Assembly (NCBI RefSeq): GCF_000021645.1
Contig: NC_011661.1
Span: 1,706,723-1,770,722 of the forward strand
Direction of reading: 5' to 3'
Source: Dictyoglomus turgidum DSM 6724
Lineage (GTDB): Bacteria > Dictyoglomota > Dictyoglomia > Dictyoglomales > Dictyoglomaceae
DNA length: 64,000 bases
Shown piece after piece: positions 1-64,000 of the stretch. A model generated the notes under the pieces. That model had not been told where the DNA came from. It searched no databases and saw nothing but the letters and a program-made list of their open reading frames with translations. Both the position numbers and the translations under genes were made by a program. Position 1 is the stretch's first letter. The number at the start of each line of letters is the position of its first letter.

Positions 1-549
1 AATAAGGGACCAAAAACCAACTATGATGTATTCTGGGAAGAGTTTACAAAGCTTACAGGAAAAGATAGAAAATACATGGAAGATTTCTTTATGGATTTTT
101 ACTCAAAAAAATTTCCTCTTTTAAAAGAACTCTCCCAAGCAAGAGCAAATTCCTATGCTAAAGAGGTCGTTGAGAAATCCTTTGAATTAGGATTAAAAGT
201 AGTGATTGCTACTAATGCGGTATTTCCCCTTATAGCCATAAAAGAAAGACTTAAATGGGCTAATCTTATTAACTATCCCTATGATTTGATAACTTCCATG
301 GAGGTAATGCACTCCTGTAAACCGAACTTAGAATATTATAAAGAGATCTTAGAAAGGATAAATGTAACTCCAGAGAAAACTCTCATGGTAGGAAATGATA
401 TAAAAGAGGACCTTTCAGCCTCCAAATTAGGAATCTTAACCTTTTTATACACCCCTCACAATAATCTCATCTTAAATCTTGATCATAAGCCTGATTTTAT
501 GGGAGATCTTAAAGATCTTTTTAAGCTCCTTCCTCTACTATCTAAATAA
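1..549 (+). CDS. HAD-superfamily hydrolase, 5'-truncated
   Basis: The frame is open from the first base of the window, so the start lies outside it; about 182 residues are visible. The part seen carries the rear half of a HAD phosphatase: a motif II-like stretch (VVIATNAVFP, with T as the usual motif II residue), a Lys in CKPN as motif III, and MVGNDIKEDLSAS as the motif IV acidic pair. The nucleophile motif I (DxD) is upstream and not visible. Such proteins dephosphorylate small phosphorylated metabolites in the cytoplasm; the substrate cannot be told from this. A small membrane-protein gene follows on the same strand after a putative -10 element (TATAATATAG near 560), so the two need not be one operon. 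Confidence 0.85.
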   Translation, partial: NKGPKTNYDVFWEEFTKLTGKDRKYMEDFFMDFYSKKFPLLKELSQARANSYAKEVVEKSFELGLKVVIATNAVFPLIAIKERLKWANLINYPYDLITSMEVMHSCKPNLEYYKEILERINVTPEKTLMVGNDIKEDLSASKLGILTFLYTPHNNLILNLDHKPDFMGDLKDLFKLLPLLSK

Positions 550-597
550 AGTAAGGTGTTATAATATAGTATCCTTGAGGTTTTGGGAGGTGCAAAA

Positions 598-792
598 ATG
601 ATAAGTAAGATCCTAATAATTCTTTTTGGACTTGCTTCCATAATTCTTGGAATTTGGGGCCTAATAATCTGGTGGTCTTATTTTGTTAAGGCTCTCATGG
701 CAGTAGTTCCAATATTTCTTTTATTCTTAGGGATAATATTAATCATTTTTGGATATTCAGAGTTAAAAGATCAACTCTCTAAAAAAGAATAA
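598..792 (+). CDS. small two-helix membrane protein, unknown function
   Basis: A 64-residue protein made almost wholly of two hydrophobic segments (about residues 4-24 and 30-52) ending in a charged tail (ELKDQLSKKE). I chose the ATG at 598 because GGGAGG at 585-590 sits 7 bases ahead of it; an in-frame TTG at 583 would put the ribosome site inside the coding sequence. A strong hairpin terminator follows 8 bases after the stop. No family recognised. The size and topology resemble small integral-membrane proteins of unknown role. Confidence 0.7.
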   Translation: MISKILIILFGLASIILGIWGLIIWWSYFVKALMAVVPIFLLFLGIILIIFGYSELKDQLSKKE

Positions 793-800
793 AAATTTAA

Positions 801-830
801 TGGGAGGGGAAAACCCCTCCCATGATTTTT
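801..830. terminator. bidirectional intrinsic terminator
   Basis: Perfect 9-bp stem TGGGAGGGG / CCCCTCCCA (801-809 with 814-822), AAAA loop, then TGATTTTT on the + strand. It lies between the convergent small membrane-protein gene and the dehydrogenase gene and can serve both. On the - strand the stem is followed by TTAAATTTTT. Confidence 0.85.
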
Positions 831-1761
831 AATATCCTAAGCTTTTATCTACCACATTCAGCATTCTACTAACCTCAGGATAATTTTTTAAATTATGAAT
901 AAATATCTCTACAAGCCTATCATCGTAATAAGGGGTCATTCCTGCTATATGAGGAGTTATAATTACATTCTCAAGATTCCATAATGGACTTTCTTCTGGT
1001 AAAGGTTCTTCATAAAACACATCAAGAAGAGCACACTGAATCTGCCCATTTTCTAATGCCTTTACAAGAGCATCTTCTTTTACTGTCTTCCCTCTTCCTA
1101 CATTAATAAAGATGGCATCTTTCTTCATCACTTTAAATTCCTCTTCACCTATTAAATCCTTTGTCTCAGAAGTTAAAGGTAAAACTAAAACAATAATATC
1201 TGATCTTCTCAACACTTCATGTAAATCCTTATAGGAAAAAAGCTCGTCAGGGAGAAAAACCATATCATCCTTTTGATTTATATCTCTTTTTACTCCTATA
1301 ACTTTCATACCAAAACTCTTTGCGATTCTTCCTATCTCTTGACCTATTTTCCCATAGCCTATTATCCCCATGGTCTTTCCTGTAAGTTCCTCACACCATT
1401 TTATCTCATCTCTATTCCATTTCCTCTCAAATTTTCCCCTAAGAGCTATATTTATTCTCCTGGTCCAAGAAAGTAAAAGAGCAAACACATGTTCGGCAAT
1501 TGGTTTAGGATGAACACCACTTGCAGTAGTTATAATTATGTCTGAATTAAGAAGTTCTTCAAAAAGAAGATTATCAATACCTGCTGAGGAAGATTGAATC
1601 CATTTAAGATTTTTTGCCTTTTTAAGATCATCCTTAGAGATATGTCCCCCTAAAAACACCTCAGCTTCTTCAATATTTTCCACAATCTCAACATCATTTC
1701 TTGCCTCTTTTATCCGTTCTAAATATTCTTCTTTTAAAGGGTAAGCTATATATACTTTCAT
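829..1761 (-). CDS. D-2-hydroxyacid dehydrogenase (NAD-dependent)
   Basis: About 310 residues, normal for the family. The NAD-binding Rossmann motif is visible as GIIGYGKIGQEIGRIA near residue 140. The catalytic triad is also visible: Arg in NVGRGKTV, Glu in DVFYEEPLPE, and His in ITPHIAGM. The family interconverts 2-oxoacids and D-2-hydroxyacids (phosphoglycerate, glyoxylate/hydroxypyruvate and similar). The substrate cannot be fixed from the sequence, and there is no C-terminal ACT domain as in many SerA proteins. Start: GGGAGG precedes both a GTG at 1767 (4 bases away) and an ATG at 1761 (10 bases away); ATG is preferred but GTG is possible. The gene is divergent from cysS, and its ribosome site lies next to the cysS -35 element. 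Confidence 0.88.
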   Translation of the reverse strand: MKVYIAYPLKEEYLERIKEARNDVEIVENIEEAEVFLGGHISKDDLKKAKNLKWIQSSSAGIDNLLFEELLNSDIIITTASGVHPKPIAEHVFALLLSWTRRINIALRGKFERKWNRDEIKWCEELTGKTMGIIGYGKIGQEIGRIAKSFGMKVIGVKRDINQKDDMVFLPDELFSYKDLHEVLRRSDIIVLVLPLTSETKDLIGEEEFKVMKKDAIFINVGRGKTVKEDALVKALENGQIQCALLDVFYEEPLPEESPLWNLENVIITPHIAGMTPYYDDRLVEIFIHNLKNYPEVSRMLNVVDKSLGY

Positions 1762-1778
1762 TTTCACATTTCCTCCCT

Positions 1779-1808
1779 TTGAAATTTCTTATTATATTAT
1801 GTTATAAT
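1779..1808 (+). promoter_or_regulatory. sigma-A-type promoter of cysS
   Basis: TTGAAA (1779-1784), an 18-base spacer, then a consensus TATAAT (1803-1808). The predicted transcription start at about 1815-1816 is only 3-4 bases before the cysS ATG at 1819, so the mRNA would be essentially leaderless. Confidence 0.7.
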
Positions 1809-1818
1809 CTTATTCACT

Positions 1819-3216
1819 ATGGAACTTTACTTATATAATACACTAACAAGAAGAAAAGAGAAATTTGAACCTTTAAATCCGCCCTATGTGGGGATGTATA
1901 CCTGTGGTCCCACAGTATATAACTATGCCCATATAGGAAATCTGAGGACTTATATTTTTGAGGATATATTAAAGAGAGTATTATTATATAATGGTTATAT
2001 AGTAAAACATGTGATGAACATTACCGATGTAGGGCATCTTACCTCTGATGCCGACGAAGGAGAAGATAAAATAGAAAGAGAGGCTAAAAAGGAAAGAAGA
2101 ACCGCTTGGGAAATAGCAGAATTTTATACTGAAGCCTTTAAAAGAGATATTAAAAAATTAAATATTCTTGAACCTGATATATGGTGTAAGGCCACTGATC
2201 ACATCAAAGATTTTATTGATTTAATACTTATTTTAGAAAAGAAGGGCTACACTTATAAAACTTCTGACGGAATTTATTTTGATACTTCAAAAGTTCCTGA
2301 TTATGGAAAATTAGCAGGACAAGACTTAGAAAATCTTCTTCCTGGGGCAAGAGTAGAATACAATCCCGAGAAGAAAAATCCTACAGACTTTGCTTTATGG
2401 AAGTTTTCTCCAAAAGATGTAAAAAGACAAATGGAGTGGGACTCTCCATGGGGCATAGGATTTCCTGGATGGCATATTGAGTGCTCTGCTATGTCCACAA
2501 AATATTTAGGACAACCTTTTGATATTCATTGTGGTGGTATAGACCATATCCCTATACATCATACTAATGAAATTGCTCAATCAGAAGCAGCCTACGACAA
2601 ACCTATGGCAAAATATTGGCTTCATGGAGAGTTCCTTGTAATGGGTGAAAAAAGAATGGGAAAATCCGAGGGCAATTTCATCACCTTGTCAGATTTAGAA
2701 GAAAAGGGATATCATCCTCTATCCTATAGATATTTTTGCCTCACAGCCCATTATAGAAGTCCATTAAGATTTACTTGGACTGCTTTAGAATCAGCCCAAA
2801 GAGCCCTATTTAGATTATACGAAAACATGAAGAGATACCCTCAAGAAAATGCCTCCTATGATAAAAAATACGAAGAGGAATTTCATAAAGCTATAAATGA
2901 TGATTTAGATATGCCAAAAGCCCTTGCCATAACTTGGGAATTAGTAAAAGATGATCAGGTACCTCCCGAAGTAAAGAGAGCAACTCTTCTTCAGTTTGAT
3001 AAAGTTTTAGGACTTTCCCTTAATAATCCCCCAGAGATAAAAATAGAAATTCCTGAAGAAATTTGGAAACTCGTGGAAGAAAGAGAGTTAGCAAGAAAAA
3101 ACAAAGACTGGGAAAAAGCCGACAAAATACGTGAAGAAATAAGGAATAAGGGCTACATTATTGAAGATACTCCTCAAGGACCAAGGGTTAAGAAAGCTAC
3201 ACCGTTAACAAAATAA
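1819..3216 (+). CDS. cysS: cysteine--tRNA ligase
   Basis: 465 residues, the usual length. It charges tRNA-Cys in the cytoplasm. The class I signature is seen as [13 protein letters not shown] (HIGH-type, residues 29-41) and the KMSKS-type loop as [10 protein letters not shown]. The zinc site is recognisable from Cys29, the Cys in WHIECSAMS, and the HTNE motif ([10 protein letters not shown]). The C-terminal helical and anticodon-binding part is complete. The start at 1819 gives the canonical N-terminus ([14 protein letters not shown]). No Shine-Dalgarno sequence precedes it, and the -10 element ends 10 bases upstream. The gene converges on the diguanylate cyclase gene with a 2-base gap and no hairpin between them. 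Confidence 0.98.
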
Positions 3217-3218
3217 TA

Positions 3219-4637
3219 TCAATCCTTATACTTATACATTCTCTCGTCCGCTACCTTTAAAAGAGTATTCAAATCTTCTCCATCCTTAGGATATTCTGCT
3301 ATGCCATAGGTAAAACTTAAATTAAATCCAAAAGAACTCATCATTTCAATCTCAAATTTTTCCTTTACTCTATGTACTATTTTTTCTGCAGTATCCTTAT
3401 CAATGTTTAATAAAATAATACAAAATTCATCTCCCCCATATCTTACCAAGATATCATAATCCCTAAAGTTTTTCTTAAAAAACTCTGATACATTTACAAG
3501 TACCCTATCTCCTAATTCATGCCCCCATCTATCATTTATATTTTTAAAATTATCCAGATCAACAAAAACTAAAGAAAACAAACTATGATTTCTCTTTATA
3601 TCCTCATAACTTTCTTCAAGAAATCTTCTGTTATAAACTCCTGTTAAATGGTCTAAATAAGCCAATTTTTCTGTTTCTCTTTTCTCCCACTTTAACTTTT
3701 CTTCTCTTTCTTTTATCTTGGAAATCATATATGTAAATGCCTTAATAAAATCTCCAAGCTCATCATCTCTATTTTTTATAAGCTCTATCTCATACTCGCC
3801 ATTTGCTATTTTGTGAGAGACCTCCACAAGTTTTTCAAAAGGCTTAAAAGTTATATTCAATAAGACTCTTATAAGAGATATAGACAAAATCAAAATAATC
3901 CCCAAGGATATACCAAAAATAATTAGAATCATCTTATTAAACTCATGTAAAGAAGTATCTTCCTTGTCCATAACAACATAAATCCCATTCTCCAAAGGAA
4001 CCACCATATGAAGATAAGGATACTTGTAATAATCTTCTAAACTAACTTTGTTAGAGCTATCCTTAGAAACAAAAGTAAGTCTTATACCCATAATTTCTTC
4101 CAATCCTTTTATATACTCCGTATCGACTTTCCTCGCAAAGAGAAGATAAGCACCATAAAATTTTTTTCTATTCTCATCATACACAGGTCCTACAGCATAA
4201 AGATAAAAATCTTTATTTATCTCCATTAGAGAAATTTCTATCTCTCTCTTTAATGGAATCTTATTTAACGGAAAATTAAAAGAAGAAGTTATTACTCTTC
4301 TATCCTCAGTAAAAAGCACCACATCATAACCTAAGGTATTTTTTATCCATGGATTTATATTTGATTTAATCCAAAGCTTATCTCTTTTAACAACTGCATT
4401 CTCACCAAGGTCCTTCCAATAAGTATAATCTTTTATTTGATTTTTTAAAATCTGCTTTTCCCTATTTATGATATATAAAATTGTTCTCTTATAAGCTTCT
4501 ACTTCTTTGGTCACTCTTTCCCTTAGATTTAGAGCAAGTAAATGAAAAGAAAGCAGAAAAATCAAGAGAAAAGCCAACAATATAACGCCAGAAGCTAAGA
4601 TTGTTATTCTAAATCTAAAACTCTTTATCTTTATAAT
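3219..4637 (-). CDS. membrane diguanylate cyclase (sensor-HAMP-GGDEF)
   Basis: The order is: N-terminal membrane helix; extracytoplasmic sensor of about 180 residues (CHASE4-like in length and position, not certain); second membrane helix (MILIIFGISLGIILILSIS); HAMP linker (ANGEYEIELIKNRDDELGDF); and a C-terminal GGDEF domain with DNFKNINDRWGH and the active-site YGGDEF intact, so it should make cyclic di-GMP. Start: a TTG at 4580 would begin inside the first membrane helix and has no ribosome site. In frame 57 bases further up, an ATT codon at 4637 is preceded by GGAGGT (4650-4645) with 7 bases between, and adds a basic, anchor-like N-terminus (KIKSFRFRITIL). I prefer the ATT start; no ATG, GTG or TTG exists between it and the upstream stop. 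Confidence 0.85.
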   Translation of the reverse strand: MIKIKSFRFRITILASGVILLAFLLIFLLSFHLLALNLRERVTKEVEAYKRTILYIINREKQILKNQIKDYTYWKDLGENAVVKRDKLWIKSNINPWIKNTLGYDVVLFTEDRRVITSSFNFPLNKIPLKREIEISLMEINKDFYLYAVGPVYDENRKKFYGAYLLFARKVDTEYIKGLEEIMGIRLTFVSKDSSNKVSLEDYYKYPYLHMVVPLENGIYVVMDKEDTSLHEFNKMILIIFGISLGIILILSISLIRVLLNITFKPFEKLVEVSHKIANGEYEIELIKNRDDELGDFIKAFTYMISKIKEREEKLKWEKRETEKLAYLDHLTGVYNRRFLEESYEDIKRNHSLFSLVFVDLDNFKNINDRWGHELGDRVLVNVSEFFKKNFRDYDILVRYGGDEFCIILLNIDKDTAEKIVHRVKEKFEIEMMSSFGFNLSFTYGIAEYPKDGEDLNTLLKVADERMYKYKD

Positions 4638-4674
4638 GTCTAAGACCTCCAGTCTTTTTGATATCTAAGAAAAA

Positions 4675-4701
4675 ATTATAACATAAGATTTATAATATCA
4701 A
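4675..4701 (-). promoter_or_regulatory. possible promoter of the diguanylate cyclase gene
   Basis: On the - strand, TTGATA (plus 4701-4696), a 15-base spacer, then TATAAT (plus 4680-4675). The spacer is shorter than ideal, so the -10 is better supported than the -35. Confidence 0.4.
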
Positions 4702-4723
4702 GTTTTGTGTTAAAATAATTCAT

Positions 4724-4810
4724 GGAGAGGTGGCCGAGCGGACGAAGGCGCTCGCCTCGAAAGCGAGTAGGCTAAATGCCTCGTGGGTTCGAATCCCACC
4801 CTCTCCGCCA
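4724..4810 (+). tRNA. tRNA-Ser (anticodon CGA)
   Basis: An 87-nt class II tRNA. Acceptor stem GGAGAGG (4724-4730) pairs with CCTCTCC (4800-4806), followed by G and an encoded CCA (4808-4810). The anticodon arm is CTCGC-CTCGAAA-GCGAG with CGA at 4758-4760, reading the serine codon UCG. The long variable arm (TAGGCTAAATGCCT region) and the T-arm (GTGGG-TTCGAAT-CCCAC) are clear. A possible -10 TAAAAT lies at about 4711-4716. Confidence 0.97.
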
Positions 4811-4818
4811 TTTAAAAC

Positions 4819-5181
4819 ATGAAAAACAAAGTTAAGAATATTAAGAGAAAGCTTAAAATTTTATACCTCTTTTATAAAGATCCTACTGTCCCTCTTATAA
4901 AGAAATTTCCTGCCATAATACTCCTTGGTTATACCTTAAGTCCAATTGATCTTATCCCTGATTTTATTCCCATACTTGGATATTTAGACGATTACATAAT
5001 ACTTCCCATAGGCATATATCTTTGTTATAAATTAATTCCCCAAGATAAATTGAAAAAATATGAGGAAATTATTGAAAAGCAAGATCCATCTTTGAAAAAG
5101 AATTGGATTTCAGGAGTAATTATCCTTCTAATTTGGATAATCATACTAGGAATCCTATTGAAACGATTGCCTAAAAGTTAA
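4819..5181 (+). CDS. DUF1232 (YkvA-like) membrane protein
   Basis: A 120-residue protein with the DUF1232 core, seen as LSPIDLIPDFIPILGYLDD (residues about 41-59), and a C-terminal hydrophobic helix (about residues 97-114). The N-terminus is strongly basic. The function of the family is not established. The ATG lies 8 bases after the tRNA-Ser CCA end, with no Shine-Dalgarno sequence and no room for a promoter. It is therefore probably cotranscribed with the tRNA and freed by tRNA 3' processing, leaving a very short leader. Confidence 0.8.
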   Translation: MKNKVKNIKRKLKILYLFYKDPTVPLIKKFPAIILLGYTLSPIDLIPDFIPILGYLDDYIILPIGIYLCYKLIPQDKLKKYEEIIEKQDPSLKKNWISGVIILLIWIIILGILLKRLPKS

Positions 5182-5228
5182 TGTTATTGTAAAATGTTAT
5201 AAAAATAAAAAACGGGAGGGTTAAAAAT

Positions 5229-6335
5229 ATGCCTTTTGTGGATCACCGTAATCAAAAAATTAGAAGATCAAAAGAAGAACTTCTCAAACACATGCAAACC
5301 TTTAAGTTAGACTTGAAATTTTCCGTAGGAATTTGGTACTTTACCCCTGGTGGTGGTAGGTTCCATGAACCCTATGTAGAACAAAAAGGTATCCCAGAAA
5401 GAATAGAAATGGCTGCTGAGATGGCAAAATATGGAGTAAAAGGAATTGAAGCCCACTATCCAGCAGAGGTAAATGAAGAAAACCTTCATCTTTATAAACA
5501 GTTAGAAAAAGAGACAGGAATAAGACTTGTTGCGGTTCCACTGAGCCTATTCTATGATAAGATCTTTGAATTTGGCTCTCTTTCTAATCCCTATGAAAAG
5601 TATAGAAAAATAGCCTATGAAAGGTTAGTAAATGGATTAAAATTAGTGAAAGAGGCTAATGCAGATATTTGTATTATTTGGCCTGGAATTGACGGATATA
5701 CTTATTCCTATGGGCATCTATACTATCATATGTGGGATACCTTTGAAGAACTTGTAGCACAAGCCATGGATGAGGTACCTGGAGTACAAGTAGCTATAGA
5801 ACCAAAACCATATGAGCCTGCTCCTAATAACATATATAGAACTACTGCTGATGGAATTTTAGCTGCAAGAGACATAGAGGCAAGATTAAAGAATCCTGAA
5901 AATTTAAAACTTTTACAAGAAGGTCATGCTCTTGTAGGACTTAATCCTGAAGTAGGTCATGTAAGAATGGGATTTGAAGATCTTCCTTATGCCTACGCAA
6001 GAGTAGCGAGAGAAGGAAGGTTATTCCATACCCATTGGAATAGCCAACCCTTAGGAAATTATGACCAAGATCTAAATATAGGAGTAGTTGACTGGGATTC
6101 CACCGAGGCTCTTCTTTACACCCTAAAAATGGTAGGGTATCAAGGATACTTTGGAATAGATATAAATCCAGAGAGAATTCCTGTGGTTAAGGCTATTGAG
6201 ATCAATACGAAAGTTCTTCAAATTATGAATGAAAGAATTGAAAGATTACCTCATGATAGAATCATTGAATGCTACTTTGATCCAGAAAACCATAGAGGCG
6301 AACTTGAATTAATTCTTGCTGAAAATCACAGATAA
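5229..6335 (+). CDS. xylose-isomerase-type sugar isomerase
   Basis: A 368-residue TIM-barrel protein with recognisable xylose-isomerase metal-site motifs: EPKPYEP (E191; EPKPNEP in XylA), NPEVGH (E241, H244), and FHTHWN...NYDQDL (about 266-281), which corresponds to the H-I-D-L-N...YDQDL block of XylA. It is shorter than class II XylA (about 440) and nearer class I length. Several otherwise fixed positions differ (HTHWNSQ instead of HIDLNDQ, GIDINPERI instead of FDAKPRR), so substrate preference may differ from D-xylose. GGGAGGG at 5215-5221 precedes the ATG and a strong terminator follows, so it is a single-gene unit. It would be the aldose-ketose step for pentoses released by the xylan enzymes further along, but that link is inference. 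Confidence 0.8.
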   Translation: MPFVDHRNQKIRRSKEELLKHMQTFKLDLKFSVGIWYFTPGGGRFHEPYVEQKGIPERIEMAAEMAKYGVKGIEAHYPAEVNEENLHLYKQLEKETGIRLVAVPLSLFYDKIFEFGSLSNPYEKYRKIAYERLVNGLKLVKEANADICIIWPGIDGYTYSYGHLYYHMWDTFEELVAQAMDEVPGVQVAIEPKPYEPAPNNIYRTTADGILAARDIEARLKNPENLKLLQEGHALVGLNPEVGHVRMGFEDLPYAYARVAREGRLFHTHWNSQPLGNYDQDLNIGVVDWDSTEALLYTLKMVGYQGYFGIDINPERIPVVKAIEINTKVLQIMNERIERLPHDRIIECYFDPENHRGELELILAENHR

Positions 6336-6346
6336 GCCCTTTAAAG

Positions 6347-6377
6347 ATGGGGGAGGACTTTCTCCCCCATTATTTTT
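6347..6377 (+). terminator. intrinsic terminator of the sugar isomerase gene
   Basis: Stem ATGGGGGAG (6347-6355) with CTCCCCCAT (6362-6370), six-base loop, then TATTTTT. Confidence 0.88.
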
Positions 6378-6473
6378 AACCTCACTTTAACCTATAGTCA
6401 AAAAAACCTAAAAATACAAATAAATAAAAGAATTTAGGTAAAAAAATACTAATTTCTTTGATTTTTCCATCTT

Positions 6474-6521
6474 GCTCTATATGTTGGGTTGTGGTATATA
6501 TATAACCACAATATTTAGTGG
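6474..6521 (+). promoter_or_regulatory. tandem NrdR boxes upstream of nrdR-nrdD-nrdG
   Basis: Two 16-bp sites resemble the known NrdR-box consensus ACACWATATATWGWGT. Box 1 is GCTCTATATGTTGGGT (6474-6489, 12 of 16 positions) and box 2 is CCACAATATTTAGTGG (6506-6521, 13 of 16). Their starts are 32 bp apart, about three helical turns, which is the classic NrdR arrangement. A TA-rich stretch (6493-6505) between them is a plausible -10 region. Box 2 directly abuts the nrdR ribosome site. Confidence 0.72.
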
Positions 6522-6533
6522 GGAGGGTAAAAA

Positions 6534-6986
6534 TTGAGATGCCCATTCTGTGGATATGAGGATACTTTTGTCATAGATACTAGAGAAATTGAGGATCAGA
6601 AGGTAATAAGAAGGAGAAGAGAATGTCCTAACTGTAAAAACAGATTTACTACCTATGAAAGGATAGAAGAAAAACCTATCATGGTTATTAAAAAAGATGG
6701 AAGAAGAGAACCTTTTGACAGAAATAAGCTTCTTGCTGGACTTCAAAGAGCAGTAGTAAAAAGAAATATAGATAACGAAAAATTGGAGGCTATAATTGAC
6801 GAGATCATCACAAATATAAGAAAACAAGGAGTAAGCGAAATAACTTCAAAAGAAATTGGAAAAATGGTGTTAGAGAAACTAAAGGATCTAGATGCGGTCG
6901 CTTATGTGAGATTTGCTTCTGTTTATCAAGAATTTAGCTCTTTAGAAGAATTTGCAAAGCTTTTATCTCAAATGAAAGAAGAATAA
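6534..6986 (+). CDS. nrdR: transcriptional repressor NrdR
   Basis: 150 residues, the standard NrdR length. It has an N-terminal zinc ribbon (MRCPFCG...CPNCKNRFTTYER) followed by an ATP-cone (about residues 46-136; VIKKDGRREPFDRNKL at its start) that senses dATP/ATP. It represses ribonucleotide reductase genes by binding NrdR boxes. The start is TTG at 6534: GGAGG (6522-6526) is 7 bases upstream and the resulting N-terminus MRCPFC is the invariant one of the family. It is first in an operon with nrdD and nrdG and, given the boxes just upstream, probably autoregulated. Confidence 0.96.
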   Translation: MRCPFCGYEDTFVIDTREIEDQKVIRRRRECPNCKNRFTTYERIEEKPIMVIKKDGRREPFDRNKLLAGLQRAVVKRNIDNEKLEAIIDEIITNIRKQGVSEITSKEIGKMVLEKLKDLDAVAYVRFASVYQEFSSLEEFAKLLSQMKEE

Positions 6987-7009
6987 TCTTAACTTAAGGG
7001 GGATTAGCC

Positions 7010-8893
7010 ATGATTAGCAATCTGAATGACTTAATAAAAGAATATTTAACAAGGGAAGATTGGAGAGTTAATGAAAACTCCAATATGGGATATTCTCTAC
7101 AAGGACTAAACTACTATTTATATTCTTCTTTAATCGCAAAATACTGGCTTGAAGAAATCTACCCACCAGAGATATCAAAAGCCCATCAAAGTGGTGACTT
7201 CCACATACATGATTTGGGCTCTCTATCGGTATATTGTGTAGGATGGGATCTTGAAGACCTACTTCTCAAAGGCTTTGGAGGAGTAGAAGGTAAAGTAGCA
7301 AGCAAGCCTGCTAAACACTTTAGAACAGCCTTAGGACAAATAGTAAACTTTATGTTCACTTTACAAGGAGAAGCAGCAGGAGCTATAGCCTTTTCTAACT
7401 TTGACACTTTTCTTGCTCCTTTTATAGCCTATGATGGTCTCACTTACAAAGAAGTAAAACAAGCCATGCAAGAGTTTATTTTCAACTTAAACATACCTAC
7501 AAGAACAGGTTTTCAAACCCCATTTACAAATCTAAGCTTTGACCTTGTAGTACCAGAAGATTTAAAAAACAAAAAAGTAATAATAGGTGGAGAAAGAAAA
7601 GAAGCGACCTATGGGGAATTCCAAAGAGAGATGGATCTTTTGAATGAAGCTTTTGCTGAAGTAATGATAGAAGGTGATGCCAATGGAAGAATATTTACCT
7701 TTCCAATTCCTACTTATAGCATAACTAAAGACTTTCCATGGGAAAAATCAAACCTTACGAAAATCTGGGAAATGACAGCAAAATATGGTACACCCTATTT
7801 CTCCAACTTTGTAAATTCGGATATGGATCCTTCAGATGTAAGATCCATGTGTTGTAGATTAAGGCTTGACAATTCCTTGGTAAGACAAAGAGCCTTAAGT
7901 TTCACTTTGAATAACAATACCAAAAATGTAGATGAACTAAAACATAGGGGAGGAGGACTCTTTGGTGCCAATCCATTAACAGGGAGTGTAGGCGTAGTAA
8001 CCATCAATATGCCAAGACTTGGATATCTTTCTAAGAGCGAAGAGGAATTTTTTGAAAGATTATTTTACCTTATGGAGCTTGCAAAAGAGAGTTTAGAGAT
8101 TAAAAGACAAGTAATTGAAGACCTAACTCATAAGAACTTGTATCCTTATTCTAAATATTATCTCTCTGGAATTTATGAACTAACAGGACAATATTGGGGA
8201 AATCATTTTGCCACTATTGGACTTATTGGAATGCATGAGGCTTGTGTAAACTTCCTTGGAGAAGGTATAGAAACTCTTGCAGGAAGGGAATTTACCATAA
8301 AAGTTTTAAAATTCATGAGGGAGAAATTGATAGAATTTCAAAAAGAAACAAATAATTTGTACAATCTAGAAGCAACCCCTGGAGAAGGCACTTCTTATAG
8401 ACTTGCAAGAATAGACAAGAACAAATATCCTGAAATCTATACATCGGGAACTGATGAACCTTTCTATACCAATTCTACGCAACTTCCTGTAGATTACTCC
8501 GCTGATCCTTTTGAAGTCTTAGAGCATCAAGACGAGATTCAAAGTTTATATACAGGTGGAACAGTACTCCATATATTCTTAGGAGAAGCCTTAGAAGATA
8601 TAGAGATGGTTAAAGAAGCAGTAAAACTAATTACTTCAAACTACAGACTCCCATACTTTACCCTTACACCTACCTTTAGCATATGCCCAGAACACGGTTA
8701 CCAAAGAGGAAGTCATGAAAAATGTCCAATTTGTGGAAGAGAGACAGAAATATACTCTCGAGTTGTAGGATACTATAGACCCGTAAAGAGCTGGAATAAA
8801 GGAAAACAGGAAGAATTTAAGTTGAGAAAGACCTTTATCTTGACATTAAAGGAGAGGAGAAGAATTGAAAATCTCAGGTTACCTGGGATTTAG
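7010..8893 (+). CDS. nrdD: anaerobic ribonucleoside-triphosphate reductase
   Basis: 627 residues. It reduces ribonucleotides to deoxyribonucleotides without oxygen, using a glycyl radical. The C-terminal radical site is RVVGYYRPVKSWNKGK, with the Gly after RVV. Ahead of it is the metal site CPEHGYQRGSHEKCPICG, with His at the second position of the first pair. The substrate-site region MCCRLRLD (about residues 280-288) is present. There is no N-terminal ATP-cone: the protein starts directly at the catalytic barrel, so it is shorter than E. coli-type NrdD (about 710) and lacks that allosteric domain. It follows nrdR by 23 bases with a GGGGG ribosome site and overlaps nrdG by 29 bases. Confidence 0.95.
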   Translation: MISNLNDLIKEYLTREDWRVNENSNMGYSLQGLNYYLYSSLIAKYWLEEIYPPEISKAHQSGDFHIHDLGSLSVYCVGWDLEDLLLKGFGGVEGKVASKPAKHFRTALGQIVNFMFTLQGEAAGAIAFSNFDTFLAPFIAYDGLTYKEVKQAMQEFIFNLNIPTRTGFQTPFTNLSFDLVVPEDLKNKKVIIGGERKEATYGEFQREMDLLNEAFAEVMIEGDANGRIFTFPIPTYSITKDFPWEKSNLTKIWEMTAKYGTPYFSNFVNSDMDPSDVRSMCCRLRLDNSLVRQRALSFTLNNNTKNVDELKHRGGGLFGANPLTGSVGVVTINMPRLGYLSKSEEEFFERLFYLMELAKESLEIKRQVIEDLTHKNLYPYSKYYLSGIYELTGQYWGNHFATIGLIGMHEACVNFLGEGIETLAGREFTIKVLKFMREKLIEFQKETNNLYNLEATPGEGTSYRLARIDKNKYPEIYTSGTDEPFYTNSTQLPVDYSADPFEVLEHQDEIQSLYTGGTVLHIFLGEALEDIEMVKEAVKLITSNYRLPYFTLTPTFSICPEHGYQRGSHEKCPICGRETEIYSRVVGYYRPVKSWNKGKQEEFKLRKTFILTLKERRRIENLRLPGI

Positions 8894-9551
8894 TCTAATA
8901 GACTATCCTGGAATACCAAGTTTTGTGATATTTACACAAGGATGCAATTTTAGATGTCCCTTCTGCCATAATCCTGAGTTAATATCGCAAAGAAAGAAGG
9001 GACAATATTCAGAAGAATTTATACTGGAAGAAATAGATCGAAGAAGAAAATTAATTAAAGGAGTTGTTATCACAGGAGGGGAGCCTACACTTCAAGAAGA
9101 TCTCCCCTCCTTCCTTTTTAAGCTTAAGAAAAGAAGACTTTTAGTAAAGCTTGATACTAATGGCTCTAATCCAAAAATGCTTGTGGAAATCATAAAAAGC
9201 AAGCTTTTAGATTATGTAGCTATGGACTTTAAAACCTCTATTCCCAAATATCATAAAGCCATTGGACTTTCCGAAAGGGAAACAAGTAAATATCTTAAAA
9301 ATATTTTTGAATCCTTAAGGATTTTAAAAGAAAATAACGTAAGATTTGAGATAAGAACCACAGTGGTACCTGAAATTGTAGAGGAAGAAGATCTCATTGA
9401 GATAAGAAAGACAATTGGCGAAGATGTGCCTTATGTTCTTCAGCCTTTTAAAAATGATAAAACCTTAAGTTATGAATTTAAGAACAAAAATCCCTATCCT
9501 AATGAGCTTTTAGAAAAATATGCATTTACTGTAAAAGGTAAGTTAAGATGA
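8865..9551 (+). CDS. nrdG: anaerobic ribonucleotide reductase activating protein (radical SAM)
   Basis: 228 residues. It generates the glycyl radical in NrdD. The radical SAM cluster motif is visible as GCNFRCPFCH (CxxxCxxC, near residues 26-33) followed by the GGEP motif (VVITGGEPTLQ). Start: TTG at 8865, preceded by GGAGAGGAG, inside the end of nrdD (29-base overlap), which points to translational coupling. The N-terminus (KISGYLGFSLIDYPG) matches the family's usual beginning. The gene runs convergently into the MFS gene and overlaps its stop by 9 bases, with no terminator hairpin between them. Confidence 0.94.
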   Translation: MKISGYLGFSLIDYPGIPSFVIFTQGCNFRCPFCHNPELISQRKKGQYSEEFILEEIDRRRKLIKGVVITGGEPTLQEDLPSFLFKLKKRRLLVKLDTNGSNPKMLVEIIKSKLLDYVAMDFKTSIPKYHKAIGLSERETSKYLKNIFESLRILKENNVRFEIRTTVVPEIVEEEDLIEIRKTIGEDVPYVLQPFKNDKTLSYEFKNKNPYPNELLEKYAFTVKGKLR

Positions 9552-10718
9552 TTTTTTATTGTTCGTAACATTCCTTAGTACTAACAGTCCTAAAATAGTA
9601 GCAATTAAGCCCTGTAAAAAATTAGCCCTATAACCTAAAATATCAATCATAACTCCTGATGTTAAATAAGCAATAACTTGAGAAACCGAAACCACTAATG
9701 CGTTAATCCCTACAATACTTCCTTCTTTATCTTTCGGAATATAGCTCAATATCAAACTATAAGGAATAACTGTGAGAAAACCAAGACTTATCCCATAAAA
9801 AACCGAGGAGATAAAAGCCATATTAATTCTTTGAGTTTGGGAAAACAAAAAACTGCTTATTCCAAATAATGCAAGAGACATAGCAGAAAGTTTTTCCTTT
9901 GCAAACTTATCAGCAACAAAACCTGAGAAAAAAGTAGACAAAGCTGTCAACACTCCAAAAATAACAAGTATAATCATATAGTCACTTAAAGAGGCAGAAA
10001 GGACATCTTGAAAAAAAAGTAGTATAAAGGAACTTACAGAAGAAATTCCATACCACACAAAAAACTGTAAAAGAAAGAGATTAAACCAAAATTTTCTCCT
10101 TAAGAATTTCATATCCATAGAGAAATTTTGTGAAATTCTTTTATTTTCTTTTTCAGGTATAAAGAAGAAAAGAAATGAGGATAAAAAAATGCTCCATTTT
10201 AGTAAAGTAAAAGTCAAATTAGAAGCATGAGATATGACTATAATAAAAATATAAATTCCTTGAAAAAATTGTGAAGCAAAATTTAAAACCCCTGTTGCCC
10301 TTGCAAAAAAATCCTTACTAAAAAGATCAGGAACAAGGGCTTGATACAAAGAAATAGCAGAATAAAAGAATATATAAGTCAAAGTCAAATAAAGATATAA
10401 TTCTGAAAGATTTTTGGTCTTCTCTAAAAAGTATATAGATAAAGAAAGAAAAAACAGAGAGACAATTATTAGATACTTTCTTCCTTTTATTAACTTTTTT
10501 AGTTTATCTGATAGAAATCCAACTAAAGGTGGTACAAAAATACCCACTAAACTTCCTAAGGAAAGTAGAACCCCTATTTGAGATTTTGAATTAACAAACT
10601 TGTTTATAAAAAATATCAAAGAAAACCCACGAAAAGCCTGAAAAAAAGAGAGCCCAACTCCCCCAACACTCAAGAGCACTAAAATTTTTGTTAAAAAATT
10701 TACCCTATTACTCTTCAC
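9543..10718 (-). CDS. MFS transporter
   Basis: 391 residues with about 12 hydrophobic segments and the MFS loop motif between helices 2 and 3 (GFLSDKLKKLIKGRKY). It is an inner-membrane secondary transporter; the substrate is not predictable. It starts at GTG 10718 with no Shine-Dalgarno sequence. A -10-like TAAAAT (plus 10733-10728) ends 9 bases before the GTG, so the transcript may be almost leaderless. Its 3' end overlaps convergent nrdG by 9 bases. Confidence 0.85.
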   Translation of the reverse strand: MKSNRVNFLTKILVLLSVGGVGLSFFQAFRGFSLIFFINKFVNSKSQIGVLLSLGSLVGIFVPPLVGFLSDKLKKLIKGRKYLIIVSLFFLSLSIYFLEKTKNLSELYLYLTLTYIFFYSAISLYQALVPDLFSKDFFARATGVLNFASQFFQGIYIFIIVISHASNLTFTLLKWSIFLSSFLFFFIPEKENKRISQNFSMDMKFLRRKFWFNLFLLQFFVWYGISSVSSFILLFFQDVLSASLSDYMIILVIFGVLTALSTFFSGFVADKFAKEKLSAMSLALFGISSFLFSQTQRINMAFISSVFYGISLGFLTVIPYSLILSYIPKDKEGSIVGINALVVSVSQVIAYLTSGVMIDILGYRANFLQGLIATILGLLVLRNVTNNKKSS

Positions 10719-10763
10719 AATAGAGTAATTTTATCACCAATAGAGAAAATATTGAACCATCAA

Positions 10764-12170
10764 TTAGCTTACATAGACCTCAGAAAGTATCCTTTGGGCT
10801 GCCTCAATTAGTTTGTCCGATGCATAAGTCTTAGCATGATCCATAATCTTGTTAATTAAGTTATCAACTTCCTCTTTGGGCAAAGTCTTAGAGGCAAAAT
10901 CTATGATTAACTTAAGGGCTTCTTTCAAGAATGCTCTCAATTCTTCTTCTTGAGAATTGGCAATATTTCTGTAAAAATATGGGAAATTCTGTTTTGATTC
11001 TGATGGGAGATAAGAGAATAAATGCTTGACATCAGATAAGCTCTCGGAGATAAATCTGTCCCACTCCTTCACAAACTCTTCTCTCTTGCCTATTTTTTCA
11101 AATTTTGCTAGCATCTCCTGCCAAGCCATAAAGAAATAGTTCAGAAGATCAAGTTTTATGTTATACCCCAAGGGCAATACTAACTTCTTGTCAAGGACCG
11201 ACTTTATCAACTGAAGTCTCCTAAGATCTCCAAAGGGTAAAATATTCTCTACATCTTTAAAGGTCCTTTTTCCATCAAGAGACCACAATACAATATTTTC
11301 TTCAATTACTTCACTATATTTTATAGGGACGTAGATTTTAGACATGAAAGGATCCAATTCCTGAGATAAGAATAAAATCTTTCCAGTATCAATCACATTA
11401 TTGATCTCAAGTTTTCTATAATTTTCTATGAAAAAAAATACATTTTTTATTACGTTAAAATATTCATTAGAAGGAGCATCTTTAATTAAAGGATAGACAT
11501 TATACCATTCTACTTTTCTATCCTTCGTAAGTATCTCAAAAGCAAGTTTATAAGTAGTCAATTTATTCAATTGATCGGACCATTTCTTCCTAAAATCTCT
11601 TTCATTTTCTCTTTCAAGGGTAAATATGAAGTATCTCCAAAAAGTATAGGTCCAGAATAAATTAATATTATCATCAATTCTTAAAAGATTCTTATTTCTT
11701 CTTAATTTCTCAATTATTCTAAGGGTTCTATATTCACCATAAGGGGAATTTAAAATTATATCTTTTGTTGTTCTAATCCCATCAAAAAGATTTCCTACTT
11801 GTCTTTCCTCGTCAGATAAATTAGCAACATTAACAAAGAGAAACACTAAATCCCCAAGATATTCTATTAAATCAATATCCTTTGATACATCTACCAAAAT
11901 ATGGAGAGGATCAAGATTTAAATTAGCTTTAGGAGCCTTTTCATCAGGATAAAAAGCAAAATTTCCTTCTTTCCAAAGAGCAAGATGCAAAATAGCATCT
12001 TCATCCTCACAGGTGTCTGCCTTTATATGCTTTATTTTTCCGTCCTCAAAGTAAACATCAGTCTTTTTTTTATCCTTTGTAAGTTGTAGTCTACCAGTTT
12101 TCCTACTAAAAGATAGTATCTCTAAAACCTCCCACAAGGAGACACTTTTCAGATCCCCATTAAGGCTCAT
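10764..12170 (-). CDS. DUF4388-domain protein
   Basis: 468 residues. The N-terminal 90 or so residues form a DUF4388 (PATAN-like) domain: MSLNGDLKSVSLWEVLEILS, then TGRLQL and VYFEDGKIKHI. These domains occur in bacterial signalling and gliding or motility-related proteins. The rest is charged and mostly helical, with repeated winged-helix-like pieces (GIRTTKDIILNSPYGEYRTL and KRTFKDVENILPFGDLRRLQ, which read as two copies of the same unit) and no catalytic motif I recognise. There is no signal peptide or membrane helix, so it is cytoplasmic. AGGAGA precedes the ATG. It stands alone between the MFS gene and the lipoprotein operon terminator. Confidence 0.75.
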   Translation of the reverse strand: MSLNGDLKSVSLWEVLEILSFSRKTGRLQLTKDKKKTDVYFEDGKIKHIKADTCEDEDAILHLALWKEGNFAFYPDEKAPKANLNLDPLHILVDVSKDIDLIEYLGDLVFLFVNVANLSDEERQVGNLFDGIRTTKDIILNSPYGEYRTLRIIEKLRRNKNLLRIDDNINLFWTYTFWRYFIFTLERENERDFRKKWSDQLNKLTTYKLAFEILTKDRKVEWYNVYPLIKDAPSNEYFNVIKNVFFFIENYRKLEINNVIDTGKILFLSQELDPFMSKIYVPIKYSEVIEENIVLWSLDGKRTFKDVENILPFGDLRRLQLIKSVLDKKLVLPLGYNIKLDLLNYFFMAWQEMLAKFEKIGKREEFVKEWDRFISESLSDVKHLFSYLPSESKQNFPYFYRNIANSQEEELRAFLKEALKLIIDFASKTLPKEEVDNLINKIMDHAKTYASDKLIEAAQRILSEVYVS

Positions 12171-12206
12171 TAGTTATTCTCCTTTCTTAATAATATTTTT
12201 ATAAAG

Positions 12207-12240
12207 AAGGGGAAGAACTCCATCTTGGAGCCTTCCCCTT
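12207..12240 (-). terminator. terminator of the CBM22-lipoprotein operon
   Basis: Stem AAGGGGAAG (12207-12215) with CTTCCCCTT (12232-12240), extended by an inner hairpin CTCCA/TGGAG. On the - strand it is followed by CTTTATAAAAATATT. It lies 26 bases after the lipoprotein stop. Confidence 0.7.
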
Positions 12241-12266
12241 GCTTAAATTATATCACAATTTATACA

Positions 12267-12941
12267 TTAATTTAAATAGTCTTTAAAATAGCTTGCAAAC
12301 AAATTAAAAAGTTCTGGAGTAATTCTAAAACTCTGTTTCCCTTCCACAATTACCAGATCGTCAATATATAAATCAAGGGTAGAATTACTAGGTACTTCTA
12401 CATATAAAGCTAAATCAAGGATATTTACTCCTGCAGGTATTTGATATGTTCCAGAAAGCTCTATCCATTTACCACCTGGGGTCTCTTGATTGTGGCTTAT
12501 CCAATCATATTGAGTACTACTATCACTATCATACCTTCTTCTCATAGTGATACCAATATGCTGAGGTAATTCAGAATTGTGCTTAACCCATAAAGATATA
12601 CTGTAAGTCTTTCCTGGTTTTAAAAGATCCTTTAGTTGAATTTGAGCTCCATTCCAACCTACTTTTCTTCCCGTAATATATAAGCTATATTTTCCTGTAT
12701 GCGTATCTTTATCAACCACAGCTATGGATACACCTTCTCCATTAGGAGTCCATCCCTCTTCTTTTCCAGATTCAAAAGTAGTAATAAGAACAGCATTAGG
12801 TATATTTGGAACTTCCTTAGTTACTTCTTTCACAGCTTCTTGAGAAACAGCAATAGGCATCCCTGTCTCCTTAGGGGCACAACCGGAAACTACAAAGATC
12901 AAAAATAACACCAAAAGCAAATAGGATAGCTTCTTATACAA
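12267..12941 (-). CDS. cell-surface lipoprotein consisting of one CBM22 domain
   Basis: About 224 residues. The signal peptide ends in lipobox VSGC (Cys21), so it should be lipid-anchored outside the membrane. The remainder is a single carbohydrate-binding module (about residues 45-200; TFESGKEEGW, TGKYSLYITGR, GWNGAQIQL, WIELSGTYQIP, LDLYIDDL). By eye it aligns along its whole length with the second CBM22 of the modular GH10 xylanase in this window ([39 protein letters not shown]), with close to half of positions identical. No catalytic domain is attached. It is the last gene of the Opp-type operon, right after the binding protein, and is likely a xylan-tethering surface protein. Start: I chose TTG at 12941, 8 bases after GGAGG; a GTG at 12950 would overlap the ribosome site. 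Confidence 0.82.
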   Translation of the reverse strand: MYKKLSYLLLVLFLIFVVSGCAPKETGMPIAVSQEAVKEVTKEVPNIPNAVLITTFESGKEEGWTPNGEGVSIAVVDKDTHTGKYSLYITGRKVGWNGAQIQLKDLLKPGKTYSISLWVKHNSELPQHIGITMRRRYDSDSSTQYDWISHNQETPGGKWIELSGTYQIPAGVNILDLALYVEVPSNSTLDLYIDDLVIVEGKQSFRITPELFNLFASYFKDYLN

Positions 12942-12964
12942 TTTAAACACCTCCTTTTGGTTTT

Positions 12965-12994
12965 AAGAGGAGGGGAATATATTCCCCTCCTCTT
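12965..12994 (-). other. intercistronic hairpin after binding-protein gene 1
   Basis: Perfect 14-bp stem AAGAGGAGGGGAAT / ATTCCCCTCCTCTT (12965-12978 with 12981-12994), directly after the binding-protein stop. In the direction of transcription (-) it is followed by AAAACCAAAAGG, not by a U-run, so it is more likely an mRNA stabiliser or a leaky attenuator than a full terminator. The downstream lipoprotein gene has no obvious promoter of its own. Confidence 0.7.
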
Positions 12995-12997
12995 TTT

Positions 12998-14914
12998 CTA
13001 CTGCTTAAAGAAGAACTGCTCTGGGAAGGAATTTAACTCAGATCTATATGGATCATCCCATAGTATCCCATCGGGCACATTTCTTAACTTATTGTTTACG
13101 ATCACAAGTTGAGGAATTCCTCCTACCGTTCCAATAATCCAAATATTCTTTCTATGTAAAGCTATAATTTGCCTTATAATTGTATCTCTTTTTCTTGCAT
13201 CAACAGTTCTATTGAATTCGTCCCACAAGTCATAGATCTTCTTTATATCTCCCGTTGGCTCTTCCCCCTCTTGCCCTTTTGTCCAATACCATCTTGCATA
13301 GAGTGGTGCCCATGGTCCATCGGTCCATGTACCAAGAAGTCTTCCTGCAGAAATTGCCACATTACTCATTCTATCCATGACCCAAACACCTATTTCTATA
13401 TCACCTGAATTACATTGCGTAGTATACAAGCTTCTATCTACCTGCTTGATTATAGTTTTTATTCCTATCTTTTCCCAATAACTCTTAATAAGCTCCATGG
13501 TACTCATGTTAGCACTACCGGGATATGTAGTGAAACTTACTATAAGCTCAATTGGCTTTCCATCAGGTCCAATTCTAAATCCATCTTTTCCAACCTTAAG
13601 CCCAATAGAATCAAGTAATATCTTCGCTCTTCCTGGATCATACTGAGCATAAGCTTGTGCCCATGCCTTATCATAATAGGCTGATCCAGGTGGAATAGCT
13701 GCTTGCATTGGAACTCCAAGACCAAAGAATAAAATCTTATTAATCTCTTCCCTATTTATTGCAAGGGATAAGGCTTGTCTAAACCTTGCATCTTGGAAGA
13801 GTTTCCTCTTCACTGGATCCTTTACATTCTGGTTCAAATATATGGCAGGATCTGCACCTGTTCCTGTTCTCCAAATAAGAATTCTGTAATTACCTTTATC
13901 TTTATTTTGCATAAATAGGGTGTAGTTAGGTAATCTCATATGGCGAGCTTGGAAGTCTATTTCTCCTGCTACAGCCTTCATGTTGATCATTTCTGCATCA
14001 CTTACTAAGTAATGAACTACCCTATCAATATACGGCAATTGATTACCTTCTGTGTCCACCACAGGATAATATGGATTTCTCTCCATTACAAATACAGGCT
14101 CATTGGGGCTCTTGCTCACGATCTTCCATGGAGACATGGTAGGTAGATCAGGGTTTTGAATGTAATCTATCATAAACTGAAACAATTCATACCACTTATT
14201 AAAGCCTTTTTGTTTTGCAAGAGCCTCTAATTTATCCTTAGGAGTATATTTAGGATGAAATTGCATTAAGTAATGTTTTGGTGCATAGAAAGCAAAAGAA
14301 CCTTTGGAATTATCAATAAACCACCCCTGAGTTGGGAAGGTATAAATAAACATTGGATTGGGATTCTTAAACTCAATCCTAAAAGTATAATCATCTACTT
14401 TTATAAATTTAGCTCTAACTCCATCTTGAACAAAACCAGAAGGAAATGTAGGGGTTAATTCCTCATTTCCTATTACATCCTCATACCAGAAGATTACATC
14501 ATCAGTAGTCATAGGATGTCCATCAGACCACTTCAATCCTTCTCTCAATTTAAAAGTAAACACTCTACCATCCTTTGAGACTGTATATTTTTCTACCAGC
14601 CATGGAAGAATGGTTTTACTGTCCGATGCCCATCTCATTAGATTATTTGCATCATAACAAATCTTTGCTATTCCCCACCTATCTCCAGGTCCCATCCAAG
14701 CTCTTCTGAGAGTTCCACCATAAACTCCAACCTCTTCTAAAGGTTTTACCACAATGGGATTTTTAGGAAGTCTTTGTTCTACTGGTGGAAGTTTCCCTTC
14801 CCTTACAAGTGCTGCAGTCATAGGAGACTCATTATACTTTTTCTGTCCTACAATGGTGTTCCCGAATATTAGTATGAAAATCAAAAGAATACTCAAAAAC
14901 TTAACATATTTCAT
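12998..14914 (-). CDS. ABC transporter substrate-binding protein, family 5 (Opp type)
   Basis: 638 residues with an N-terminal signal peptide (hydrophobic residues about 5-23, VGQKK after it). The family 5 solute-binding signature region is visible: FTFKLREGLKWSDGHPMTTD and then DVIFWYEDV. Family 5 proteins bind peptides, and in thermophilic sugar degraders often oligosaccharides. The xylan genes around, the CBM22 lipoprotein downstream and the LacI regulator upstream argue for xylo-oligosaccharides or related glycans, as inference. It is fifth in the operon oppB-oppC-oppD-oppF-SBP-lipoprotein. AGGGGG precedes the ATG. Its stop is followed 3 bases later by a 14-bp hairpin. Confidence 0.9.
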   Translation of the reverse strand: MKYVKFLSILLIFILIFGNTIVGQKKYNESPMTAALVREGKLPPVEQRLPKNPIVVKPLEEVGVYGGTLRRAWMGPGDRWGIAKICYDANNLMRWASDSKTILPWLVEKYTVSKDGRVFTFKLREGLKWSDGHPMTTDDVIFWYEDVIGNEELTPTFPSGFVQDGVRAKFIKVDDYTFRIEFKNPNPMFIYTFPTQGWFIDNSKGSFAFYAPKHYLMQFHPKYTPKDKLEALAKQKGFNKWYELFQFMIDYIQNPDLPTMSPWKIVSKSPNEPVFVMERNPYYPVVDTEGNQLPYIDRVVHYLVSDAEMINMKAVAGEIDFQARHMRLPNYTLFMQNKDKGNYRILIWRTGTGADPAIYLNQNVKDPVKRKLFQDARFRQALSLAINREEINKILFFGLGVPMQAAIPPGSAYYDKAWAQAYAQYDPGRAKILLDSIGLKVGKDGFRIGPDGKPIELIVSFTTYPGSANMSTMELIKSYWEKIGIKTIIKQVDRSLYTTQCNSGDIEIGVWVMDRMSNVAISAGRLLGTWTDGPWAPLYARWYWTKGQEGEEPTGDIKKIYDLWDEFNRTVDARKRDTIIRQIIALHRKNIWIIGTVGGIPQLVIVNNKLRNVPDGILWDDPYRSELNSFPEQFFFKQ

Positions 14915-14927
14915 AACTTAATCCCCC

Positions 14928-15938
14928 CTAAGTTATTGGAATACCCTTTAAATTTAATTCCTTAGCAAAATGGCACGCCACATAATGTTCATTCCCAATA
15001 TCTATTAACTCAGGTCTCACCTCCTTACAAATATCCTTTGCATAGCTACACCTTGGATGGAAATAGCATCCAGAAGGAGGATTAGAGGCATCAGGAACCT
15101 CGCCTTTAAGAAGAATTCTATGAGTCTTCATCTTAGGGTCGGGCTTAGGTACAGCAGAAAGTAAAGCTTCAGTATATGGATGCTTAGGATTTTCAAATAT
15201 CTCCTCTGTCTTTGCAAGTTCTACAATTTTCCCCACATACATTACTGCCACCCTATCACATATATGCTCTACCACGGAAAGATCATGAGATATGAAAAGA
15301 TAAGTTAATTTAAACTCTTGTTGAAGATCTATAAGCAAGTTTAGAACTTGAGCTTGAATAGAAACATCAAGAGCAGATACAGGTTCATCACATATTACAA
15401 GCTTAGGATTCAAAGCAAGTGCCCTTGCAATACTTATCCTCTGTCTTTGCCCTCCAGAAAAAGCGTGAGGATATCTTTTCATGTATTCTGGTCTTAAACC
15501 TACTTTCCTCATAAGATCTGCTATCCTCTCATCTAACTCTTTGCCCTTTGCCACATTATTTACAATTAAAGGTTCTCCTATGATATCCCTTACTGTCATT
15601 CTGGGATTTAAAGATCTAAAGGGATCCTGAAATATCATCTGCATATATCTTCTCACACTTTTTAGTTCCTTTTGAGAAAGTTTTGCTACATTTATTTCTG
15701 TTCCATCTACATGCAATATTACATCTCCATCAGTAGGATCATAGGCACGAAGTATCACTTTTCCTGTGGTAGTCTTTCCACAACCCGACTCTCCCACAAG
15801 CCCAAGAGTTTCTCCTTCTCTTACAAAGAAACTTATATCATCTACCGCTCTAACTGTTGCTACTCTTTTCCTTAAAAAGCCTTTAGTTATGGGAAAATAC
15901 TTTTTTAGATTTTTCACCTCTAACAACAAATTATTCAT
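14928..15938 (-). CDS. oligosaccharide/peptide ABC transporter ATPase (OppF-like)
   Basis: 336 residues. Walker [13 protein letters not shown], signature [14 protein letters not shown], Walker [13 protein letters not shown] and the switch His ([10 protein letters not shown]) are all intact. The C-terminal oligopeptide-transporter extension has the Cys cluster of the family ([14 protein letters not shown]...CHF). It pairs with the OppD-like ATPase to energise the permeases just upstream. The start ATG overlaps the OppD-like stop by 8 bases, which suggests translational coupling; GGAGAGGTG precedes it. Confidence 0.93.
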
Positions 15939-16935
15939 GACTCTTCACCTCTCCATAAAGTAGACAACTTACTTTATGTCCTGGTTTTACCTCTATGAGT
16001 TCTGGAACCCTTACATCGCACAGTCCTTTTACAAATTCAGGACATCTGGGATGAAAAGTGCAGCCTGTAGGAAGATTGTAAGGATCTGGAACTATCCCTT
16101 TAATGGCTTTTAATCTCTTCCCTTTAACTTTTTTACCAATTTTGGGAATAGATTCTAATAGCGCCTTTGTATAAGGATGCATTGGATTGTAAAAAATCTC
16201 TTCTACAGGAGCACTTTCTACAATTTTACCTAAATACATTACAATAACTTCCTCAGCCATCTCAGCTATTACCCCTAAGTTATGGGTTATCATCATAACT
16301 GCCATACCAAATTGCTTTTGTAACTCTTTGAGAAGCTCAAGAATTTGAGCCTGTATCGTAACATCTAAGTTTGTAGTTGGCTCGTCTGCTATAAGTAGCC
16401 TTGGTCTACAAGAGAGTGCCATAGCAATCATTGCTCTTTGGAGCATTCCACCGCTGAACTGATGAGGATACTCATCGACTCTTAACTCAGGCCTTGGAAT
16501 TCCAGCAATTCTCATGAGTTCAATAGCTGCATCTCTTGCAGACTTCTTATCCAATTTTTGATGGAGCATTATAGCTTCTATTATCTGCTCTCCCACGGTA
16601 TGCACAGGAGAAAATGAGGCTCCTGGCTCTTGGAATATCATAGCTATTTCTTTTCCTCTAATACTCCTTATTTCATCCCCCTTAGGGTCTAATTTAGCTA
16701 AATCTATAATTTGTCCATCTCTATATAACAAAATCTCTCCTTGAATTTTACTTCTTGGTCCTGTAAGTTTTAAGATAGATAGTGCCGTTACACTCTTTCC
16801 ACAACCTGATTCTCCTACTACCCCGAGAGTTTTTCCAGGTTTTACATCAAAACTTATTCCATCTACAGCCCTTACTGTACCCTCATCCAATATAAAATAG
16901 GTCTTTAAATCCTTTACCTCTAAAAGCTTATCCAT
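15931..16935 (-). CDS. oligosaccharide/peptide ABC transporter ATPase (OppD-like)
   Basis: 334 residues. Walker [13 protein letters not shown], signature [14 protein letters not shown] (the Met-Leu variant common in OppD), Walker [13 protein letters not shown], and a C-terminal family extension with [10 protein letters not shown]. It forms the heterodimeric ATPase with the OppF-like protein. GGGAGGAG lies before the ATG, and the gap to the OppC-like gene is 12 bases. Confidence 0.93.
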
Positions 16936-16947
16936 TTTTACTCCTCC

Positions 16948-18084
16948 CTACCTTGCATAAGGATCTGCAGCATCTCTCAATCCATCACCCACAAAGTTAA
17001 AAGAAAGCACCACAAGAATAACAAAAACCACAGGAAGCAGTAACCAAGGTGCTAAAGCTACAGTTCTAAAATTTTGAGCATCCTGTATTAAAACACCCCA
17101 ACTTATGGCAGGAGGTCTTATCCCCAGTCCAAGGAAACTTAAAGAAGTCTCACCTATGATCATACCAGGTATAGATAAAGTCAAGGAAGCTATAATATGA
17201 CTCAAGAAAGAGGGAAGAAGGTGTCTAAAGATTATTCTACCTTCGCTTGCTCCTGCAAGCTTTGCGGCAGTTACAAAATCTTCTTCACGCAGAGACAAAA
17301 ATTTGCTTCTTACCTCCCTTGCAAGTCCTGTCCAACCAATAAAGGAAAGAATTATAGAGATAGCAAAATATACCTTTACAGGAGACCAGTTGGCAGGAAC
17401 AGCGGCAGATAAAGCCATCCAAAGGGGTAAGGTAGGAATACTTCTTAATATCTCTATTATTCTTTGAATAATAATATCAAAAGGTCCACCATAATATCCC
17501 GAAATTCCTCCTATAATAATTCCAAAAAGAAAACTTAAAAATATACCCACAAGCCCTACTGTAGTAGAAATACGGGTACCATATATAACCCTTGAAAACA
17601 CATCTCTTCCTAAACTATCAGTTCCAAAGAGAAATATATGCCCATCTCCTTCTACACCAAAAAGATGTATATCTGTCTTAAATAGACCTAAAAGTTTATA
17701 CTCATGCCCTCTTACAAAAAACTTAATAGGATATTTTCGGGTTTTATCTTCACTGTATATCCTTCTTAATGTATTTGGATCTATATCCATTTTATACGCA
17801 TATACAAAGGGTCTCAAATGAAATCCATGCTCATCCACAAAATGAATTCTTTGGGGAGGAGCAAGAACATATCTTACATCATATTTGTAAGGATCATAAG
17901 GGGCAAAAAACTCACAAAAAGCTGCAATAATATAAAAGATTACAAGAACCACCAAACCAGCAATTGCAAGTTTGTTCCTTCTAAATCTCCACCACATTAA
18001 CTTCCACTGGGAAGCAACATATATCTTCTCTTCTTTTTCTGGAACCTCTTCTATAAATTCTTCTCTTTTCTCAACTTCTGCCAT
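16948..18084 (-). CDS. ABC transporter permease (OppC-like)
   Basis: 378 residues, longer than typical OppC (about 300) because of an insert of about 80 residues between the first membrane helix and the core (residues about 70-150, VRYVLAPPQRIHFVDEHGFH onward), predicted to face outside. The core contains HLFGTDSLGRDVFSR-like motifs (GTDSLGRDVFSRVIYGTR) and the EAA loop (EEDFVTAAKLAGASEGRIIF). It is an inner-membrane channel subunit paired with the OppB-like protein upstream. Confidence 0.92.
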   Translation of the reverse strand: MAEVEKREEFIEEVPEKEEKIYVASQWKLMWWRFRRNKLAIAGLVVLVIFYIIAAFCEFFAPYDPYKYDVRYVLAPPQRIHFVDEHGFHLRPFVYAYKMDIDPNTLRRIYSEDKTRKYPIKFFVRGHEYKLLGLFKTDIHLFGVEGDGHIFLFGTDSLGRDVFSRVIYGTRISTTVGLVGIFLSFLFGIIIGGISGYYGGPFDIIIQRIIEILRSIPTLPLWMALSAAVPANWSPVKVYFAISIILSFIGWTGLAREVRSKFLSLREEDFVTAAKLAGASEGRIIFRHLLPSFLSHIIASLTLSIPGMIIGETSLSFLGLGIRPPAISWGVLIQDAQNFRTVALAPWLLLPVVFVILVVLSFNFVGDGLRDAADPYAR

Positions 18085-18098
18085 ATGATACCCTCCTC

Positions 18099-19082
18099 TT
18101 ACTCATACCTTACGCGAGGATCTACCCATGCAAGAAGAAGATCCGATATTAAAGTCCCTAACATAGTTAGAAAACTTAACATAAGTAAAAAGGCACCTGC
18201 CAAGTACATATCTTGGTTTCTGAGAGCCTCAAGAAGTAAAGGGCCAGATGTGGGAAGATTCAAAACTATAGCGGTAATTTCAGCACCAGAAACCAGAAAG
18301 GGAAGAGACCAACCTACAGTACTTATAAAGGGAATCATAGCAACCCTTAAGGGATATTTAAATACCACTTTCCATTCCTTTAAACCCTTTGCCCTTGCAG
18401 TTAAGACATAAGGCTTATTTAATTCATCAAGAAGATTTGCCCTCAAAGTTCTAATCATTCCAGCAGTATTTGCTAAACCAATAATAACCACAGGCACCCA
18501 TATATGTTTCAGCATATCTACAAACTTAGCAAAACTCCATTTTGCTTCTAAATATTCTGGTGAAAAAAGTCCTGTCAAATTCTGCCCAAAATAAGCATAA
18601 GCCACCCAAAGAAGAATCAAAGCCACCATAAAAGCAGGAACCGAAAGTCCAATATATCCTAAAAAGGTAAAAAAGTAATCTCCAAAGGAATATTGATGAG
18701 TAGCAGAATAAGTTCCTATTAAGAAACCAACTACCCAAATGAAGACAAGGGTAAACAAAGATATGACAAAAGTTATAGCAAGTCTTTCCCCTATAAGCTC
18801 ACTGACAGGTCTATTGTAAAGTAAAGACCTCCCAAAATCTCCATGTAAAACATTCCAAATCCAAAGAAGATATTGTTCCCATATAGGTTTATCAAGTCCA
18901 TATTGTTTCTTTAAAGCCTCTATGGTCTCTAAATTCACCGATTCACCGCTAGTGGCAAGCTGAGCTATATAGGAGGTCAAAAAATCACCAGGAGGAAGTT
19001 GAATTACTACAAAAACAATTATGGAGACAAAGAATAAGGTTAACAACATATAAAGGATTCTTCTTAATAGATACTCTTTCAC
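18099..19082 (-). CDS. ABC transporter permease (OppB-like)
   Basis: 327 residues, about 6 membrane helices. The N-terminus (MKEYLLRRILYMLLTLFFVS) and the EAA loop (YVLTARAKGLKEWKVVFKYP) are typical of OppB/DppB. The start is a GTG with GGAGG 10 bases upstream. It is the first gene of the six-gene operon, and an operator-like dyad lies about 75 bases ahead of it. Confidence 0.92.
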   Translation of the reverse strand: MKEYLLRRILYMLLTLFFVSIIVFVVIQLPPGDFLTSYIAQLATSGESVNLETIEALKKQYGLDKPIWEQYLLWIWNVLHGDFGRSLLYNRPVSELIGERLAITFVISLFTLVFIWVVGFLIGTYSATHQYSFGDYFFTFLGYIGLSVPAFMVALILLWVAYAYFGQNLTGLFSPEYLEAKWSFAKFVDMLKHIWVPVVIIGLANTAGMIRTLRANLLDELNKPYVLTARAKGLKEWKVVFKYPLRVAMIPFISTVGWSLPFLVSGAEITAIVLNLPTSGPLLLEALRNQDMYLAGAFLLMLSFLTMLGTLISDLLLAWVDPRVRYE

Positions 19083-19155
19083 CTGAGTTTAGCCTCCTCT
19101 CATTAGAAACATAGAAATTATGGAATTTTTTTGCCCCCTAAAAAATATTTTATAC

Positions 19156-19184
19156 AATAAAAACGTTTGCTAATCGTTTTTATT
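19156..19184 (-). promoter_or_regulatory. operator-like dyad before the oppB-type operon
   Basis: Ten-bp arms AATAAAAACG and CGTTTTTATT (19156-19165, 19175-19184) separated by 9 bases. On the - strand it overlaps the upstream edge of a -10-like TAAAAT (plus 19152-19147). It resembles LacI-family operators and shares AAAACGATT-type half-sites with sites before the xylanase gene and binding-protein gene 2. The divergent lacI-type gene next door is the obvious candidate regulator. Confidence 0.65.
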
Positions 19185-19277
19185 TAAATATACATTATAT
19201 TTTTTTCAAAGTCAATATCTTTTATAAATAAGAAAAATCTTGAAATATGCAAAAAAAATTCATAGAATAAAAAAAAT

Positions 19278-19306
19278 TAGACAATTATATCTTGTGGTGT
19301 TAAAGT
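19278..19306 (+). promoter_or_regulatory. possible promoter of the LacI-type regulator gene
   Basis: TAGACA (19278-19283), 17-base spacer, TAAAGT (19301-19306). Both hexamers deviate from consensus, so this is tentative. Confidence 0.4.
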
Positions 19307-19334
19307 TTAAAAACATGAAAAGGAGAGTTGAAAC

Positions 19335-20363
19335 ATGAGGAGAAAAGAAAATAAATCACCTACAATGAAGGACGTAGCTAAACTTGCAGGCGTTTCTATA
19401 AGTACTGTATCCCATGTGATAAACAAGACCAGGTATGTAGAGCCTGAAACAAGAGAAAAGGTTTATCGAGCTATAAAAACCTTAGGATATAGGCCAAATA
19501 TTCTCGCAAGCAGTCTGAGAAAAAAAGTAACTAACACCATAGGGCTTATTATCTCTAACATTACAAACCTTTTTTATCCTGAAGTAGTAAGAGGAGTTGA
19601 AGACTACTTAGCAAAATACAATTATAATCTTATTCTATGCAACTCTGATGAAAACGTAGAAAAGGAGAAAAATTACATAGAGGTTCTTTTTAGTAGAAGA
19701 GTTGATGGACTTATCATTACTCCAAGTAAAAGTAGCGAAACAAGAGAAAACCTGGATCTTTTTCGAGAGAAAAACATTCCTGTAGTTCTTGTAGATAGAA
19801 AAATTGAAGGATTAGAAGAAGATGTGGTACTCGCAGACAATGTGGGAGGAACATACGAAGCAATAAATTACCTGATAAGCTTAGGTCATAAAAGGATAGG
19901 AATAATAACAGGTCCTTTAGATACAACTACAGGTTATGAGAGACTTGAAGGATATTTTAAAGCCTTAGAGGAGTCAGGAATTAATAAGGATGACAACCTT
20001 ATATATGAAGGAAACTTTAAGGAGGATGGCGGTTATAAAGGGATAGAAGTCCTACTTAACATTAGCAATCCACCTACCGCTGTTTTTACCAGTAATAATC
20101 TTATGGCCCTTGGAGCTCTTAAAAAAATAACTGAGCTTGGATTAAAAATTCCTAAGGACCTTTCCTTAATATCTTTTGATGATATGGATTGGTTTCCATA
20201 TTTTTCTCCTCCCCTAACAGCAGTCTATCAACCAGCATATGAATTAGGAGAGACTGCAGTAAAACTACTCTTTGAGAGATTAAAAAGGGGAAGAAAAAAG
20301 AGAAAAGAGGTAATATTACCCACAAAATTGATTATAAGAGAATCCTGCGCTCCTCTTAAATAA
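19335..20363 (+). CDS. LacI-family transcriptional regulator
   Basis: 342 residues. The N-terminal LacI helix-turn-helix is clear (MKDVAKLAGVSISTVSHVIN), followed by the hinge helix (ILASSLRKK) and a periplasmic-binding-like sugar-sensing domain (TNTIGLIISNI...IGIITGPLD...VFTSNNLMALGAL). It represses transcription until it binds a sugar. It is divergent from the oppB-type operon with an operator-like dyad in the shared intergenic region, so it likely controls that operon and perhaps the other genes carrying the same half-sites. AAGGAGAG precedes the ATG. A small exonuclease-like gene follows 11 bases after the stop. Confidence 0.93.
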   Translation: MRRKENKSPTMKDVAKLAGVSISTVSHVINKTRYVEPETREKVYRAIKTLGYRPNILASSLRKKVTNTIGLIISNITNLFYPEVVRGVEDYLAKYNYNLILCNSDENVEKEKNYIEVLFSRRVDGLIITPSKSSETRENLDLFREKNIPVVLVDRKIEGLEEDVVLADNVGGTYEAINYLISLGHKRIGIITGPLDTTTGYERLEGYFKALEESGINKDDNLIYEGNFKEDGGYKGIEVLLNISNPPTAVFTSNNLMALGALKKITELGLKIPKDLSLISFDDMDWFPYFSPPLTAVYQPAYELGETAVKLLFERLKRGRKKRKEVILPTKLIIRESCAPLK

Positions 20364-20374
20364 GTTAAATTAAG

Positions 20375-20869
20375 ATGAAAAAGTATGAAGCTTACTTAGA
20401 TATAGAGACTACAGGATTAAGTCCTATATATTCAGATATTACTGTAATTGGAATATATCTTGAAAATAAAGAAGAATCAATCCTTATTCAACTTATTGGG
20501 AAAGAAATAACTTCTTATAATCTCTTGTACATCATAGAAAAAGTACACACTATATATACCTATAATGGGTCAAGATTTGACTTGCCTTTTATTCATTCAA
20601 AACTTGGAATAGACTTAGAAAAGCATGTTCTCCATGAAGATCTCATGTATCGTTGTTGGGAGAGAGGATTGTATGGTGGATTAAAAAAAGTCGAAGAAAA
20701 ATTAGGAATTGAAAGAAAACTGAAAGAAGTTAATGGAAGGATAGCAGTAATACTTTGGTATAGATATACAAAACATAATGACTACAATGCCTTAAATTTA
20801 CTATTAGAATATAACAGGGAAGATGTTATGAATTTGAAGACTTTAAGAGAAAAATTATATGGATTCTAG
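20375..20869 (+). CDS. predicted 3'-5' exonuclease, RNase H-like fold (YprB-type)
   Basis: 164 residues. The DEDD exonuclease motifs are visible: Exo I DIETTGLSP (Asp9, Glu11), Exo II NGSRFDLPFI (Asp in FDLP), and Exo III EYNREDVMNL near the C-terminus (Tyr-x3-Asp, DEDDy type). This matches the short RNase_H_2/YprB-like family and is not a DnaQ polymerase subunit. No Shine-Dalgarno sequence is seen before the ATG, only 11 bases after the lacI-type stop, so translation probably depends on coupling. It ends exactly where the convergent radical SAM gene ends. Confidence 0.75.
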   Translation: MKKYEAYLDIETTGLSPIYSDITVIGIYLENKEESILIQLIGKEITSYNLLYIIEKVHTIYTYNGSRFDLPFIHSKLGIDLEKHVLHEDLMYRCWERGLYGGLKKVEEKLGIERKLKEVNGRIAVILWYRYTKHNDYNALNLLLEYNREDVMNLKTLREKLYGF

Positions 20870-21844
20870 TTAAAGCCAGCATTGATAATCTTCAGCAAAA
20901 CTATCAGAAAATAGAGAAAAAGAGAGGGCTCTACATCCTATACAATCCTCCATGGCACATAGAAAACATTTTCCTTTCAATTTATCCTTAGTAAAATTAG
21001 CCCTAAAATCTAAAATTTTTGGGTATATTTTAGAAAAACTTTCCTGACTTAAATTACCCAAAACTAAAGGAAACCTCCTACAAGGATAAACGTCTCCATT
21101 AGGCATAACTGCACAAGATTCACCTAAATTGCAAAGAGCTCCTAAGATTCTATTCTCTTCAAAATCAATATAAAAAGCCTTATAAGGAAGCAGATCTTCT
21201 ACAGTAAGATCAGCCCAAGTAGCTACCCTATCCACTACCTGGTACCAATCCTTTGAATTTAATACCATATCTTTGATTTTTGACCCTTCTCCAAGAGGTA
21301 TAAACCTCTCCAAGATAAATCCCTTTGCACCTAAATTCTGAGATAATCTATACATATCATCTAACTCTCTATAATTGTATTTTGCAAGAGTAAACATTAA
21401 AAGAAAATTATAATTAGTATTTTTAAGATTACCAATAACCCTTTTAAAAATCCCCCTACCCCTTATCAAATCATTAGTCTCTTCCCTTGCTCCTTCCAGA
21501 GAAACCTTTAAGTATTTTAATCTTTCATAACGCCCTTTGAGCACAATATCGGGCATTATTATGCCATTAGTTATAATATTTATCTCGTCTATAATATCTA
21601 TTTCGTCTAATGCTTTTAAAATAGGATTAATATAGGGATAAATTAGAGGCTCACCTCCAGTAATATTTATGGAAAGTCTTTCAAACCCTTGCTCTTTTAA
21701 AAACCCTGATATATCTTGAATAATATGGATTAACCTATCATAAGTAAGCTCTCTACTTCTATCAAAAATATCTTGATAGCAGTGCTTGCATCTCAGATTA
21801 CAAAAGTCCGTTATATGCCATTGAAAGGAAAACTCTTTTCCCAT
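20870..21844 (-). CDS. radical SAM/SPASM-type protein of unknown substrate
   Basis: 324 residues. The radical SAM motif CNLRCKHCY is at residues 15-23, followed by NITGGEPLIYP. The C-terminus holds a SPASM/twitch-like Cys set: CNLGESCAVMPNGDVYPC and then CFLCAMEDCIGC, likely ligating one or two auxiliary Fe-S clusters. Relatives mature peptides or enzymes, but no substrate can be named. GAGGG precedes the ATG. It is divergent from a gene for a small Cys-rich protein 47 bases away, sharing the short promoter region. Confidence 0.85.
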   Translation of the reverse strand: MGKEFSFQWHITDFCNLRCKHCYQDIFDRSRELTYDRLIHIIQDISGFLKEQGFERLSINITGGEPLIYPYINPILKALDEIDIIDEINIITNGIIMPDIVLKGRYERLKYLKVSLEGAREETNDLIRGRGIFKRVIGNLKNTNYNFLLMFTLAKYNYRELDDMYRLSQNLGAKGFILERFIPLGEGSKIKDMVLNSKDWYQVVDRVATWADLTVEDLLPYKAFYIDFEENRILGALCNLGESCAVMPNGDVYPCRRFPLVLGNLSQESFSKIYPKILDFRANFTKDKLKGKCFLCAMEDCIGCRALSFSLFSDSFAEDYQCWL

Positions 21845-21891
21845 AAACCCTCAAACCTTTGATATAATAACCAAAGATGGGAGGTGAAAAG

Positions 21892-22086
21892 ATGGCAGAG
21901 TGTAGAGTAGAAAAGAACCTAAAAAATTGCAATTGTACCTATGAACCTTGTCCAAGAAAGGGCATATGCTGTGAATGCTTAGCTTATCATAGAAGTCATG
22001 GAGAACTTCCTGCATGTTACTTTCCTCCTGAAGTAGAAAGAACTTATGACAGATCTATCGGAAAATTTGTCTCTCTTTACAAATAG
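21892..22086 (+). CDS. small cysteine-rich protein (DUF6485-like)
   Basis: 64 residues with eight Cys in the first two thirds ([28 protein letters not shown]) and a conserved-looking [14 protein letters not shown] stretch. This pattern matches small cytosolic Cys-cluster proteins of unknown function, probably metal-binding. The start at 21892 is chosen because GGGAGG (21879-21884) is 7 bases ahead; an ATG at 21877 would overlap the ribosome site. TATAAT at 21863-21868 is the likely -10. A hairpin terminator overlaps its stop. Confidence 0.75.
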
Positions 22087-22107
22087 GGAGGACAATTAAT
22101 CCTCCCT
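22085..22107. terminator. terminator shared by two convergent genes
   Basis: Stem AGGGAGGA (22085-22092) with TCCTCCCT (22100-22107), 7-base loop, then TTCTCCTTTT on the + strand. It overlaps the stop codons of both the Cys-rich gene and the cation-efflux gene. Confidence 0.65.
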
Positions 22108-23016
22108 TTCTCCTTTTGGATCTATATGTACCGTAACTTGTGAGTTTTCAATCTTTGACTTAATCTCATCTTGTACTTTTAGAGCTAAATCATGAGCTTC
22201 TTTCACAGTTAAATTATTGTCTACCTCTATATGAAGAGTAATATACTTCTCGTTCTGATAATCATGTACTGATAAGTCATGATAATTTAAAACCCCAGGG
22301 GTATTCACTATGATATCATCAATCTTTTTTACAAGGTCGCCACTCGGCGCCTCACCAATCAAAAAACTAGTAGCACTTTTTAAAAGATCAACTCCTACCC
22401 AGGCAATTAATAAGGATACAAGAACTCCTAAAATACTATCAAGCCTATAAAAACCTAATTTACTTCCCAAAAGTCCTATTGTCACAAGAAGGGTTGCAAT
22501 AGCATCACTTCTATGATGCCATGCATCAGCAATTAAAGGACTAGCATCAAATCTCTTTCCTAAATAGATAGAAAACCTTGCCATCCATTCTTTAAAAATA
22601 GCAGAAATTATCAATAAAACAAAAACTCCTAAGTTAAATTCAACCTTGTGAGGATTCATCAATCTTTCAAAGGAAGATCTAACGAGATCATAAGCAACAA
22701 TTAATAATAAAAGTGCAATTATAAGAGTAGCTATCTGTTCTATCCTACCATGCCCATAGGGATGTTCTTTATCGGCTGGTTTACTTCCTAATTTAAAACC
22801 AAGAATTACAACTACTGAGGTAAATACGTCCGACAGAGAGTGAAAAGCATCAGCAATTAGAGAAATGCTTCCTAAGGAAAGACCAGCAAAGTATTTAAAT
22901 AAAAATAAAGTAAGATTTCCTACTATACTTACCCAACCTTCCAAATATCCAGCATATTTTTTACTATATTCTTTTTTAGTCAAAATTTTATTTGACAACC
23001 ACTCACTAAAATTCAT
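22096..23016 (-). CDS. cation diffusion facilitator (CDF) metal efflux transporter
   Basis: 306 residues. Six membrane helices and a cytoplasmic C-terminal domain. The two metal-site motifs are present: DAFHSLSD in helix 2 and DAWHHRSD in helix 5. Both have His at the first position, which is the pattern associated with Zn/Co or Fe/Mn transport; the exact ion cannot be told. It exports divalent cations by proton antiport across the inner membrane. AGGTGA precedes the ATG. It lies downstream of the URO-D-like gene but is separated from it by a terminator. Confidence 0.92.
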   Translation of the reverse strand: MNFSEWLSNKILTKKEYSKKYAGYLEGWVSIVGNLTLFLFKYFAGLSLGSISLIADAFHSLSDVFTSVVVILGFKLGSKPADKEHPYGHGRIEQIATLIIALLLLIVAYDLVRSSFERLMNPHKVEFNLGVFVLLIISAIFKEWMARFSIYLGKRFDASPLIADAWHHRSDAIATLLVTIGLLGSKLGFYRLDSILGVLVSLLIAWVGVDLLKSATSFLIGEAPSGDLVKKIDDIIVNTPGVLNYHDLSVHDYQNEKYITLHIEVDNNLTVKEAHDLALKVQDEIKSKIENSQVTVHIDPKGERED

Positions 23017-23036
23017 GGCTCACCTTTTATCAAACA

Positions 23037-23069
23037 AAAGCTTCCCGTTAAAAAAAAACAGGAAGCTTT
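23037..23069 (-). terminator. terminator of the GH67/URO-D unit
   Basis: Stem AAAGCTTCC (23037-23045) with GGAAGCTTT (23061-23069) around an A-rich loop. On the - strand it is followed by TGTTTGATAAAA after the TTTT of the stem. It lies 57 bases after the URO-D-like stop and ahead of the cation-efflux gene. Confidence 0.65.
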
Positions 23070-23125
23070 CTTATCTTTATATACGAGGCATATTATATTA
23101 CTTTAATTAAATTATGTCAAAGGCT

Positions 23126-24175
23126 CTAAAATTTAAAACTTCTTGATGTGTCAATCATAGCTCTTATATTTTCGCCAGGGGTTCCAGGAGATACACCACC
23201 CCCAGCAGAAAGAAGTAATCCCTTCTTCATTCCATAATCCATTAGTATCTTTTCTACAACTCTTTTCACATCCTCTTTGCTCCCATTAACAAGAACATCC
23301 AAGGGAGGTACATTTCCCATTAAGCACATCTTTCCTTGGGTTAAATTATAAACATCTTTTATATTTTGGAGATGAGTAAAGTTAAATATGTTGATACCAA
23401 GTTCTGGTAAATATTTGTAATAAACATTGTTATTAGTATCATTATGATAAATCTTTACTGGATAATCAAAGCTTGAAAATATCTTTTTAAGATAAGGATG
23501 TGCAAACTCAAGATAATCTTCCTCCGAGAAAAAGCCTACAATATCATCAAGTACAAGGATACCTTCCACATCATGGAGGACTTCTATTTGAGCAGTAAGA
23601 AAATCAATTACCAAATTTGTTGCAATTTCAATAAGTCTCTTTGCTTCCTCAGGATATAACTTCACCGAGACTAAGAACTCGGTAACTCCCATTAAATGAG
23701 AGGAAATAGCAAGAGGACCTCTTGCAGCAACGATTTTTATCTTTTCTCCCATCCCTTTTACTTTAGGCTCAATATATTTATAGTACTCAAGAACAATAGG
23801 CATAAATCCATCAGTCTTAGGATTTGGAGTTTTTAACCTAGCAATAAAAGTAGGAAGATCGTCAGCAGAACTTAATATAGGTTCTATATTAGGAGTAGCA
23901 TTAGGCTTAAAGACAATTTTAGCTCCAAAAGCAGAAGGTTCTTGAGCCATTCCAAACTCGACCCAGAAATCGGGAATAAAAATAACTTCAGGAAATCTCC
24001 TTTTGATCTCTTTGTAGGCTTCAAGCCATACATCAGGAATAAAATAAAATTGCATGTGAGGAATTCCTAAATATCCAGGAATCCAAGGACTATCCACAAT
24101 AAGAGCAATAGGAATCTCCTCAGGTTCTTTCATATTTACACAATCCAACAAAATCTGCCACTCTTTATCTTTCAT
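23126..24175 (-). CDS. URO-D-superfamily protein linked to alpha-glucuronidase
   Basis: 349 residues. It reads along its length as a uroporphyrinogen decarboxylase-superfamily TIM barrel: PEEIPIALIVDSPW, ARGPLAISSHLMG, YHNDTNNN, CLMGNVPPLDVLVNGS, AGGGVSPGTPGEN. It is not HemE, since the Asp/Arg porphyrin motifs are absent. In corrinoid methyltransferases of this superfamily the zinc site is His-x-Cys plus a later Cys; here these positions are H244-N-D246 and Gly325/326. A thiol zinc site is therefore missing and the chemistry is unknown. It lies 17 bases downstream of the GH67 gene in the same unit, so a role in handling (4-O-methyl)glucuronate is an inference from context only. GGAGGAGG precedes the ATG. 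Confidence 0.75.
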   Translation of the reverse strand: MKDKEWQILLDCVNMKEPEEIPIALIVDSPWIPGYLGIPHMQFYFIPDVWLEAYKEIKRRFPEVIFIPDFWVEFGMAQEPSAFGAKIVFKPNATPNIEPILSSADDLPTFIARLKTPNPKTDGFMPIVLEYYKYIEPKVKGMGEKIKIVAARGPLAISSHLMGVTEFLVSVKLYPEEAKRLIEIATNLVIDFLTAQIEVLHDVEGILVLDDIVGFFSEEDYLEFAHPYLKKIFSSFDYPVKIYHNDTNNNVYYKYLPELGINIFNFTHLQNIKDVYNLTQGKMCLMGNVPPLDVLVNGSKEDVKRVVEKILMDYGMKKGLLLSAGGGVSPGTPGENIRAMIDTSRSFKF

Positions 24176-24192
24176 GTTTTTTCCTCCTCCTT

Positions 24193-26250
24193 TTAAGGAT
24201 ATATTTTTCTACCTTTTTCATCTGGTATTCCCGTTCTCCTAAAGAAATACGTATTTATAACATCTCTCCATTCTTTCGCATGCTCTATCTGTATATCCAA
24301 CCTATTTAAAACCCTTTCATATATCTTATCCTCAATCTCGCCCTTTAACTCAATCCATTTTTTTCTAATCTCCTCTGCCTCCTCTACCCCTTCAAAATGC
24401 AAATCGTAATAAGTCTGAATTAGAGTTTTTCCCGACTTTAATTTGTAATTGTAAGGTACCCTATGAAAGAACAATAACAATTCTTCAGGACACGTCTCTA
24501 TATTATCGTAAATTTCTCTCCAAGGAGAGTGATACTGAAGAGTATAGCCTGTACCTCTTGAAGATCTATCCACTCCTATCGCCTCGTAATTTGCTCTATG
24601 ATAAGTACCCCATTTAGAATATTCGTACCCTTCTGGGTTAGGTCCATAATGATGACCTGGATTTACCATCCATCCCAATCCTAAAGGAGTAGTATATTTC
24701 TCATAAGCCTTATGAGAGCTTAATAACATATAAGAAATATTTTTAATTACCTTCTCATTATCTCCGAAAGTCAATTCTATCCATCTTTTTACAACTTCTT
24801 CTATCCTCTCATCAGGATTCCAGCTAAGAGCTCCAAAGGTATATAAATTAGCCTGAGCCAAATCATGTCCTGTCCAATTGATATCATCCCCCACATTAGA
24901 TACCCCCGCCATACCGTTATTTTTCAAATCAAAAACATTTCCCTTTAATATCTCCTTTACCTTAGATCCCTCCCCTTTTGCATAAGTATCAAAATCAAGA
25001 ACTTCTTTCCACAAAGTACCCAAATAACATAAATGTATTTGCTGTCCTGTATACTCTTGAGTTATTTGTAGCTCCAATATCTGATTTGTATGTTCTAATC
25101 CTCCGAAGAGAGGATTAACAGGCTCCCTAACCTGAAAGTCCATAGGACCATATTTTATCTGCACTATAACATTTTCACTAAATTTACCATCAAGAGGCTT
25201 AAAGTTCTCATAAGCAGCCTTTGCCCTATCCGTATTAGTATCTCTCCAATCTTGTAAACAATTGTAAACAAAAGCTCTCCATATTACAAATCCTCCATAA
25301 GACTCTAAGGCTTCTCCCAACATATTAGCCCCATCAGCATGAGTCCTGCCATACATATGAGGTCCTGGATTAAACTCAGAATCTGCTTTTACCAAAAAGC
25401 CTCCAAAATCTGGAACATACTCATATATTTCGTCTACTTTTGCCTTCCACCAAACTGCTACCCTTTTATCAAGAGGATCAGCAGTATTTAAACCACCAAG
25501 ATATATGGGAGAGGCAAAGTTTATAGAGAGGTAAATTTTAATCCCATAAGCTGAAAAAATTTTAGAAAGCTCTCCTATTTTTTTTAAATAAGAAGGTGTT
25601 ATAAGCTCTACTTCCTTTTTCTTTACATTTACATTATTAATCACTACCCCATTAACTCCTATAGAGGATAGCAATCTTGCATAATCCTTAGTTCTTTCAT
25701 TAATAAGTATCTTATTCTCCCTAAAAAATATAGATTTCCCTGCATATCCTCTTTCTATACTCCCATCTAAATTATCCCAATGATTTAACATTCTAAACCT
25801 TAGAGAGGGATTGCTTACAATGTCTATATTTTCTATATCTTCTCCCCGTTTTAACCTTTCAATCAAATTAAATATCCCATAAACAATACCATTATAGCTT
25901 TTTGCTGTAATTATCAAAACCTTGTTTCCATCAATGTCTATTCTCTTTATTATAAAACCCTCATCATTTAACAATTTTTCAAATCTTTCACTCTCTTTGA
26001 AAATTTTCTTAATTTCTATTAACCTCCCAATTAACACATAATTTCGGCCTTTTACAAGAGTATTTTTAAAAATTTTAGGTTTAATATTTAAAGAGAAGGT
26101 GAGAAAATTTTTTAATTCTTTCAAGGGTAAATTTAATTCATTGCCTCCTAAGACTACAACATTTTCAAACACTTTAATATACTTGTTTTTATACTTACTA
26201 AGATCTGTATACTCTAACCAACACATATTATAAGGTTTAACTTCAGCCAT
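24193..26250 (-). CDS. aguA: alpha-glucuronidase, GH67
   Basis: 685 residues, the usual GH67 length, with no signal peptide, so cytoplasmic. It removes (4-O-methyl)glucuronic acid from the non-reducing end of aldouronic oligosaccharides made by xylanase. The GH67 block [20 protein letters not shown] is present. The expected catalytic residues line up: general acid E292 (in KADSE), and D371 (PMDFQVREP) and E399 (QITQEYTG) as the basic pair; spacing between them equals that of well-studied family members. GGAGG precedes the ATG. A terminator hairpin separates it from the xylanase gene upstream, so it is a second, weaker segment or has its own promoter in that gap. Confidence 0.95.
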
Positions 26251-26283
26251 ATATTTAAGATCCTCCTTTACGCCAAAAATGTG

Positions 26284-26315
26284 AAAACCCCTGGGATATT
26301 TTTCCCAGGGGTTTT
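26284..26315. terminator. hairpin between xylanase and alpha-glucuronidase genes
   Basis: Perfect 13-bp stem AAAACCCCTGGGA / TCCCAGGGGTTTT (26284-26296 with 26303-26315), loop TATTTT. In the - direction the stem ends in TTTT and is followed by CACATTTTT, enough for at least partial termination after the xylanase gene. Confidence 0.8.
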
Positions 26316-26317
26316 TC

Positions 26318-29300
26318 TTACTGTATCAATTCAAGATTTCCAAACCTTCTTGTATCTCTCCAATTATCTCCCACTGGATCATTCCATGTGTAGATTCCTA
26401 TCCTCATCCCCTTTGAAGCATTGTTCACCTGTATATCAAATCCTATTACTTCTCCCACCTTAAGTCTTTTTGTTTTCATCTTTATTGCTACTTCTACAGC
26501 ATAGCCTATAACTTTTTCTCCATCCCTTAGTAACCTTGTAGCAGAGTTTATATACTCAGCATTGGCTCCAGTACCAAAAGTTTGTACATTCTTAAAATTA
26601 ACTCTATATTGGGCATCATCTGCCTGATAACTTGCAGTCTTTGCATTATTCTCATCTATAAAGATCTCAAAAGAATCCTGTTCCCACGGATTTGTTGCTG
26701 TATCATCAAGATCATCATCGCTTACTTCTGCGTATAAATATATATGATCCTCATCCCACAATATCCAAGCTTTGCCCTTTACTTTCTCTATTTTACCCAT
26801 TACTGCAGTTTCTGTTTCTATGGGATCAACACTCTTATAGAGGTCATCCATAAGGGCATCAACTACAGGGCTTCCTTTCTTAGCTTGGGCCAACTTAACT
26901 GCTTCTTCAAGTTCTAAGGTACCATACCTTATAGTGCTTAACAACTGCTGATTAGAGTGATCACTCCAACTTACAACCTTTTCTCCATCTATCATTGAAA
27001 AGTCCATTCCTATTTTACTCCCTTTTCCTATTGGAATAGCATATATCTGGATTTCGCATTCAATTGTATATCCTGTTTCTTTTTCTCTTATCGTATAATT
27101 CTTTAACATGGGAGCAAAATTACTTTCTATTTTTCCATTTCTATAGAACTTAAAATATACATCATCACTTTGAAGATATGGGGATTTTGCATTGTTTTGG
27201 TCCACAAACACAGTTAAACAATCTGTATCATCTTTTCTTCCATCAAATACCTCTGCAAAAACAAATATCTTACTCATATACCATATAGGTTTAACCACAG
27301 CTACATCTCTTTCTCCATCATTTATAATTACTGGTATAGCAGATTTATAGCTTTTATCTTCTATCCCATCCACCACAGCCTGTCCACTTGCCATCTTAGC
27401 ACTTTGAATAAGAGGAGGCAAAACATTAGGAGACACCAAAGCCCAATAAGCCAATTTTGCCTGATAATCTTTATCAAACAATAGAGGATAATTGAATCTT
27501 CCCCTCTGATTTAACCAAGAATAATCGTCTTTTAATCCCCAAAAGGTTACATTAGTCACTACGTTTTTATATTTTTTAAGCATATCGAATAACTTTCTAT
27601 ACCTATACCCTTGTCTTACAGCCACATCTCTTGGCAGAGTTTTATACTCTTCTCCAGCCTGGGTATAGACACTCATATCAAGCTCTGTAATATGAATTTC
27701 TATTCCTGGAATAGTACTAAACAGTTTTATGGTATTTTCTATCTCCTCAATCTCTGGCCAAGAGATATTTATGTGACATTGTAATCCAACCCCATGAATC
27801 GGAACACCTTTTTCTTTAAGAGATTTCACGAGTTTATATATAAATTCCCTCTTAGCAGGAATCTCAGTATTATAATCATTATAGAAAAGCTTTGCATTTG
27901 GATCTGCTTCATGAGCCCATATGAAGGCTTTCTCTATATATTCGGGACCTAATATTTCAAACCACTTACTTCTTCTAAAACCATCAGGTTGAGCTTCATC
28001 TATAGCTTCATTTACCACATCCCAAGCATAAACCCTTCCCTTGTATCTTCCCACCACTGTTTTAATATGATTTTCCAATCTCTTTAAGAGTAATTCCTTA
28101 GAAGCAGGTTTTCCGTCTTTATCTACGAAGAACCAATTAGGAGTCTGACTATGCCATACAAGAGTGTGTCCTCTCACTACCAAACCATTTTCTTCGGCAA
28201 ACTTTACATAAGCATCTGCTTTACTAAAATCAAACTCTCCTTCCCTTGGTTGAAGAGATTCTGGCTTCATTTCGTTTTCCGAAGTAATGCTATTAAAATG
28301 TTTAACCACCATTTTAGCCTCAACAGGATTTATCAAAACTTTAAAAGGAATAGCAACTCCAATTTTAAAATACCCTTTGAACATCTCAGCTAAGGATGGG
28401 ATTTCCCATTCTGGTTGACCCAAAACTAAGGTCCTATCGGTTACCTTAACATCATCCACATAGAATTCTAAATTGGTATTAGGAGATTCCACATAAAGTA
28501 TTAACTCTTCAATCTTTACATTGAGTGGAACATTGTAGGATCCTGAAAGCTCAACCCAAGTCTTATCTGGAATACTCTTTTGCCAGACTATGGTTTCATA
28601 TCTTGTTTTCTCATCTATGTCAAATTTCCTCTGCATTGTAAGAGTTATTTTTTGAGTTTCACCAGAACTTTGATACACCCAAACTGATATATCATAGCTC
28701 TTTCCCGTTTCTAAAATTTTTGAAAGATTTATTTGAGCACCATGCCAACTTCTTGTTCTTCCCGTTACAAAAAGAGAGTACTTTCCAGTTTTGGCTACAT
28801 TATCCCTAACTAAGATTTTTACCCCATCTCCTCTTGCTTCCCAATTTTCCACAGTACCACTTTCAAAAGTTGAGTTAACCACAGATCCTGGGGAAGAAAC
28901 TTTATTAGGACCCAATACTTGTATCTTATCCACATAAAAATCAAATCCAGATTCATTAGGAGATACAATCATTAAATCTAATGCCTCTAAATAAACAGAA
29001 TAATTAAACTTAAAATTTCCTTTTATCTCCTTCCATACCTTAGGCATTGCTATGGTTTCCCCAATAAGTTCAAATCTTTCACCTACAATATCTTTAATAC
29101 GAGCAACAATTTGAAAAGGCTGAGGTTTATCAGAAGTATGGTATACAAAAGCACTTACTAAATAATTCATCTCAGGTAATAAATTATAAGTCAAGCTTAC
29201 CCTACATCCGTCCCAAGAAGAGAGTCTATTATGTACCTTTAATGCATATTTCCCATCTAAGACTACATCTTCTACAATACTTAGTTTTACCCTCTCACTG

Positions 29301-29431
29301 GTCCCCAGGAATCCCTCTTCTGAACCATTTTCAAAACTAAAATATAAAGTAAGATCTTCAGAACCAATGGTTATAGAGAGGATTAGTAGGAATGTAATCA
29401 AAAATAGAAGAGAGAATCTCTTTTTAAGCAT
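26318..29431 (-). CDS. secreted modular endo-1,4-beta-xylanase CBM22-CBM22-GH10-CBM9-CBM9
   Basis: 1037 residues. The order is: signal peptide (1-24); CBM22 (about 26-175); second CBM22 (about 180-332, [20 protein letters not shown]); GH10 catalytic barrel (about 335-675); then two CBM9-type modules (about 685-855 and 858-1037; both with YQxDDxxxR/F-type strands such as [11 protein letters not shown] and [10 protein letters not shown]). GH10 catalytic residues: acid/base E475 ([10 protein letters not shown]) and nucleophile E583 (IHITELDMS); the WHSQTPNWF substrate motif is present. This layout matches large thermophile xylanases such as those of Thermotoga. It cuts xylan outside the cell. 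No S-layer (SLH) domain or sortase signal is present. I chose ATG 29431, after GGGGGG, over an earlier in-frame start at 29452. Confidence 0.95.
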
Positions 29432-29466
29432 TATTATCCCCCCATCTCTCAAAGTATTCGTTAAAT

Positions 29467-29503
29467 ATTATAAAGGATAAAAATCGTTTATACAAATGTT
29501 TTT
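29467..29503 (-). promoter_or_regulatory. xylanase promoter with overlapping operator-like dyad
   Basis: On the - strand: -35 TTGTAT (plus 29495-29490), 17-base spacer, -10 TATAAT (plus 29472-29467). The stretch AAAAATCG...ATGTTTTT (29479-29503) covers the -35 and spacer. Its half-sites (AAAAC, TTGTATA, CGATTTTT) match those before binding-protein gene 2 and the oppB-type operon. Confidence 0.65.
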
Positions 29504-29621
29504 GAAAGAAATTATCTTAAAGCCTTAATATGTTAGTTAGAAAAACAAAAAAAATAATTCTATACACTTTATTAAAAAAGTAGTAAAATAATAACAAAAA
29601 AGATGTAGAGGTGATAAAAAT

Positions 29622-30737
29622 ATGCCTTTGAAAGTGACAAAAATAGATGAATATATAACAGCAATTCAAACTCCTGACTATCCTTTTACCTCAAATAGTT
29701 ATCTTATTACTTTAAAAAACAAAGAAGAAAAGATAAACATTTTAGTAGATCCCATCCCTCAGGAATTTTTTAAAGATTTAGTCCTAAGTTTAAAAGACCT
29801 TATAGGAGGGGTAGAAAATATAGATATCATATTTCTGAATCACCAGGATCCTGATGTGTCATCCTCGGTGGCACCCCTTATGGATATGAGCAAAAATACT
29901 ATCCTCATCACTTCTGAAGATACATGGCGACTTGTAAGATTTTATGGATTAAACAGAGAAAGATTTCAACCTATAGAGTATTTCCCCAATAGAAGAGTGA
30001 TTTTAAAAACCGATGATACGTTAGAATTTATACATACACCTTTTTGCCACTTTAGAGGAGCATGGATGCTATATATTCCCGAGAGAAAAGCGCTTTTCTC
30101 AGGAGACTTATTAGGAGGTTTATCAAGTAGAGAAGTAAATGGAATATATGCTAACGAAGATTCATGGGAAGGCATAAAATTATTCCACGAGATATATATG
30201 CCCTCTAAGGAAGCTTTAAAACTTGCCATTGATAAGATAGGTAGGTTAACTCCCCTTCCTGAACTTATTCTTCCTCAACATGGAGATATAATAAGAAAAA
30301 ATCTGATACTTGATTTTCTATCAAGGCTCAATGATCTCGACGTAGGCTTGGACTATATCAAAAAATACGAATCACAACACCAGATATACTTATTCGCTTT
30401 CAATGAAATCTTACAAAATCTCAAAAACAGTTATCAAAATAGAGATAAATTAATGCAAAAATTAAAAGAACTAAACTCTTCTCCTTTCTTCCCAGAACTT
30501 ATCCATTTTGAAAATGGAGTTGCAACAGAATTTAGAATACAACCAGAATCAGCCCTTGAACTTCTTTTTGAAAAATTTAAAGAAGATGCTACCCTTGAAG
30601 AGAAAGAGAACTTAAGGATTGATATAATAAAGACCTTAAGGAAGTATAATCTTGATATTCCTGAAGGAATTCTTACAGAAAAACAAAAGACTACAGAAAA
30701 CCCATTAAGAAGATTATTCAAAATCTTTCAGAGGTGA
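29622..30737 (+). CDS. MBL-fold ODP-type (flavodiiron-related) protein
   Basis: 371 residues. The first 240 or so are a metallo-beta-lactamase-like ODP domain: FLNHQDPDVSSS for the HxExD-type metal motif (here H-Q-D-P-D), HTPFCHFRGAWMLY for the bridging His, LFSGDLLGG for the Asp ligand, and LPQHGDII for the last His. Flavodiiron proteins reduce O2 or NO, but this one lacks the C-terminal flavodoxin domain. Instead it has a charged helical tail of about 120 residues. ODP domains without flavodoxin are known as oxygen-binding sensors, so an oxygen-sensing or detoxifying role in an anaerobe is plausible but unproven. AGAGGTG precedes the ATG. It is followed 6 bases later by a zinc-ribbon gene. 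Confidence 0.78.
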   Translation: MPLKVTKIDEYITAIQTPDYPFTSNSYLITLKNKEEKINILVDPIPQEFFKDLVLSLKDLIGGVENIDIIFLNHQDPDVSSSVAPLMDMSKNTILITSEDTWRLVRFYGLNRERFQPIEYFPNRRVILKTDDTLEFIHTPFCHFRGAWMLYIPERKALFSGDLLGGLSSREVNGIYANEDSWEGIKLFHEIYMPSKEALKLAIDKIGRLTPLPELILPQHGDIIRKNLILDFLSRLNDLDVGLDYIKKYESQHQIYLFAFNEILQNLKNSYQNRDKLMQKLKELNSSPFFPELIHFENGVATEFRIQPESALELLFEKFKEDATLEEKENLRIDIIKTLRKYNLDIPEGILTEKQKTTENPLRRLFKIFQR

Positions 30738-30743
30738 AACACC

Positions 30744-30941
30744 ATGCCTATCTATGAATATAGGTGTGAAAACTGTGGAGAGAAATTTGAAAAATTAGTA
30801 ATGGGAGAAGAAGAAATCACATGTCCCAAATGTGGCAGTAAGAAGATTATAAAATTGTTATCCCTATTTGCAACTCAAGGACTTTCTTCAGGACCATCGT
30901 GTTCCTCTTGTTCTGGAGGAAGTTGCAGTTCCTGTAGGTAA
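30744..30941 (+). CDS. FmdB-family zinc-ribbon protein
   Basis: 65 residues. [16 protein letters not shown] with CPKCGSKKI forms the CxxC...CxxC zinc ribbon of the FmdB family, followed by a Ser/Gly/Cys-rich tail ([13 protein letters not shown]) that is common in this family. The proposed role is regulatory, but no mechanism is established. AGAGGTG precedes the ATG, and it sits 6 bases after the ODP gene in the same transcript. Confidence 0.88.
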
Positions 30942-30949
30942 TTTTTAAA

Positions 30950-30975
30950 AAGGGAGAGCTCAAAAGCTCTCCCTT
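30950..30975. terminator. bidirectional hairpin terminator
   Basis: Stem AAGGGAGAGCT (30950-30960) with AGCTCTCCCTT (30965-30975), 4-base loop. On the - strand it is followed by TTTTTAAAAATT, a good terminator for the DUF362 gene, whose stop it overlaps. On the + strand the U-run is poor. Confidence 0.8.
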
Positions 30976-32083
30976 AGAACTTAATAAGTTCATACTCCTT
31001 TGTTCCGAGTCCTATTTCTTCGGCATATTTTATTTGCCAACTCCAGTCTATATCAGGATGCACCGCCCTTAATTTGTCCTCTCCAGGATTAAATCCAGAT
31101 TTTAAAGCAGTGTCTCTCAACCCGATTTGCTTATTTATAAGATCAGAAGAGGCCTGATCTATAGCCACAATATCCCAGCCACCTAAAATTCCCACATCAG
31201 GTACTAAATTTGCATCATGCCACCCTGCACAATCGCAATCAGGAGAAACATCCATGACAAAATTGATAAAAGCATATTTAGGTTCCTTTTGTTTCAATAT
31301 GCCGTAAGTAAACTCAACCATCTTTTCTTGCAGACCAATAGCAGATTCGTTCCATAAAATCTTTATTGCAGAAGTAGGACACACCACTGCACATTCTCCA
31401 CAACCTATACAAAGCTCAGGCCTTGTTAACTTCGATTTTTTATCCACCATCTCTAAAGCTCCCGTAGGACAATGATCAACACACCTTCTACAACCTATAC
31501 ATAGATTGGGATTAGGGTTTGGCTTAAATTGAGCATGTTGCATTTGCTTTCCAGATCTGGGAGCACATCCCATTCCCACATTCTTAATAGCTCCCCCTAA
31601 TCCTGCTGACATATGTCCCTTAACATGGGTTAACACTAAAAGAAAATCAGCATCATATATAGCTCCTGCTACTTTAATTTTTTTAAAATGTTTCAAATTA
31701 ACTTCAACTTCTTTATAATAATCTCCATTTATACCATCAGCTATGATCAATGGGGCACCAACTGATGAATATCCAAAACCATTATAGATAGCAGACTCCA
31801 AATGATCCACAGCATTTGCACGTCCACCTTTATATAAAGTATTAGCATCAGTTAAAAAGGGTTTACCTCCAAGTTCTCTCACTGCTTCTACAGCTTGTCG
31901 TACAAAGACAGGTCTTATAAAGGCATGATTGCCGGGCTCTCCAAAAGTAAGTTTAATTGCTACAAGAGCTCCCTTTTCTATTCTTCCCTCAAGCAACTTT
32001 TTTGTAAGTCTTTTTATCTTGCGTACTAAAGACTCATTTTCATTTGTAGCTCTCATGGATATAAAGTATAAGGGTGCCTTCAT
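30974..32083 (-). CDS. DUF362 protein with two 4Fe-4S clusters
   Basis: 369 residues. The N-terminal DUF362 domain (IKLTFGEPGNHAFIRPVF, LTDANTLYKG, HVKGHMSAGLGGAIKNVGMG) is interrupted at about residue 190 by a ferredoxin-like insert with two CxxCxxCxxxCP motifs (CIGCRRCVDHCPTGAL and CIGCGECAVVCPTSAI). Part of DUF362 continues after it (WHDANLVPDVGILGGWDIVA). It is cytoplasmic and likely an electron-transfer or Fe-S-dependent enzyme; the reaction is unknown. GGAGG precedes the ATG. It follows the macro-domain gene by 18 bases on the same strand. Confidence 0.88.
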   Translation of the reverse strand: MKAPLYFISMRATNENESLVRKIKRLTKKLLEGRIEKGALVAIKLTFGEPGNHAFIRPVFVRQAVEAVRELGGKPFLTDANTLYKGGRANAVDHLESAIYNGFGYSSVGAPLIIADGINGDYYKEVEVNLKHFKKIKVAGAIYDADFLLVLTHVKGHMSAGLGGAIKNVGMGCAPRSGKQMQHAQFKPNPNPNLCIGCRRCVDHCPTGALEMVDKKSKLTRPELCIGCGECAVVCPTSAIKILWNESAIGLQEKMVEFTYGILKQKEPKYAFINFVMDVSPDCDCAGWHDANLVPDVGILGGWDIVAIDQASSDLINKQIGLRDTALKSGFNPGEDKLRAVHPDIDWSWQIKYAEEIGLGTKEYELIKF

Positions 32084-32101
32084 TACTCTAAACCTCCTAA
32101 T

Positions 32102-32650
32102 TTACACAGATTTTAAAGCTTCTGCAAATAGTGAGGGGATATCGTCTCCTATTCCAATAAAGTGTATTTCTTTAAAGACTCCAGGATTTTCTTTAACAAA
32201 TTCCACTACCTTATTAACAATTACTCTGGTCCCAAGCTCAGGAGGGAATCCAAAAATCCCACAACTTACTGCAGGAATACTCAGAGATTTAATATTTTTC
32301 TCTTTAGCAAGGTTAAGAACACTTTCAATAGCCCTTTCCAATTTTTTTTCTTCATCACCCTCTCCCCATTGAGGTCCTACAGTATGAATCACATATTTAG
32401 CTTTTAATTTCCCAGCAGAAGTTATGGTAGCACTACCTACAGGTAATGGTCCATATCTCTTAACATACTCATCACTTTCTTTCTGGATTATTTCTCCTCC
32501 TGCTCTTACAATAGCTCCTGCCACTCCTCCTCCATGCTTTAAATAGGAATTTGCTGCATTCACAATAGCTTCAACCTCTTCTTGAGTAATATCTCCCTTA
32601 ACAACCTTCAATTTAACACCGCTAATCTCTTTTTCGAATAAAAAGTCCAT
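32102..32650 (-). CDS. macro-domain protein (ADP-ribose/O-acetyl-ADP-ribose type)
   Basis: 182 residues, a single macro domain. Motifs: IVNAANSYLKHGGGVAGAI (substrate Asn and Gly-rich loop, residues 29-47) and SIPAVSCGIFGFP (phosphate-binding loop). The closest type is the stand-alone YmdB/TTHA-like enzymes that hydrolyse O-acetyl-ADP-ribose or remove ADP-ribose from proteins. GGAGGTG lies before the ATG. The start codon lies within one arm of an inverted repeat (32645-32657 / 32699-32711). It is followed by the DUF362 gene on the same strand. Confidence 0.92.
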   Translation of the reverse strand: MDFLFEKEISGVKLKVVKGDITQEEVEAIVNAANSYLKHGGGVAGAIVRAGGEIIQKESDEYVKRYGPLPVGSATITSAGKLKAKYVIHTVGPQWGEGDEEKKLERAIESVLNLAKEKNIKSLSIPAVSCGIFGFPPELGTRVIVNKVVEFVKENPGVFKEIHFIGIGDDIPSLFAEALKSV

Positions 32651-32711
32651 GCCCTTTCACCTCCTTAAAATTCCTTTAAGTAAATTATATCAACAAAAAA
32701 AGGGCATGGAC
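32645..32711 (-). repeat. inverted repeat spanning the macro-domain gene leader and start codon
   Basis: GTCCATGCCCTTT (32645-32657) and its exact reverse complement AAAGGGCATGGAC (32699-32711), 13 bp each, 41 bases apart. On the - strand the second arm contains the ATG of the macro gene, the first arm precedes the gene's -10 element. Confidence 0.8.
32684..32693 (-). promoter_or_regulatory. extended -10 promoter of the macro-domain gene
   Basis: On the - strand TTGATATAAT: TATAAT (plus 32689-32684) preceded by TGA, an extended -10 (TGnTATAAT). No good -35. The predicted start at about 32677 lies between the two arms of the inverted repeat. Confidence 0.55.
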
Positions 32712-32722
32712 CTAGGAATCAA

Positions 32723-33679
32723 CTAAGTATAAAGATAACACTTTACTAATCTATCATCTACTTCCACATCGGGCACTGGATTTTTGCATTTTTCCATCCT
32801 ATATGGACATCTACTTATAAATTTACAGCCTTTCATCTGGTACTCTTCCTCTTCCAAAGTAAGGATCTTTATATCTTTCGTCCACTTCTTCTTGGGATCT
32901 GGCTCTGGAATAGACTCTTTAAGAAGCATTGTATATGGATGTTTTGGATCCATCAATACTTTTTCTACAGAACCTATTTCTACGATCTCTCCTCTGAACA
33001 TTATAGCTATTCTATCACTTACGTAATAAGCGGTAGCAAGATCATGAGTTATATATAGTACACTTACTCCTCTCTTTTCTTTTAAATCTTTGAATAAATT
33101 TACTATAGACATTCTAAGCGATGCGTCTACCATGGATACAGGCTCGTCAGCAACAAGTAAAGTTGGATTTGTAAGCAAAGATCTTGCTATGGAGATCCTC
33201 TGTAGTTGTCCTCCTGAAAATTCACTGGGGTACTTATCTTTTACCTCATTCCACGTTAATCCCACAAGATTCAATGCAGATTCTATAACTTCTTCAGGCC
33301 TTTCGCTTATACCAAAATTTTTAACTGTTTCCATTAAATAATTACTGACTCTTCGCAAAGGATTGAAGGTTTCAAAAGGGTTTTGGAATACCGCTTGCAC
33401 TTCTTTTCTTAAAAGATCTTTTGCCCTATCTTTTTGTAATTCTGAGATATCTTTACCTTTGTATAATATCTTCCCACTGGTAGGTTCTAAAAATCCAAGT
33501 ATTATCTTTGCTACAGTTGTTTTTCCGCTTCCACTTTCACCAGCTAATGTGAATATCTCGGAATTTCCTATCTCAAAATTTACATTGTTTACAGCTCTAA
33601 TTCTTACCCTTGAAAAAATACTTCCAATAGTGAACACCTTATTTAAATTCTCAACCCTCAAAAGTATTTCTTGTTTCAT
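32723..33679 (-). CDS. ABC transporter ATPase (OppF-like), second system
   Basis: About 318 residues. Walker A GESGSGKTTVAK, signature FSGGQLQRISIARS, Walker B LLVADEPVSMVD (a Met-Val in place of the usual Ala-Leu), and the C-terminal family extension CKFISRCPYRMEKC. The ATG at 33679 is chosen because it follows AGGAGAGG and starts 2 bases after the OppD-like stop; an earlier in-frame start at 33712 would lie inside that gene. It is last in the operon SBP-GH3-oppB-oppC-oppD-oppF. No clear intrinsic terminator follows it. Confidence 0.92.
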   Translation of the reverse strand: MKQEILLRVENLNKVFTIGSIFSRVRIRAVNNVNFEIGNSEIFTLAGESGSGKTTVAKIILGFLEPTSGKILYKGKDISELQKDRAKDLLRKEVQAVFQNPFETFNPLRRVSNYLMETVKNFGISERPEEVIESALNLVGLTWNEVKDKYPSEFSGGQLQRISIARSLLTNPTLLVADEPVSMVDASLRMSIVNLFKDLKEKRGVSVLYITHDLATAYYVSDRIAIMFRGEIVEIGSVEKVLMDPKHPYTMLLKESIPEPDPKKKWTKDIKILTLEEEEYQMKGCKFISRCPYRMEKCKNPVPDVEVDDRLVKCYLYT

Positions 33680-33681
33680 AA

Positions 33682-34668
33682 CTATTCCCTCTCCTTTGAA
33701 TATAAGAAGCAAGCAACTCTATGATTTGTATCTATATCAACAAGCCTAGGAACAAACTCTCTACACTCTTCCGTAGCATAACTACACCTTGGATGAAATC
33801 TACATCCTTTAGGTGGATTTAAGAGGGAGGGCGGGGCACCTGGCGCACTAATTTTATAGGACTTGTCACCTATTTTGGGCAAGGCTCCTATGAGATATTT
33901 TGTATATGGATGTTTAGGACTCTCAAATATAACCTCTGTTGGTGCTTCCTCTACGATTTTCCCCGCATACATAATGGCTATTCTATCAGATATACTTGCA
34001 TGCACACCCATGTCATGAGTAACAAGTATTATGGTATTTTTTAAGTTTTTCTGTATATCCTTTAATAACTGAATCACAGCTCTTTGAGCAACCACATCAA
34101 GAGCTGTAGAGGGTTCATCCGCAACTATTATCTTAGGTGTTAATACTGTAGCAAGAGCTATTGTCACTCTTTGCCTCATACCTCCAGAAAGTTGATGAGG
34201 ATAAGCATCCAATATCTTTGTGGGCAAACCCAAAAGGGTGAGATAATCTTCTATATGTTTTTTCCATCTAACCCTATCTGAAATGTCCTCATGAGATCCT
34301 ATAAAATCCCAGAAAGAATCAATTATTCTTGCGACTGGATTTAATACACTCATAGATCCTTGAGGTATATAAGAGATATATTTCCATCTTATCTTACCAA
34401 GTTCTCCATTAAGGGAGAATATATCCTTTAACTCTCCATTTATTTTATAATATACTCTTCCCTCTATAACATTTAATGGTGGTTCAACCATCCCATACAA
34501 GGTTTTTATCAAGGTACTCTTCCCACAGCCTGATTCTCCTGCAATCCCATATATTTCATTTTCCTTTATAGTAATATCTACGCCATCCACTGCTCTTACA
34601 GATTTTAACTCTCCACCTATATCCAATAAATAATACGCTCTTAAGTTTTCTGCTTTTAGAATTTCCAT
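33682..34668 (-). CDS. ABC transporter ATPase (OppD-like), second system
   Basis: 328 residues. Walker [13 protein letters not shown], signature LSGGMRQRVTIALA, Walker B IIVADEPSTALD, switch VTHDMGVHA, and C-terminal [14 protein letters not shown]. It works as the ATPase partner of the OppF-like protein. AAGGAGTGAT precedes the ATG, 4 bases after the OppC-like gene. Confidence 0.93.
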   Translation of the reverse strand: MEILKAENLRAYYLLDIGGELKSVRAVDGVDITIKENEIYGIAGESGCGKSTLIKTLYGMVEPPLNVIEGRVYYKINGELKDIFSLNGELGKIRWKYISYIPQGSMSVLNPVARIIDSFWDFIGSHEDISDRVRWKKHIEDYLTLLGLPTKILDAYPHQLSGGMRQRVTIALATVLTPKIIVADEPSTALDVVAQRAVIQLLKDIQKNLKNTIILVTHDMGVHASISDRIAIMYAGKIVEEAPTEVIFESPKHPYTKYLIGALPKIGDKSYKISAPGAPPSLLNPPKGCRFHPRCSYATEECREFVPRLVDIDTNHRVACFLYSKERE

Positions 34669-34672
34669 TTCA

Positions 34673-35533
34673 TCACTCCTTTATGACTCTTATTCTTTGT
34701 ATTCTTGTACGAGGATCAAGATACTCACTTATACTAACTGAAAGTAAATATAAACTTACAAAAAGAAATACTGACGTTACAACAGGAGTAAACAGCCACC
34801 ACCAAAGTCCCAAAAGTAGTGCTTGATAACTCAATGCCCATTGAAGCATAGTACCTAAGGTAGGTATCTCCAAGTTAGTCAAACCAAGAATAGCAAGAGT
34901 CATCTCCATGCCAATAGCCCAAGACATATTGTTTATTAAAGTTGAGAAAACAATAGGTATGACAAAAGGAAAATATTCTTTAAAAACAAGACTTAATGTT
35001 TTAGATCCGGAAAGAAGAGCAGTATAACTAAAGTCTCTTTCCCTCAGACTTAATATTTGTGATCTTATAACTCTTGCATCCCAACTCCAACCAAAGAAGC
35101 TTAAAATTAATCCTAACCCTATAAAACTTAATCTTCCTTTTATTAAAGAGGAAATCAATATTAAGATAGGAAGCAAGGGAAGAACAAGAAAACTATCGTT
35201 TATTCCCATAAGAAACCTATCTATACCACCGCCTCTATATCCAGCTACAAGTCCCACAATTATAGCTATGATTCTTGAGAAAAATGCTGCTACTATAGCT
35301 ATAGTCAAGGAATTTCTTACCGCAAAAGTTAGTTGCCAAAAAACATCTTGTCCCTGGGAATTAGTTCCTAAAATATGTTGGAGAGAAGGAGGTAAATCCC
35401 TTGGAACTAAATTCCACCTTGTGGGATCATAAGGAGAAAAGAAAGAAAGTATAGCCAAGAAAAGGATAATACATATAATTATAAAACCTAATCTAAATTT
35501 ACCATCTCGCAATAAATCTCTCAATACTCCCAT
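34673..35533 (-). CDS. ABC transporter permease (OppC-like), second system
   Basis: 286 residues, standard OppC length, unlike its 378-residue counterpart in the first system, which carries an extracellular insert. It has GTNSQGQDVFWQLTFAVR (the loop motif, with Q for R) and the EAA loop (ERDFSYTALLSGSKTLSLVF). About 6 membrane helices. GAGGT precedes the ATG. Confidence 0.92.
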   Translation of the reverse strand: MGVLRDLLRDGKFRLGFIIICIILFLAILSFFSPYDPTRWNLVPRDLPPSLQHILGTNSQGQDVFWQLTFAVRNSLTIAIVAAFFSRIIAIIVGLVAGYRGGGIDRFLMGINDSFLVLPLLPILILISSLIKGRLSFIGLGLILSFFGWSWDARVIRSQILSLRERDFSYTALLSGSKTLSLVFKEYFPFVIPIVFSTLINNMSWAIGMEMTLAILGLTNLEIPTLGTMLQWALSYQALLLGLWWWLFTPVVTSVFLFVSLYLLSVSISEYLDPRTRIQRIRVIKE

Positions 35534-35559
35534 AGCTCTTACCTCTTTTTCATTAGTTT

Positions 35560-36561
35560 TTATCTATACCTTACCCTTGGATCAAATAGTGGATATAATA
35601 AGTCAATAATAAGGATAAAAGAAGAAATGCCTACAATAGATATGGTAGCAATTCCCATTATCAAATTGAAATCTCCTGTGGCGATAGCATTGTAAAGAAG
35701 AGTTCCCATACCAGGATAAGAGAATACAATCTCCGTAATCAAAGCACCGCTAAAAATCTGCCCCATAGAAAGAGCCAAATTAGTAACCTGAGGAAGCATA
35801 GCATTTCTTATTACATATTTAAAGGTAATTATTCTCTTTTTAACTCCGCCAGCTCTTGCATATGTTACGAAATCTTCTTTTACAACATTAGAAACAATAA
35901 GCCTCATAGTCTGCAAAGTAACTGCAATTCCTAAAATCATCATAGAAATTAAAGGTAAAAAGGCATATCTAAAAAGTTCCAATATAAATTGTAGACTAAA
36001 ACTGGGCCTTACCCCGATTGGCATTCCTCCACCAAGAGGAAACCATTTTAGTATATAGGCAAAAATCACAAGAATTATAAGGGCAAAAACATAATATGGG
36101 ATAGGACGAATAAACATAGCTATACCTTCAAGAATTCTTGCCCATCTTTTATCATAATAAAAACCTACAATTCCCCCCAAAATATTGCCAATTATCCAAG
36201 ATAAAAGGGTGCTTACACTCAAAAGACCAACAGTCCAGGGTAAAGAATCTCCTATAAGTTTTATCACTGGAATTGGAAATCTAAAAAGAGATGGTCCAAA
36301 ATCTCCTCTAAAGAGCCTCAACCAGAAATTAATATACTGTTCAAACAAACTCCCCTTTAAACCATAAAGCTCCTTTAGAGATTCAGTCATCTGTTCTACA
36401 GCTTTGGGATCAAGATATGTACCCATCTTCATTATTGTACTAATCATTTGCTGAACAGGATCCACAGGAGTGAAACGTGGTACAAAAAATACTATGGTGA
36501 CTCCCACAAAAATCACAAGCAGATACTGCAAAAACCGTGGTATTAGATATCTCTTAAGCAA
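35560..36561 (-). CDS. ABC transporter permease (OppB-like), second system
   Basis: 333 residues, about 6 membrane helices. EAA loop EDFVTYARAGGVKKRIITFK and the C-terminal LLYPLFDPRVRY end are typical. The start is TTG at 36561 with GGAGG 7 bases upstream. It lies 18 bases after the GH3 gene, with which it is cotranscribed. Confidence 0.92.
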   Translation of the reverse strand: MLKRYLIPRFLQYLLVIFVGVTIVFFVPRFTPVDPVQQMISTIMKMGTYLDPKAVEQMTESLKELYGLKGSLFEQYINFWLRLFRGDFGPSLFRFPIPVIKLIGDSLPWTVGLLSVSTLLSWIIGNILGGIVGFYYDKRWARILEGIAMFIRPIPYYVFALIILVIFAYILKWFPLGGGMPIGVRPSFSLQFILELFRYAFLPLISMMILGIAVTLQTMRLIVSNVVKEDFVTYARAGGVKKRIITFKYVIRNAMLPQVTNLALSMGQIFSGALITEIVFSYPGMGTLLYNAIATGDFNLIMGIATISIVGISSFILIIDLLYPLFDPRVRYR

Positions 36562-36579
36562 TTTACCACCTCCATAAAT

Positions 36580-38850
36580 TTATTTTACTATGAAAAATCC
36601 CTTCAATCTTATATCCTCCGATGAACTTCCAATAAAAACCTCAAATCTTCCTGGCTCTACTATAGGTTCCATATCTATATTTAAAAATTCTAAATCTCGC
36701 CTATCAAGTTTAAAAGAGACAGTTTTCTTTTCTCCTACAGCAAGAGTTATCCGCTTAAACCTCTTGAGCTCTTTAACTGGTCTTACCACACTGGCAAATT
36801 CATCATGTAAATAAAGCTGTACTACCTCATCTCCTTTATATTTACCTATATTTTCCACCTCAAAGGTAATGGTAATCTCTCCATCCATAGGAATTTCTTC
36901 AGGGGTTATACGTAAATTACTGTATCTAAATTCAGTATAGGAAAGCCCATACCCGAAAGGAAAGAGATATTGAGGACTTCTTAAATCCACATAATCATCC
37001 ACTCTACCAGAGGGCTTATGATTATAATAAAGAGGTAATTGACTTGAGTACTTGGGAAATGTTATGGGCAATTTTCCTCCTGGATTATAATCTCCAAAAA
37101 GCACATCAGCTATAGCATTTCCTCCCTCTTCTCCAGGATACCATGCCTCAATTACCGCCTGGACCTTATCAATCCAGTTCATCATGGTTATAGCACTTCC
37201 ATTTATAAGAACTACTATTACAGGAGTATTTGTATTACATATTTCCTTTATAAGTTCTTCCTGAACCCCTGGCAGGTTAAGATTGTGCCTATCTCTTTGT
37301 TCTCCCTCTGTTTCAGGCACAGAATTTCCTACAAACAAAATTGCTACGTCACTCTTTTGAGCTATCTTTATGGCTTCGTCAAATCCAGACTTAGATGTAT
37401 CATTTAACCCGCAACCCTCAGCAAAATAGATTTTAGCTTTATTTTCCATTTTGTTCTTGATCCCCTCAAGTGGAGTGACAATTTTTACTCCATAACCACT
37501 ATATCCTCCCAATCTTGGCACAGCTGCGTTTGGACCAATAACCGCTATAGAGCCTATATCTTTGCTTAGTGGTAAAATCCCTTCATTTTTAAGAAGTACT
37601 ATTGACTCCCTTGCCACTCTCAATGCTAACTCTCTATGTTCTGCACAATCATTTACTCTCTCCGCATAATCAGGATCCACAAAAGGATTATCAAAAAGCC
37701 CAGCCCAAAATTTAACTCCAAGAATTCTTCTTACGGCTTCATTTATTGTTTCCTCTGACAACTTACCACCTTTAACAAGATTAATCATCTCTTCAAAACA
37801 ATCACTGTCTGGAAGTTCCATATCAAGGCCTGCTTCTAAGGCAAGCCTTGCTGCTTCAGCCTTTGACTCAGCCACTTTATGTTTCGTCATTAAATGAAGT
37901 ACTGAAAAATAATCTGAAACAACATAGCCCTTAAATCCCCATTCTTTTCTCAAAACATCGGTCAATAACCATTTATTTGAAGAACAAGGAATTCCATCAA
38001 GGGAGTTATAAGCAGCCATTAAAGATAAAGCCCCCGCTTCCTTTATACTTGCCTTAAAGGCTGGAAAATATACTTCCCTTAAAAGCCTTTCTGAAAAATG
38101 TATAGGATAACTATCTCTTCCACCGTCTCCTACAAAATTTGCTGCAAAATGCTTTGGAGTCGCAATAACACCTTGCTCCTGAACTCCTTTTATATATGCC
38201 ACCGCCATTCTTGAGGCAAGATAAGGATCTTCTCCATAAGTTTCCTCAGTCCTCCCACATCTTGGATCCCTTGCAATATTTATAGTTGGAGATAAAACTT
38301 GATGTATTCCCCTTGACCTAGTCTCTTTCCCTATAGCAGTAGCAACTTGATAAATAAGCTCTGGATTCCAAGTACTTGCCATTCCAATCGCTTGAGGAAA
38401 AATAGTAGACCCCTTAGCCATACATCCATGCAGAGCCTCATCATGTATTAATACTGGAATCTTGATCTCGCTATTTTCCAAAACATATTTTTGAATTTCA
38501 TTAGCAAATTCAGCACTCTCCCGTGGAGACATAGACCTTAAGGCACAACTGAGTTCCCCTATAGGATACTTTTTTTCTTCTCCTTCTAAAACTAATTTTT
38601 TCCACATCTTTTTCCATAAAGCCTTAGTCATTTCCTCAGCCAATTCCCTATCTCTATAAAAACCAAAAAGAAATCCCATGATTTTCTCTTTAAATTCGGG
38701 CGTAAGATCTGAAAAGACATCTTCTAAGAGTATTTTTCCAACAGTTTGCCAAATAGATACTGTTTTTGCTTTCAATTGAGCTATCTTTTCTTCTAAGGTC
38801 ATACTTGAGATCAAATAATCTATTTTCTCCTCAATCTTTTCTTTCTCCAT
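36580..38850 (-). CDS. GH3 beta-glycosidase (beta-xylosidase/beta-glucosidase type)
   Basis: 756 residues, no signal peptide, so cytoplasmic. The GH3 catalytic nucleophile is Asp313 in GYVVSDYFSV. Substrate-binding motifs HDEALHG, GRTEETYGEDPYL and KHFAAN are present, followed by the alpha/beta sandwich domain (VIGPNAAVPRLGGYSGYG) and a C-terminal fibronectin III-like domain (VVQLYLHD...LKRFKRI). The arrangement fits bacterial enzymes acting on xylo- or cello-oligosaccharides; specificity is not readable. It sits between the binding-protein gene and the permease genes of an Opp-type ABC operon, so its substrate is likely what that transporter brings in. I prefer ATG 38850 (after GGAAGGGA) to a TTG at 38883. 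Confidence 0.92.
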   Translation of the reverse strand: MEKEKIEEKIDYLISSMTLEEKIAQLKAKTVSIWQTVGKILLEDVFSDLTPEFKEKIMGFLFGFYRDRELAEEMTKALWKKMWKKLVLEGEEKKYPIGELSCALRSMSPRESAEFANEIQKYVLENSEIKIPVLIHDEALHGCMAKGSTIFPQAIGMASTWNPELIYQVATAIGKETRSRGIHQVLSPTINIARDPRCGRTEETYGEDPYLASRMAVAYIKGVQEQGVIATPKHFAANFVGDGGRDSYPIHFSERLLREVYFPAFKASIKEAGALSLMAAYNSLDGIPCSSNKWLLTDVLRKEWGFKGYVVSDYFSVLHLMTKHKVAESKAEAARLALEAGLDMELPDSDCFEEMINLVKGGKLSEETINEAVRRILGVKFWAGLFDNPFVDPDYAERVNDCAEHRELALRVARESIVLLKNEGILPLSKDIGSIAVIGPNAAVPRLGGYSGYGVKIVTPLEGIKNKMENKAKIYFAEGCGLNDTSKSGFDEAIKIAQKSDVAILFVGNSVPETEGEQRDRHNLNLPGVQEELIKEICNTNTPVIVVLINGSAITMMNWIDKVQAVIEAWYPGEEGGNAIADVLFGDYNPGGKLPITFPKYSSQLPLYYNHKPSGRVDDYVDLRSPQYLFPFGYGLSYTEFRYSNLRITPEEIPMDGEITITFEVENIGKYKGDEVVQLYLHDEFASVVRPVKELKRFKRITLAVGEKKTVSFKLDRRDLEFLNIDMEPIVEPGRFEVFIGSSSEDIRLKGFFIVK

Positions 38851-38889
38851 TCCCTTCCTACCTCTCCTTTTTTTAAACTCCAATTTTTT

Positions 38890-38909
38890 AGCCCCCCTTT
38901 CGGGGGGCT
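38890..38909 (-). other. intercistronic hairpin after binding-protein gene 2
   Basis: Stem AGCCCCCC (38890-38897) with GGGGGGCT (38902-38909), TTTC loop. In the transcribed (-) direction it is followed by AAAAAATTGG, not a U-run. It lies 7 bases after the binding-protein stop and 39 bases before the GH3 start. Confidence 0.75.
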
Positions 38910-38916
38910 TTTTAAT

Positions 38917-40794
38917 TTACTTTCTCCCAGTAGGCTTCAAGAAGGGCAACATATACTTGAAGTTAGGCCAATGATGATATGGTATGCAATATGGATTTTC
39001 TTGTGTTGGATAATTGGTCCAGTAGTATTCATTGTAGCATGCAATACCAGGATAAGAACAAGTTGGAATTCCTGCCATCTCTTCAAAGGCAATCTTTAAT
39101 CCATCCATTCCTAACATTCTTACTTTTAGACTATTCCAATCGGTTTTTGCCAACTTTTCTATCACCTTATCCATACGAGGGTTACTCCATCTGCTTGGAT
39201 GACCAAAGGTTCTGTCACCTATAGGTCTTACATATTCGGATCTCCATGCGTTAAAGGTTCTATACATATCTGGATGACCGCCCCATGGTTCAGTTGCTGG
39301 CCAATCAGAGCATGCGTCAAAATTACCATATTGCAGTAGGGTTGGTCTTTGTTCTGTGGTCACCACCTCTACGTCAATACCAAACTTCTTCCACTGTTGA
39401 CTTGCTGCAAATCCATTTCTAAAATCTGGATGAGATGGGTTAGTATGAGCAAGTATAGTCATCTTCCATGGTTTACCATCTGGTAACAACCACTTACCGT
39501 CTTTATCTCTCTTGAAACCATTCTTTATGAGTAATTTTTCTGCCACATCTGGAGCATATTTAAACCATCCAATTCCAAAAATCTCTCTTATGACTTTTGG
39601 ATCAGTAGGTACATTGTATCCTCTCTTTCTTGCATACTCTGCAAGTCTAATAGGCGCATCAGGATCAAATACTTTGAATTTTTGGCCATCTACTGTTATT
39701 GTGAAGTTCTTTAACCAACTCTCCAAGGGCTCATAGTACCACTTAGTATAGGCTGGAGTAGGTGGTACAAGAAGAGCACCCATAGTAGCAGCACCATCAA
39801 AAGCTGTAGCAAGAAAGTCTACGATATCAATAGAGAGAGCCAATGCCCATCTTACCTCTTTATTGTTGTATGGAGCCTTTGCTGTATTGAAATAAACTCC
39901 CGTAATACATGGGTCTACATTAACAATGTATGGAAAGTCCTTCATATATGCCCTCGCATATTTGTTGGTCTGAAGAACAGATCTCAGTCCTTCCATGGTA
40001 AGATCCGCCATGTCAAGTTGATTGTTGTTTAATGCAAGCACTTGCTTTTCTGTTGGTCCTGCATAGAAGAATAATACATATTTAGGCTGAGGCATTCCAA
40101 ATAACTTTCCTGTGGGTGTTCTCTGCCAATCCTCTCTTCTCTTCCAAAGAATCCAATATCCACCTGGATCATAGCTCTCTACTACATATGGGCCAGAACT
40201 TACTGGTGGGTTAAAGGTAAAAGATGCAGGATCTTTAACTTTTTCAAATATATGTTTTGGAAGTGGTCTACAAGCTCCCCATCTATCAAGGAAGTAGGTG
40301 TGGAATCTTGCGTTTGGTTCTTTCAAATCTATTTTAACTGTGTATTTATCAATTTTAGTAAGTTTTGCTACTTCTTGGAATGAAGCATGATAAGCCATAG
40401 CTGGATTACTTTTTGCAAGCTCAATGTGATAAATCAAATCATCAACAGTAATCTCTACACCGTCACTCCAATAGCATCCAGATCTTAATTTAATGGTTAG
40501 AGACTTAAAGTCTTTGCTATACTGAGGTGCAGAAGCCGCTAAAGCGTTAATTACCTTACCTGTTGCAGGATCTACGATCCAAAGAGGCTCAAGCATTAAC
40601 TGTTGGATTCCTCTATCGGGAGTTATCCAAGAAGAGGTCCAAGAGTTAAAATTATCAGGTGCTACAATCCTACCTGTCAAGATATTTGCAATCAATGTCT
40701 CATTTCTTGGTACATTAGGAGCAAGCTGAGAAAAACCTACCTGCGATAAGATTAAAAATATTAATAATAAAGAGAAAAATACAAACTTTCTCAT
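38917..40794 (-). CDS. ABC transporter substrate-binding protein, family 5, second system
   Basis: 625 residues with a signal peptide (hydrophobic to about residue 22, SQLAPN after it). The family 5 region is visible (LTIKLRSGCYWSDGVEITVD, DLIYHIELAK). It is the first gene of the operon SBP-GH3-oppB-oppC-oppD-oppF, behind a strong TTGACA/TATAAT promoter with an operator-like dyad, as expected for the most abundant component. The ligand is probably an oligosaccharide hydrolysed by the GH3 enzyme. GAGGGGG precedes the ATG. Confidence 0.9.
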   Translation of the reverse strand: MRKFVFFSLLLIFLILSQVGFSQLAPNVPRNETLIANILTGRIVAPDNFNSWTSSWITPDRGIQQLMLEPLWIVDPATGKVINALAASAPQYSKDFKSLTIKLRSGCYWSDGVEITVDDLIYHIELAKSNPAMAYHASFQEVAKLTKIDKYTVKIDLKEPNARFHTYFLDRWGACRPLPKHIFEKVKDPASFTFNPPVSSGPYVVESYDPGGYWILWKRREDWQRTPTGKLFGMPQPKYVLFFYAGPTEKQVLALNNNQLDMADLTMEGLRSVLQTNKYARAYMKDFPYIVNVDPCITGVYFNTAKAPYNNKEVRWALALSIDIVDFLATAFDGAATMGALLVPPTPAYTKWYYEPLESWLKNFTITVDGQKFKVFDPDAPIRLAEYARKRGYNVPTDPKVIREIFGIGWFKYAPDVAEKLLIKNGFKRDKDGKWLLPDGKPWKMTILAHTNPSHPDFRNGFAASQQWKKFGIDVEVVTTEQRPTLLQYGNFDACSDWPATEPWGGHPDMYRTFNAWRSEYVRPIGDRTFGHPSRWSNPRMDKVIEKLAKTDWNSLKVRMLGMDGLKIAFEEMAGIPTCSYPGIACYNEYYWTNYPTQENPYCIPYHHWPNFKYMLPFLKPTGRK

Positions 40795-40876
40795 AAAACA
40801 ACCCCCTCTTCTATCAAGAATCTGAACCTTAAAAACTCACAAACTTAAAACTAGAAGATCTCCACCTCCTTTAGGG

Positions 40877-40932
40877 AAAACTATCATACAATCGTTTTAA
40901 TAATATTATAACTAAATTTAAAAGTGTGTCAA
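40877..40932 (-). promoter_or_regulatory. strong promoter with downstream operator for binding-protein gene 2
   Basis: On the - strand: consensus -35 TTGACA (plus 40932-40927), 16-base spacer, consensus -10 TATAAT (plus 40910-40905). An imperfect 22-bp dyad AAAACGATT...AGTTTT (plus 40877-40898) covers the predicted start point, a typical repressor position. Confidence 0.72.
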
Positions 40933-40973
40933 TTAAAATAAAAAGTTTAGCTATGAAATTAAATTAAATAGGT

Positions 40974-41003
40974 TTGACAATGAAAATAAGAAGGAAGTAT
41001 AAT
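40974..41003 (+). promoter_or_regulatory. promoter of the radical SAM/HTH gene pair
   Basis: Consensus TTGACA (40974-40979), 18-base spacer, consensus TATAAT (40998-41003). It is divergent from the promoter of binding-protein gene 2. Confidence 0.7.
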
Positions 41004-41050
41004 TTATAAAATTTTTTGGTTATTTTGGATATTTAGGGGAGGTGAACTAT

Positions 41051-42439
41051 ATGAGTACCCAAAGTTTAAAGTTTAAGATGTATCTTGGAGACATGTTATT
41101 TGAGTCCCTATTTAAGTATGTAGCAAAGGACTACAAGAAAAGAATTCCTAAACTTTTGAATTTAGTAAAGAGATTTAGCCCTGACGAAGGAACAGATAAA
41201 ATTATAAGCACCATAGAAGAATATTTACAGAAAGATCCTGCTGTCCAAAGGTTGATACACAGAGTTTTTACAGATTATGATCCTAATTATGCTTCAAGGA
41301 TATTTGCTAATGTTATACTGAACGTAGGTTTCTTTTGGATATACTTCAATAATGAAAATCAAAAAAAAGATATACCAACTCCATATACCATTTTAATAAG
41401 CCCGACTATGAGATGTAATTTACAATGCATAGGATGTTACGCAGGAAACTATACCAAAAATGACGATCTTCCCCCAGAAACTGTAGAAAGAATAATAAAA
41501 GAAGGAGAAGAAATTGGCACTTATTTTTATACTGTTCTTGGAGGAGAACCCTTTGTATATCCTGGACTTTTGGATATAGTCAATAGACATCCAAGATCTG
41601 TATTTCAGATATTTACAAACGCCACCTTGCTGGATGAAAATAAGATAGAAAGATTTTGGAAGAGCAAGAATGTAGTACCTGTCTTATCTTTAGAAGGAGG
41701 AAAAGAAGAGACAGATTATAGAAGAGGATTAGGGGTGTATGAAAAAGTAGTAAATGCTATGGATCTCTTGAAAAAAGCCGGAATTCCTTTTGGGTATTCT
41801 ATAACCCTTACAAGGAATAACTTTGAGGCTGTAACAAAGCCTGAATTTTATCAATGGCTCGCCAATAAGGGTGCCTTCTTTGGCTGGACATTTCTTTACA
41901 TGCCTGTTGGAAAAGACGACGATCCATCATTAATGCCTACTCCAGAGCAAAGAGCAGAGTATGGAAAATTCATAAGAAAGATAAGAGGACATCTTCCCAT
42001 ATATCCTATGGATTTCTGGAATGATGCCCCATACGTAGGTGGATGTATAGCAGGTGGAAGAAGATACTTACATATTAACCATAAAGGAGAGGTTGAACCC
42101 TGTATATTTGCCCATTTTGCAGTAGATAATATAAAGGAAAAATCTCTTGTAGAAGTACTTAATTCGGAATTCTTTAAAGAAATAAGAAAAAGACAACCAT
42201 TCCATGAAAATCTCCTTCTTCCTTGCATGATTATAGACTCTCCTTGGATCTTGAGAGAAATTGTTCAAAAAACTGGTGCTCACCCAACCCATCCTGGAGC
42301 TGATGATATAATTACAAAGTTTGCTCCTATAATTGACGAGTATGCAAAGGGAGTGAGAAAAGCTCTAAATCCCATATGGGTTGAAGAATTTCATGGAGAT
42401 CTCCCCGAGGAAGAAAAAGAGAAAGTAGGAGTTGAGTAA
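41051..42439 (+). CDS. radical SAM/SPASM protein of unknown substrate
   Basis: 462 residues. An unusual N-terminal helical region of about 105 residues precedes the radical SAM barrel. The motif CNLQCIGCY places C122, C126 and C129, followed by VLGGEPFVYP. The C-terminal SPASM-like Cys residues are GGCIAGGRRYLHIN, EPCIFAHF and LLLPCMIID, then a tail with HPTHPGADD. It is cytoplasmic; the substrate is unknown. GGAGG lies 8 bases before the ATG at 41051; a GTG at 41042 would overlap it. The HTH gene begins 2 bases after its stop, so the two are one transcript behind a consensus promoter. Confidence 0.85.
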   Translation: MSTQSLKFKMYLGDMLFESLFKYVAKDYKKRIPKLLNLVKRFSPDEGTDKIISTIEEYLQKDPAVQRLIHRVFTDYDPNYASRIFANVILNVGFFWIYFNNENQKKDIPTPYTILISPTMRCNLQCIGCYAGNYTKNDDLPPETVERIIKEGEEIGTYFYTVLGGEPFVYPGLLDIVNRHPRSVFQIFTNATLLDENKIERFWKSKNVVPVLSLEGGKEETDYRRGLGVYEKVVNAMDLLKKAGIPFGYSITLTRNNFEAVTKPEFYQWLANKGAFFGWTFLYMPVGKDDDPSLMPTPEQRAEYGKFIRKIRGHLPIYPMDFWNDAPYVGGCIAGGRRYLHINHKGEVEPCIFAHFAVDNIKEKSLVEVLNSEFFKEIRKRQPFHENLLLPCMIIDSPWILREIVQKTGAHPTHPGADDIITKFAPIIDEYAKGVRKALNPIWVEEFHGDLPEEEKEKVGVE

Positions 42440-42441
42440 TT

Positions 42442-43029
42442 ATGAGCCTTACTGAAAGAAGAAGACAATTTCTACAAGCATTAGAGAACTTATATAAAAA
42501 AAATAAAAGACCTATACATTATGCAGAAATTGCAAAAGAACTTTCAGTAAGTCCTGCAACAGCCTATGATATAATGCAAGCTCTTTACAAAAACGGATAT
42601 GTAGAAGCGGTATACCTTGAAAATTCTGTGAATAACAAACGAGGAAGGGGAAAAATATTTTTTAAACCTAAAGAAGAGAAAGAAGATATAAATACCTCTA
42701 TAACAAGTATTCAAGAATTAAATAAATATCCTATCTCAATTGCTATTATTCTTTCTCTTATATTAACCATATTAAAAGAGGCTAAGTTCTCTAAAGAATT
42801 AAAGTCCATAATTAGCCTAATTTTAGGCGTGTTCCAATCTAATTTAGAATTAGTGCTTATCTTACTTCCTGTTTTAATGGTAGGATATGCAGGCAAAAAA
42901 ATCTACGAAATTATTCCTAAGAACAAAATAAAAGCATATTTCGAAGACTACATAAAATCTCTTAATCAATTGGCAGTGGAGGAAAGAAAATTACTACTTA
43001 ATTTCATTTTGAATGTTCTTGATATTTAA
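42442..43029 (+). CDS. winged-HTH regulator with hydrophobic C-terminal half
   Basis: 195 residues. The N-terminal third is a winged helix-turn-helix (RPIHYAEIAKELSVSPATAY, residues about 22-41, then wing NNKRGRGKIFF). Residues about 95-165 are strongly hydrophobic (ISIAIILSLILTILK and LELVLILLPVLMVGYAGKKI), either one or two membrane helices or a buried dimer core. It is cotranscribed with the radical SAM gene, whose expression or activity it may control. The last 36 bases overlap the convergent GT4 gene. The C-terminal family is not recognised. Confidence 0.72.
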   Translation: MSLTERRRQFLQALENLYKKNKRPIHYAEIAKELSVSPATAYDIMQALYKNGYVEAVYLENSVNNKRGRGKIFFKPKEEKEDINTSITSIQELNKYPISIAIILSLILTILKEAKFSKELKSIISLILGVFQSNLELVLILLPVLMVGYAGKKIYEIIPKNKIKAYFEDYIKSLNQLAVEERKLLLNFILNVLDI

Positions 43030-44163
43030 ATACCTTCTCTTTCTTGGGGAGGAATGGATATTTTTATGCCCTAAATTTTGGAAAAGCTTTCTCCATTCCT
43101 CCCTAAGAGGTTCTAATTTGAGAAAATCTCTCTTCATCCGTGGTGGTTTACTTAATATCTCCTTATAGACTTCTACCATCATATCTGCCACATTATCAGC
43201 ACTATATTCTTTTGCAAGCCTTAAGGCTCGCTTTTGATATTCTTCTCTAAAGGATATGTCTTGATGAAGTTTTAAAATATAGTTTTTAAATTCTTCATCA
43301 TTCTTTGCAGGTATGTACCAGTCCTTATAAGGCTCTCTATATTCAGGATTATCTCTGAGAAGAAGTGGAAGCCCGCAGGATGCAGCTTCTAAAACTGCCA
43401 TTGGAAAATTTTCTTGATATGATGGGAAGAAAAAGATGTCTGCAGCATTTAAATAAATTGGCATTTCTTCATAAGGTACAAGACCTGTAAAGATAACATT
43501 AGGAGGTGCCTTCTTAATTTTCTCATTCATTTCTATATATCCCGCAGTAAGAACTGAGAAGGGTTGTCCTCCTACCCAAACAAATTTAATAAAAGGTAAA
43601 ATTTTTGCAATTTCTAAGAAAGTATCAACTCCTTTTCTTGGTTGAATTTGTCCAGAGCAAATCACAACAAAATCTTTATTGGAAAGTCCAAGTTTTTTCC
43701 TACCCTCTATTCTTAGTTCCTGACTTTTATAAAATCTTTCCAAATTAACAGGATTTGGTATAAAAACTATAGGGGCTTTTACCCCTATCTCTTCCAATTC
43801 TTCCTTCACCTTGGGTGAAACTGCAATTACCATATCCGCTAAGTTATAATACCTTATTAAATATGAGGTAAAAAGAGGAAGCCATAAATTTGAAAGAATA
43901 AAACTTCCTAAAACGGACTCTGGAACCACATGAGCACTAATTACTAATCTCTTTCCTGTAAAAAGTCCTTTACTTATAGCATAGGGACCTGGTGTATGAA
44001 GATGAGCAATATCAAATAACCCATTGGCATTAAGATAAACTTCCACATCACTTCTCTTTTTCAGAGCTTCTGTTAGTACTAAAGTTGCGGTATAAACTCC
44101 TTGTCCTTTTACCTCCCATGCTTGAGCCTCAGAGACAATATTAACAGTTATCTTCTCCCTCAT
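42994..44163 (-). CDS. GT4-family glycosyltransferase (diacylglycerol glucosyltransferase-like)
   Basis: 389 residues with a GT-B fold. N-terminal acceptor half (HLHTPGPYAIS), then the GT4 donor half: SGQIQPRKGVDTFLEIAK, FTGLVPYEEMPIYLNAADIF and the E-x7-E motif (PSYQENFPMAVLEAASCGLP). It most resembles processive or monofunctional diacylglycerol glucosyltransferases that make membrane glycolipids, but the acceptor is inferred. It follows the NIF3 gene by 4 bases on the same strand. Confidence 0.82.
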   Translation of the reverse strand: MREKITVNIVSEAQAWEVKGQGVYTATLVLTEALKKRSDVEVYLNANGLFDIAHLHTPGPYAISKGLFTGKRLVISAHVVPESVLGSFILSNLWLPLFTSYLIRYYNLADMVIAVSPKVKEELEEIGVKAPIVFIPNPVNLERFYKSQELRIEGRKKLGLSNKDFVVICSGQIQPRKGVDTFLEIAKILPFIKFVWVGGQPFSVLTAGYIEMNEKIKKAPPNVIFTGLVPYEEMPIYLNAADIFFFPSYQENFPMAVLEAASCGLPLLLRDNPEYREPYKDWYIPAKNDEEFKNYILKLHQDISFREEYQKRALRLAKEYSADNVADMMVEVYKEILSKPPRMKRDFLKLEPLREEWRKLFQNLGHKNIHSSPRKRRYLNIKNIQNEIK

Positions 44164-44167
44164 AGTA

Positions 44168-45127
44168 TTACCCCTTTAATCTGGAGATCCTTATAAATCC
44201 AGAACAATTTAATATCTCAATTCCACTTTTTTCAAGATTATCTAAAAGAATATTCATACCAAGAGAATCAGAAGCCATGTGTCCTGCAATGACCACATTA
44301 ATATGATGTTTCTCTGCCTCTTTACGATGCTCTTCACTCATATGCATTCCTACTATAGTACCAACTCCTATTTCTGCAAGCTTAGATATAGCTTCTACGG
44401 GTCCTTCCGTTCCACCAGTCATGTCTACAAATATTTTACCAGCCCTATTTTTAGGATTTCCCACAAGTATTTTAGGAGGATTATTCCTTTTGGTTGCTTC
44501 TTTATACTCTGGTATATCCTCTAGAAGTTCTAATATCTCCTGTAAATTATAAGGAGCTTTTGTGTCAAAAAGCTTTTGAAGATAAGTAGCAACACAATTG
44601 TCCGCTGGAGTATGACAACACATAAAGGGTATATTAAGAAGTCTTGCTGCATCGACACTCTTATTATGATTTGCAGGCATTACTTTTCTCTCAACTTCTA
44701 AAATTCTGGGGTATAAAACACCCTCAGCATAATTTATTGGAACTCCTAACTTTGCAAGTAGATCTTCCTGAAGATGCATCACATCATAGAAATTAGCATA
44801 AGCATAACCTGCAGGATGATGAGATATAACAAGGTCTATTTCTTTTCCATTTCTTCCTAACTCTTTTGCAAGCAAAATTTCAGAAGTATCAATATCTATC
44901 CCCACAAGTACCCTTTTTACCTCTTTATTAGGATCACCATTTAATATTCTTGTATCAGTATATGGATTTCTTAATTTCTCTAAATCAAATTTTTCCTTTT
45001 CTTTATCACTTAACTTCTCATAATCTTTCTTAGCTCTCTCCAAAATCTCTTGAACCTTATCCCAACCCCTCGGATCATTCTTCATCCCCAAATCAATAAA
45101 CATTTCATATATCTCTTTCACATTCAT
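44168..45127 (-). CDS. NIF3 (GTP cyclohydrolase I type 2-like) family protein
   Basis: About 319 residues. NIF3 metal-site motifs: VISHHPAGYAY (His pair), MCCHTPADNCVATYL, TGGTEGPVEAI, and the late VVIAGHMASDSLGM. These proteins bind two metal ions; the physiological role is not settled. I chose ATG 45127 because GAGGAGG lies 9 bases upstream; an earlier in-frame start at 45166 has no ribosome site. It is cotranscribed with the GT4 gene. Confidence 0.82.
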   Translation of the reverse strand: MNVKEIYEMFIDLGMKNDPRGWDKVQEILERAKKDYEKLSDKEKEKFDLEKLRNPYTDTRILNGDPNKEVKRVLVGIDIDTSEILLAKELGRNGKEIDLVISHHPAGYAYANFYDVMHLQEDLLAKLGVPINYAEGVLYPRILEVERKVMPANHNKSVDAARLLNIPFMCCHTPADNCVATYLQKLFDTKAPYNLQEILELLEDIPEYKEATKRNNPPKILVGNPKNRAGKIFVDMTGGTEGPVEAISKLAEIGVGTIVGMHMSEEHRKEAEKHHINVVIAGHMASDSLGMNILLDNLEKSGIEILNCSGFIRISRLKG

Positions 45128-45189
45128 AAAACTATCCTCCTCAAATCTCAAAGCATTGAACAACATATAATATTATACCAAATCAAAAA

Positions 45190-45228
45190 GGGAGCCATAA
45201 TCAATAAAAACTAATGATCATGGCTCCC
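45190..45228 (-). terminator. terminator of the arabinan ABC-GH43 operon
   Basis: Stem GGGAGCCAT (45190-45198) with ATGGCTCCC (45220-45228), 21-base loop. In the - direction it is followed by TTTTTGATTT. Confidence 0.8.
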
Positions 45229-45253
45229 CAATAAAATTTATAAATTCACAAAT

Positions 45254-46672
45254 TTACTCTATCTTCTTTCCCCAGATAGCAATACCCCTTGAATTCAAAC
45301 CTGTGAAAACAAGAGTAGGCCTCCAATTTTCCCAATCCCAAGAAGCCAAAACCAGGAGATTTTCTTTTTCATTGGAATCTCTCCAAATAAGGCTTAAATT
45401 ATTAGGAGAAGTAAATTCCCATGTACCTTTTCTATCTCCAAAAACAAACGTCCCATCCTTTTGTAATATAAGTCTCTTTGATTGAGATTGAACCTTGTCA
45501 TAAGGGTCCAAAACAATTCTTTCCCAGGTTCCTATCACTAATTCTTGAGGTACTTCTTGAATAATTTCTCCCGTATACCTTTCTGGAGAAACCACAGGCC
45601 ACCCATCATTTGTCCATAACATCCTTCTTATATGCAAATACATCCAATTTTTATTGAGAGCTGGCCTTGCATGATGTACTATATACCAGTTATCTCCATC
45701 ATTTAAAACCGAATTATGTCCAGGGGCAATCCAGCCATTGTCATTTTCAAATTTATACCCTCCAAGAATTTTAGTTCCAACCTCCTCAGGAGGCAAAGTC
45801 AAATCTGTTAGAGGATTTCCATTATAATCCACATAGGGTCCTGTTATTTTATCAGCTCTTCCTACTCTTACGTTATAATCTGAAAACAAAGAATCATATG
45901 ACACAAAGAGATAATATTTCTTAAACTTAGGATTATAAATTATATAAGATCCCTCAACAGCGCCAGCAACGGTTCCTTTTCTCCTTGCAATATTTACTCC
46001 AAACCCCTTTTCAGCTGGCTTTCCAGTTTTTTTATCAATCCTAATTATATAAATACCACTCCAAAAAGAGCCATAGGAAAGCCAAGGTTCCCCATTTTCG
46101 TCAAACACAAGACACGGATCAATAGCATTGACAGGATCTCCCTGTCTTGTCTTTATTACTTCACCCTCATCTTTCCAAGGACCTTCAGGATTATTAGCTG
46201 TAGCTAAACCAATATATGATTGGTTTTTTCCAAAAGTAGAAGCAGAATAGTAAAGATAATATTTATTGTTCATAAACTTAACATCAGGAGCCCAGAGAGT
46301 AGAAGCCTTACTCCACTCAAAAGCTTGCGGAGGTATACCCTTGAAGACATATTTATCGTCATTAAATACATAGCCCACAAATTGCCAATTAATCAGATCC
46401 TTAGACTTTCTTATTTGTATCCCTGGTCTTGGAATACCATAAGCCTTCACATCAGTAGAGTAGATATAATACCATCCATTACTTGCTTTAATTATAGATG
46501 GATCATGAACATTATTGATACTCCATTTACTTTCATCATTAACTATAGATGCATCCATAAGCTCAATTTTGGGGGGCTCCTTAGGATAAATAATGCCTTG
46601 AGAATAGCTTCCAACAAGGAGCATTAAAAATGATATAGCAACAATAAACAATCCTAAATTAATCACTCGCAT
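45254..46672 (-). CDS. secreted endo-alpha-1,5-L-arabinanase, GH43
   Basis: 472 residues with a signal peptide (1-25). The five-bladed GH43 core shows catalytic base D57 (NVHDPSII), pKa-modulating D185 (AIDPCLVF) and acid E240 (AGAVEGSYII); FWSGIYI and APGHNSV also match arabinanases. A C-terminal beta-rich domain (about 375-470, ERIVLDPYD, WEFTSPNNLSLIW) is usual in this type. It cuts the arabinan backbone outside the cell. It lies last in the operon SBP-MalF-MalG-GH43, so the transporter probably takes up arabino-oligosaccharides. GAGGTG precedes the ATG. Confidence 0.9.
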   Translation of the reverse strand: MRVINLGLFIVAISFLMLLVGSYSQGIIYPKEPPKIELMDASIVNDESKWSINNVHDPSIIKASNGWYYIYSTDVKAYGIPRPGIQIRKSKDLINWQFVGYVFNDDKYVFKGIPPQAFEWSKASTLWAPDVKFMNNKYYLYYSASTFGKNQSYIGLATANNPEGPWKDEGEVIKTRQGDPVNAIDPCLVFDENGEPWLSYGSFWSGIYIIRIDKKTGKPAEKGFGVNIARRKGTVAGAVEGSYIIYNPKFKKYYLFVSYDSLFSDYNVRVGRADKITGPYVDYNGNPLTDLTLPPEEVGTKILGGYKFENDNGWIAPGHNSVLNDGDNWYIVHHARPALNKNWMYLHIRRMLWTNDGWPVVSPERYTGEIIQEVPQELVIGTWERIVLDPYDKVQSQSKRLILQKDGTFVFGDRKGTWEFTSPNNLSLIWRDSNEKENLLVLASWDWENWRPTLVFTGLNSRGIAIWGKKIE

Positions 46673-46702
46673 ATTTTACACCTCTTTATAAAACACTAAA
46701 TC

Positions 46703-47560
46703 TTATTTCTCTCCAACACTTAAAGATATACCTTGCATCAAATATTTATGAAAGACCACAAAAATTATAAGAGTAGGCAAAACAGATATAAAAGCTCCCG
46801 CCATTAATGGGCCAATCCCTCTAAAAGGATCTCCCCACCCAGCACTAAATCTAACTAAGGCTATAGGTAAGGTTAATTTCTCTGGAGAATTCATAACCAA
46901 CAATGGCCACAAAAAACTATTCCACGATCCTAAAAATGACATTAACGCTAAGGTAGTAAGAGCGGGCTTCACATATGGTATAACCACTGTTATTAAAAAT
47001 CTTAAACGGGAACACCCATCAATCCAAGCAGCATCTTCTAATTCCCTTGGAATTCCCAACATGTATTGCCTAAGAAGAAATACTCCAAAGGTACTCCCTA
47101 ATCCAGGTAAAATCAGAGCAAGAAAATTATCCATGAGCCCAAGTCTATGTATTATGAAATATTGAGGAACTAAAAACAAAACCCCTGGAAAAGCCAAAAT
47201 TGCTACATAGCTCCAAAATATAGCATTCCTACCTTTAAAATTAAGACGAGACAAAGCATATGCTGCAGGGGTGGCTATTACTAATCCTAAAATAGTAGAG
47301 ACAACAGCTACAATGATACTATTTATTATACCTCTCATAACACTTATACCACTTGCCGCTGAAAAAACAGTCTTATAATTTTCAAGAGTAGGTTCCTTAG
47401 GAATTAACCTTGGAGGATCTTCTGTAATCGCTATTTGAGTGGATTTTAGAGAAGTAGAAAGCATCCAAAAAATAGGAATATACCAAATAGCAGCTATAAT
47501 CCACAAAAAAATTGATATTAGGACTCTCTGAAATTGTTTCCAATTCTTTATATATCGCAT
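46703..47560 (-). CDS. sugar ABC transporter permease (MalG-like)
   Basis: 285 residues, about 6 membrane helices, with the EAA motif (ELEDAAWIDGCSRLRFLITV). It is the MalG-type half of a CUT1 carbohydrate importer with the MalF-like gene upstream. The start at 47560 (ATG, after GAGGAGTG) is preferred to an in-frame codon at 47578 that would overlap the MalF-like gene. No ATPase gene is in this operon, so it must borrow an MsmK/MalK-type ATPase encoded elsewhere. Confidence 0.92.
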   Translation of the reverse strand: MRYIKNWKQFQRVLISIFLWIIAAIWYIPIFWMLSTSLKSTQIAITEDPPRLIPKEPTLENYKTVFSAASGISVMRGIINSIIVAVVSTILGLVIATPAAYALSRLNFKGRNAIFWSYVAILAFPGVLFLVPQYFIIHRLGLMDNFLALILPGLGSTFGVFLLRQYMLGIPRELEDAAWIDGCSRLRFLITVVIPYVKPALTTLALMSFLGSWNSFLWPLLVMNSPEKLTLPIALVRFSAGWGDPFRGIGPLMAGAFISVLPTLIIFVVFHKYLMQGISLSVGEK

Positions 47561-47564
47561 AATA

Positions 47565-48470
47565 TCACTCCTCTGCACTCCTCACTGTCCTTGTTAATAA
47601 AATCAACTGAAGCAAAGCAAAAATTAAAACTATTGCAAAGATATACCATGATATAGCAGCAGCTTGGCCTAATTCCTGTCTTGTGAATCCCACTAAATAT
47701 AAGTAATACACCATAGTTCTTGTGCTCCCTGCGGGTCCTCCACCTGTGAAGAAATATACTTGATCAAATAAACCAAAAGCAAGTAATACTTGTCTGACCA
47801 CATCAAAAAAGAGTACATTTCTCATCCATGGAAGAGTAATATTCCAAAAAGTCTTCCAAGGACCAGCGCCATCCACTTTTGCAGCCTCATATTGTTCAGG
47901 AGGAATTCTCTGCAGGGCACCTAAATAAAGGAGAACGCTAAACCCAACAATCCACCAAACTGTAGTTATAATTATACAAGCCCAAGCCCTTGTAGGGGTT
48001 TCAAACCAAGAAATTGCCTCTTTTAAAAAACCAAGTTTCAATAAAGCATAATTTGCAAGACCTGTAGGATAGGATGCATATATCCACTTCCACGTAGTAA
48101 GTATTCCTACGGATCCAAAAAAGGTAGGTGAAACAAAAGCAACAAGAAGCCATAGTTTGCCATATACCTTTTGGTTAAGTATTAATGCGATAATCATAGC
48201 AACAGCCATGGTAAGAGGTATGCTAATTATGGCAAAAATTACTGTATTCTTTACCGCCAACCAGAATCTATCATCAGTCCATATTCTTATATAATTCTGC
48301 AGTCCCACATAAACCTTTTGTCCCAATAAATTCCAGTTGTGAAAACTTATCTGTATATTAGTAATTAAAGGTATTACAATAAAAAGTAAAAAAAAGAACA
48401 AATGGGGGAGGAGGAACCCCCAGTTCCCCAACTCCCACCATAATTTCTTTGAAAATAATTTTGACTTCAT
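47565..48470 (-). CDS. sugar ABC transporter permease (MalF-like)
   Basis: 301 residues, about 6 membrane helices, EAA loop EQYEAAKVDGAGPWKTFWNI. It pairs with the MalG-like protein. I chose ATG 48470 (after GGGGAGAGAAGGA) and not TTG 48488, which would abut the binding-protein stop. Its ligand is probably arabino-oligosaccharide, from the linked arabinanase gene. Confidence 0.92.
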   Translation of the reverse strand: MKSKLFSKKLWWELGNWGFLLPHLFFFLLFIVIPLITNIQISFHNWNLLGQKVYVGLQNYIRIWTDDRFWLAVKNTVIFAIISIPLTMAVAMIIALILNQKVYGKLWLLVAFVSPTFFGSVGILTTWKWIYASYPTGLANYALLKLGFLKEAISWFETPTRAWACIIITTVWWIVGFSVLLYLGALQRIPPEQYEAAKVDGAGPWKTFWNITLPWMRNVLFFDVVRQVLLAFGLFDQVYFFTGGGPAGSTRTMVYYLYLVGFTRQELGQAAAISWYIFAIVLIFALLQLILLTRTVRSAEE

Positions 48471-48489
48471 TCCTTCTCTCCCCTTCAAA

Positions 48490-49737
48490 CTATCTTACTG
48501 TAGACCAATAATCATCAAGAATCCTTTGAACAGACTTTTCTGCTCTTTCCATAGCCTGCTCTGGAGTCAATTTCCTGGTTATCAATACATCCTCTAAATA
48601 TACCGCTATTTCATCTAATACTTCAGAGATGTAAGGGAAGAATTGGAAAGTTTTCACATACGGCAATTGTTGAGCTACTGCATAAATATGAGGTAATTTT
48701 GTTTTTAACTCATTACTGGTAGCAATGCTTCTTCTGGAAGGAGTCTGTCCAGCCGCATACCAATCTAATGCATGATCCCACAAATATTTCACCCATTTCA
48801 TAGCAGCATTATACACCTTAGGATCACTTACCATCACTTCAGGTAGTGCAATTATATGTGATCCACCAAATACTGCCTTTTTAGTGCCAACTTGCGGACA
48901 TGGAGCATAACCAAAGTTATTTCCTAAAGCCTGCAACCATGGATTAATTGTCCATATTCCGGTAATTAAGACTGAGGTTTGACCAGACTGAAATGGTGGT
49001 CCAGGATCCACAGCAGCCTTAGGGAATAATCCTCTTTCTTGAAGATCCATTAGGAATTTCAAAGTTTGAATGGCAGCGTCTTTAAAGGCAGGCTTTTTAA
49101 AATCAGGAGTTAAGAGATCTCCTCCAAATTGCCATAAGAAATGTACAAAAATCCAAGCCCAAGTAGGATTCTCATAATAAGGAGTTAAACCTTTAGGAGT
49201 TACCTTTTTAAGAGCTTCGAGAGCTTTAATAAATTCATCTCTTGTTTTAGGAGGCCTTTCTGGGTCTAATCCTGCTTTTTTAAAATTGGCTTTATTATAG
49301 GCCATGTAAAAGATCCAAACATCCAAAGGAATTCCATAGTATTTATTGTCTTCTACAAGCCCCTCCAAAAGATTAGGATAAACATCCCTTATGTTTATTC
49401 CGTATTTTGCAAAATCCCCTGCTGTAAATCCTTTCATTTGATTAAGATACATAGGTAAGTCAAATTTACGAATAAGTAATACCTGTGGAGCCGATTTTGT
49501 AGCCAAGCCTGTAGACAATTTTTGTTTGTATTCTACAGAACTTCCTACTACCATGTGTACTACATTTACATCAGGATTTTCTTTGTTAAAATTTTGAATT
49601 ATTTGATCCATATATGCTCCATCTGCTCCACTTAATGGTGTCATGAAAGTGATCTGAATCTTAGCCTGTGATGATGCAGTACTTAAAAGGAGCAAAAGAG
49701 TCACTAAGATAACAGTAATGGGTAGAATTTTTTTCAA
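48490..49737 (-). CDS. sugar-binding protein, family 1 (arabino-oligosaccharide candidate)
   Basis: About 415 residues with a signal peptide (KKILPITVILVTLLLLLSTA). Typical family 1 layout: ITFMTPLSGADGAYMDQIIQ at the mature N-terminus, YYGIPLDVWIFYMAYNK, and GSHIIALPE. It delivers sugar to the MalFG permeases encoded next. Start: TTG at 49737 lies 8 bases after GGAGG; a GTG at 49746 overlaps that site. It is the first gene of the operon; -35/-10 elements lie 40-70 bases upstream and a TGGAAAnnTTTCCA-like site further up. Unlike the other three binding-protein genes here it has no hairpin after its stop. Confidence 0.9.
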   Translation of the reverse strand: MKKILPITVILVTLLLLLSTASSQAKIQITFMTPLSGADGAYMDQIIQNFNKENPDVNVVHMVVGSSVEYKQKLSTGLATKSAPQVLLIRKFDLPMYLNQMKGFTAGDFAKYGINIRDVYPNLLEGLVEDNKYYGIPLDVWIFYMAYNKANFKKAGLDPERPPKTRDEFIKALEALKKVTPKGLTPYYENPTWAWIFVHFLWQFGGDLLTPDFKKPAFKDAAIQTLKFLMDLQERGLFPKAAVDPGPPFQSGQTSVLITGIWTINPWLQALGNNFGYAPCPQVGTKKAVFGGSHIIALPEVMVSDPKVYNAAMKWVKYLWDHALDWYAAGQTPSRRSIATSNELKTKLPHIYAVAQQLPYVKTFQFFPYISEVLDEIAVYLEDVLITRKLTPEQAMERAEKSVQRILDDYWSTVR

Positions 49738-49777
49738 GGGATTCACCTCCCCAACTTTAATAAAATTTTCAATAAAA

Positions 49778-49806
49778 ATTTTATATCCTTAATTGTCTTT
49801 TGTCAA
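49778..49806 (-). promoter_or_regulatory. promoter of the arabinan ABC-GH43 operon
   Basis: On the - strand TTGACA (plus 49806-49801), 17-base spacer, TAAAAT (plus 49783-49778). Confidence 0.68.
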
Positions 49807-49876
49807 TAATAAACATGAAAGAAATTTGTAAATAAAAGTTTTTAAATGTATTCGTTATTTTAGAGAATATAGATAG

Positions 49877-49890
49877 TGAAAAGGTTTCCA
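49877..49890 (-). promoter_or_regulatory. TGGAAAnnTTTCCA-type dyad, one mismatch
   Basis: TGAAAAGGTTTCCA (49877-49890) matches the dyads at 56481 and 61836 except at one base. It lies about 70 bases upstream of the -35 of the arabinan operon, further than at the other two sites. Confidence 0.5.
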
Positions 49891-49906
49891 AAAAAGTTAG
49901 AAATAA

Positions 49907-49937
49907 AAGGGAGAGGATTTTTAAAGTCCTCTCCCTT
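49907..49937 (-). terminator. terminator of the arabinose operon
   Basis: Stem AAGGGAGAGGA (49907-49917) with TCCTCTCCCTT (49927-49937), 9-base loop, followed on the - strand by TTATTTCTAAC after the terminal TT. It lies 15 bases after the isomerase stop. Confidence 0.82.
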
Positions 49938-49951
49938 CTCACAAAAATTAA

Positions 49952-51442
49952 TTATGAAATAAAAGGATTTTCCTCTGGATATCTCTGATTCTCAGGCAAG
50001 TTATAGTATATCTCCTTTATTCCTAAAAGCTTTAGTACTTCATATACGTACTTACCTACATGCTTAAAGCCAACCGCTGTATGATGCGGGAATTTCTTTT
50101 CTAATAGTACATACCTATAAAATCTCCCCATTTCTTTTATTGCAAAAACACCAATTCCTCCAAAAGATTTAGGATCAATATCTAAAATCTCACCTTCTGC
50201 CAAATAAGATATCAATCTTGCATCAGGTGTTGCATGAATTCTAAAAATAAGAGTTTCACCAGGTCTTAGTCTTCCTTCCAAGGTTCCTCTTGTAATATCG
50301 GGCTCTTTTCCAGGTTCTAAAAGTCTATGCATAATCAATTGATATTTAATAGCTCCATTAATAAGGCAACAAGATGGCGTATTTCCACAATGGAAACCCA
50401 TAAAAAGATCCGTTGGCTTATACCCCTTATCTCTTATTCGGTCCTTATTTTCCTCTATCAGATCATATGGCACAGTGTTATTAACATCAAGAAGAGTTGC
50501 TGGCAATTCACTTACATTGTAAATAATATATTCACTAAGTGCTCCATAAACATCTACCTCGCAAGCCACAGGAATCCCTCTACTTGCAAGTCTTGAATTC
50601 ACATAACAAGGAACAAAGCCAAAATATTTTTCAAAGGCAGGCCAACATTTATTGGCAAATATACCAAATTGGGAAGCTCCAAGATTTTTTTCCATAAAGT
50701 CAATTAAAGCTACTTCATATTGTGCAAGCTTTCTTAAAAGTTCTGGATAAGTATTACCTGTTCCAAGCTCTTTTGCCATGTCTTCCATAACCTCTGATAT
50801 CCGTGGATCATTTTCAGCTTGTTTGTATATATCGTAAAGATCTAATTCACTATTTTCCATTATGGAGATCCCAAGATCATATAGTGGTTTTATAGGAGTA
50901 TGCATTGTAACAAAATCTTGAGGTCTTGGACCAAAGGAGAATATCTTCAAATTCTTCAATGCAAGAATTGTCCTTGCAATTGGCATAAATTCTTTTATCA
51001 TATCCGCTATCTCTGAAGGTATTCCTACCGGATAATGGGGTATATATACTTGCTTATTCCGCAAACCTAAATTATAACTTAAGCTTAAAAATCCACAGTA
51101 AGCATCACCTCTACCCCCATAGAGATCTTTACCAGTCTCCTCTGCAGCAGCACTTACCATAACAGGACCATCAAACTTTTGGGCAAGTAATGAAGTTGGT
51201 CCTTCAGGTCCAAAATTGCCAAGATATATTACTAAAGCATTAACTCCTTTTTCTTTTATCTCTTTTAGAGCTTTTAGAACATCGCTTTCATTCTCAATTA
51301 TGGTCTCTAAATTAATAATTGGAATATTTTTTTTAGTACATTCCTCTACAACTTTGTTTTTTCTATTTCTTGAAAGCTCAATAGGAAAACAATCTCTGCT
51401 GACCGCAATTATACCTAATTTAATATCAGGAACATTTTTCAT
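49952..51442 (-). CDS. L-fucose/arabinose isomerase-family protein
   Basis: 496 residues. It reads as the L-fucose isomerase superfamily (LGNFGPEGPTSLLAQKFDGP, AYCGFLSLSYN, CEVDVYGALSEYII, FHCGNTPSCC, HHTAVGFKHVG). Metal-site residues expected in the family are plausible at E288 region (CEVD) and the HCGN and HH motifs. It ends an operon with GH51 and araD, so in this place it most likely isomerises L-arabinose to L-ribulose, or a related sugar. Classic AraA is absent. Family members are known to act on L-fucose and D-arabinose, so biochemical preference is open. ATG 51442 is chosen (GGAGG 7 bases ahead) over GTG 51448. Confidence 0.82.
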   Translation of the reverse strand: MKNVPDIKLGIIAVSRDCFPIELSRNRKNKVVEECTKKNIPIINLETIIENESDVLKALKEIKEKGVNALVIYLGNFGPEGPTSLLAQKFDGPVMVSAAAEETGKDLYGGRGDAYCGFLSLSYNLGLRNKQVYIPHYPVGIPSEIADMIKEFMPIARTILALKNLKIFSFGPRPQDFVTMHTPIKPLYDLGISIMENSELDLYDIYKQAENDPRISEVMEDMAKELGTGNTYPELLRKLAQYEVALIDFMEKNLGASQFGIFANKCWPAFEKYFGFVPCYVNSRLASRGIPVACEVDVYGALSEYIIYNVSELPATLLDVNNTVPYDLIEENKDRIRDKGYKPTDLFMGFHCGNTPSCCLINGAIKYQLIMHRLLEPGKEPDITRGTLEGRLRPGETLIFRIHATPDARLISYLAEGEILDIDPKSFGGIGVFAIKEMGRFYRYVLLEKKFPHHTAVGFKHVGKYVYEVLKLLGIKEIYYNLPENQRYPEENPFIS

Positions 51443-51457
51443 CTTCACACCTCCTAT

Positions 51458-52147
51458 TTATTTTTGTCCATATATCTCGTGAAATCTTGTATACCATTTT
51501 TCAATCTCAATATCAGGCAAGGGCTCAGGCTTTCCCAAGGAGAGAGCAAGATAACAAGTTTTTGCTATTTCTTCTATCATAACAGCATACTTTAAAGCCT
51601 CGGTAGGTGTTTTTCCAAAAGTAAATACTCCATGATTCTTCAAAAGAACCACAGGAACAAAAGGAGAATGTTTCTTTACCCAAGAGGGTCTATCATCCTT
51701 ATTTATTACCTCAAGAAGAGCATTTCCTACATCTTCAAGAGGCAAAGGAGAAGCATATCTTCCTATAGGAATCTCCTCCCCAAAATAGTCAGCATGAGAG
51801 GTGAGATACACAGGTATAGGTTTTCCCAGAAGAGCAAAAGCAGTAGCATAAGGCGAATGGGTATGAACAATCCCCCCTATATCCTTTCTATTTCTATAAA
51901 CTACTAAGTGAGATAAAGTATCTACAGAGGGTTTAAGATCTCCTTCAACTACATTACCTTCCAGATCCACAATTACCATTTTTTCTGGAGAAAGATCTTC
52001 ATACTTTACCCCACTTGGTTTTATAACTACATAATTTGTATGAGGATCTTTACCGCTTACATTTCCACTGGTCATAACCACAAGATTATTTTTAGGAAGT
52101 TCCATATTCATTCTATATACTTCTTCCCTCAACTCTTTTAAAAGCAT
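51458..52147 (-). CDS. araD: L-ribulose-5-phosphate 4-epimerase
   Basis: 229 residues, the usual AraD length. Class II aldolase/epimerase motifs: TSGNVSGKDP, IKPSGVKYEDLSPE, zinc ligands in VHTHSPYATAFALLGK, and a third His in LLKNHGVFTFG. It converts L-ribulose-5-phosphate to D-xylulose-5-phosphate for the pentose phosphate pathway. The start ATG 52147 follows AAGGAGTG and begins just after the GH51 stop; an earlier in-frame start at 52189 would overlap it. No ribulokinase gene is in this operon. Confidence 0.9.
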   Translation of the reverse strand: MLLKELREEVYRMNMELPKNNLVVMTSGNVSGKDPHTNYVVIKPSGVKYEDLSPEKMVIVDLEGNVVEGDLKPSVDTLSHLVVYRNRKDIGGIVHTHSPYATAFALLGKPIPVYLTSHADYFGEEIPIGRYASPLPLEDVGNALLEVINKDDRPSWVKKHSPFVPVVLLKNHGVFTFGKTPTEALKYAVMIEEIAKTCYLALSLGKPEPLPDIEIEKWYTRFHEIYGQK

Positions 52148-52149
52148 AT

Positions 52150-53703
<1,554 letters not shown>

Positions 53704-53726
53704 TTACCTCCCTTTCCCATAATTTT

Positions 53727-54728
53727 TTATGTTGATTCCCTTATTACTAACTTGGGTTCAAAAATATAACGCACAGGCTCTTTATTATCTTCTAAAAGAC
53801 CCAATAATATTCTTGCTGCTAAAACTCCCATATCAAACTTAGAAATATCAATGGTTGTTAAGGAAGGGTTAAGAAGCTCTGTATAATCCAAGTTATCACA
53901 TCCCAAAATTGCAACGTCATCCGGAATTTTCAAGCCTTCTTCTTTTACAACCTTCATTACTTCAAGGGCTATAGAGTCACAAAAACAAAAAATTGCTGTA
54001 GGTCTACTTTTGCTCGAAAATATCTCACTTATTAATTTTTTAAGATCAGTGTCTGGCTTTATAGAATATATTAATTTGGGATTAATAAGAAATCCTGCTT
54101 CACGTAATGCAGATTTATAACCCTCAAGCCTAAATTTTGCACTGGAATTTTTCCAAGAATTGAGAAACAAAATCCTTCTGTGTCCCTTTTCTATCAAATG
54201 TTCTGTACCAATTTTCCCGACCTTAAAATCGTCAGCAATCACAAAACTTGTATCTTCTTCCAGGGTTCTCCTTGCCACCAAAACAAAAGGTATCTTACTA
54301 TCTATCAGATATTTCACATTTTGAGATTCGTACTCAATAGGAGCAAAAATTATCCCATCAACTCTCTGCTGTCTTAAAATAAGCAAAGCTTCCCTCTCTT
54401 TACGGGGATCTTCATTAGAATTATACAGTATAAGCGTATATCCATTAGCAGTTAAGACCCTTTCTATACCACTAACAACAGCTGCGTAAAAAGGATTTAG
54501 GACAGTAGTAATAATTACCCCAACTTTTTTAGTCTTCCCATATACGAGACTCCTTGCAAGAGAATTTGGAACATACCCAAGCTTTTGTGCTGCTTCTAAT
54601 ACTTTCCTTCTTGTCTCAGGATGTACATCCCCTCTATTATTTAAAGCCCTTGATGCAGTAGCAATTCCCACACCAGCAAGTTTTGCTACGTCTTTTATTG
54701 TAATATGACTCTTCCTCTCAACTACCAT
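53727..54728 (-). CDS. LacI-family regulator of the arabinose operon
   Basis: 333 residues. HTH TIKDVAKLAGVGIATASRAL, hinge helix LARSLVYGKTK, sugar-binding core (VGVIITTVLNPFYAAVVSGI, DVAILGCDN). It is the first gene of its own operon (lacI-GH51-araD-isomerase), so autoregulation is expected. A perfect 16-bp palindrome just upstream of its -35 is the likely binding site. AAAGGAGAG precedes the ATG. Confidence 0.92.
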   Translation of the reverse strand: MVVERKSHITIKDVAKLAGVGIATASRALNNRGDVHPETRRKVLEAAQKLGYVPNSLARSLVYGKTKKVGVIITTVLNPFYAAVVSGIERVLTANGYTLILYNSNEDPRKEREALLILRQQRVDGIIFAPIEYESQNVKYLIDSKIPFVLVARRTLEEDTSFVIADDFKVGKIGTEHLIEKGHRRILFLNSWKNSSAKFRLEGYKSALREAGFLINPKLIYSIKPDTDLKKLISEIFSSKSRPTAIFCFCDSIALEVMKVVKEEGLKIPDDVAILGCDNLDYTELLNPSLTTIDISKFDMGVLAARILLGLLEDNKEPVRYIFEPKLVIREST

Positions 54729-54757
54729 CTTATGTCTCTCCTTTGTTTTTAGTAAAA

Positions 54758-54787
54758 TTTATACTATAATTTTAACTTTTTTTTCAA
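54758..54787 (-). promoter_or_regulatory. promoter of the lacI-GH51-araD-isomerase operon
   Basis: On the - strand TTGAAA (plus 54787-54782), 18-base spacer, TATAAA (plus 54763-54758). The palindrome at 54798-54813 lies immediately upstream. Confidence 0.55.
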
Positions 54788-54797
54788 TACTTTTCAA

Positions 54798-54813
54798 ATA
54801 AAAACGTTTTTAT
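54798..54813. promoter_or_regulatory. perfect 16-bp LacI-type palindrome
   Basis: ATAAAAACGTTTTTAT is a perfect dyad with central CG, the hallmark of LacI-family operators. It lies 10 bases upstream of the -35 of the arabinose operon and 11 bases from the terminator of the LamG lipoprotein genes. Confidence 0.7.
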
Positions 54814-54824
54814 AAAATCAGAAA

Positions 54825-54855
54825 GAGGAGAGGGGAAAACAATTCCCCTCTCCTC
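54825..54855 (-). terminator. terminator after the LamG lipoprotein genes
   Basis: Stem GAGGAGAGGGGAA (54825-54837) with TTCCCCTCTCCTC (54843-54855), five-base loop. In the - direction followed by TTTCTGATTTT. Confidence 0.78.
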
Positions 54856-54862
54856 CAACACT

Positions 54863-55618
54863 CTACTTACTTGCAAGAAACAACACTTCAGAATCTGTTA
54901 AAACCCCGCTGTAAATTCTTAAATCATCTATTAAACCCTTAAAAGGAGTATCCCAATAATTTACCCCTATGGTGAATATAGCGTCCTTGTTACTGAAAAG
55001 ATCGGGGAATAATGCCTGTAAACTATTTTGTCCATTAATACGGGTGTCTAAAGCTTGTTTTTCTCCATTTATATATACGGACAATTCACCTTCATTTACC
55101 ACAACTGCTATATGATACCACTTGCCTACTTCTAAATTGACATTTGTTAAACCATCAAACCATGTGCTTCCATTGTTATAATTTGACCAAATCTGAAATC
55201 TCCCTCCAAAAGCTGCAAGTCCTCCAGGAGGTATACTTAACCATTCATTTGTTTTATTCTTAACACACCCAAAAAATGCAGGAGTATAATTTGTTAGTTG
55301 ATCTGCTTTTAACCAAAACGCTATAGAATACTTGTAAGAATGTATCAAATTATCTGGTAATTGTATCCCAGAGGCACCATCCAAGTATACTGCTTTTCCT
55401 ACAACTCCATCAGTATATGTTACACTACCTCCAGTTTCTCCAATCTTTGTTCCAATTACAATTCCATCAGAAAAATCACCAGTGCTGTCAGACAAATTAT
55501 CTTCAAATTCGTAGTGTGCAAGCAAAGTTGCAGACTCTGTTGTTACAGACTTCATACAACCACTAAGACAAATTGAAAATATTAATAACAAGAAAATAAA
55601 GAACATTTTTTTCGTCAT
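54863..55618 (-). CDS. lipoprotein with LamG-like domain (downstream copy)
   Basis: About 251 residues. Signal peptide with lipobox CLSGC (Cys21), then one LamG/concanavalin-like jelly-roll domain (about 35-245: LLAHYEFEDNLSD, VYLDGASGIQLP, YSIAFWLKAD, WYHIAVVVNEGELSVYINGE, PFKGLIDDLRIYSGVLTDSE). No catalytic motif, so it is likely a surface carbohydrate-binding protein. It is a tandem paralogue of the next gene upstream. The ATG 55618 is preceded by an 8-G tract (55625-55632) that serves as the ribosome site; an earlier in-frame start would overlap the neighbour. Confidence 0.8.
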   Translation of the reverse strand: MTKKMFFIFLLLIFSICLSGCMKSVTTESATLLAHYEFEDNLSDSTGDFSDGIVIGTKIGETGGSVTYTDGVVGKAVYLDGASGIQLPDNLIHSYKYSIAFWLKADQLTNYTPAFFGCVKNKTNEWLSIPPGGLAAFGGRFQIWSNYNNGSTWFDGLTNVNLEVGKWYHIAVVVNEGELSVYINGEKQALDTRINGQNSLQALFPDLFSNKDAIFTIGVNYWDTPFKGLIDDLRIYSGVLTDSEVLFLASK

Positions 55619-55631
55619 AAAATACCCCCCC

Positions 55632-56381
55632 CTATTTAGCACTTGCCAATTCTTTAACTTCATCAGCTGTAAGAACTTTGTTATAGATTCTCAATTCATC
55701 TATCTTTCCTTTAAATGGAGGGTCCCACCAATTAACACCAAGAACAAATATTGCTTTTTCTCCTCTAAACAGATCCTGAACCCTCTTACCCTCAAATCTC
55801 TTTTCACCATTAATGTATACGCTTACTAATCCATTGTCCACTGTAACAGCAAAGTGATACCACTTGTTTGTCTCTAACTTCATATCTGTCCATCCATCAA
55901 ACCAAGCACTACCAGACCAAAAACCAGCTCTTCCTTCAAATAAAGAATGCCCACCTGGTACTATACTTATCCAAGTATCCGTATTTATAGCAGCAAAGAA
56001 GGCAGGAGTATAATAAGTTAAAGCTTCTGGGTATATCCAAAGAGCAATGGAATACTCATATGTCTCTACAGGACCCTCATATAAAAGAACCCCAGAATTT
56101 CCATCAAGTACAAGAGCCTTTCCAACGACCCCATCAGCGAAACTTACATTTCCCCCCGGCTGGCCAATTTTAGGACCTATAACTTTTCCTTCTCCTAATA
56201 AACCATTAGCATCTTTGAGATCTCCTTCAAAAGGATAATAGGCTACTAATCCCTTTGGTAGTTCTAATTTTTGAGGAATCTGCTGTATTTGTTGTAAAGA
56301 AACCTCACCAGCCTTCTCACAACCTGCAACTAACAATATGAAAAGCAACCCAACAAAGAGTACAATTCCTTTTTTAAACAT
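55632..56381 (-). CDS. lipoprotein with LamG-like domain (upstream copy)
   Basis: 249 residues. Lipobox LVAGC (Cys21), then a LamG-like domain parallel to the downstream copy: LVAYYPFEGDLKDANG, VLDGNSGVLLY, YSIALWIYPEAL, WYHFAVTVDNGLVSVYINGE, PFKGKIDELRIYNKVLTADE. The two copies are clearly related by duplication, with matching gaps. Gene order and a shared TGGAAAnnTTTCCA-type dyad link them to the arabinan enzymes. AAAGGGGG precedes the ATG. Confidence 0.82.
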   Translation of the reverse strand: MFKKGIVLFVGLLFILLVAGCEKAGEVSLQQIQQIPQKLELPKGLVAYYPFEGDLKDANGLLGEGKVIGPKIGQPGGNVSFADGVVGKALVLDGNSGVLLYEGPVETYEYSIALWIYPEALTYYTPAFFAAINTDTWISIVPGGHSLFEGRAGFWSGSAWFDGWTDMKLETNKWYHFAVTVDNGLVSVYINGEKRFEGKRVQDLFRGEKAIFVLGVNWWDPPFKGKIDELRIYNKVLTADEVKELASAK

Positions 56382-56480
56382 GATTTAACCCCCTTTTATA
56401 ATCTATATTTTCTAAACCAACTAAAGTGCTCTTTAAAAAATTTTCTCCTTCTTTTTACCACCTCCCTATCCAATCTAATT

Positions 56481-56498
56481 ACTGGAAACCTTTCCAGA
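56481..56498 (-). promoter_or_regulatory. TGGAAAnnTTTCCA-type dyad before the LamG operon
   Basis: ACTGGAAACCTTTCCAGA: arms CTGGAAA and TTTCCAG around CC (56482-56497). It is the same dyad as at 61836. It lies about 100 bases upstream of the first LamG start, just after a -10-like TACGAT (plus 56505-56500). Confidence 0.62.
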
Positions 56499-56611
56499 TA
56501 TCGTAAAAAAAATTAAAATACCTTATTTTTTAAATCACTAAACTATATTTTATTAAAAATTTTAATTAAATTTTATCTTGCATATTCGATTTTGTCAACA
56601 CTATTTCTAAA

Positions 56612-56641
56612 GGCAGGAGAGTCCTAAATAACTCTCCTGCC
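56612..56641 (-). terminator. terminator of the secreted GH51 gene
   Basis: Stem GGCAGGAGAGT (56612-56622) with ACTCTCCTGCC (56631-56641), 8-base loop, followed on the - strand by TTTAGAAATAG. Confidence 0.75.
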
Positions 56642-56652
56642 CCTAAGGTTAT

Positions 56653-59127
56653 TTATCTTTTCTTTAGTCTTAACACCGTTAGTGAATACCTAGGAAAAAC
56701 ATACACAAAATTTTTGTCTACTCCAGATATATTTGTATATTGAGGAGAGATTTTGTTGGGAGCTATAAATGAGTTTTCATCCTTCAAACTATCTGAAGTT
56801 AAAGTTATAACTCTTGCCTCTTCTTCTAACCTAAGATTTTCCAACCCCTTAATCACAATACTAAATCTTTTGTTTTTATTAGAGATATTAACAACTTTGA
56901 TAAGTATATCTCCATTTTCGTCTTCTGTAACATTACTATAAATGTCTTGCCTCACAACCCTATCCTCCACATCGTGAATTAAAACCCCGTCTAAGTAACA
57001 ACGAATTCTATTACCATTTACTTCAATCTTAATGTCATACCATCTGTTTTCTTCTACCCTTACATTGGCAGAGTTTCCGATAATGCTTTTTATTCCTCCT
57101 ACCGCTTTTTCAATAGCGGTATAAGAATTACCCCACCCTCCTATATTCCACCAATAAAAATTGTCTGAATTTTTAACTCCAAACATTATTAAAAAACCTT
57201 CTCTCCCAGAAATTTTTCTCGCCTTGACTTGTATTGTGTAATTACTCCAATTAACATCTCCTGTTAAAGCAAAACAATTCTCCGAGAGAGTAGACTGGGA
57301 AAAAACACCATTTTTTATCGTCCATATGCCCCTCGCAATAGTCCAATTTTTCAAAGTATCAATGAAATTATCTTTGTAGAGTACTTCTCCCGTAATATTA
57401 CTTATAACTCTTAAATCCTTATATTCCACAGAAGTTTGCCAAGATCCTAAACCTATCATTCCAGATATTACTTCATCAGCTTTGTCTTTTAAGGTGAGCA
57501 ACTTAAAAGGCAATACGTATTTCCCTTTGTTCTCATTCAAGATCTTAAGCACGTAATAACTGGGAGTAGCATAGGAAGATCTATTATTAAACCATATCAA
57601 ATTGGGCTGCCACTGGCTTGCTCCTTCCTTCCCAAATAAAGGAGCATAAGAAATCATAGAAACTATATCTGAATACTTCTCAATATTTAATAAATATGCA
57701 GCTTCAGAAAGGGCTGCTTCTAAATTATTTCTTCTCCCTACCCCATGAGCAGCATACTCTCCTACATAAACCTTAGGGCCTTTCCTATCGTATGTAGAAT
57801 AACGATCTACATTGTTCAAAAACCATTCTGGAGACATATAGTAATGTTCGTCTACAAGATCAGCTTTTCCTGTCTTCTTCACCCAATTCCAACCATCATC
57901 GAAAATTTTTCCACTGGGAGAAGGCCCTACTCCAAATATAACTTTTATATAAGGATATTTTTTCTTTATAGCGTCATAAAATTTCTCATAACGTACATAA
58001 TATTCAGGCCCCCATTGCTCATTTCCAATTTCAATATATTTCAGATTAAAAGGCTCCGGATGTCCAAGTTTAGCTCTTATAGATCCCCACTTAGTATCTA
58101 CCGAACCATTTGCAAATTCTATTAAATCCAATGCATCTTGAATATATTCATCCAGTTTGTCTAAAGGAACCATATCTGTATAGCTACCACCTTGAAAAGA
58201 CATACCACAGTTAATTACAGGAATAGGTTCAGCTCCAAGATCTTCACATAATAGAAAATATTCATAAAAACCCAGTCCAAGACTTTGATAGTATCCCCAA
58301 AAATTGGGTATGGTTGGTCTTTCTAACGGATCACCAATGGTAAACTTCCACCTATAAGCTTCATTCATGTTTCTACCTTGAACAAGACATCCCCCTGGGA
58401 ATCTCATAAAAGATGGCTTCAAATCATAAAGCCATTTTACCAAATCAAACCTTAATCCATTTTTGCGCTCTTTCCAGGTGTTTTGAGGAAAAAGAGATAT
58501 AAAATCCAAATCAACAGTACCTTTTTCCTTAATCAAAATTACAAATCTTCCATCATCAATATCTTGATTACACATTATTACTTTCTCAAATTTTTTCCAT
58601 TTTCTATCTATATCAGAAATAAAATCCTTAAAAGCAACATTTCCTTTTCTATTAGAGACTTCAAAATTTATATTCTTAATGCTACCATCGGGAGAACGAG
58701 CATAAAGGGTCACAATGTAATATTCTCCTTTTTTTAAAGAAATACCTTGATAACCTTGATTTGAAAGCAATACTCCTTTATCTAAAGAACTAATAACAAT
58801 TCGTAAATAATTGGGATTTTTCGTAGAAACAGGATCCTTCTTTTCTATAACATAACCTGCCTTATCTTTTCCCATAACATTTATTGACCAGCTATACATA
58901 GGATCAGGAAATTCAAAAGATCTATTTTGAATTAGTTCTGCATAAAGTCCACCATCTCCTGCATAGTTAATATCTTCAAAAAATATTCCATACAAATTTG
59001 GGCTTATCTCAATTCCTTTCTTAGATAGATCTATTTCTAAAACATCAGTAGTTTCATCATTCCCTTCTAAAATAAATGGCATCACTAAGAAAATTATAAA
59101 AAAGATTATCAGCAATCTTTTATTCAT
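56653..59127 (-). CDS. secreted GH51-type arabinofuranosidase with extra modules
   Basis: About 824 residues. Signal peptide (1-21), then a large GH51 of the extracellular type: LYGIFFEDINYAGDGGLYAE at the start, a carbohydrate-binding-like insert (about 75-215), then the barrel with acid/base E370 (YIEIGNEQWG) and nucleophile E457 (VYVGEYAAHG). After the catalytic part a LamG/CBM66-like segment (about 570-700: YKDNFIDTLKNW, YWWNIGGWGN, YDIKIEVNGNRIRCYLDGV) interrupts the C-terminal beta-sandwich, which resumes to the end. It acts on arabinan or arabinoxylan outside the cell. ATG 59127, after AAGGAGGTG, is chosen; an earlier in-frame start at 59184 would overlap the preceding gene. It is cotranscribed with that gene. 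Confidence 0.88.
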   Translation of the reverse strand: MNKRLLIIFFIIFLVMPFILEGNDETTDVLEIDLSKKGIEISPNLYGIFFEDINYAGDGGLYAELIQNRSFEFPDPMYSWSINVMGKDKAGYVIEKKDPVSTKNPNYLRIVISSLDKGVLLSNQGYQGISLKKGEYYIVTLYARSPDGSIKNINFEVSNRKGNVAFKDFISDIDRKWKKFEKVIMCNQDIDDGRFVILIKEKGTVDLDFISLFPQNTWKERKNGLRFDLVKWLYDLKPSFMRFPGGCLVQGRNMNEAYRWKFTIGDPLERPTIPNFWGYYQSLGLGFYEYFLLCEDLGAEPIPVINCGMSFQGGSYTDMVPLDKLDEYIQDALDLIEFANGSVDTKWGSIRAKLGHPEPFNLKYIEIGNEQWGPEYYVRYEKFYDAIKKKYPYIKVIFGVGPSPSGKIFDDGWNWVKKTGKADLVDEHYYMSPEWFLNNVDRYSTYDRKGPKVYVGEYAAHGVGRRNNLEAALSEAAYLLNIEKYSDIVSMISYAPLFGKEGASQWQPNLIWFNNRSSYATPSYYVLKILNENKGKYVLPFKLLTLKDKADEVISGMIGLGSWQTSVEYKDLRVISNITGEVLYKDNFIDTLKNWTIARGIWTIKNGVFSQSTLSENCFALTGDVNWSNYTIQVKARKISGREGFLIMFGVKNSDNFYWWNIGGWGNSYTAIEKAVGGIKSIIGNSANVRVEENRWYDIKIEVNGNRIRCYLDGVLIHDVEDRVVRQDIYSNVTEDENGDILIKVVNISNKNKRFSIVIKGLENLRLEEEARVITLTSDSLKDENSFIAPNKISPQYTNISGVDKNFVYVFPRYSLTVLRLKKR

Positions 59128-59146
59128 TCTTTTACACCTCCTTATT

Positions 59147-61804
59147 TTATTCAATAAAAACTGGACATACGGAAATCTTATCAATGTTTGGCGCCCAAGG
59201 TGAAGGAAGGGCAGGAGAACTTATCTTGTGAGGATTGTAAATTTTTATAAAATTATTTCCCACTTCCAGTTTCGTATAGATTACTTTTGTTTTAAAGGTT
59301 TCAAAGCCATTAGTATTTCTAAAATAGAATTCTCCTAATTCTCTATCATCAAGCTCAAATAAAGCACATCTATCTATCACATTCACATTATATTGATGAG
59401 TACCTAAAATCTCTCCATTGGAATAATGCACCACTATTGCATAATATCCATCTTCAACAATATTGGGAAGGAAAATTTTTAGGTAATTTTCATCACCCAT
59501 TCCTATCTCTCCCACATGTCCTCCCGAAGAAGCGTAGGAAGAATTAAATATTTTAACCCTACCACTTATTATGTTTTGTTTGTCCTCTGCTTCAATTTTT
59601 CTGATAAAATGATCGTAATTATGAGTTTTTCTAATCTCAATATAATCTAAACAGAACTTACTTTTATCTACCCCACTAATTTCTAATATATTTATTCCCC
59701 TTTGCAAGAACATAACTTGATTAGTAATAAAGTCTTTATCAATACTTTCTGTATAGGGAAGATTTAATATCTTGTAGGGGCCATAATTAAGGGTAAGTTT
59801 CATCTTTATATAATCTTTGCCATAAGTAGAATAAGCTATACTTATTAAGTAATAGGCATCTTCATCAACACTTACTACAAATTTAATCTTCTTATCCGAA
59901 CCAATTCCTGAAACCAGGCTTGCCCCAGAACATGCTTTGGAATAATACAAACTTAGCCCATCATCTAACCTTGCTTCCTCCGCCTCATATATTTGAGGAT
60001 TCACATCTTCATGGACTTTTTCCGAGGTTACATAAGTAAATGAAATTTTATCCAGATCAAAAGGATGTAGAGACACATTTTTTCCATCATTTCTTGATAT
60101 TATTATCTTATGCTTTCCTCTCTTAAAATAAATAAATCCGGTATGTTTTCCAACAAACCTCCAATTTGTTGTAGGATTCAGACTAATCTTAGTATATTTA
60201 CCATCGTCTATTTTCATATACCCATCAACTATTAAGCCACTATTATTTTGTCTATTTCCATTGGAATAGAAGATATCAAACATATATGTCCCATCGTAAG
60301 GTAAATCAACTTCAAAAATTAAAGAGCTATTTGTATTTTCCAATAACACCCCTTTCCCATTAGAATACATATTGTTATTAGGATTTGTCTCTGTTCCATC
60401 ATCAAAAACTTTAGCATTACTAATTTTTGCTAATTCAGCCTCGTAGGATAATTGAGCTGATTTAAAATTTTCTCTATATATCTTGTCCTTTTCGGTTTTT
60501 TGCATAATTAAAAAGTAGGCTGATGTTTTATTTATCCTGGGAATAGAAATTTTTAAGAAAGCATTTTCTACATTTCTTATTTCTTCTAAAATAACAGATG
60601 GCTTAAATAAGGCACCATCATATCCCGACCAATCTGCTTTGTAAACTTTGACAAATACCTTCCCAATAAAATCATCAGGTAAATTTGATATGTTCACTTC
60701 TATATCTGTATCATCACCCCCAAAAAGAACCCATAGCATCTTGTTCTTCTCATTTAAAACTGAGAGAGCTGACAAATCCTCCAAATTAGGATATGGAACT
60801 TTTGTTTCTAACAGTTCTCCGTCCATATCTGAGTACCATTTATATACCCACCACCCCCCATTAGGTGAGTTATTATCTACCACTAAATCATCAAAATTTC
60901 CAGCTGTATGCCAATATGCAAGGCATGCAGAAACTCCAGTCCTTTCAAATCTTGAGATCCACTGTACTAATTTCCCTGGTACTGAGAGGTCACTAAAAGT
61001 ACCATATTCATTAATACTTATATGTCTTGGCTCTATATTTAGACTTTTTTCTATTTCTCTATAATTTTGATAATTCTTCTCATAAAATCCATAAAATCTA
61101 TTATTCAGCTCATGCCAGGTGATTATATCTGGTATACAATTATTTTCCTTACAAAAAGTCATAAAATTTTTCATAAAATCAGCCTTATAAATAGCCAAGT
61201 TAGGGCCAGCAATTACAGCTCCTTTATCTATACCCTTTATGAAATCATATATTTTCTTCCAAGCTTTCAAAAACGTAGAATTATTTATATCTCCTCTCCA
61301 AATGGAGTCATTGTTATACCATATAGCATCAGGTTCATTAAAGGGTACATAAACTATTTTCGACGCATACACGGTATTTTTAATATTTTTAACTATACTC
61401 TCAACTTTTTGGAGAAAATCATCAGGAATACCATCATTATCAATATCAGATCCCTTTTCGTAGGGCCAATTAGCATAGATATCCTGCAAATAAACCTGTA
61501 AAAATTTTCCTCCTGCTTTAAAGAAAGTTTCAGCAACCCTCAAAGCATCAGCTCCTGGATGTTGCATCCCATAGGGTGGCTTTTGGTTAACAGTATAAAT
61601 TTTTAACGAAGATAGAACAAGTATAGAAGGAACATCAGGTTCCGATAGAGCATAATGGCCACCTATAGCCCCATGTATAATTTTCCCTAATCTCTTAGAA
61701 GCATCAATCTCAATAAATTTAACAGTAGATTTAGCAGAAGATATTCCCATTATAAAAATCCCTCCAATCATAAGTAAAATAAATATTTTTTTAAATATTG
61801 CCAT
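59147..61804 (-). CDS. secreted putative clan GH-A glycosidase with three CBM6/35-like modules
   Basis: 885 residues. Signal peptide (1-25). The N-terminal catalytic part (about 27-345) has clan GH-A features: VYVPFNEPD (candidate acid/base E157) and ISINEYGTF (candidate nucleophile E266), about 110 residues apart as in clan A. WHELNNRF and GGWWVYKWYSDMDGE are also seen, the last a GH39-like pattern. A calcium-loop-like DIDNDGIPDDF lies at 121-131. A beta-sandwich (about 345-437) follows, then three EAE/IEAE-type beta modules like CBM6/CBM35 starting near residues 454, 625 and 745 (YEAELAK, YEAEEAR, IEAEDK). I cannot place the catalytic domain in a known GH family. Its genome neighbours suggest arabinoxylan or arabinan. 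GGAGG lies 8 bases before the ATG. Confidence 0.75.
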   Translation of the reverse strand: MAIFKKIFILLMIGGIFIMGISSAKSTVKFIEIDASKRLGKIIHGAIGGHYALSEPDVPSILVLSSLKIYTVNQKPPYGMQHPGADALRVAETFFKAGGKFLQVYLQDIYANWPYEKGSDIDNDGIPDDFLQKVESIVKNIKNTVYASKIVYVPFNEPDAIWYNNDSIWRGDINNSTFLKAWKKIYDFIKGIDKGAVIAGPNLAIYKADFMKNFMTFCKENNCIPDIITWHELNNRFYGFYEKNYQNYREIEKSLNIEPRHISINEYGTFSDLSVPGKLVQWISRFERTGVSACLAYWHTAGNFDDLVVDNNSPNGGWWVYKWYSDMDGELLETKVPYPNLEDLSALSVLNEKNKMLWVLFGGDDTDIEVNISNLPDDFIGKVFVKVYKADWSGYDGALFKPSVILEEIRNVENAFLKISIPRINKTSAYFLIMQKTEKDKIYRENFKSAQLSYEAELAKISNAKVFDDGTETNPNNNMYSNGKGVLLENTNSSLIFEVDLPYDGTYMFDIFYSNGNRQNNSGLIVDGYMKIDDGKYTKISLNPTTNWRFVGKHTGFIYFKRGKHKIIISRNDGKNVSLHPFDLDKISFTYVTSEKVHEDVNPQIYEAEEARLDDGLSLYYSKACSGASLVSGIGSDKKIKFVVSVDEDAYYLISIAYSTYGKDYIKMKLTLNYGPYKILNLPYTESIDKDFITNQVMFLQRGINILEISGVDKSKFCLDYIEIRKTHNYDHFIRKIEAEDKQNIISGRVKIFNSSYASSGGHVGEIGMGDENYLKIFLPNIVEDGYYAIVVHYSNGEILGTHQYNVNVIDRCALFELDDRELGEFYFRNTNGFETFKTKVIYTKLEVGNNFIKIYNPHKISSPALPSPWAPNIDKISVCPVFIE

Positions 61805-61835
61805 TTATCATTCCTCCTTACCTCTTAATTACTAT

Positions 61836-61853
61836 ACTGGAAAGGTTTCCAGT
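61836..61853 (-). promoter_or_regulatory. operator-like dyad before the secreted glycosidase operon
   Basis: ACTGGAAAGGTTTCCAGT: 8-bp arms ACTGGAAA / TTTCCAGT around GG. On the - strand it lies just downstream of a -10-like TATAGT (plus 61868-61863), so it covers the predicted start point as a repressor site would. It is shared with 56481 (upstream of the LamG genes). Confidence 0.68.
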
Positions 61854-61900
61854 TTTTTCTAAACTATAACTTTACAAATAGTTGCCCTAAAATCTTGTTA

Positions 61901-62746
61901 TTAATATTTCACTGCACCAAAAGTTAAACCACGCAATAAATATCTTTGCATGGTAAAAGAGAAGATCACTGCCGGTAGCATGGTAACTATACCTGCAGCT
62001 GCCAACGGTCCCCAAGCTATTCTCCAACCTGTAATATATCTTCCAAGATAAACAGGAAGAGTTTGAGAATTTGCCGTACTTGTTAGGATTAAAGCAAGGA
62101 GAAACTCTCCCCAGCAGGTAACAAAACTTAAAGTCATCATCGCAGCAAGGCCTGGAGCGCTAAGAGGTAAAACCACATGAAAGAATGTACTTAAGGATGA
62201 AGCGCCATCTATATATGCTGCCTCATCAAGTTCCTTTGGTATTCCATTAAAAAAAGAAATCAATACCCAAGTGCTAAAAGGAATAGTGAATACAAGATAT
62301 ACCATTATAAGAGCAGTCCACGTATCAAGCAATTTTAAATTTTTAAACAGAATATATAAGGGCAGCGCAGAGGCAATTGGAGGCAACATTCTTACAGAAA
62401 TTATCCAATTAGCAAATTTTCTACCTCCAGTTTTAAACCTTGATATGGAATAAGCAGCTAAAGCAGAGATGATAACAGCAAGGATGGAAGTTATTAAAGA
62501 TATAGCAGTACTATTTCTAAGATAAGGTGTTATATTTTCAATAGAAGTGGTTGTACTTCCATAAAAACTTCCACCACCTGTAAAATTCTCTAAGGTCAAA
62601 GTTCTTGGAAAGATCATGGGAGGCCATTTAAACCAATCACTGGCAGGTTTAAAAGCAGTTATAACAAGCCAATAAACTGGAAAAAGGAAAAAGACAAGTA
62701 TAACTAAAAGAATTAGCCATTTAAGAGAATAAAACAAATATTTCAT
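61901..62746 (-). CDS. sugar ABC transporter permease (MalG-like), second CUT1 system
   Basis: 281 residues, about 6 membrane helices, EAA loop ELDEAAYIDGASSLSTFFHV, family C-terminus (MQRYLLRGLTFGAVK). It follows the MalF-like gene by 13 bases. The secreted glycosidase genes begin 96 bases further on behind their own dyad. GGGGG precedes the ATG. Confidence 0.92.
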   Translation of the reverse strand: MKYLFYSLKWLILLVILVFFLFPVYWLVITAFKPASDWFKWPPMIFPRTLTLENFTGGGSFYGSTTTSIENITPYLRNSTAISLITSILAVIISALAAYSISRFKTGGRKFANWIISVRMLPPIASALPLYILFKNLKLLDTWTALIMVYLVFTIPFSTWVLISFFNGIPKELDEAAYIDGASSLSTFFHVVLPLSAPGLAAMMTLSFVTCWGEFLLALILTSTANSQTLPVYLGRYITGWRIAWGPLAAAGIVTMLPAVIFSFTMQRYLLRGLTFGAVKY

Positions 62747-62759
62747 AATTTTAATCCCC

Positions 62760-63638
62760 CTATAACTCCAAATACTCCCAAAGTCTCATTGTCCTTATAA
62801 GTATATTTGTTAGAATTGTTACTAAGATAAGGAGTAAAATACTTAAGGCTGAAGCATATCCCACATCCCATCCGAAAGATATTCCTACCTTATATATATA
62901 GAAACTAAGGGTATGAGTAGCATAACCCGGACCCCCAAAGCTTGTCATATAAACGATATCAAACATTCTTAAGATATCTATTAGTCTTAGGATTATTAAT
63001 ATCCAAAAAAGGGGTCTCAAAAATGGAAACTCAATATACTTAAAAATAACCCATCTGTTTCCACCATCAACTTTTGCAGCTTCAATTAGATCTGTAGGAA
63101 CCGTTTGTAATCCCGCATATAATACCAGAAAAATGAAAGGAGTCCATTGCCATACATCCATTATAACTACAGCAATCCTTGCAAAAAAAGGATCTCCAAA
63201 CCAAGCAATTTTGTTTACTCCAAATAAACTTAATAGATAATTTACTGGACCATACTCATAATTAAAAAGCATTTTCCATATGACTCCTACAACTACTGCA
63301 GGGATCATCATAGGTAAAAGTAAGGAACTTCTTACAACTTTTTCTCCAACTAAATTCTGTATAAATAAAGCAATAAATCCTCCTAAAATAATTTCAATAG
63401 GTAAAGCTAATAACACAAGTAAAAAGGTAAATTCCAAAGTAGAATGAACACCCTCATCCCTAAAAGCTTTAACATAATTTTCTAATCCTACAAAGTAAGG
63501 GGCTTTCCATTCTGCCAAATTATAATGCATAAAAGAGATAACTATCATATAGATAAAGGGGAAAATCGTAAGTAATAAAAATACAAACACAAGCGGCATA
63601 ACCATAAATATTGCCGTTCGTCTTGTTCCTTTATCCAT
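62760..63638 (-). CDS. sugar ABC transporter permease (MalF-like), second CUT1 system
   Basis: 292 residues, about 6 membrane helices, EAA loop DLIEAAKVDGGNRWVIFKYI. It pairs with the MalG-like permease. ATG 63638 (GGGGG 7 bases ahead) is preferred to an immediately adjacent TTG. No ATPase gene is linked. Confidence 0.92.
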   Translation of the reverse strand: MDKGTRRTAIFMVMPLVFVFLLLTIFPFIYMIVISFMHYNLAEWKAPYFVGLENYVKAFRDEGVHSTLEFTFLLVLLALPIEIILGGFIALFIQNLVGEKVVRSSLLLPMMIPAVVVGVIWKMLFNYEYGPVNYLLSLFGVNKIAWFGDPFFARIAVVIMDVWQWTPFIFLVLYAGLQTVPTDLIEAAKVDGGNRWVIFKYIEFPFLRPLFWILIILRLIDILRMFDIVYMTSFGGPGYATHTLSFYIYKVGISFGWDVGYASALSILLLILVTILTNILIRTMRLWEYLEL

Positions 63639-63676
63639 CAAATTTCCCCCTATTTCTTATTTTTTTAATAATTAGA

Positions 63677-63697
63677 AGGGGAGCATTGCGCTCCCCT
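63677..63697 (-). other. intercistronic hairpin after binding-protein gene 4
   Basis: Stem AGGGGAGC (63677-63684) with GCTCCCCT (63690-63697), five-base loop, 7 bases after the binding-protein stop. In the - direction followed by TCTAATTATTAAAAAAATA, with no U-run. Confidence 0.72.
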
Positions 63698-63704
63698 AAA
63701 TTTA

Positions 63705-64000
63705 TTACTTCCCAGAGAGAATGTTCATCCATTGATCAGCTAATTTATTTAGTTCATCTACTGTATTAGGTCTCTTACCCATCAAAATCTCAGAGAAGAA
63801 ACCAATAGTAACATCTTCAAGCTTTGGTTCTTCTGGAATTCTGGGTCTATGAGATTGGGTCTTTATAGTTTGTAAGAATACTGAAACCCTTGGGTCTGCC
63901 TTTCTTACTTCTGGATCTCTTACTGTTGAAAGTCTTGAAGGGGCAACTCCATATTTAATAAATTTGATTTTATCATTTTCTTTATTTGTCGCAAATTGTA
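63705..64000 (-). CDS. sugar-binding protein of the second CUT1 system, 5'-truncated by window end
   Basis: Only the C-terminal 97 residues are in view, with the frame open to the last base. The stretch VTIGFFSEILMGKRPNTVDE followed by LNKLADQWMNILSGK is the characteristic end of family 1 sugar-binding proteins. It precedes the MalF- and MalG-like genes, completing a CUT1 importer. Stop TAA at 63705-63707. Confidence 0.82.
   Translation of the reverse strand, partial: QFATNKENDKIKFIKYGVAPSRLSTVRDPEVRKADPRVSVFLQTIKTQSHRPRIPEEPKLEDVTIGFFSEILMGKRPNTVDELNKLADQWMNILSGK

Follow-up and report, generated by a model that had tools for sequence, protein, structure and literature searches.

A URO-D-family protein encoded beside the GH67 alpha-glucuronidase of Dictyoglomus turgidum DSM 6724, here called the HND protein, is probably the methyltransferase I of a corrinoid O-demethylase that acts on the 4-O-methylglucuronate freed by GH67 or, in other lineages, by GH115. 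Plant xylan commonly carries 4-O-methylglucuronate side groups, and once an alpha-glucuronidase has released one of these, its methyl ether is expected to keep it out of the known route for glucuronate. How would this methyl group be removed without oxygen? No description of an enzyme for oxygen-free 4-O-methylglucuronate demethylation was found in the open-licence papers searched. The reading as methyltransferase I draws on the clade, the motifs, the operon structures and the gene set as seen in sequence, and we infer the substrate, the direction of transfer, the pairing with a distant operon and the metal site.

The GH67-HND locus of Dictyoglomus turgidum

The D. turgidum genome is a single contig of 1,855,560 bases, and the window is the stretch of 64,000 nucleotides analysed here, whose relevant features are collected in Table 1. 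The GH67 gene lies upstream of the HND gene, and the 17 nt that separate them, already pointed out in the initial annotation, agree with the coordinates of both genes. The GH67 enzyme is intracellular and has been shown experimentally to be active on xylan and xylo-oligosaccharides (PMC5167688). An exact sigma-70 consensus at 23120-23092 lies just beyond the HND gene and ahead of a gene for a cation-efflux protein, and its position between these two genes makes GH67-HND look like a two-gene unit.

Table 1 Features of the GH67-HND locus (window coordinates; those of the H244-N245-D246 codons were computed from the open reading frame)
Feature	Position	Strand	Remarks
HND-clade URO-D-family protein	23126..24175	minus	349 aa, ATG start; proposed methyltransferase I for 4-O-methylglucuronate
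GH67 alpha-glucuronidase Dtur_1714	24193..26250	minus	three of three GH67 Pfam domains present
GH10 xylanase Dtur_1715	26318..29452	minus	CBM4_9 and CBM9 domains; upstream of GH67
Perfect 13-bp hairpin/inverted repeat	26284..26315	minus	in the GH10-GH67 gap; terminator-like, or else a processing site
AAAATCGTTT, LacI-operator-like site	29480..29489		upstream of GH10-GH67-HND; suggestive only
H244-N245-D246 codons	23438..23446	minus	proposed metal/acid site; the same in every one of the 19 clade members
G325-G326-G327 codons	23195..23203	minus	Gly326 at the second-Cys position of MtaA-type proteins and the His position of HemE (GHG)
R152 codon	23720..23722	minus	clade-wide Arg; candidate uronate-carboxylate binder

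Two other proteins of the window are recorded here as side observations. A radical SAM/SPASM protein (window 20870-21844) scores under every listed NCBIfam cut-off, and its orthologue is found near the HND gene in Dictyoglomus genomes (L001, L013). Two genes from GH51, a sugar isomerase-like protein (window 49952-51448) gives a weak sulfoquinovose isomerase match (76 of 700 bits).

Fold, motifs and clade of the HND protein

Membership in the URO-D superfamily is indicated by both profile and fold. The Pfam URO-D model (PF01208) matches residues 73-346 with E=2.1e-42 and 145.8 bits, compared with a gathering score of 23.9, and the AF2 model is a TIM barrel with a mean pLDDT of 92.8. Matches in the PDB have TM-scores of about 0.73-0.80, such that the top score belongs to MtaA (4ay7) at 0.80, compared with 0.73-0.78 for HemE structures. 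Of the group VdmB, OdmB, MtvB and CdmB, only CdmB gave a match in the PDB, a weak one. None of the NCBIfam cut-offs is passed, the nearest models being of the MtaA/CmuA type (95.8 bits against a cut-off of 235.4).

The motifs set the HND protein apart from these relatives. H244-N-D246 occupies the position of H-x-C in MtaA-type proteins and Gly326 that of their second Cys, where the HND protein reads AGGG and MtaA (4ay7) reads PGCG; the His-Cys-Cys zinc site of MtaA/MtbA-type thiol methyltransferases is not present in the HND protein, which has H-N-D and Gly instead. This bears out the initial annotation, which had described an H-x-D motif, a Gly at the second Cys position and a missing thiol metal site. 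In the predicted structure D210/D211, H244/D246, N265, N288 and G325-327 would lie at or just past the C-terminal ends of the strands, where a TIM barrel has its active site. R152 is kept clade-wide, and none of the MtaA-like and HemE proteins in the comparison has it; this Arg may bind the carboxylate of the uronate.

What does the loss of the Cys ligands imply? The initial annotation had taken it as an argument against corrinoid chemistry, a conclusion that is not supported, since His-Cys-Cys marks the S/Se-methyltransferases of the superfamily and O-methyltransferases have Asp/Glu or non-ligands in place of one or both Cys (PMC10418091). The replacement of the Cys ligands by D246 and G326 is what is seen in the methyltransferase I of O-demethylases, and it fits an oxygen substrate (PMC10418091). 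Judged by their described features, VdmB, OdmB, MtvB, MtoB and CdmB resemble the HND protein in having the URO-D fold without keeping the Cys ligands; these enzymes depend on a corrinoid protein that is a separate polypeptide and on a reductive activase, some using zinc and some not (PMC13222342, PMC10418091). They differ in that their substrates are methoxylated aromatics or haloalkanes, whereas the genes around HND point to a sugar ether. The MtaA/MtbA thiol methyltransferases and the type 1 Mlps (PMC10418091) belong to the same superfamily and provide the nearest NCBIfam models and the best PDB TM-score, but they carry H-x-C...C and fall outside the HND clade.

The clade was sought in 386 genomes sampled across bacteria, 245 genomes of one phylum, and genome and plasmid collections. 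The 19 members form one clade (support 100/99) separate from the MtaA-like (H-x-C...C) and HemE groups in the tree, and all of them share the HND and GGG motifs as well as EP, RGP and LDD. Because not one of the 19 departs from H, N and D, the HND motif is not due to chance. Three proteins (L011, L033, L034) were excluded since their HND strings lie elsewhere in the protein, their actual motif is HCD and they fall outside the clade. Together with L032 they represent related URO-D groups with H-C-D (genomes G030, G177, G315 and G352) in non-xylan settings, and are possibly O-demethylases for other substrates.

Glucuronate and corrinoid genes around clade members

An alpha-glucuronidase gene (GH67 or GH115) is adjacent to the HND gene or one gene off in 10 of the 19 members. 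Six Dictyoglomaceae genomes have GH67 as the neighbor, as does G060 with a 4-nt overlap between GH67 and HND, and GH115 followed by GH43 takes its place in G585, G593 and G601. G060 and the GH115-linked genomes share one phylum, which indicates that the HND gene is retained when one alpha-glucuronidase family is exchanged for another. Four further members lie near or adjacent to genes of glucuronate catabolism, namely UxaC in G147 and G160, UxuA with a mannonate oxidoreductase in Gemmatirosa, and such an oxidoreductase in G284. In total, 14 of 19 members have glucuronidase or glucuronate-catabolism neighbors, so the subgroup does not occur mostly away from uronic-acid genes; the proposals of the initial annotation that this is a distinct subgroup tied to such genes, and that it is linked to the handling of 4-O-methylglucuronate, are both supported. 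When corrinoid genes are included, 16 members have at least one link, and none of these telling neighbors was found by the HND gene in the remaining three (Marispirochaeta, G299 and G588).

Corrinoid genes adjoin the HND gene in six genomes (G004, G005, G006, Gemmatirosa, G229 and G408). In the sister-genus genomes G005 and G006 the operon order is corrinoid protein, RACo, MtaB, GH67 and HND, with gaps of about -23 to +14 nt in G006, and in G004 a corrinoid gene adjoins GH67-HND. The HND gene of Gemmatirosa and that of G229 are directly followed by genes for a corrinoid protein, the RACo activase and a homocysteine methyltransferase, and a homocysteine methyltransferase also stands beside the corrinoid gene in G060 and G408. 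The corrinoid gene of G147 and G284 has a formate-tetrahydrofolate ligase beside it and MetF some 6 kb off, and no small corrinoid protein was seen in G160, whose genome is 72% complete. RACo occurs in 77 of 241 sampled genomes (32%), which makes its presence alone weak evidence; for this reason its co-occurrence was dropped as proof and only operon linkage was counted as strong. Such linkage to both a corrinoid protein and a reductive activase is found in G005, G006, Gemmatirosa and G229, and D. turgidum has the two only in trans.

The initial annotation had stated that no corrinoid protein is encoded nearby. This is literally true, as the five matches to B12-binding domains in the D. turgidum genome lie at 0.74-1.36 Mb and the window at 1.707-1.771 Mb, but it misleads, because a corrinoid operon exists elsewhere in the genome and genes of this kind are joined to GH67-HND in sister-genus genomes. 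Counting the missing neighbor against corrinoid chemistry is thus not supported either, carrier and activase having their genes at another locus here and within one operon in relatives. The single PF02607 corrinoid protein of D. turgidum (MtgC/MtaC-like) lies at about 742 kb, about 0.98 Mb from the HND gene, and is 66-76% identical to those in the sister-genus clusters. Its cluster (L019:5945-12949, at about 741-748 kb of the contig, G000:C1) runs from LacI through the corrinoid protein, RACo and an MtaA-like protein (HIC...C) to a methanogenesis-marker-16-like gene and two genes whose products we take to be ferredoxin-like and UPF0280-like. These last three genes are also seen in the same genus (L086, L089). 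Within the cluster the corrinoid protein is encoded at L019:7045-7683, RACo at L019:7684-9396 and the MtaA-like protein at L019:9400-10359. D. turgidum encodes only two URO-D proteins, and most simply the HND protein would serve this corrinoid protein in trans as its methyltransferase I. The MtgC/MtgD/MtgE split glycine betaine demethylase and methionine synthase, in which a modular corrinoid protein is encoded apart from the methyltransferases and methyl flows to homocysteine or folate, provides a precedent for such pairing; it differs in that its substrate methyltransferase is a pfam06253 member, not of the URO-D family, with a quaternary amine as substrate (PMC12478193).

Are the two distant loci also regulated together? 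The site AAAATCGTTT upstream of GH10-GH67-HND is similar to AAAACGTTTT, which precedes the distant corrinoid operon, and the pattern AAAA(N)CGTTT has 4 matches in the window compared with 0.49 expected, two of the four being the two strands of one palindromic site. Operator-like sites shared by GH10-GH67-HND and the corrinoid operon are suggestive only. The LacI-operator-like sites of this pattern (window 19159, 29480 and 54801; L019:7014-7023) lie upstream of a dpp-type transporter/LacI pair, GH10-GH67-HND, a LacI-GH51 gene and the distant corrinoid operon. The palindrome TTGAAAATATTATCAA, which precedes the LacI gene of the distant cluster, shows no enrichment in the window.

Alternative readings and a proposed pathway

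The HND protein might be a corrinoid methyltransferase I for another substrate, such as 4-O-methylglucuronyl oligosaccharides before GH67 acts or some other methylated uronate or sugar. Members with different surroundings, such as the one next to a sulfatase and a TRAP transporter in Marispirochaeta, would agree with this, but the repeated linkage to GH67 and GH115, whose common product is (4-O-methyl)glucuronate, and to UxaC/UxuA makes it unlikely.

An alternative hypothesis is that the HND protein is an acceptor-side methyltransferase II, or the MtaA-like partner of a methanol system (MtaB and corrinoid protein) unrelated to sugar demethylation. An MtaB homologue does lie between RACo and GH67 in the xylan operons of G006 (L014:5508-6926; PF12176, E=1.7e-169) and G005 (L016:7610-9064), so that the corrinoid protein there might serve methanol instead, and the best structural match of the model is MtaA. 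Against this, the thiol site is lost, no MtaB was found in the D. turgidum genome, a separate HIC...C protein in D. turgidum suits the acceptor role, and in other phyla the HND gene stands by an alpha-glucuronidase without MtaB. We consider this acceptor-side or methanol-system role very improbable; the MtaB of G005 and G006 may, as speculation, use methanol or, in reverse, release the sugar methyl as methanol.

It is just as hard to credit the suggestion of the initial annotation that the HND protein is a sugar-acid enzyme working without corrinoid, an isomerase or decarboxylase of glucuronate. The URO-D fold does include decarboxylases, and a UxaC-type glucuronate isomerase was not found in D. 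turgidum, in six other Dictyoglomaceae genomes or in G060, although the Dictyoglomaceae have a GH67 that is active, which means that D. turgidum needs another glucuronate enzyme. This absence also weighs against the favored reading. However, UxaC is encoded in the genomes of ten other clade members and is adjacent to the HND gene in two, which led us to reject the HND protein as a UxaC replacement, and the direct operon linkage is with a corrinoid protein and activase. Finally, uroporphyrinogen decarboxylase (HemE) activity can be dismissed, as the initial annotation had expected, since despite the shared Pfam family and the matches of profile and fold to HemE structures the protein scores 60.9 bits against a cut-off of 302.95 (TIGR01464), has Gly326 in place of the His of the C-terminal GHG motif, and is placed apart from HemE in the tree, with HemE co-occurring in G229 and G408.

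For the favored reading, methyltransferase I of a 4-O-methylglucuronate demethylase, we propose the following sequence of events. GH67 (GH115 in other lineages) would free 4-O-methyl-D-glucuronate from glucuronoxylan fragments inside the cell, and the TIM barrel of the HND protein would bind it where H244 and D246 form a metal or acid site, one that would suit an ether oxygen and not a thiol. A corrinoid protein, as a separate polypeptide, would then receive the ether methyl on its Co(I), and glucuronate would remain. The carrier in D. turgidum would be its single MtgC/MtaC-like protein, with RACo keeping the cobalt reduced. A thiol, perhaps that of homocysteine, would next receive the methyl through the MtaA-like H-x-C...C protein encoded in the corrinoid operon; the cluster may in this way make methionine from methyl-corrinoid. 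Other lineages would use other acceptors, including homocysteine methyltransferase, tetrahydrofolate/formate genes and possibly MtaB. With less assurance, we lean towards a widespread pathway in which a dedicated corrinoid methyltransferase removes the 4-O-methyl group of xylan without oxygen and a paired acceptor enzyme directs the methyl to methionine, formate or methanol.

If this model is true, a corrinoid sugar-ether demethylase would fill the missing step of anaerobic 4-O-methylglucuronate demethylation, and corrinoid O-demethylation would extend from aromatics to sugars. A group of genes now annotated as 'uroporphyrinogen decarboxylase' would also gain a function, and in anaerobes the breakdown of wood would be connected to one-carbon metabolism.
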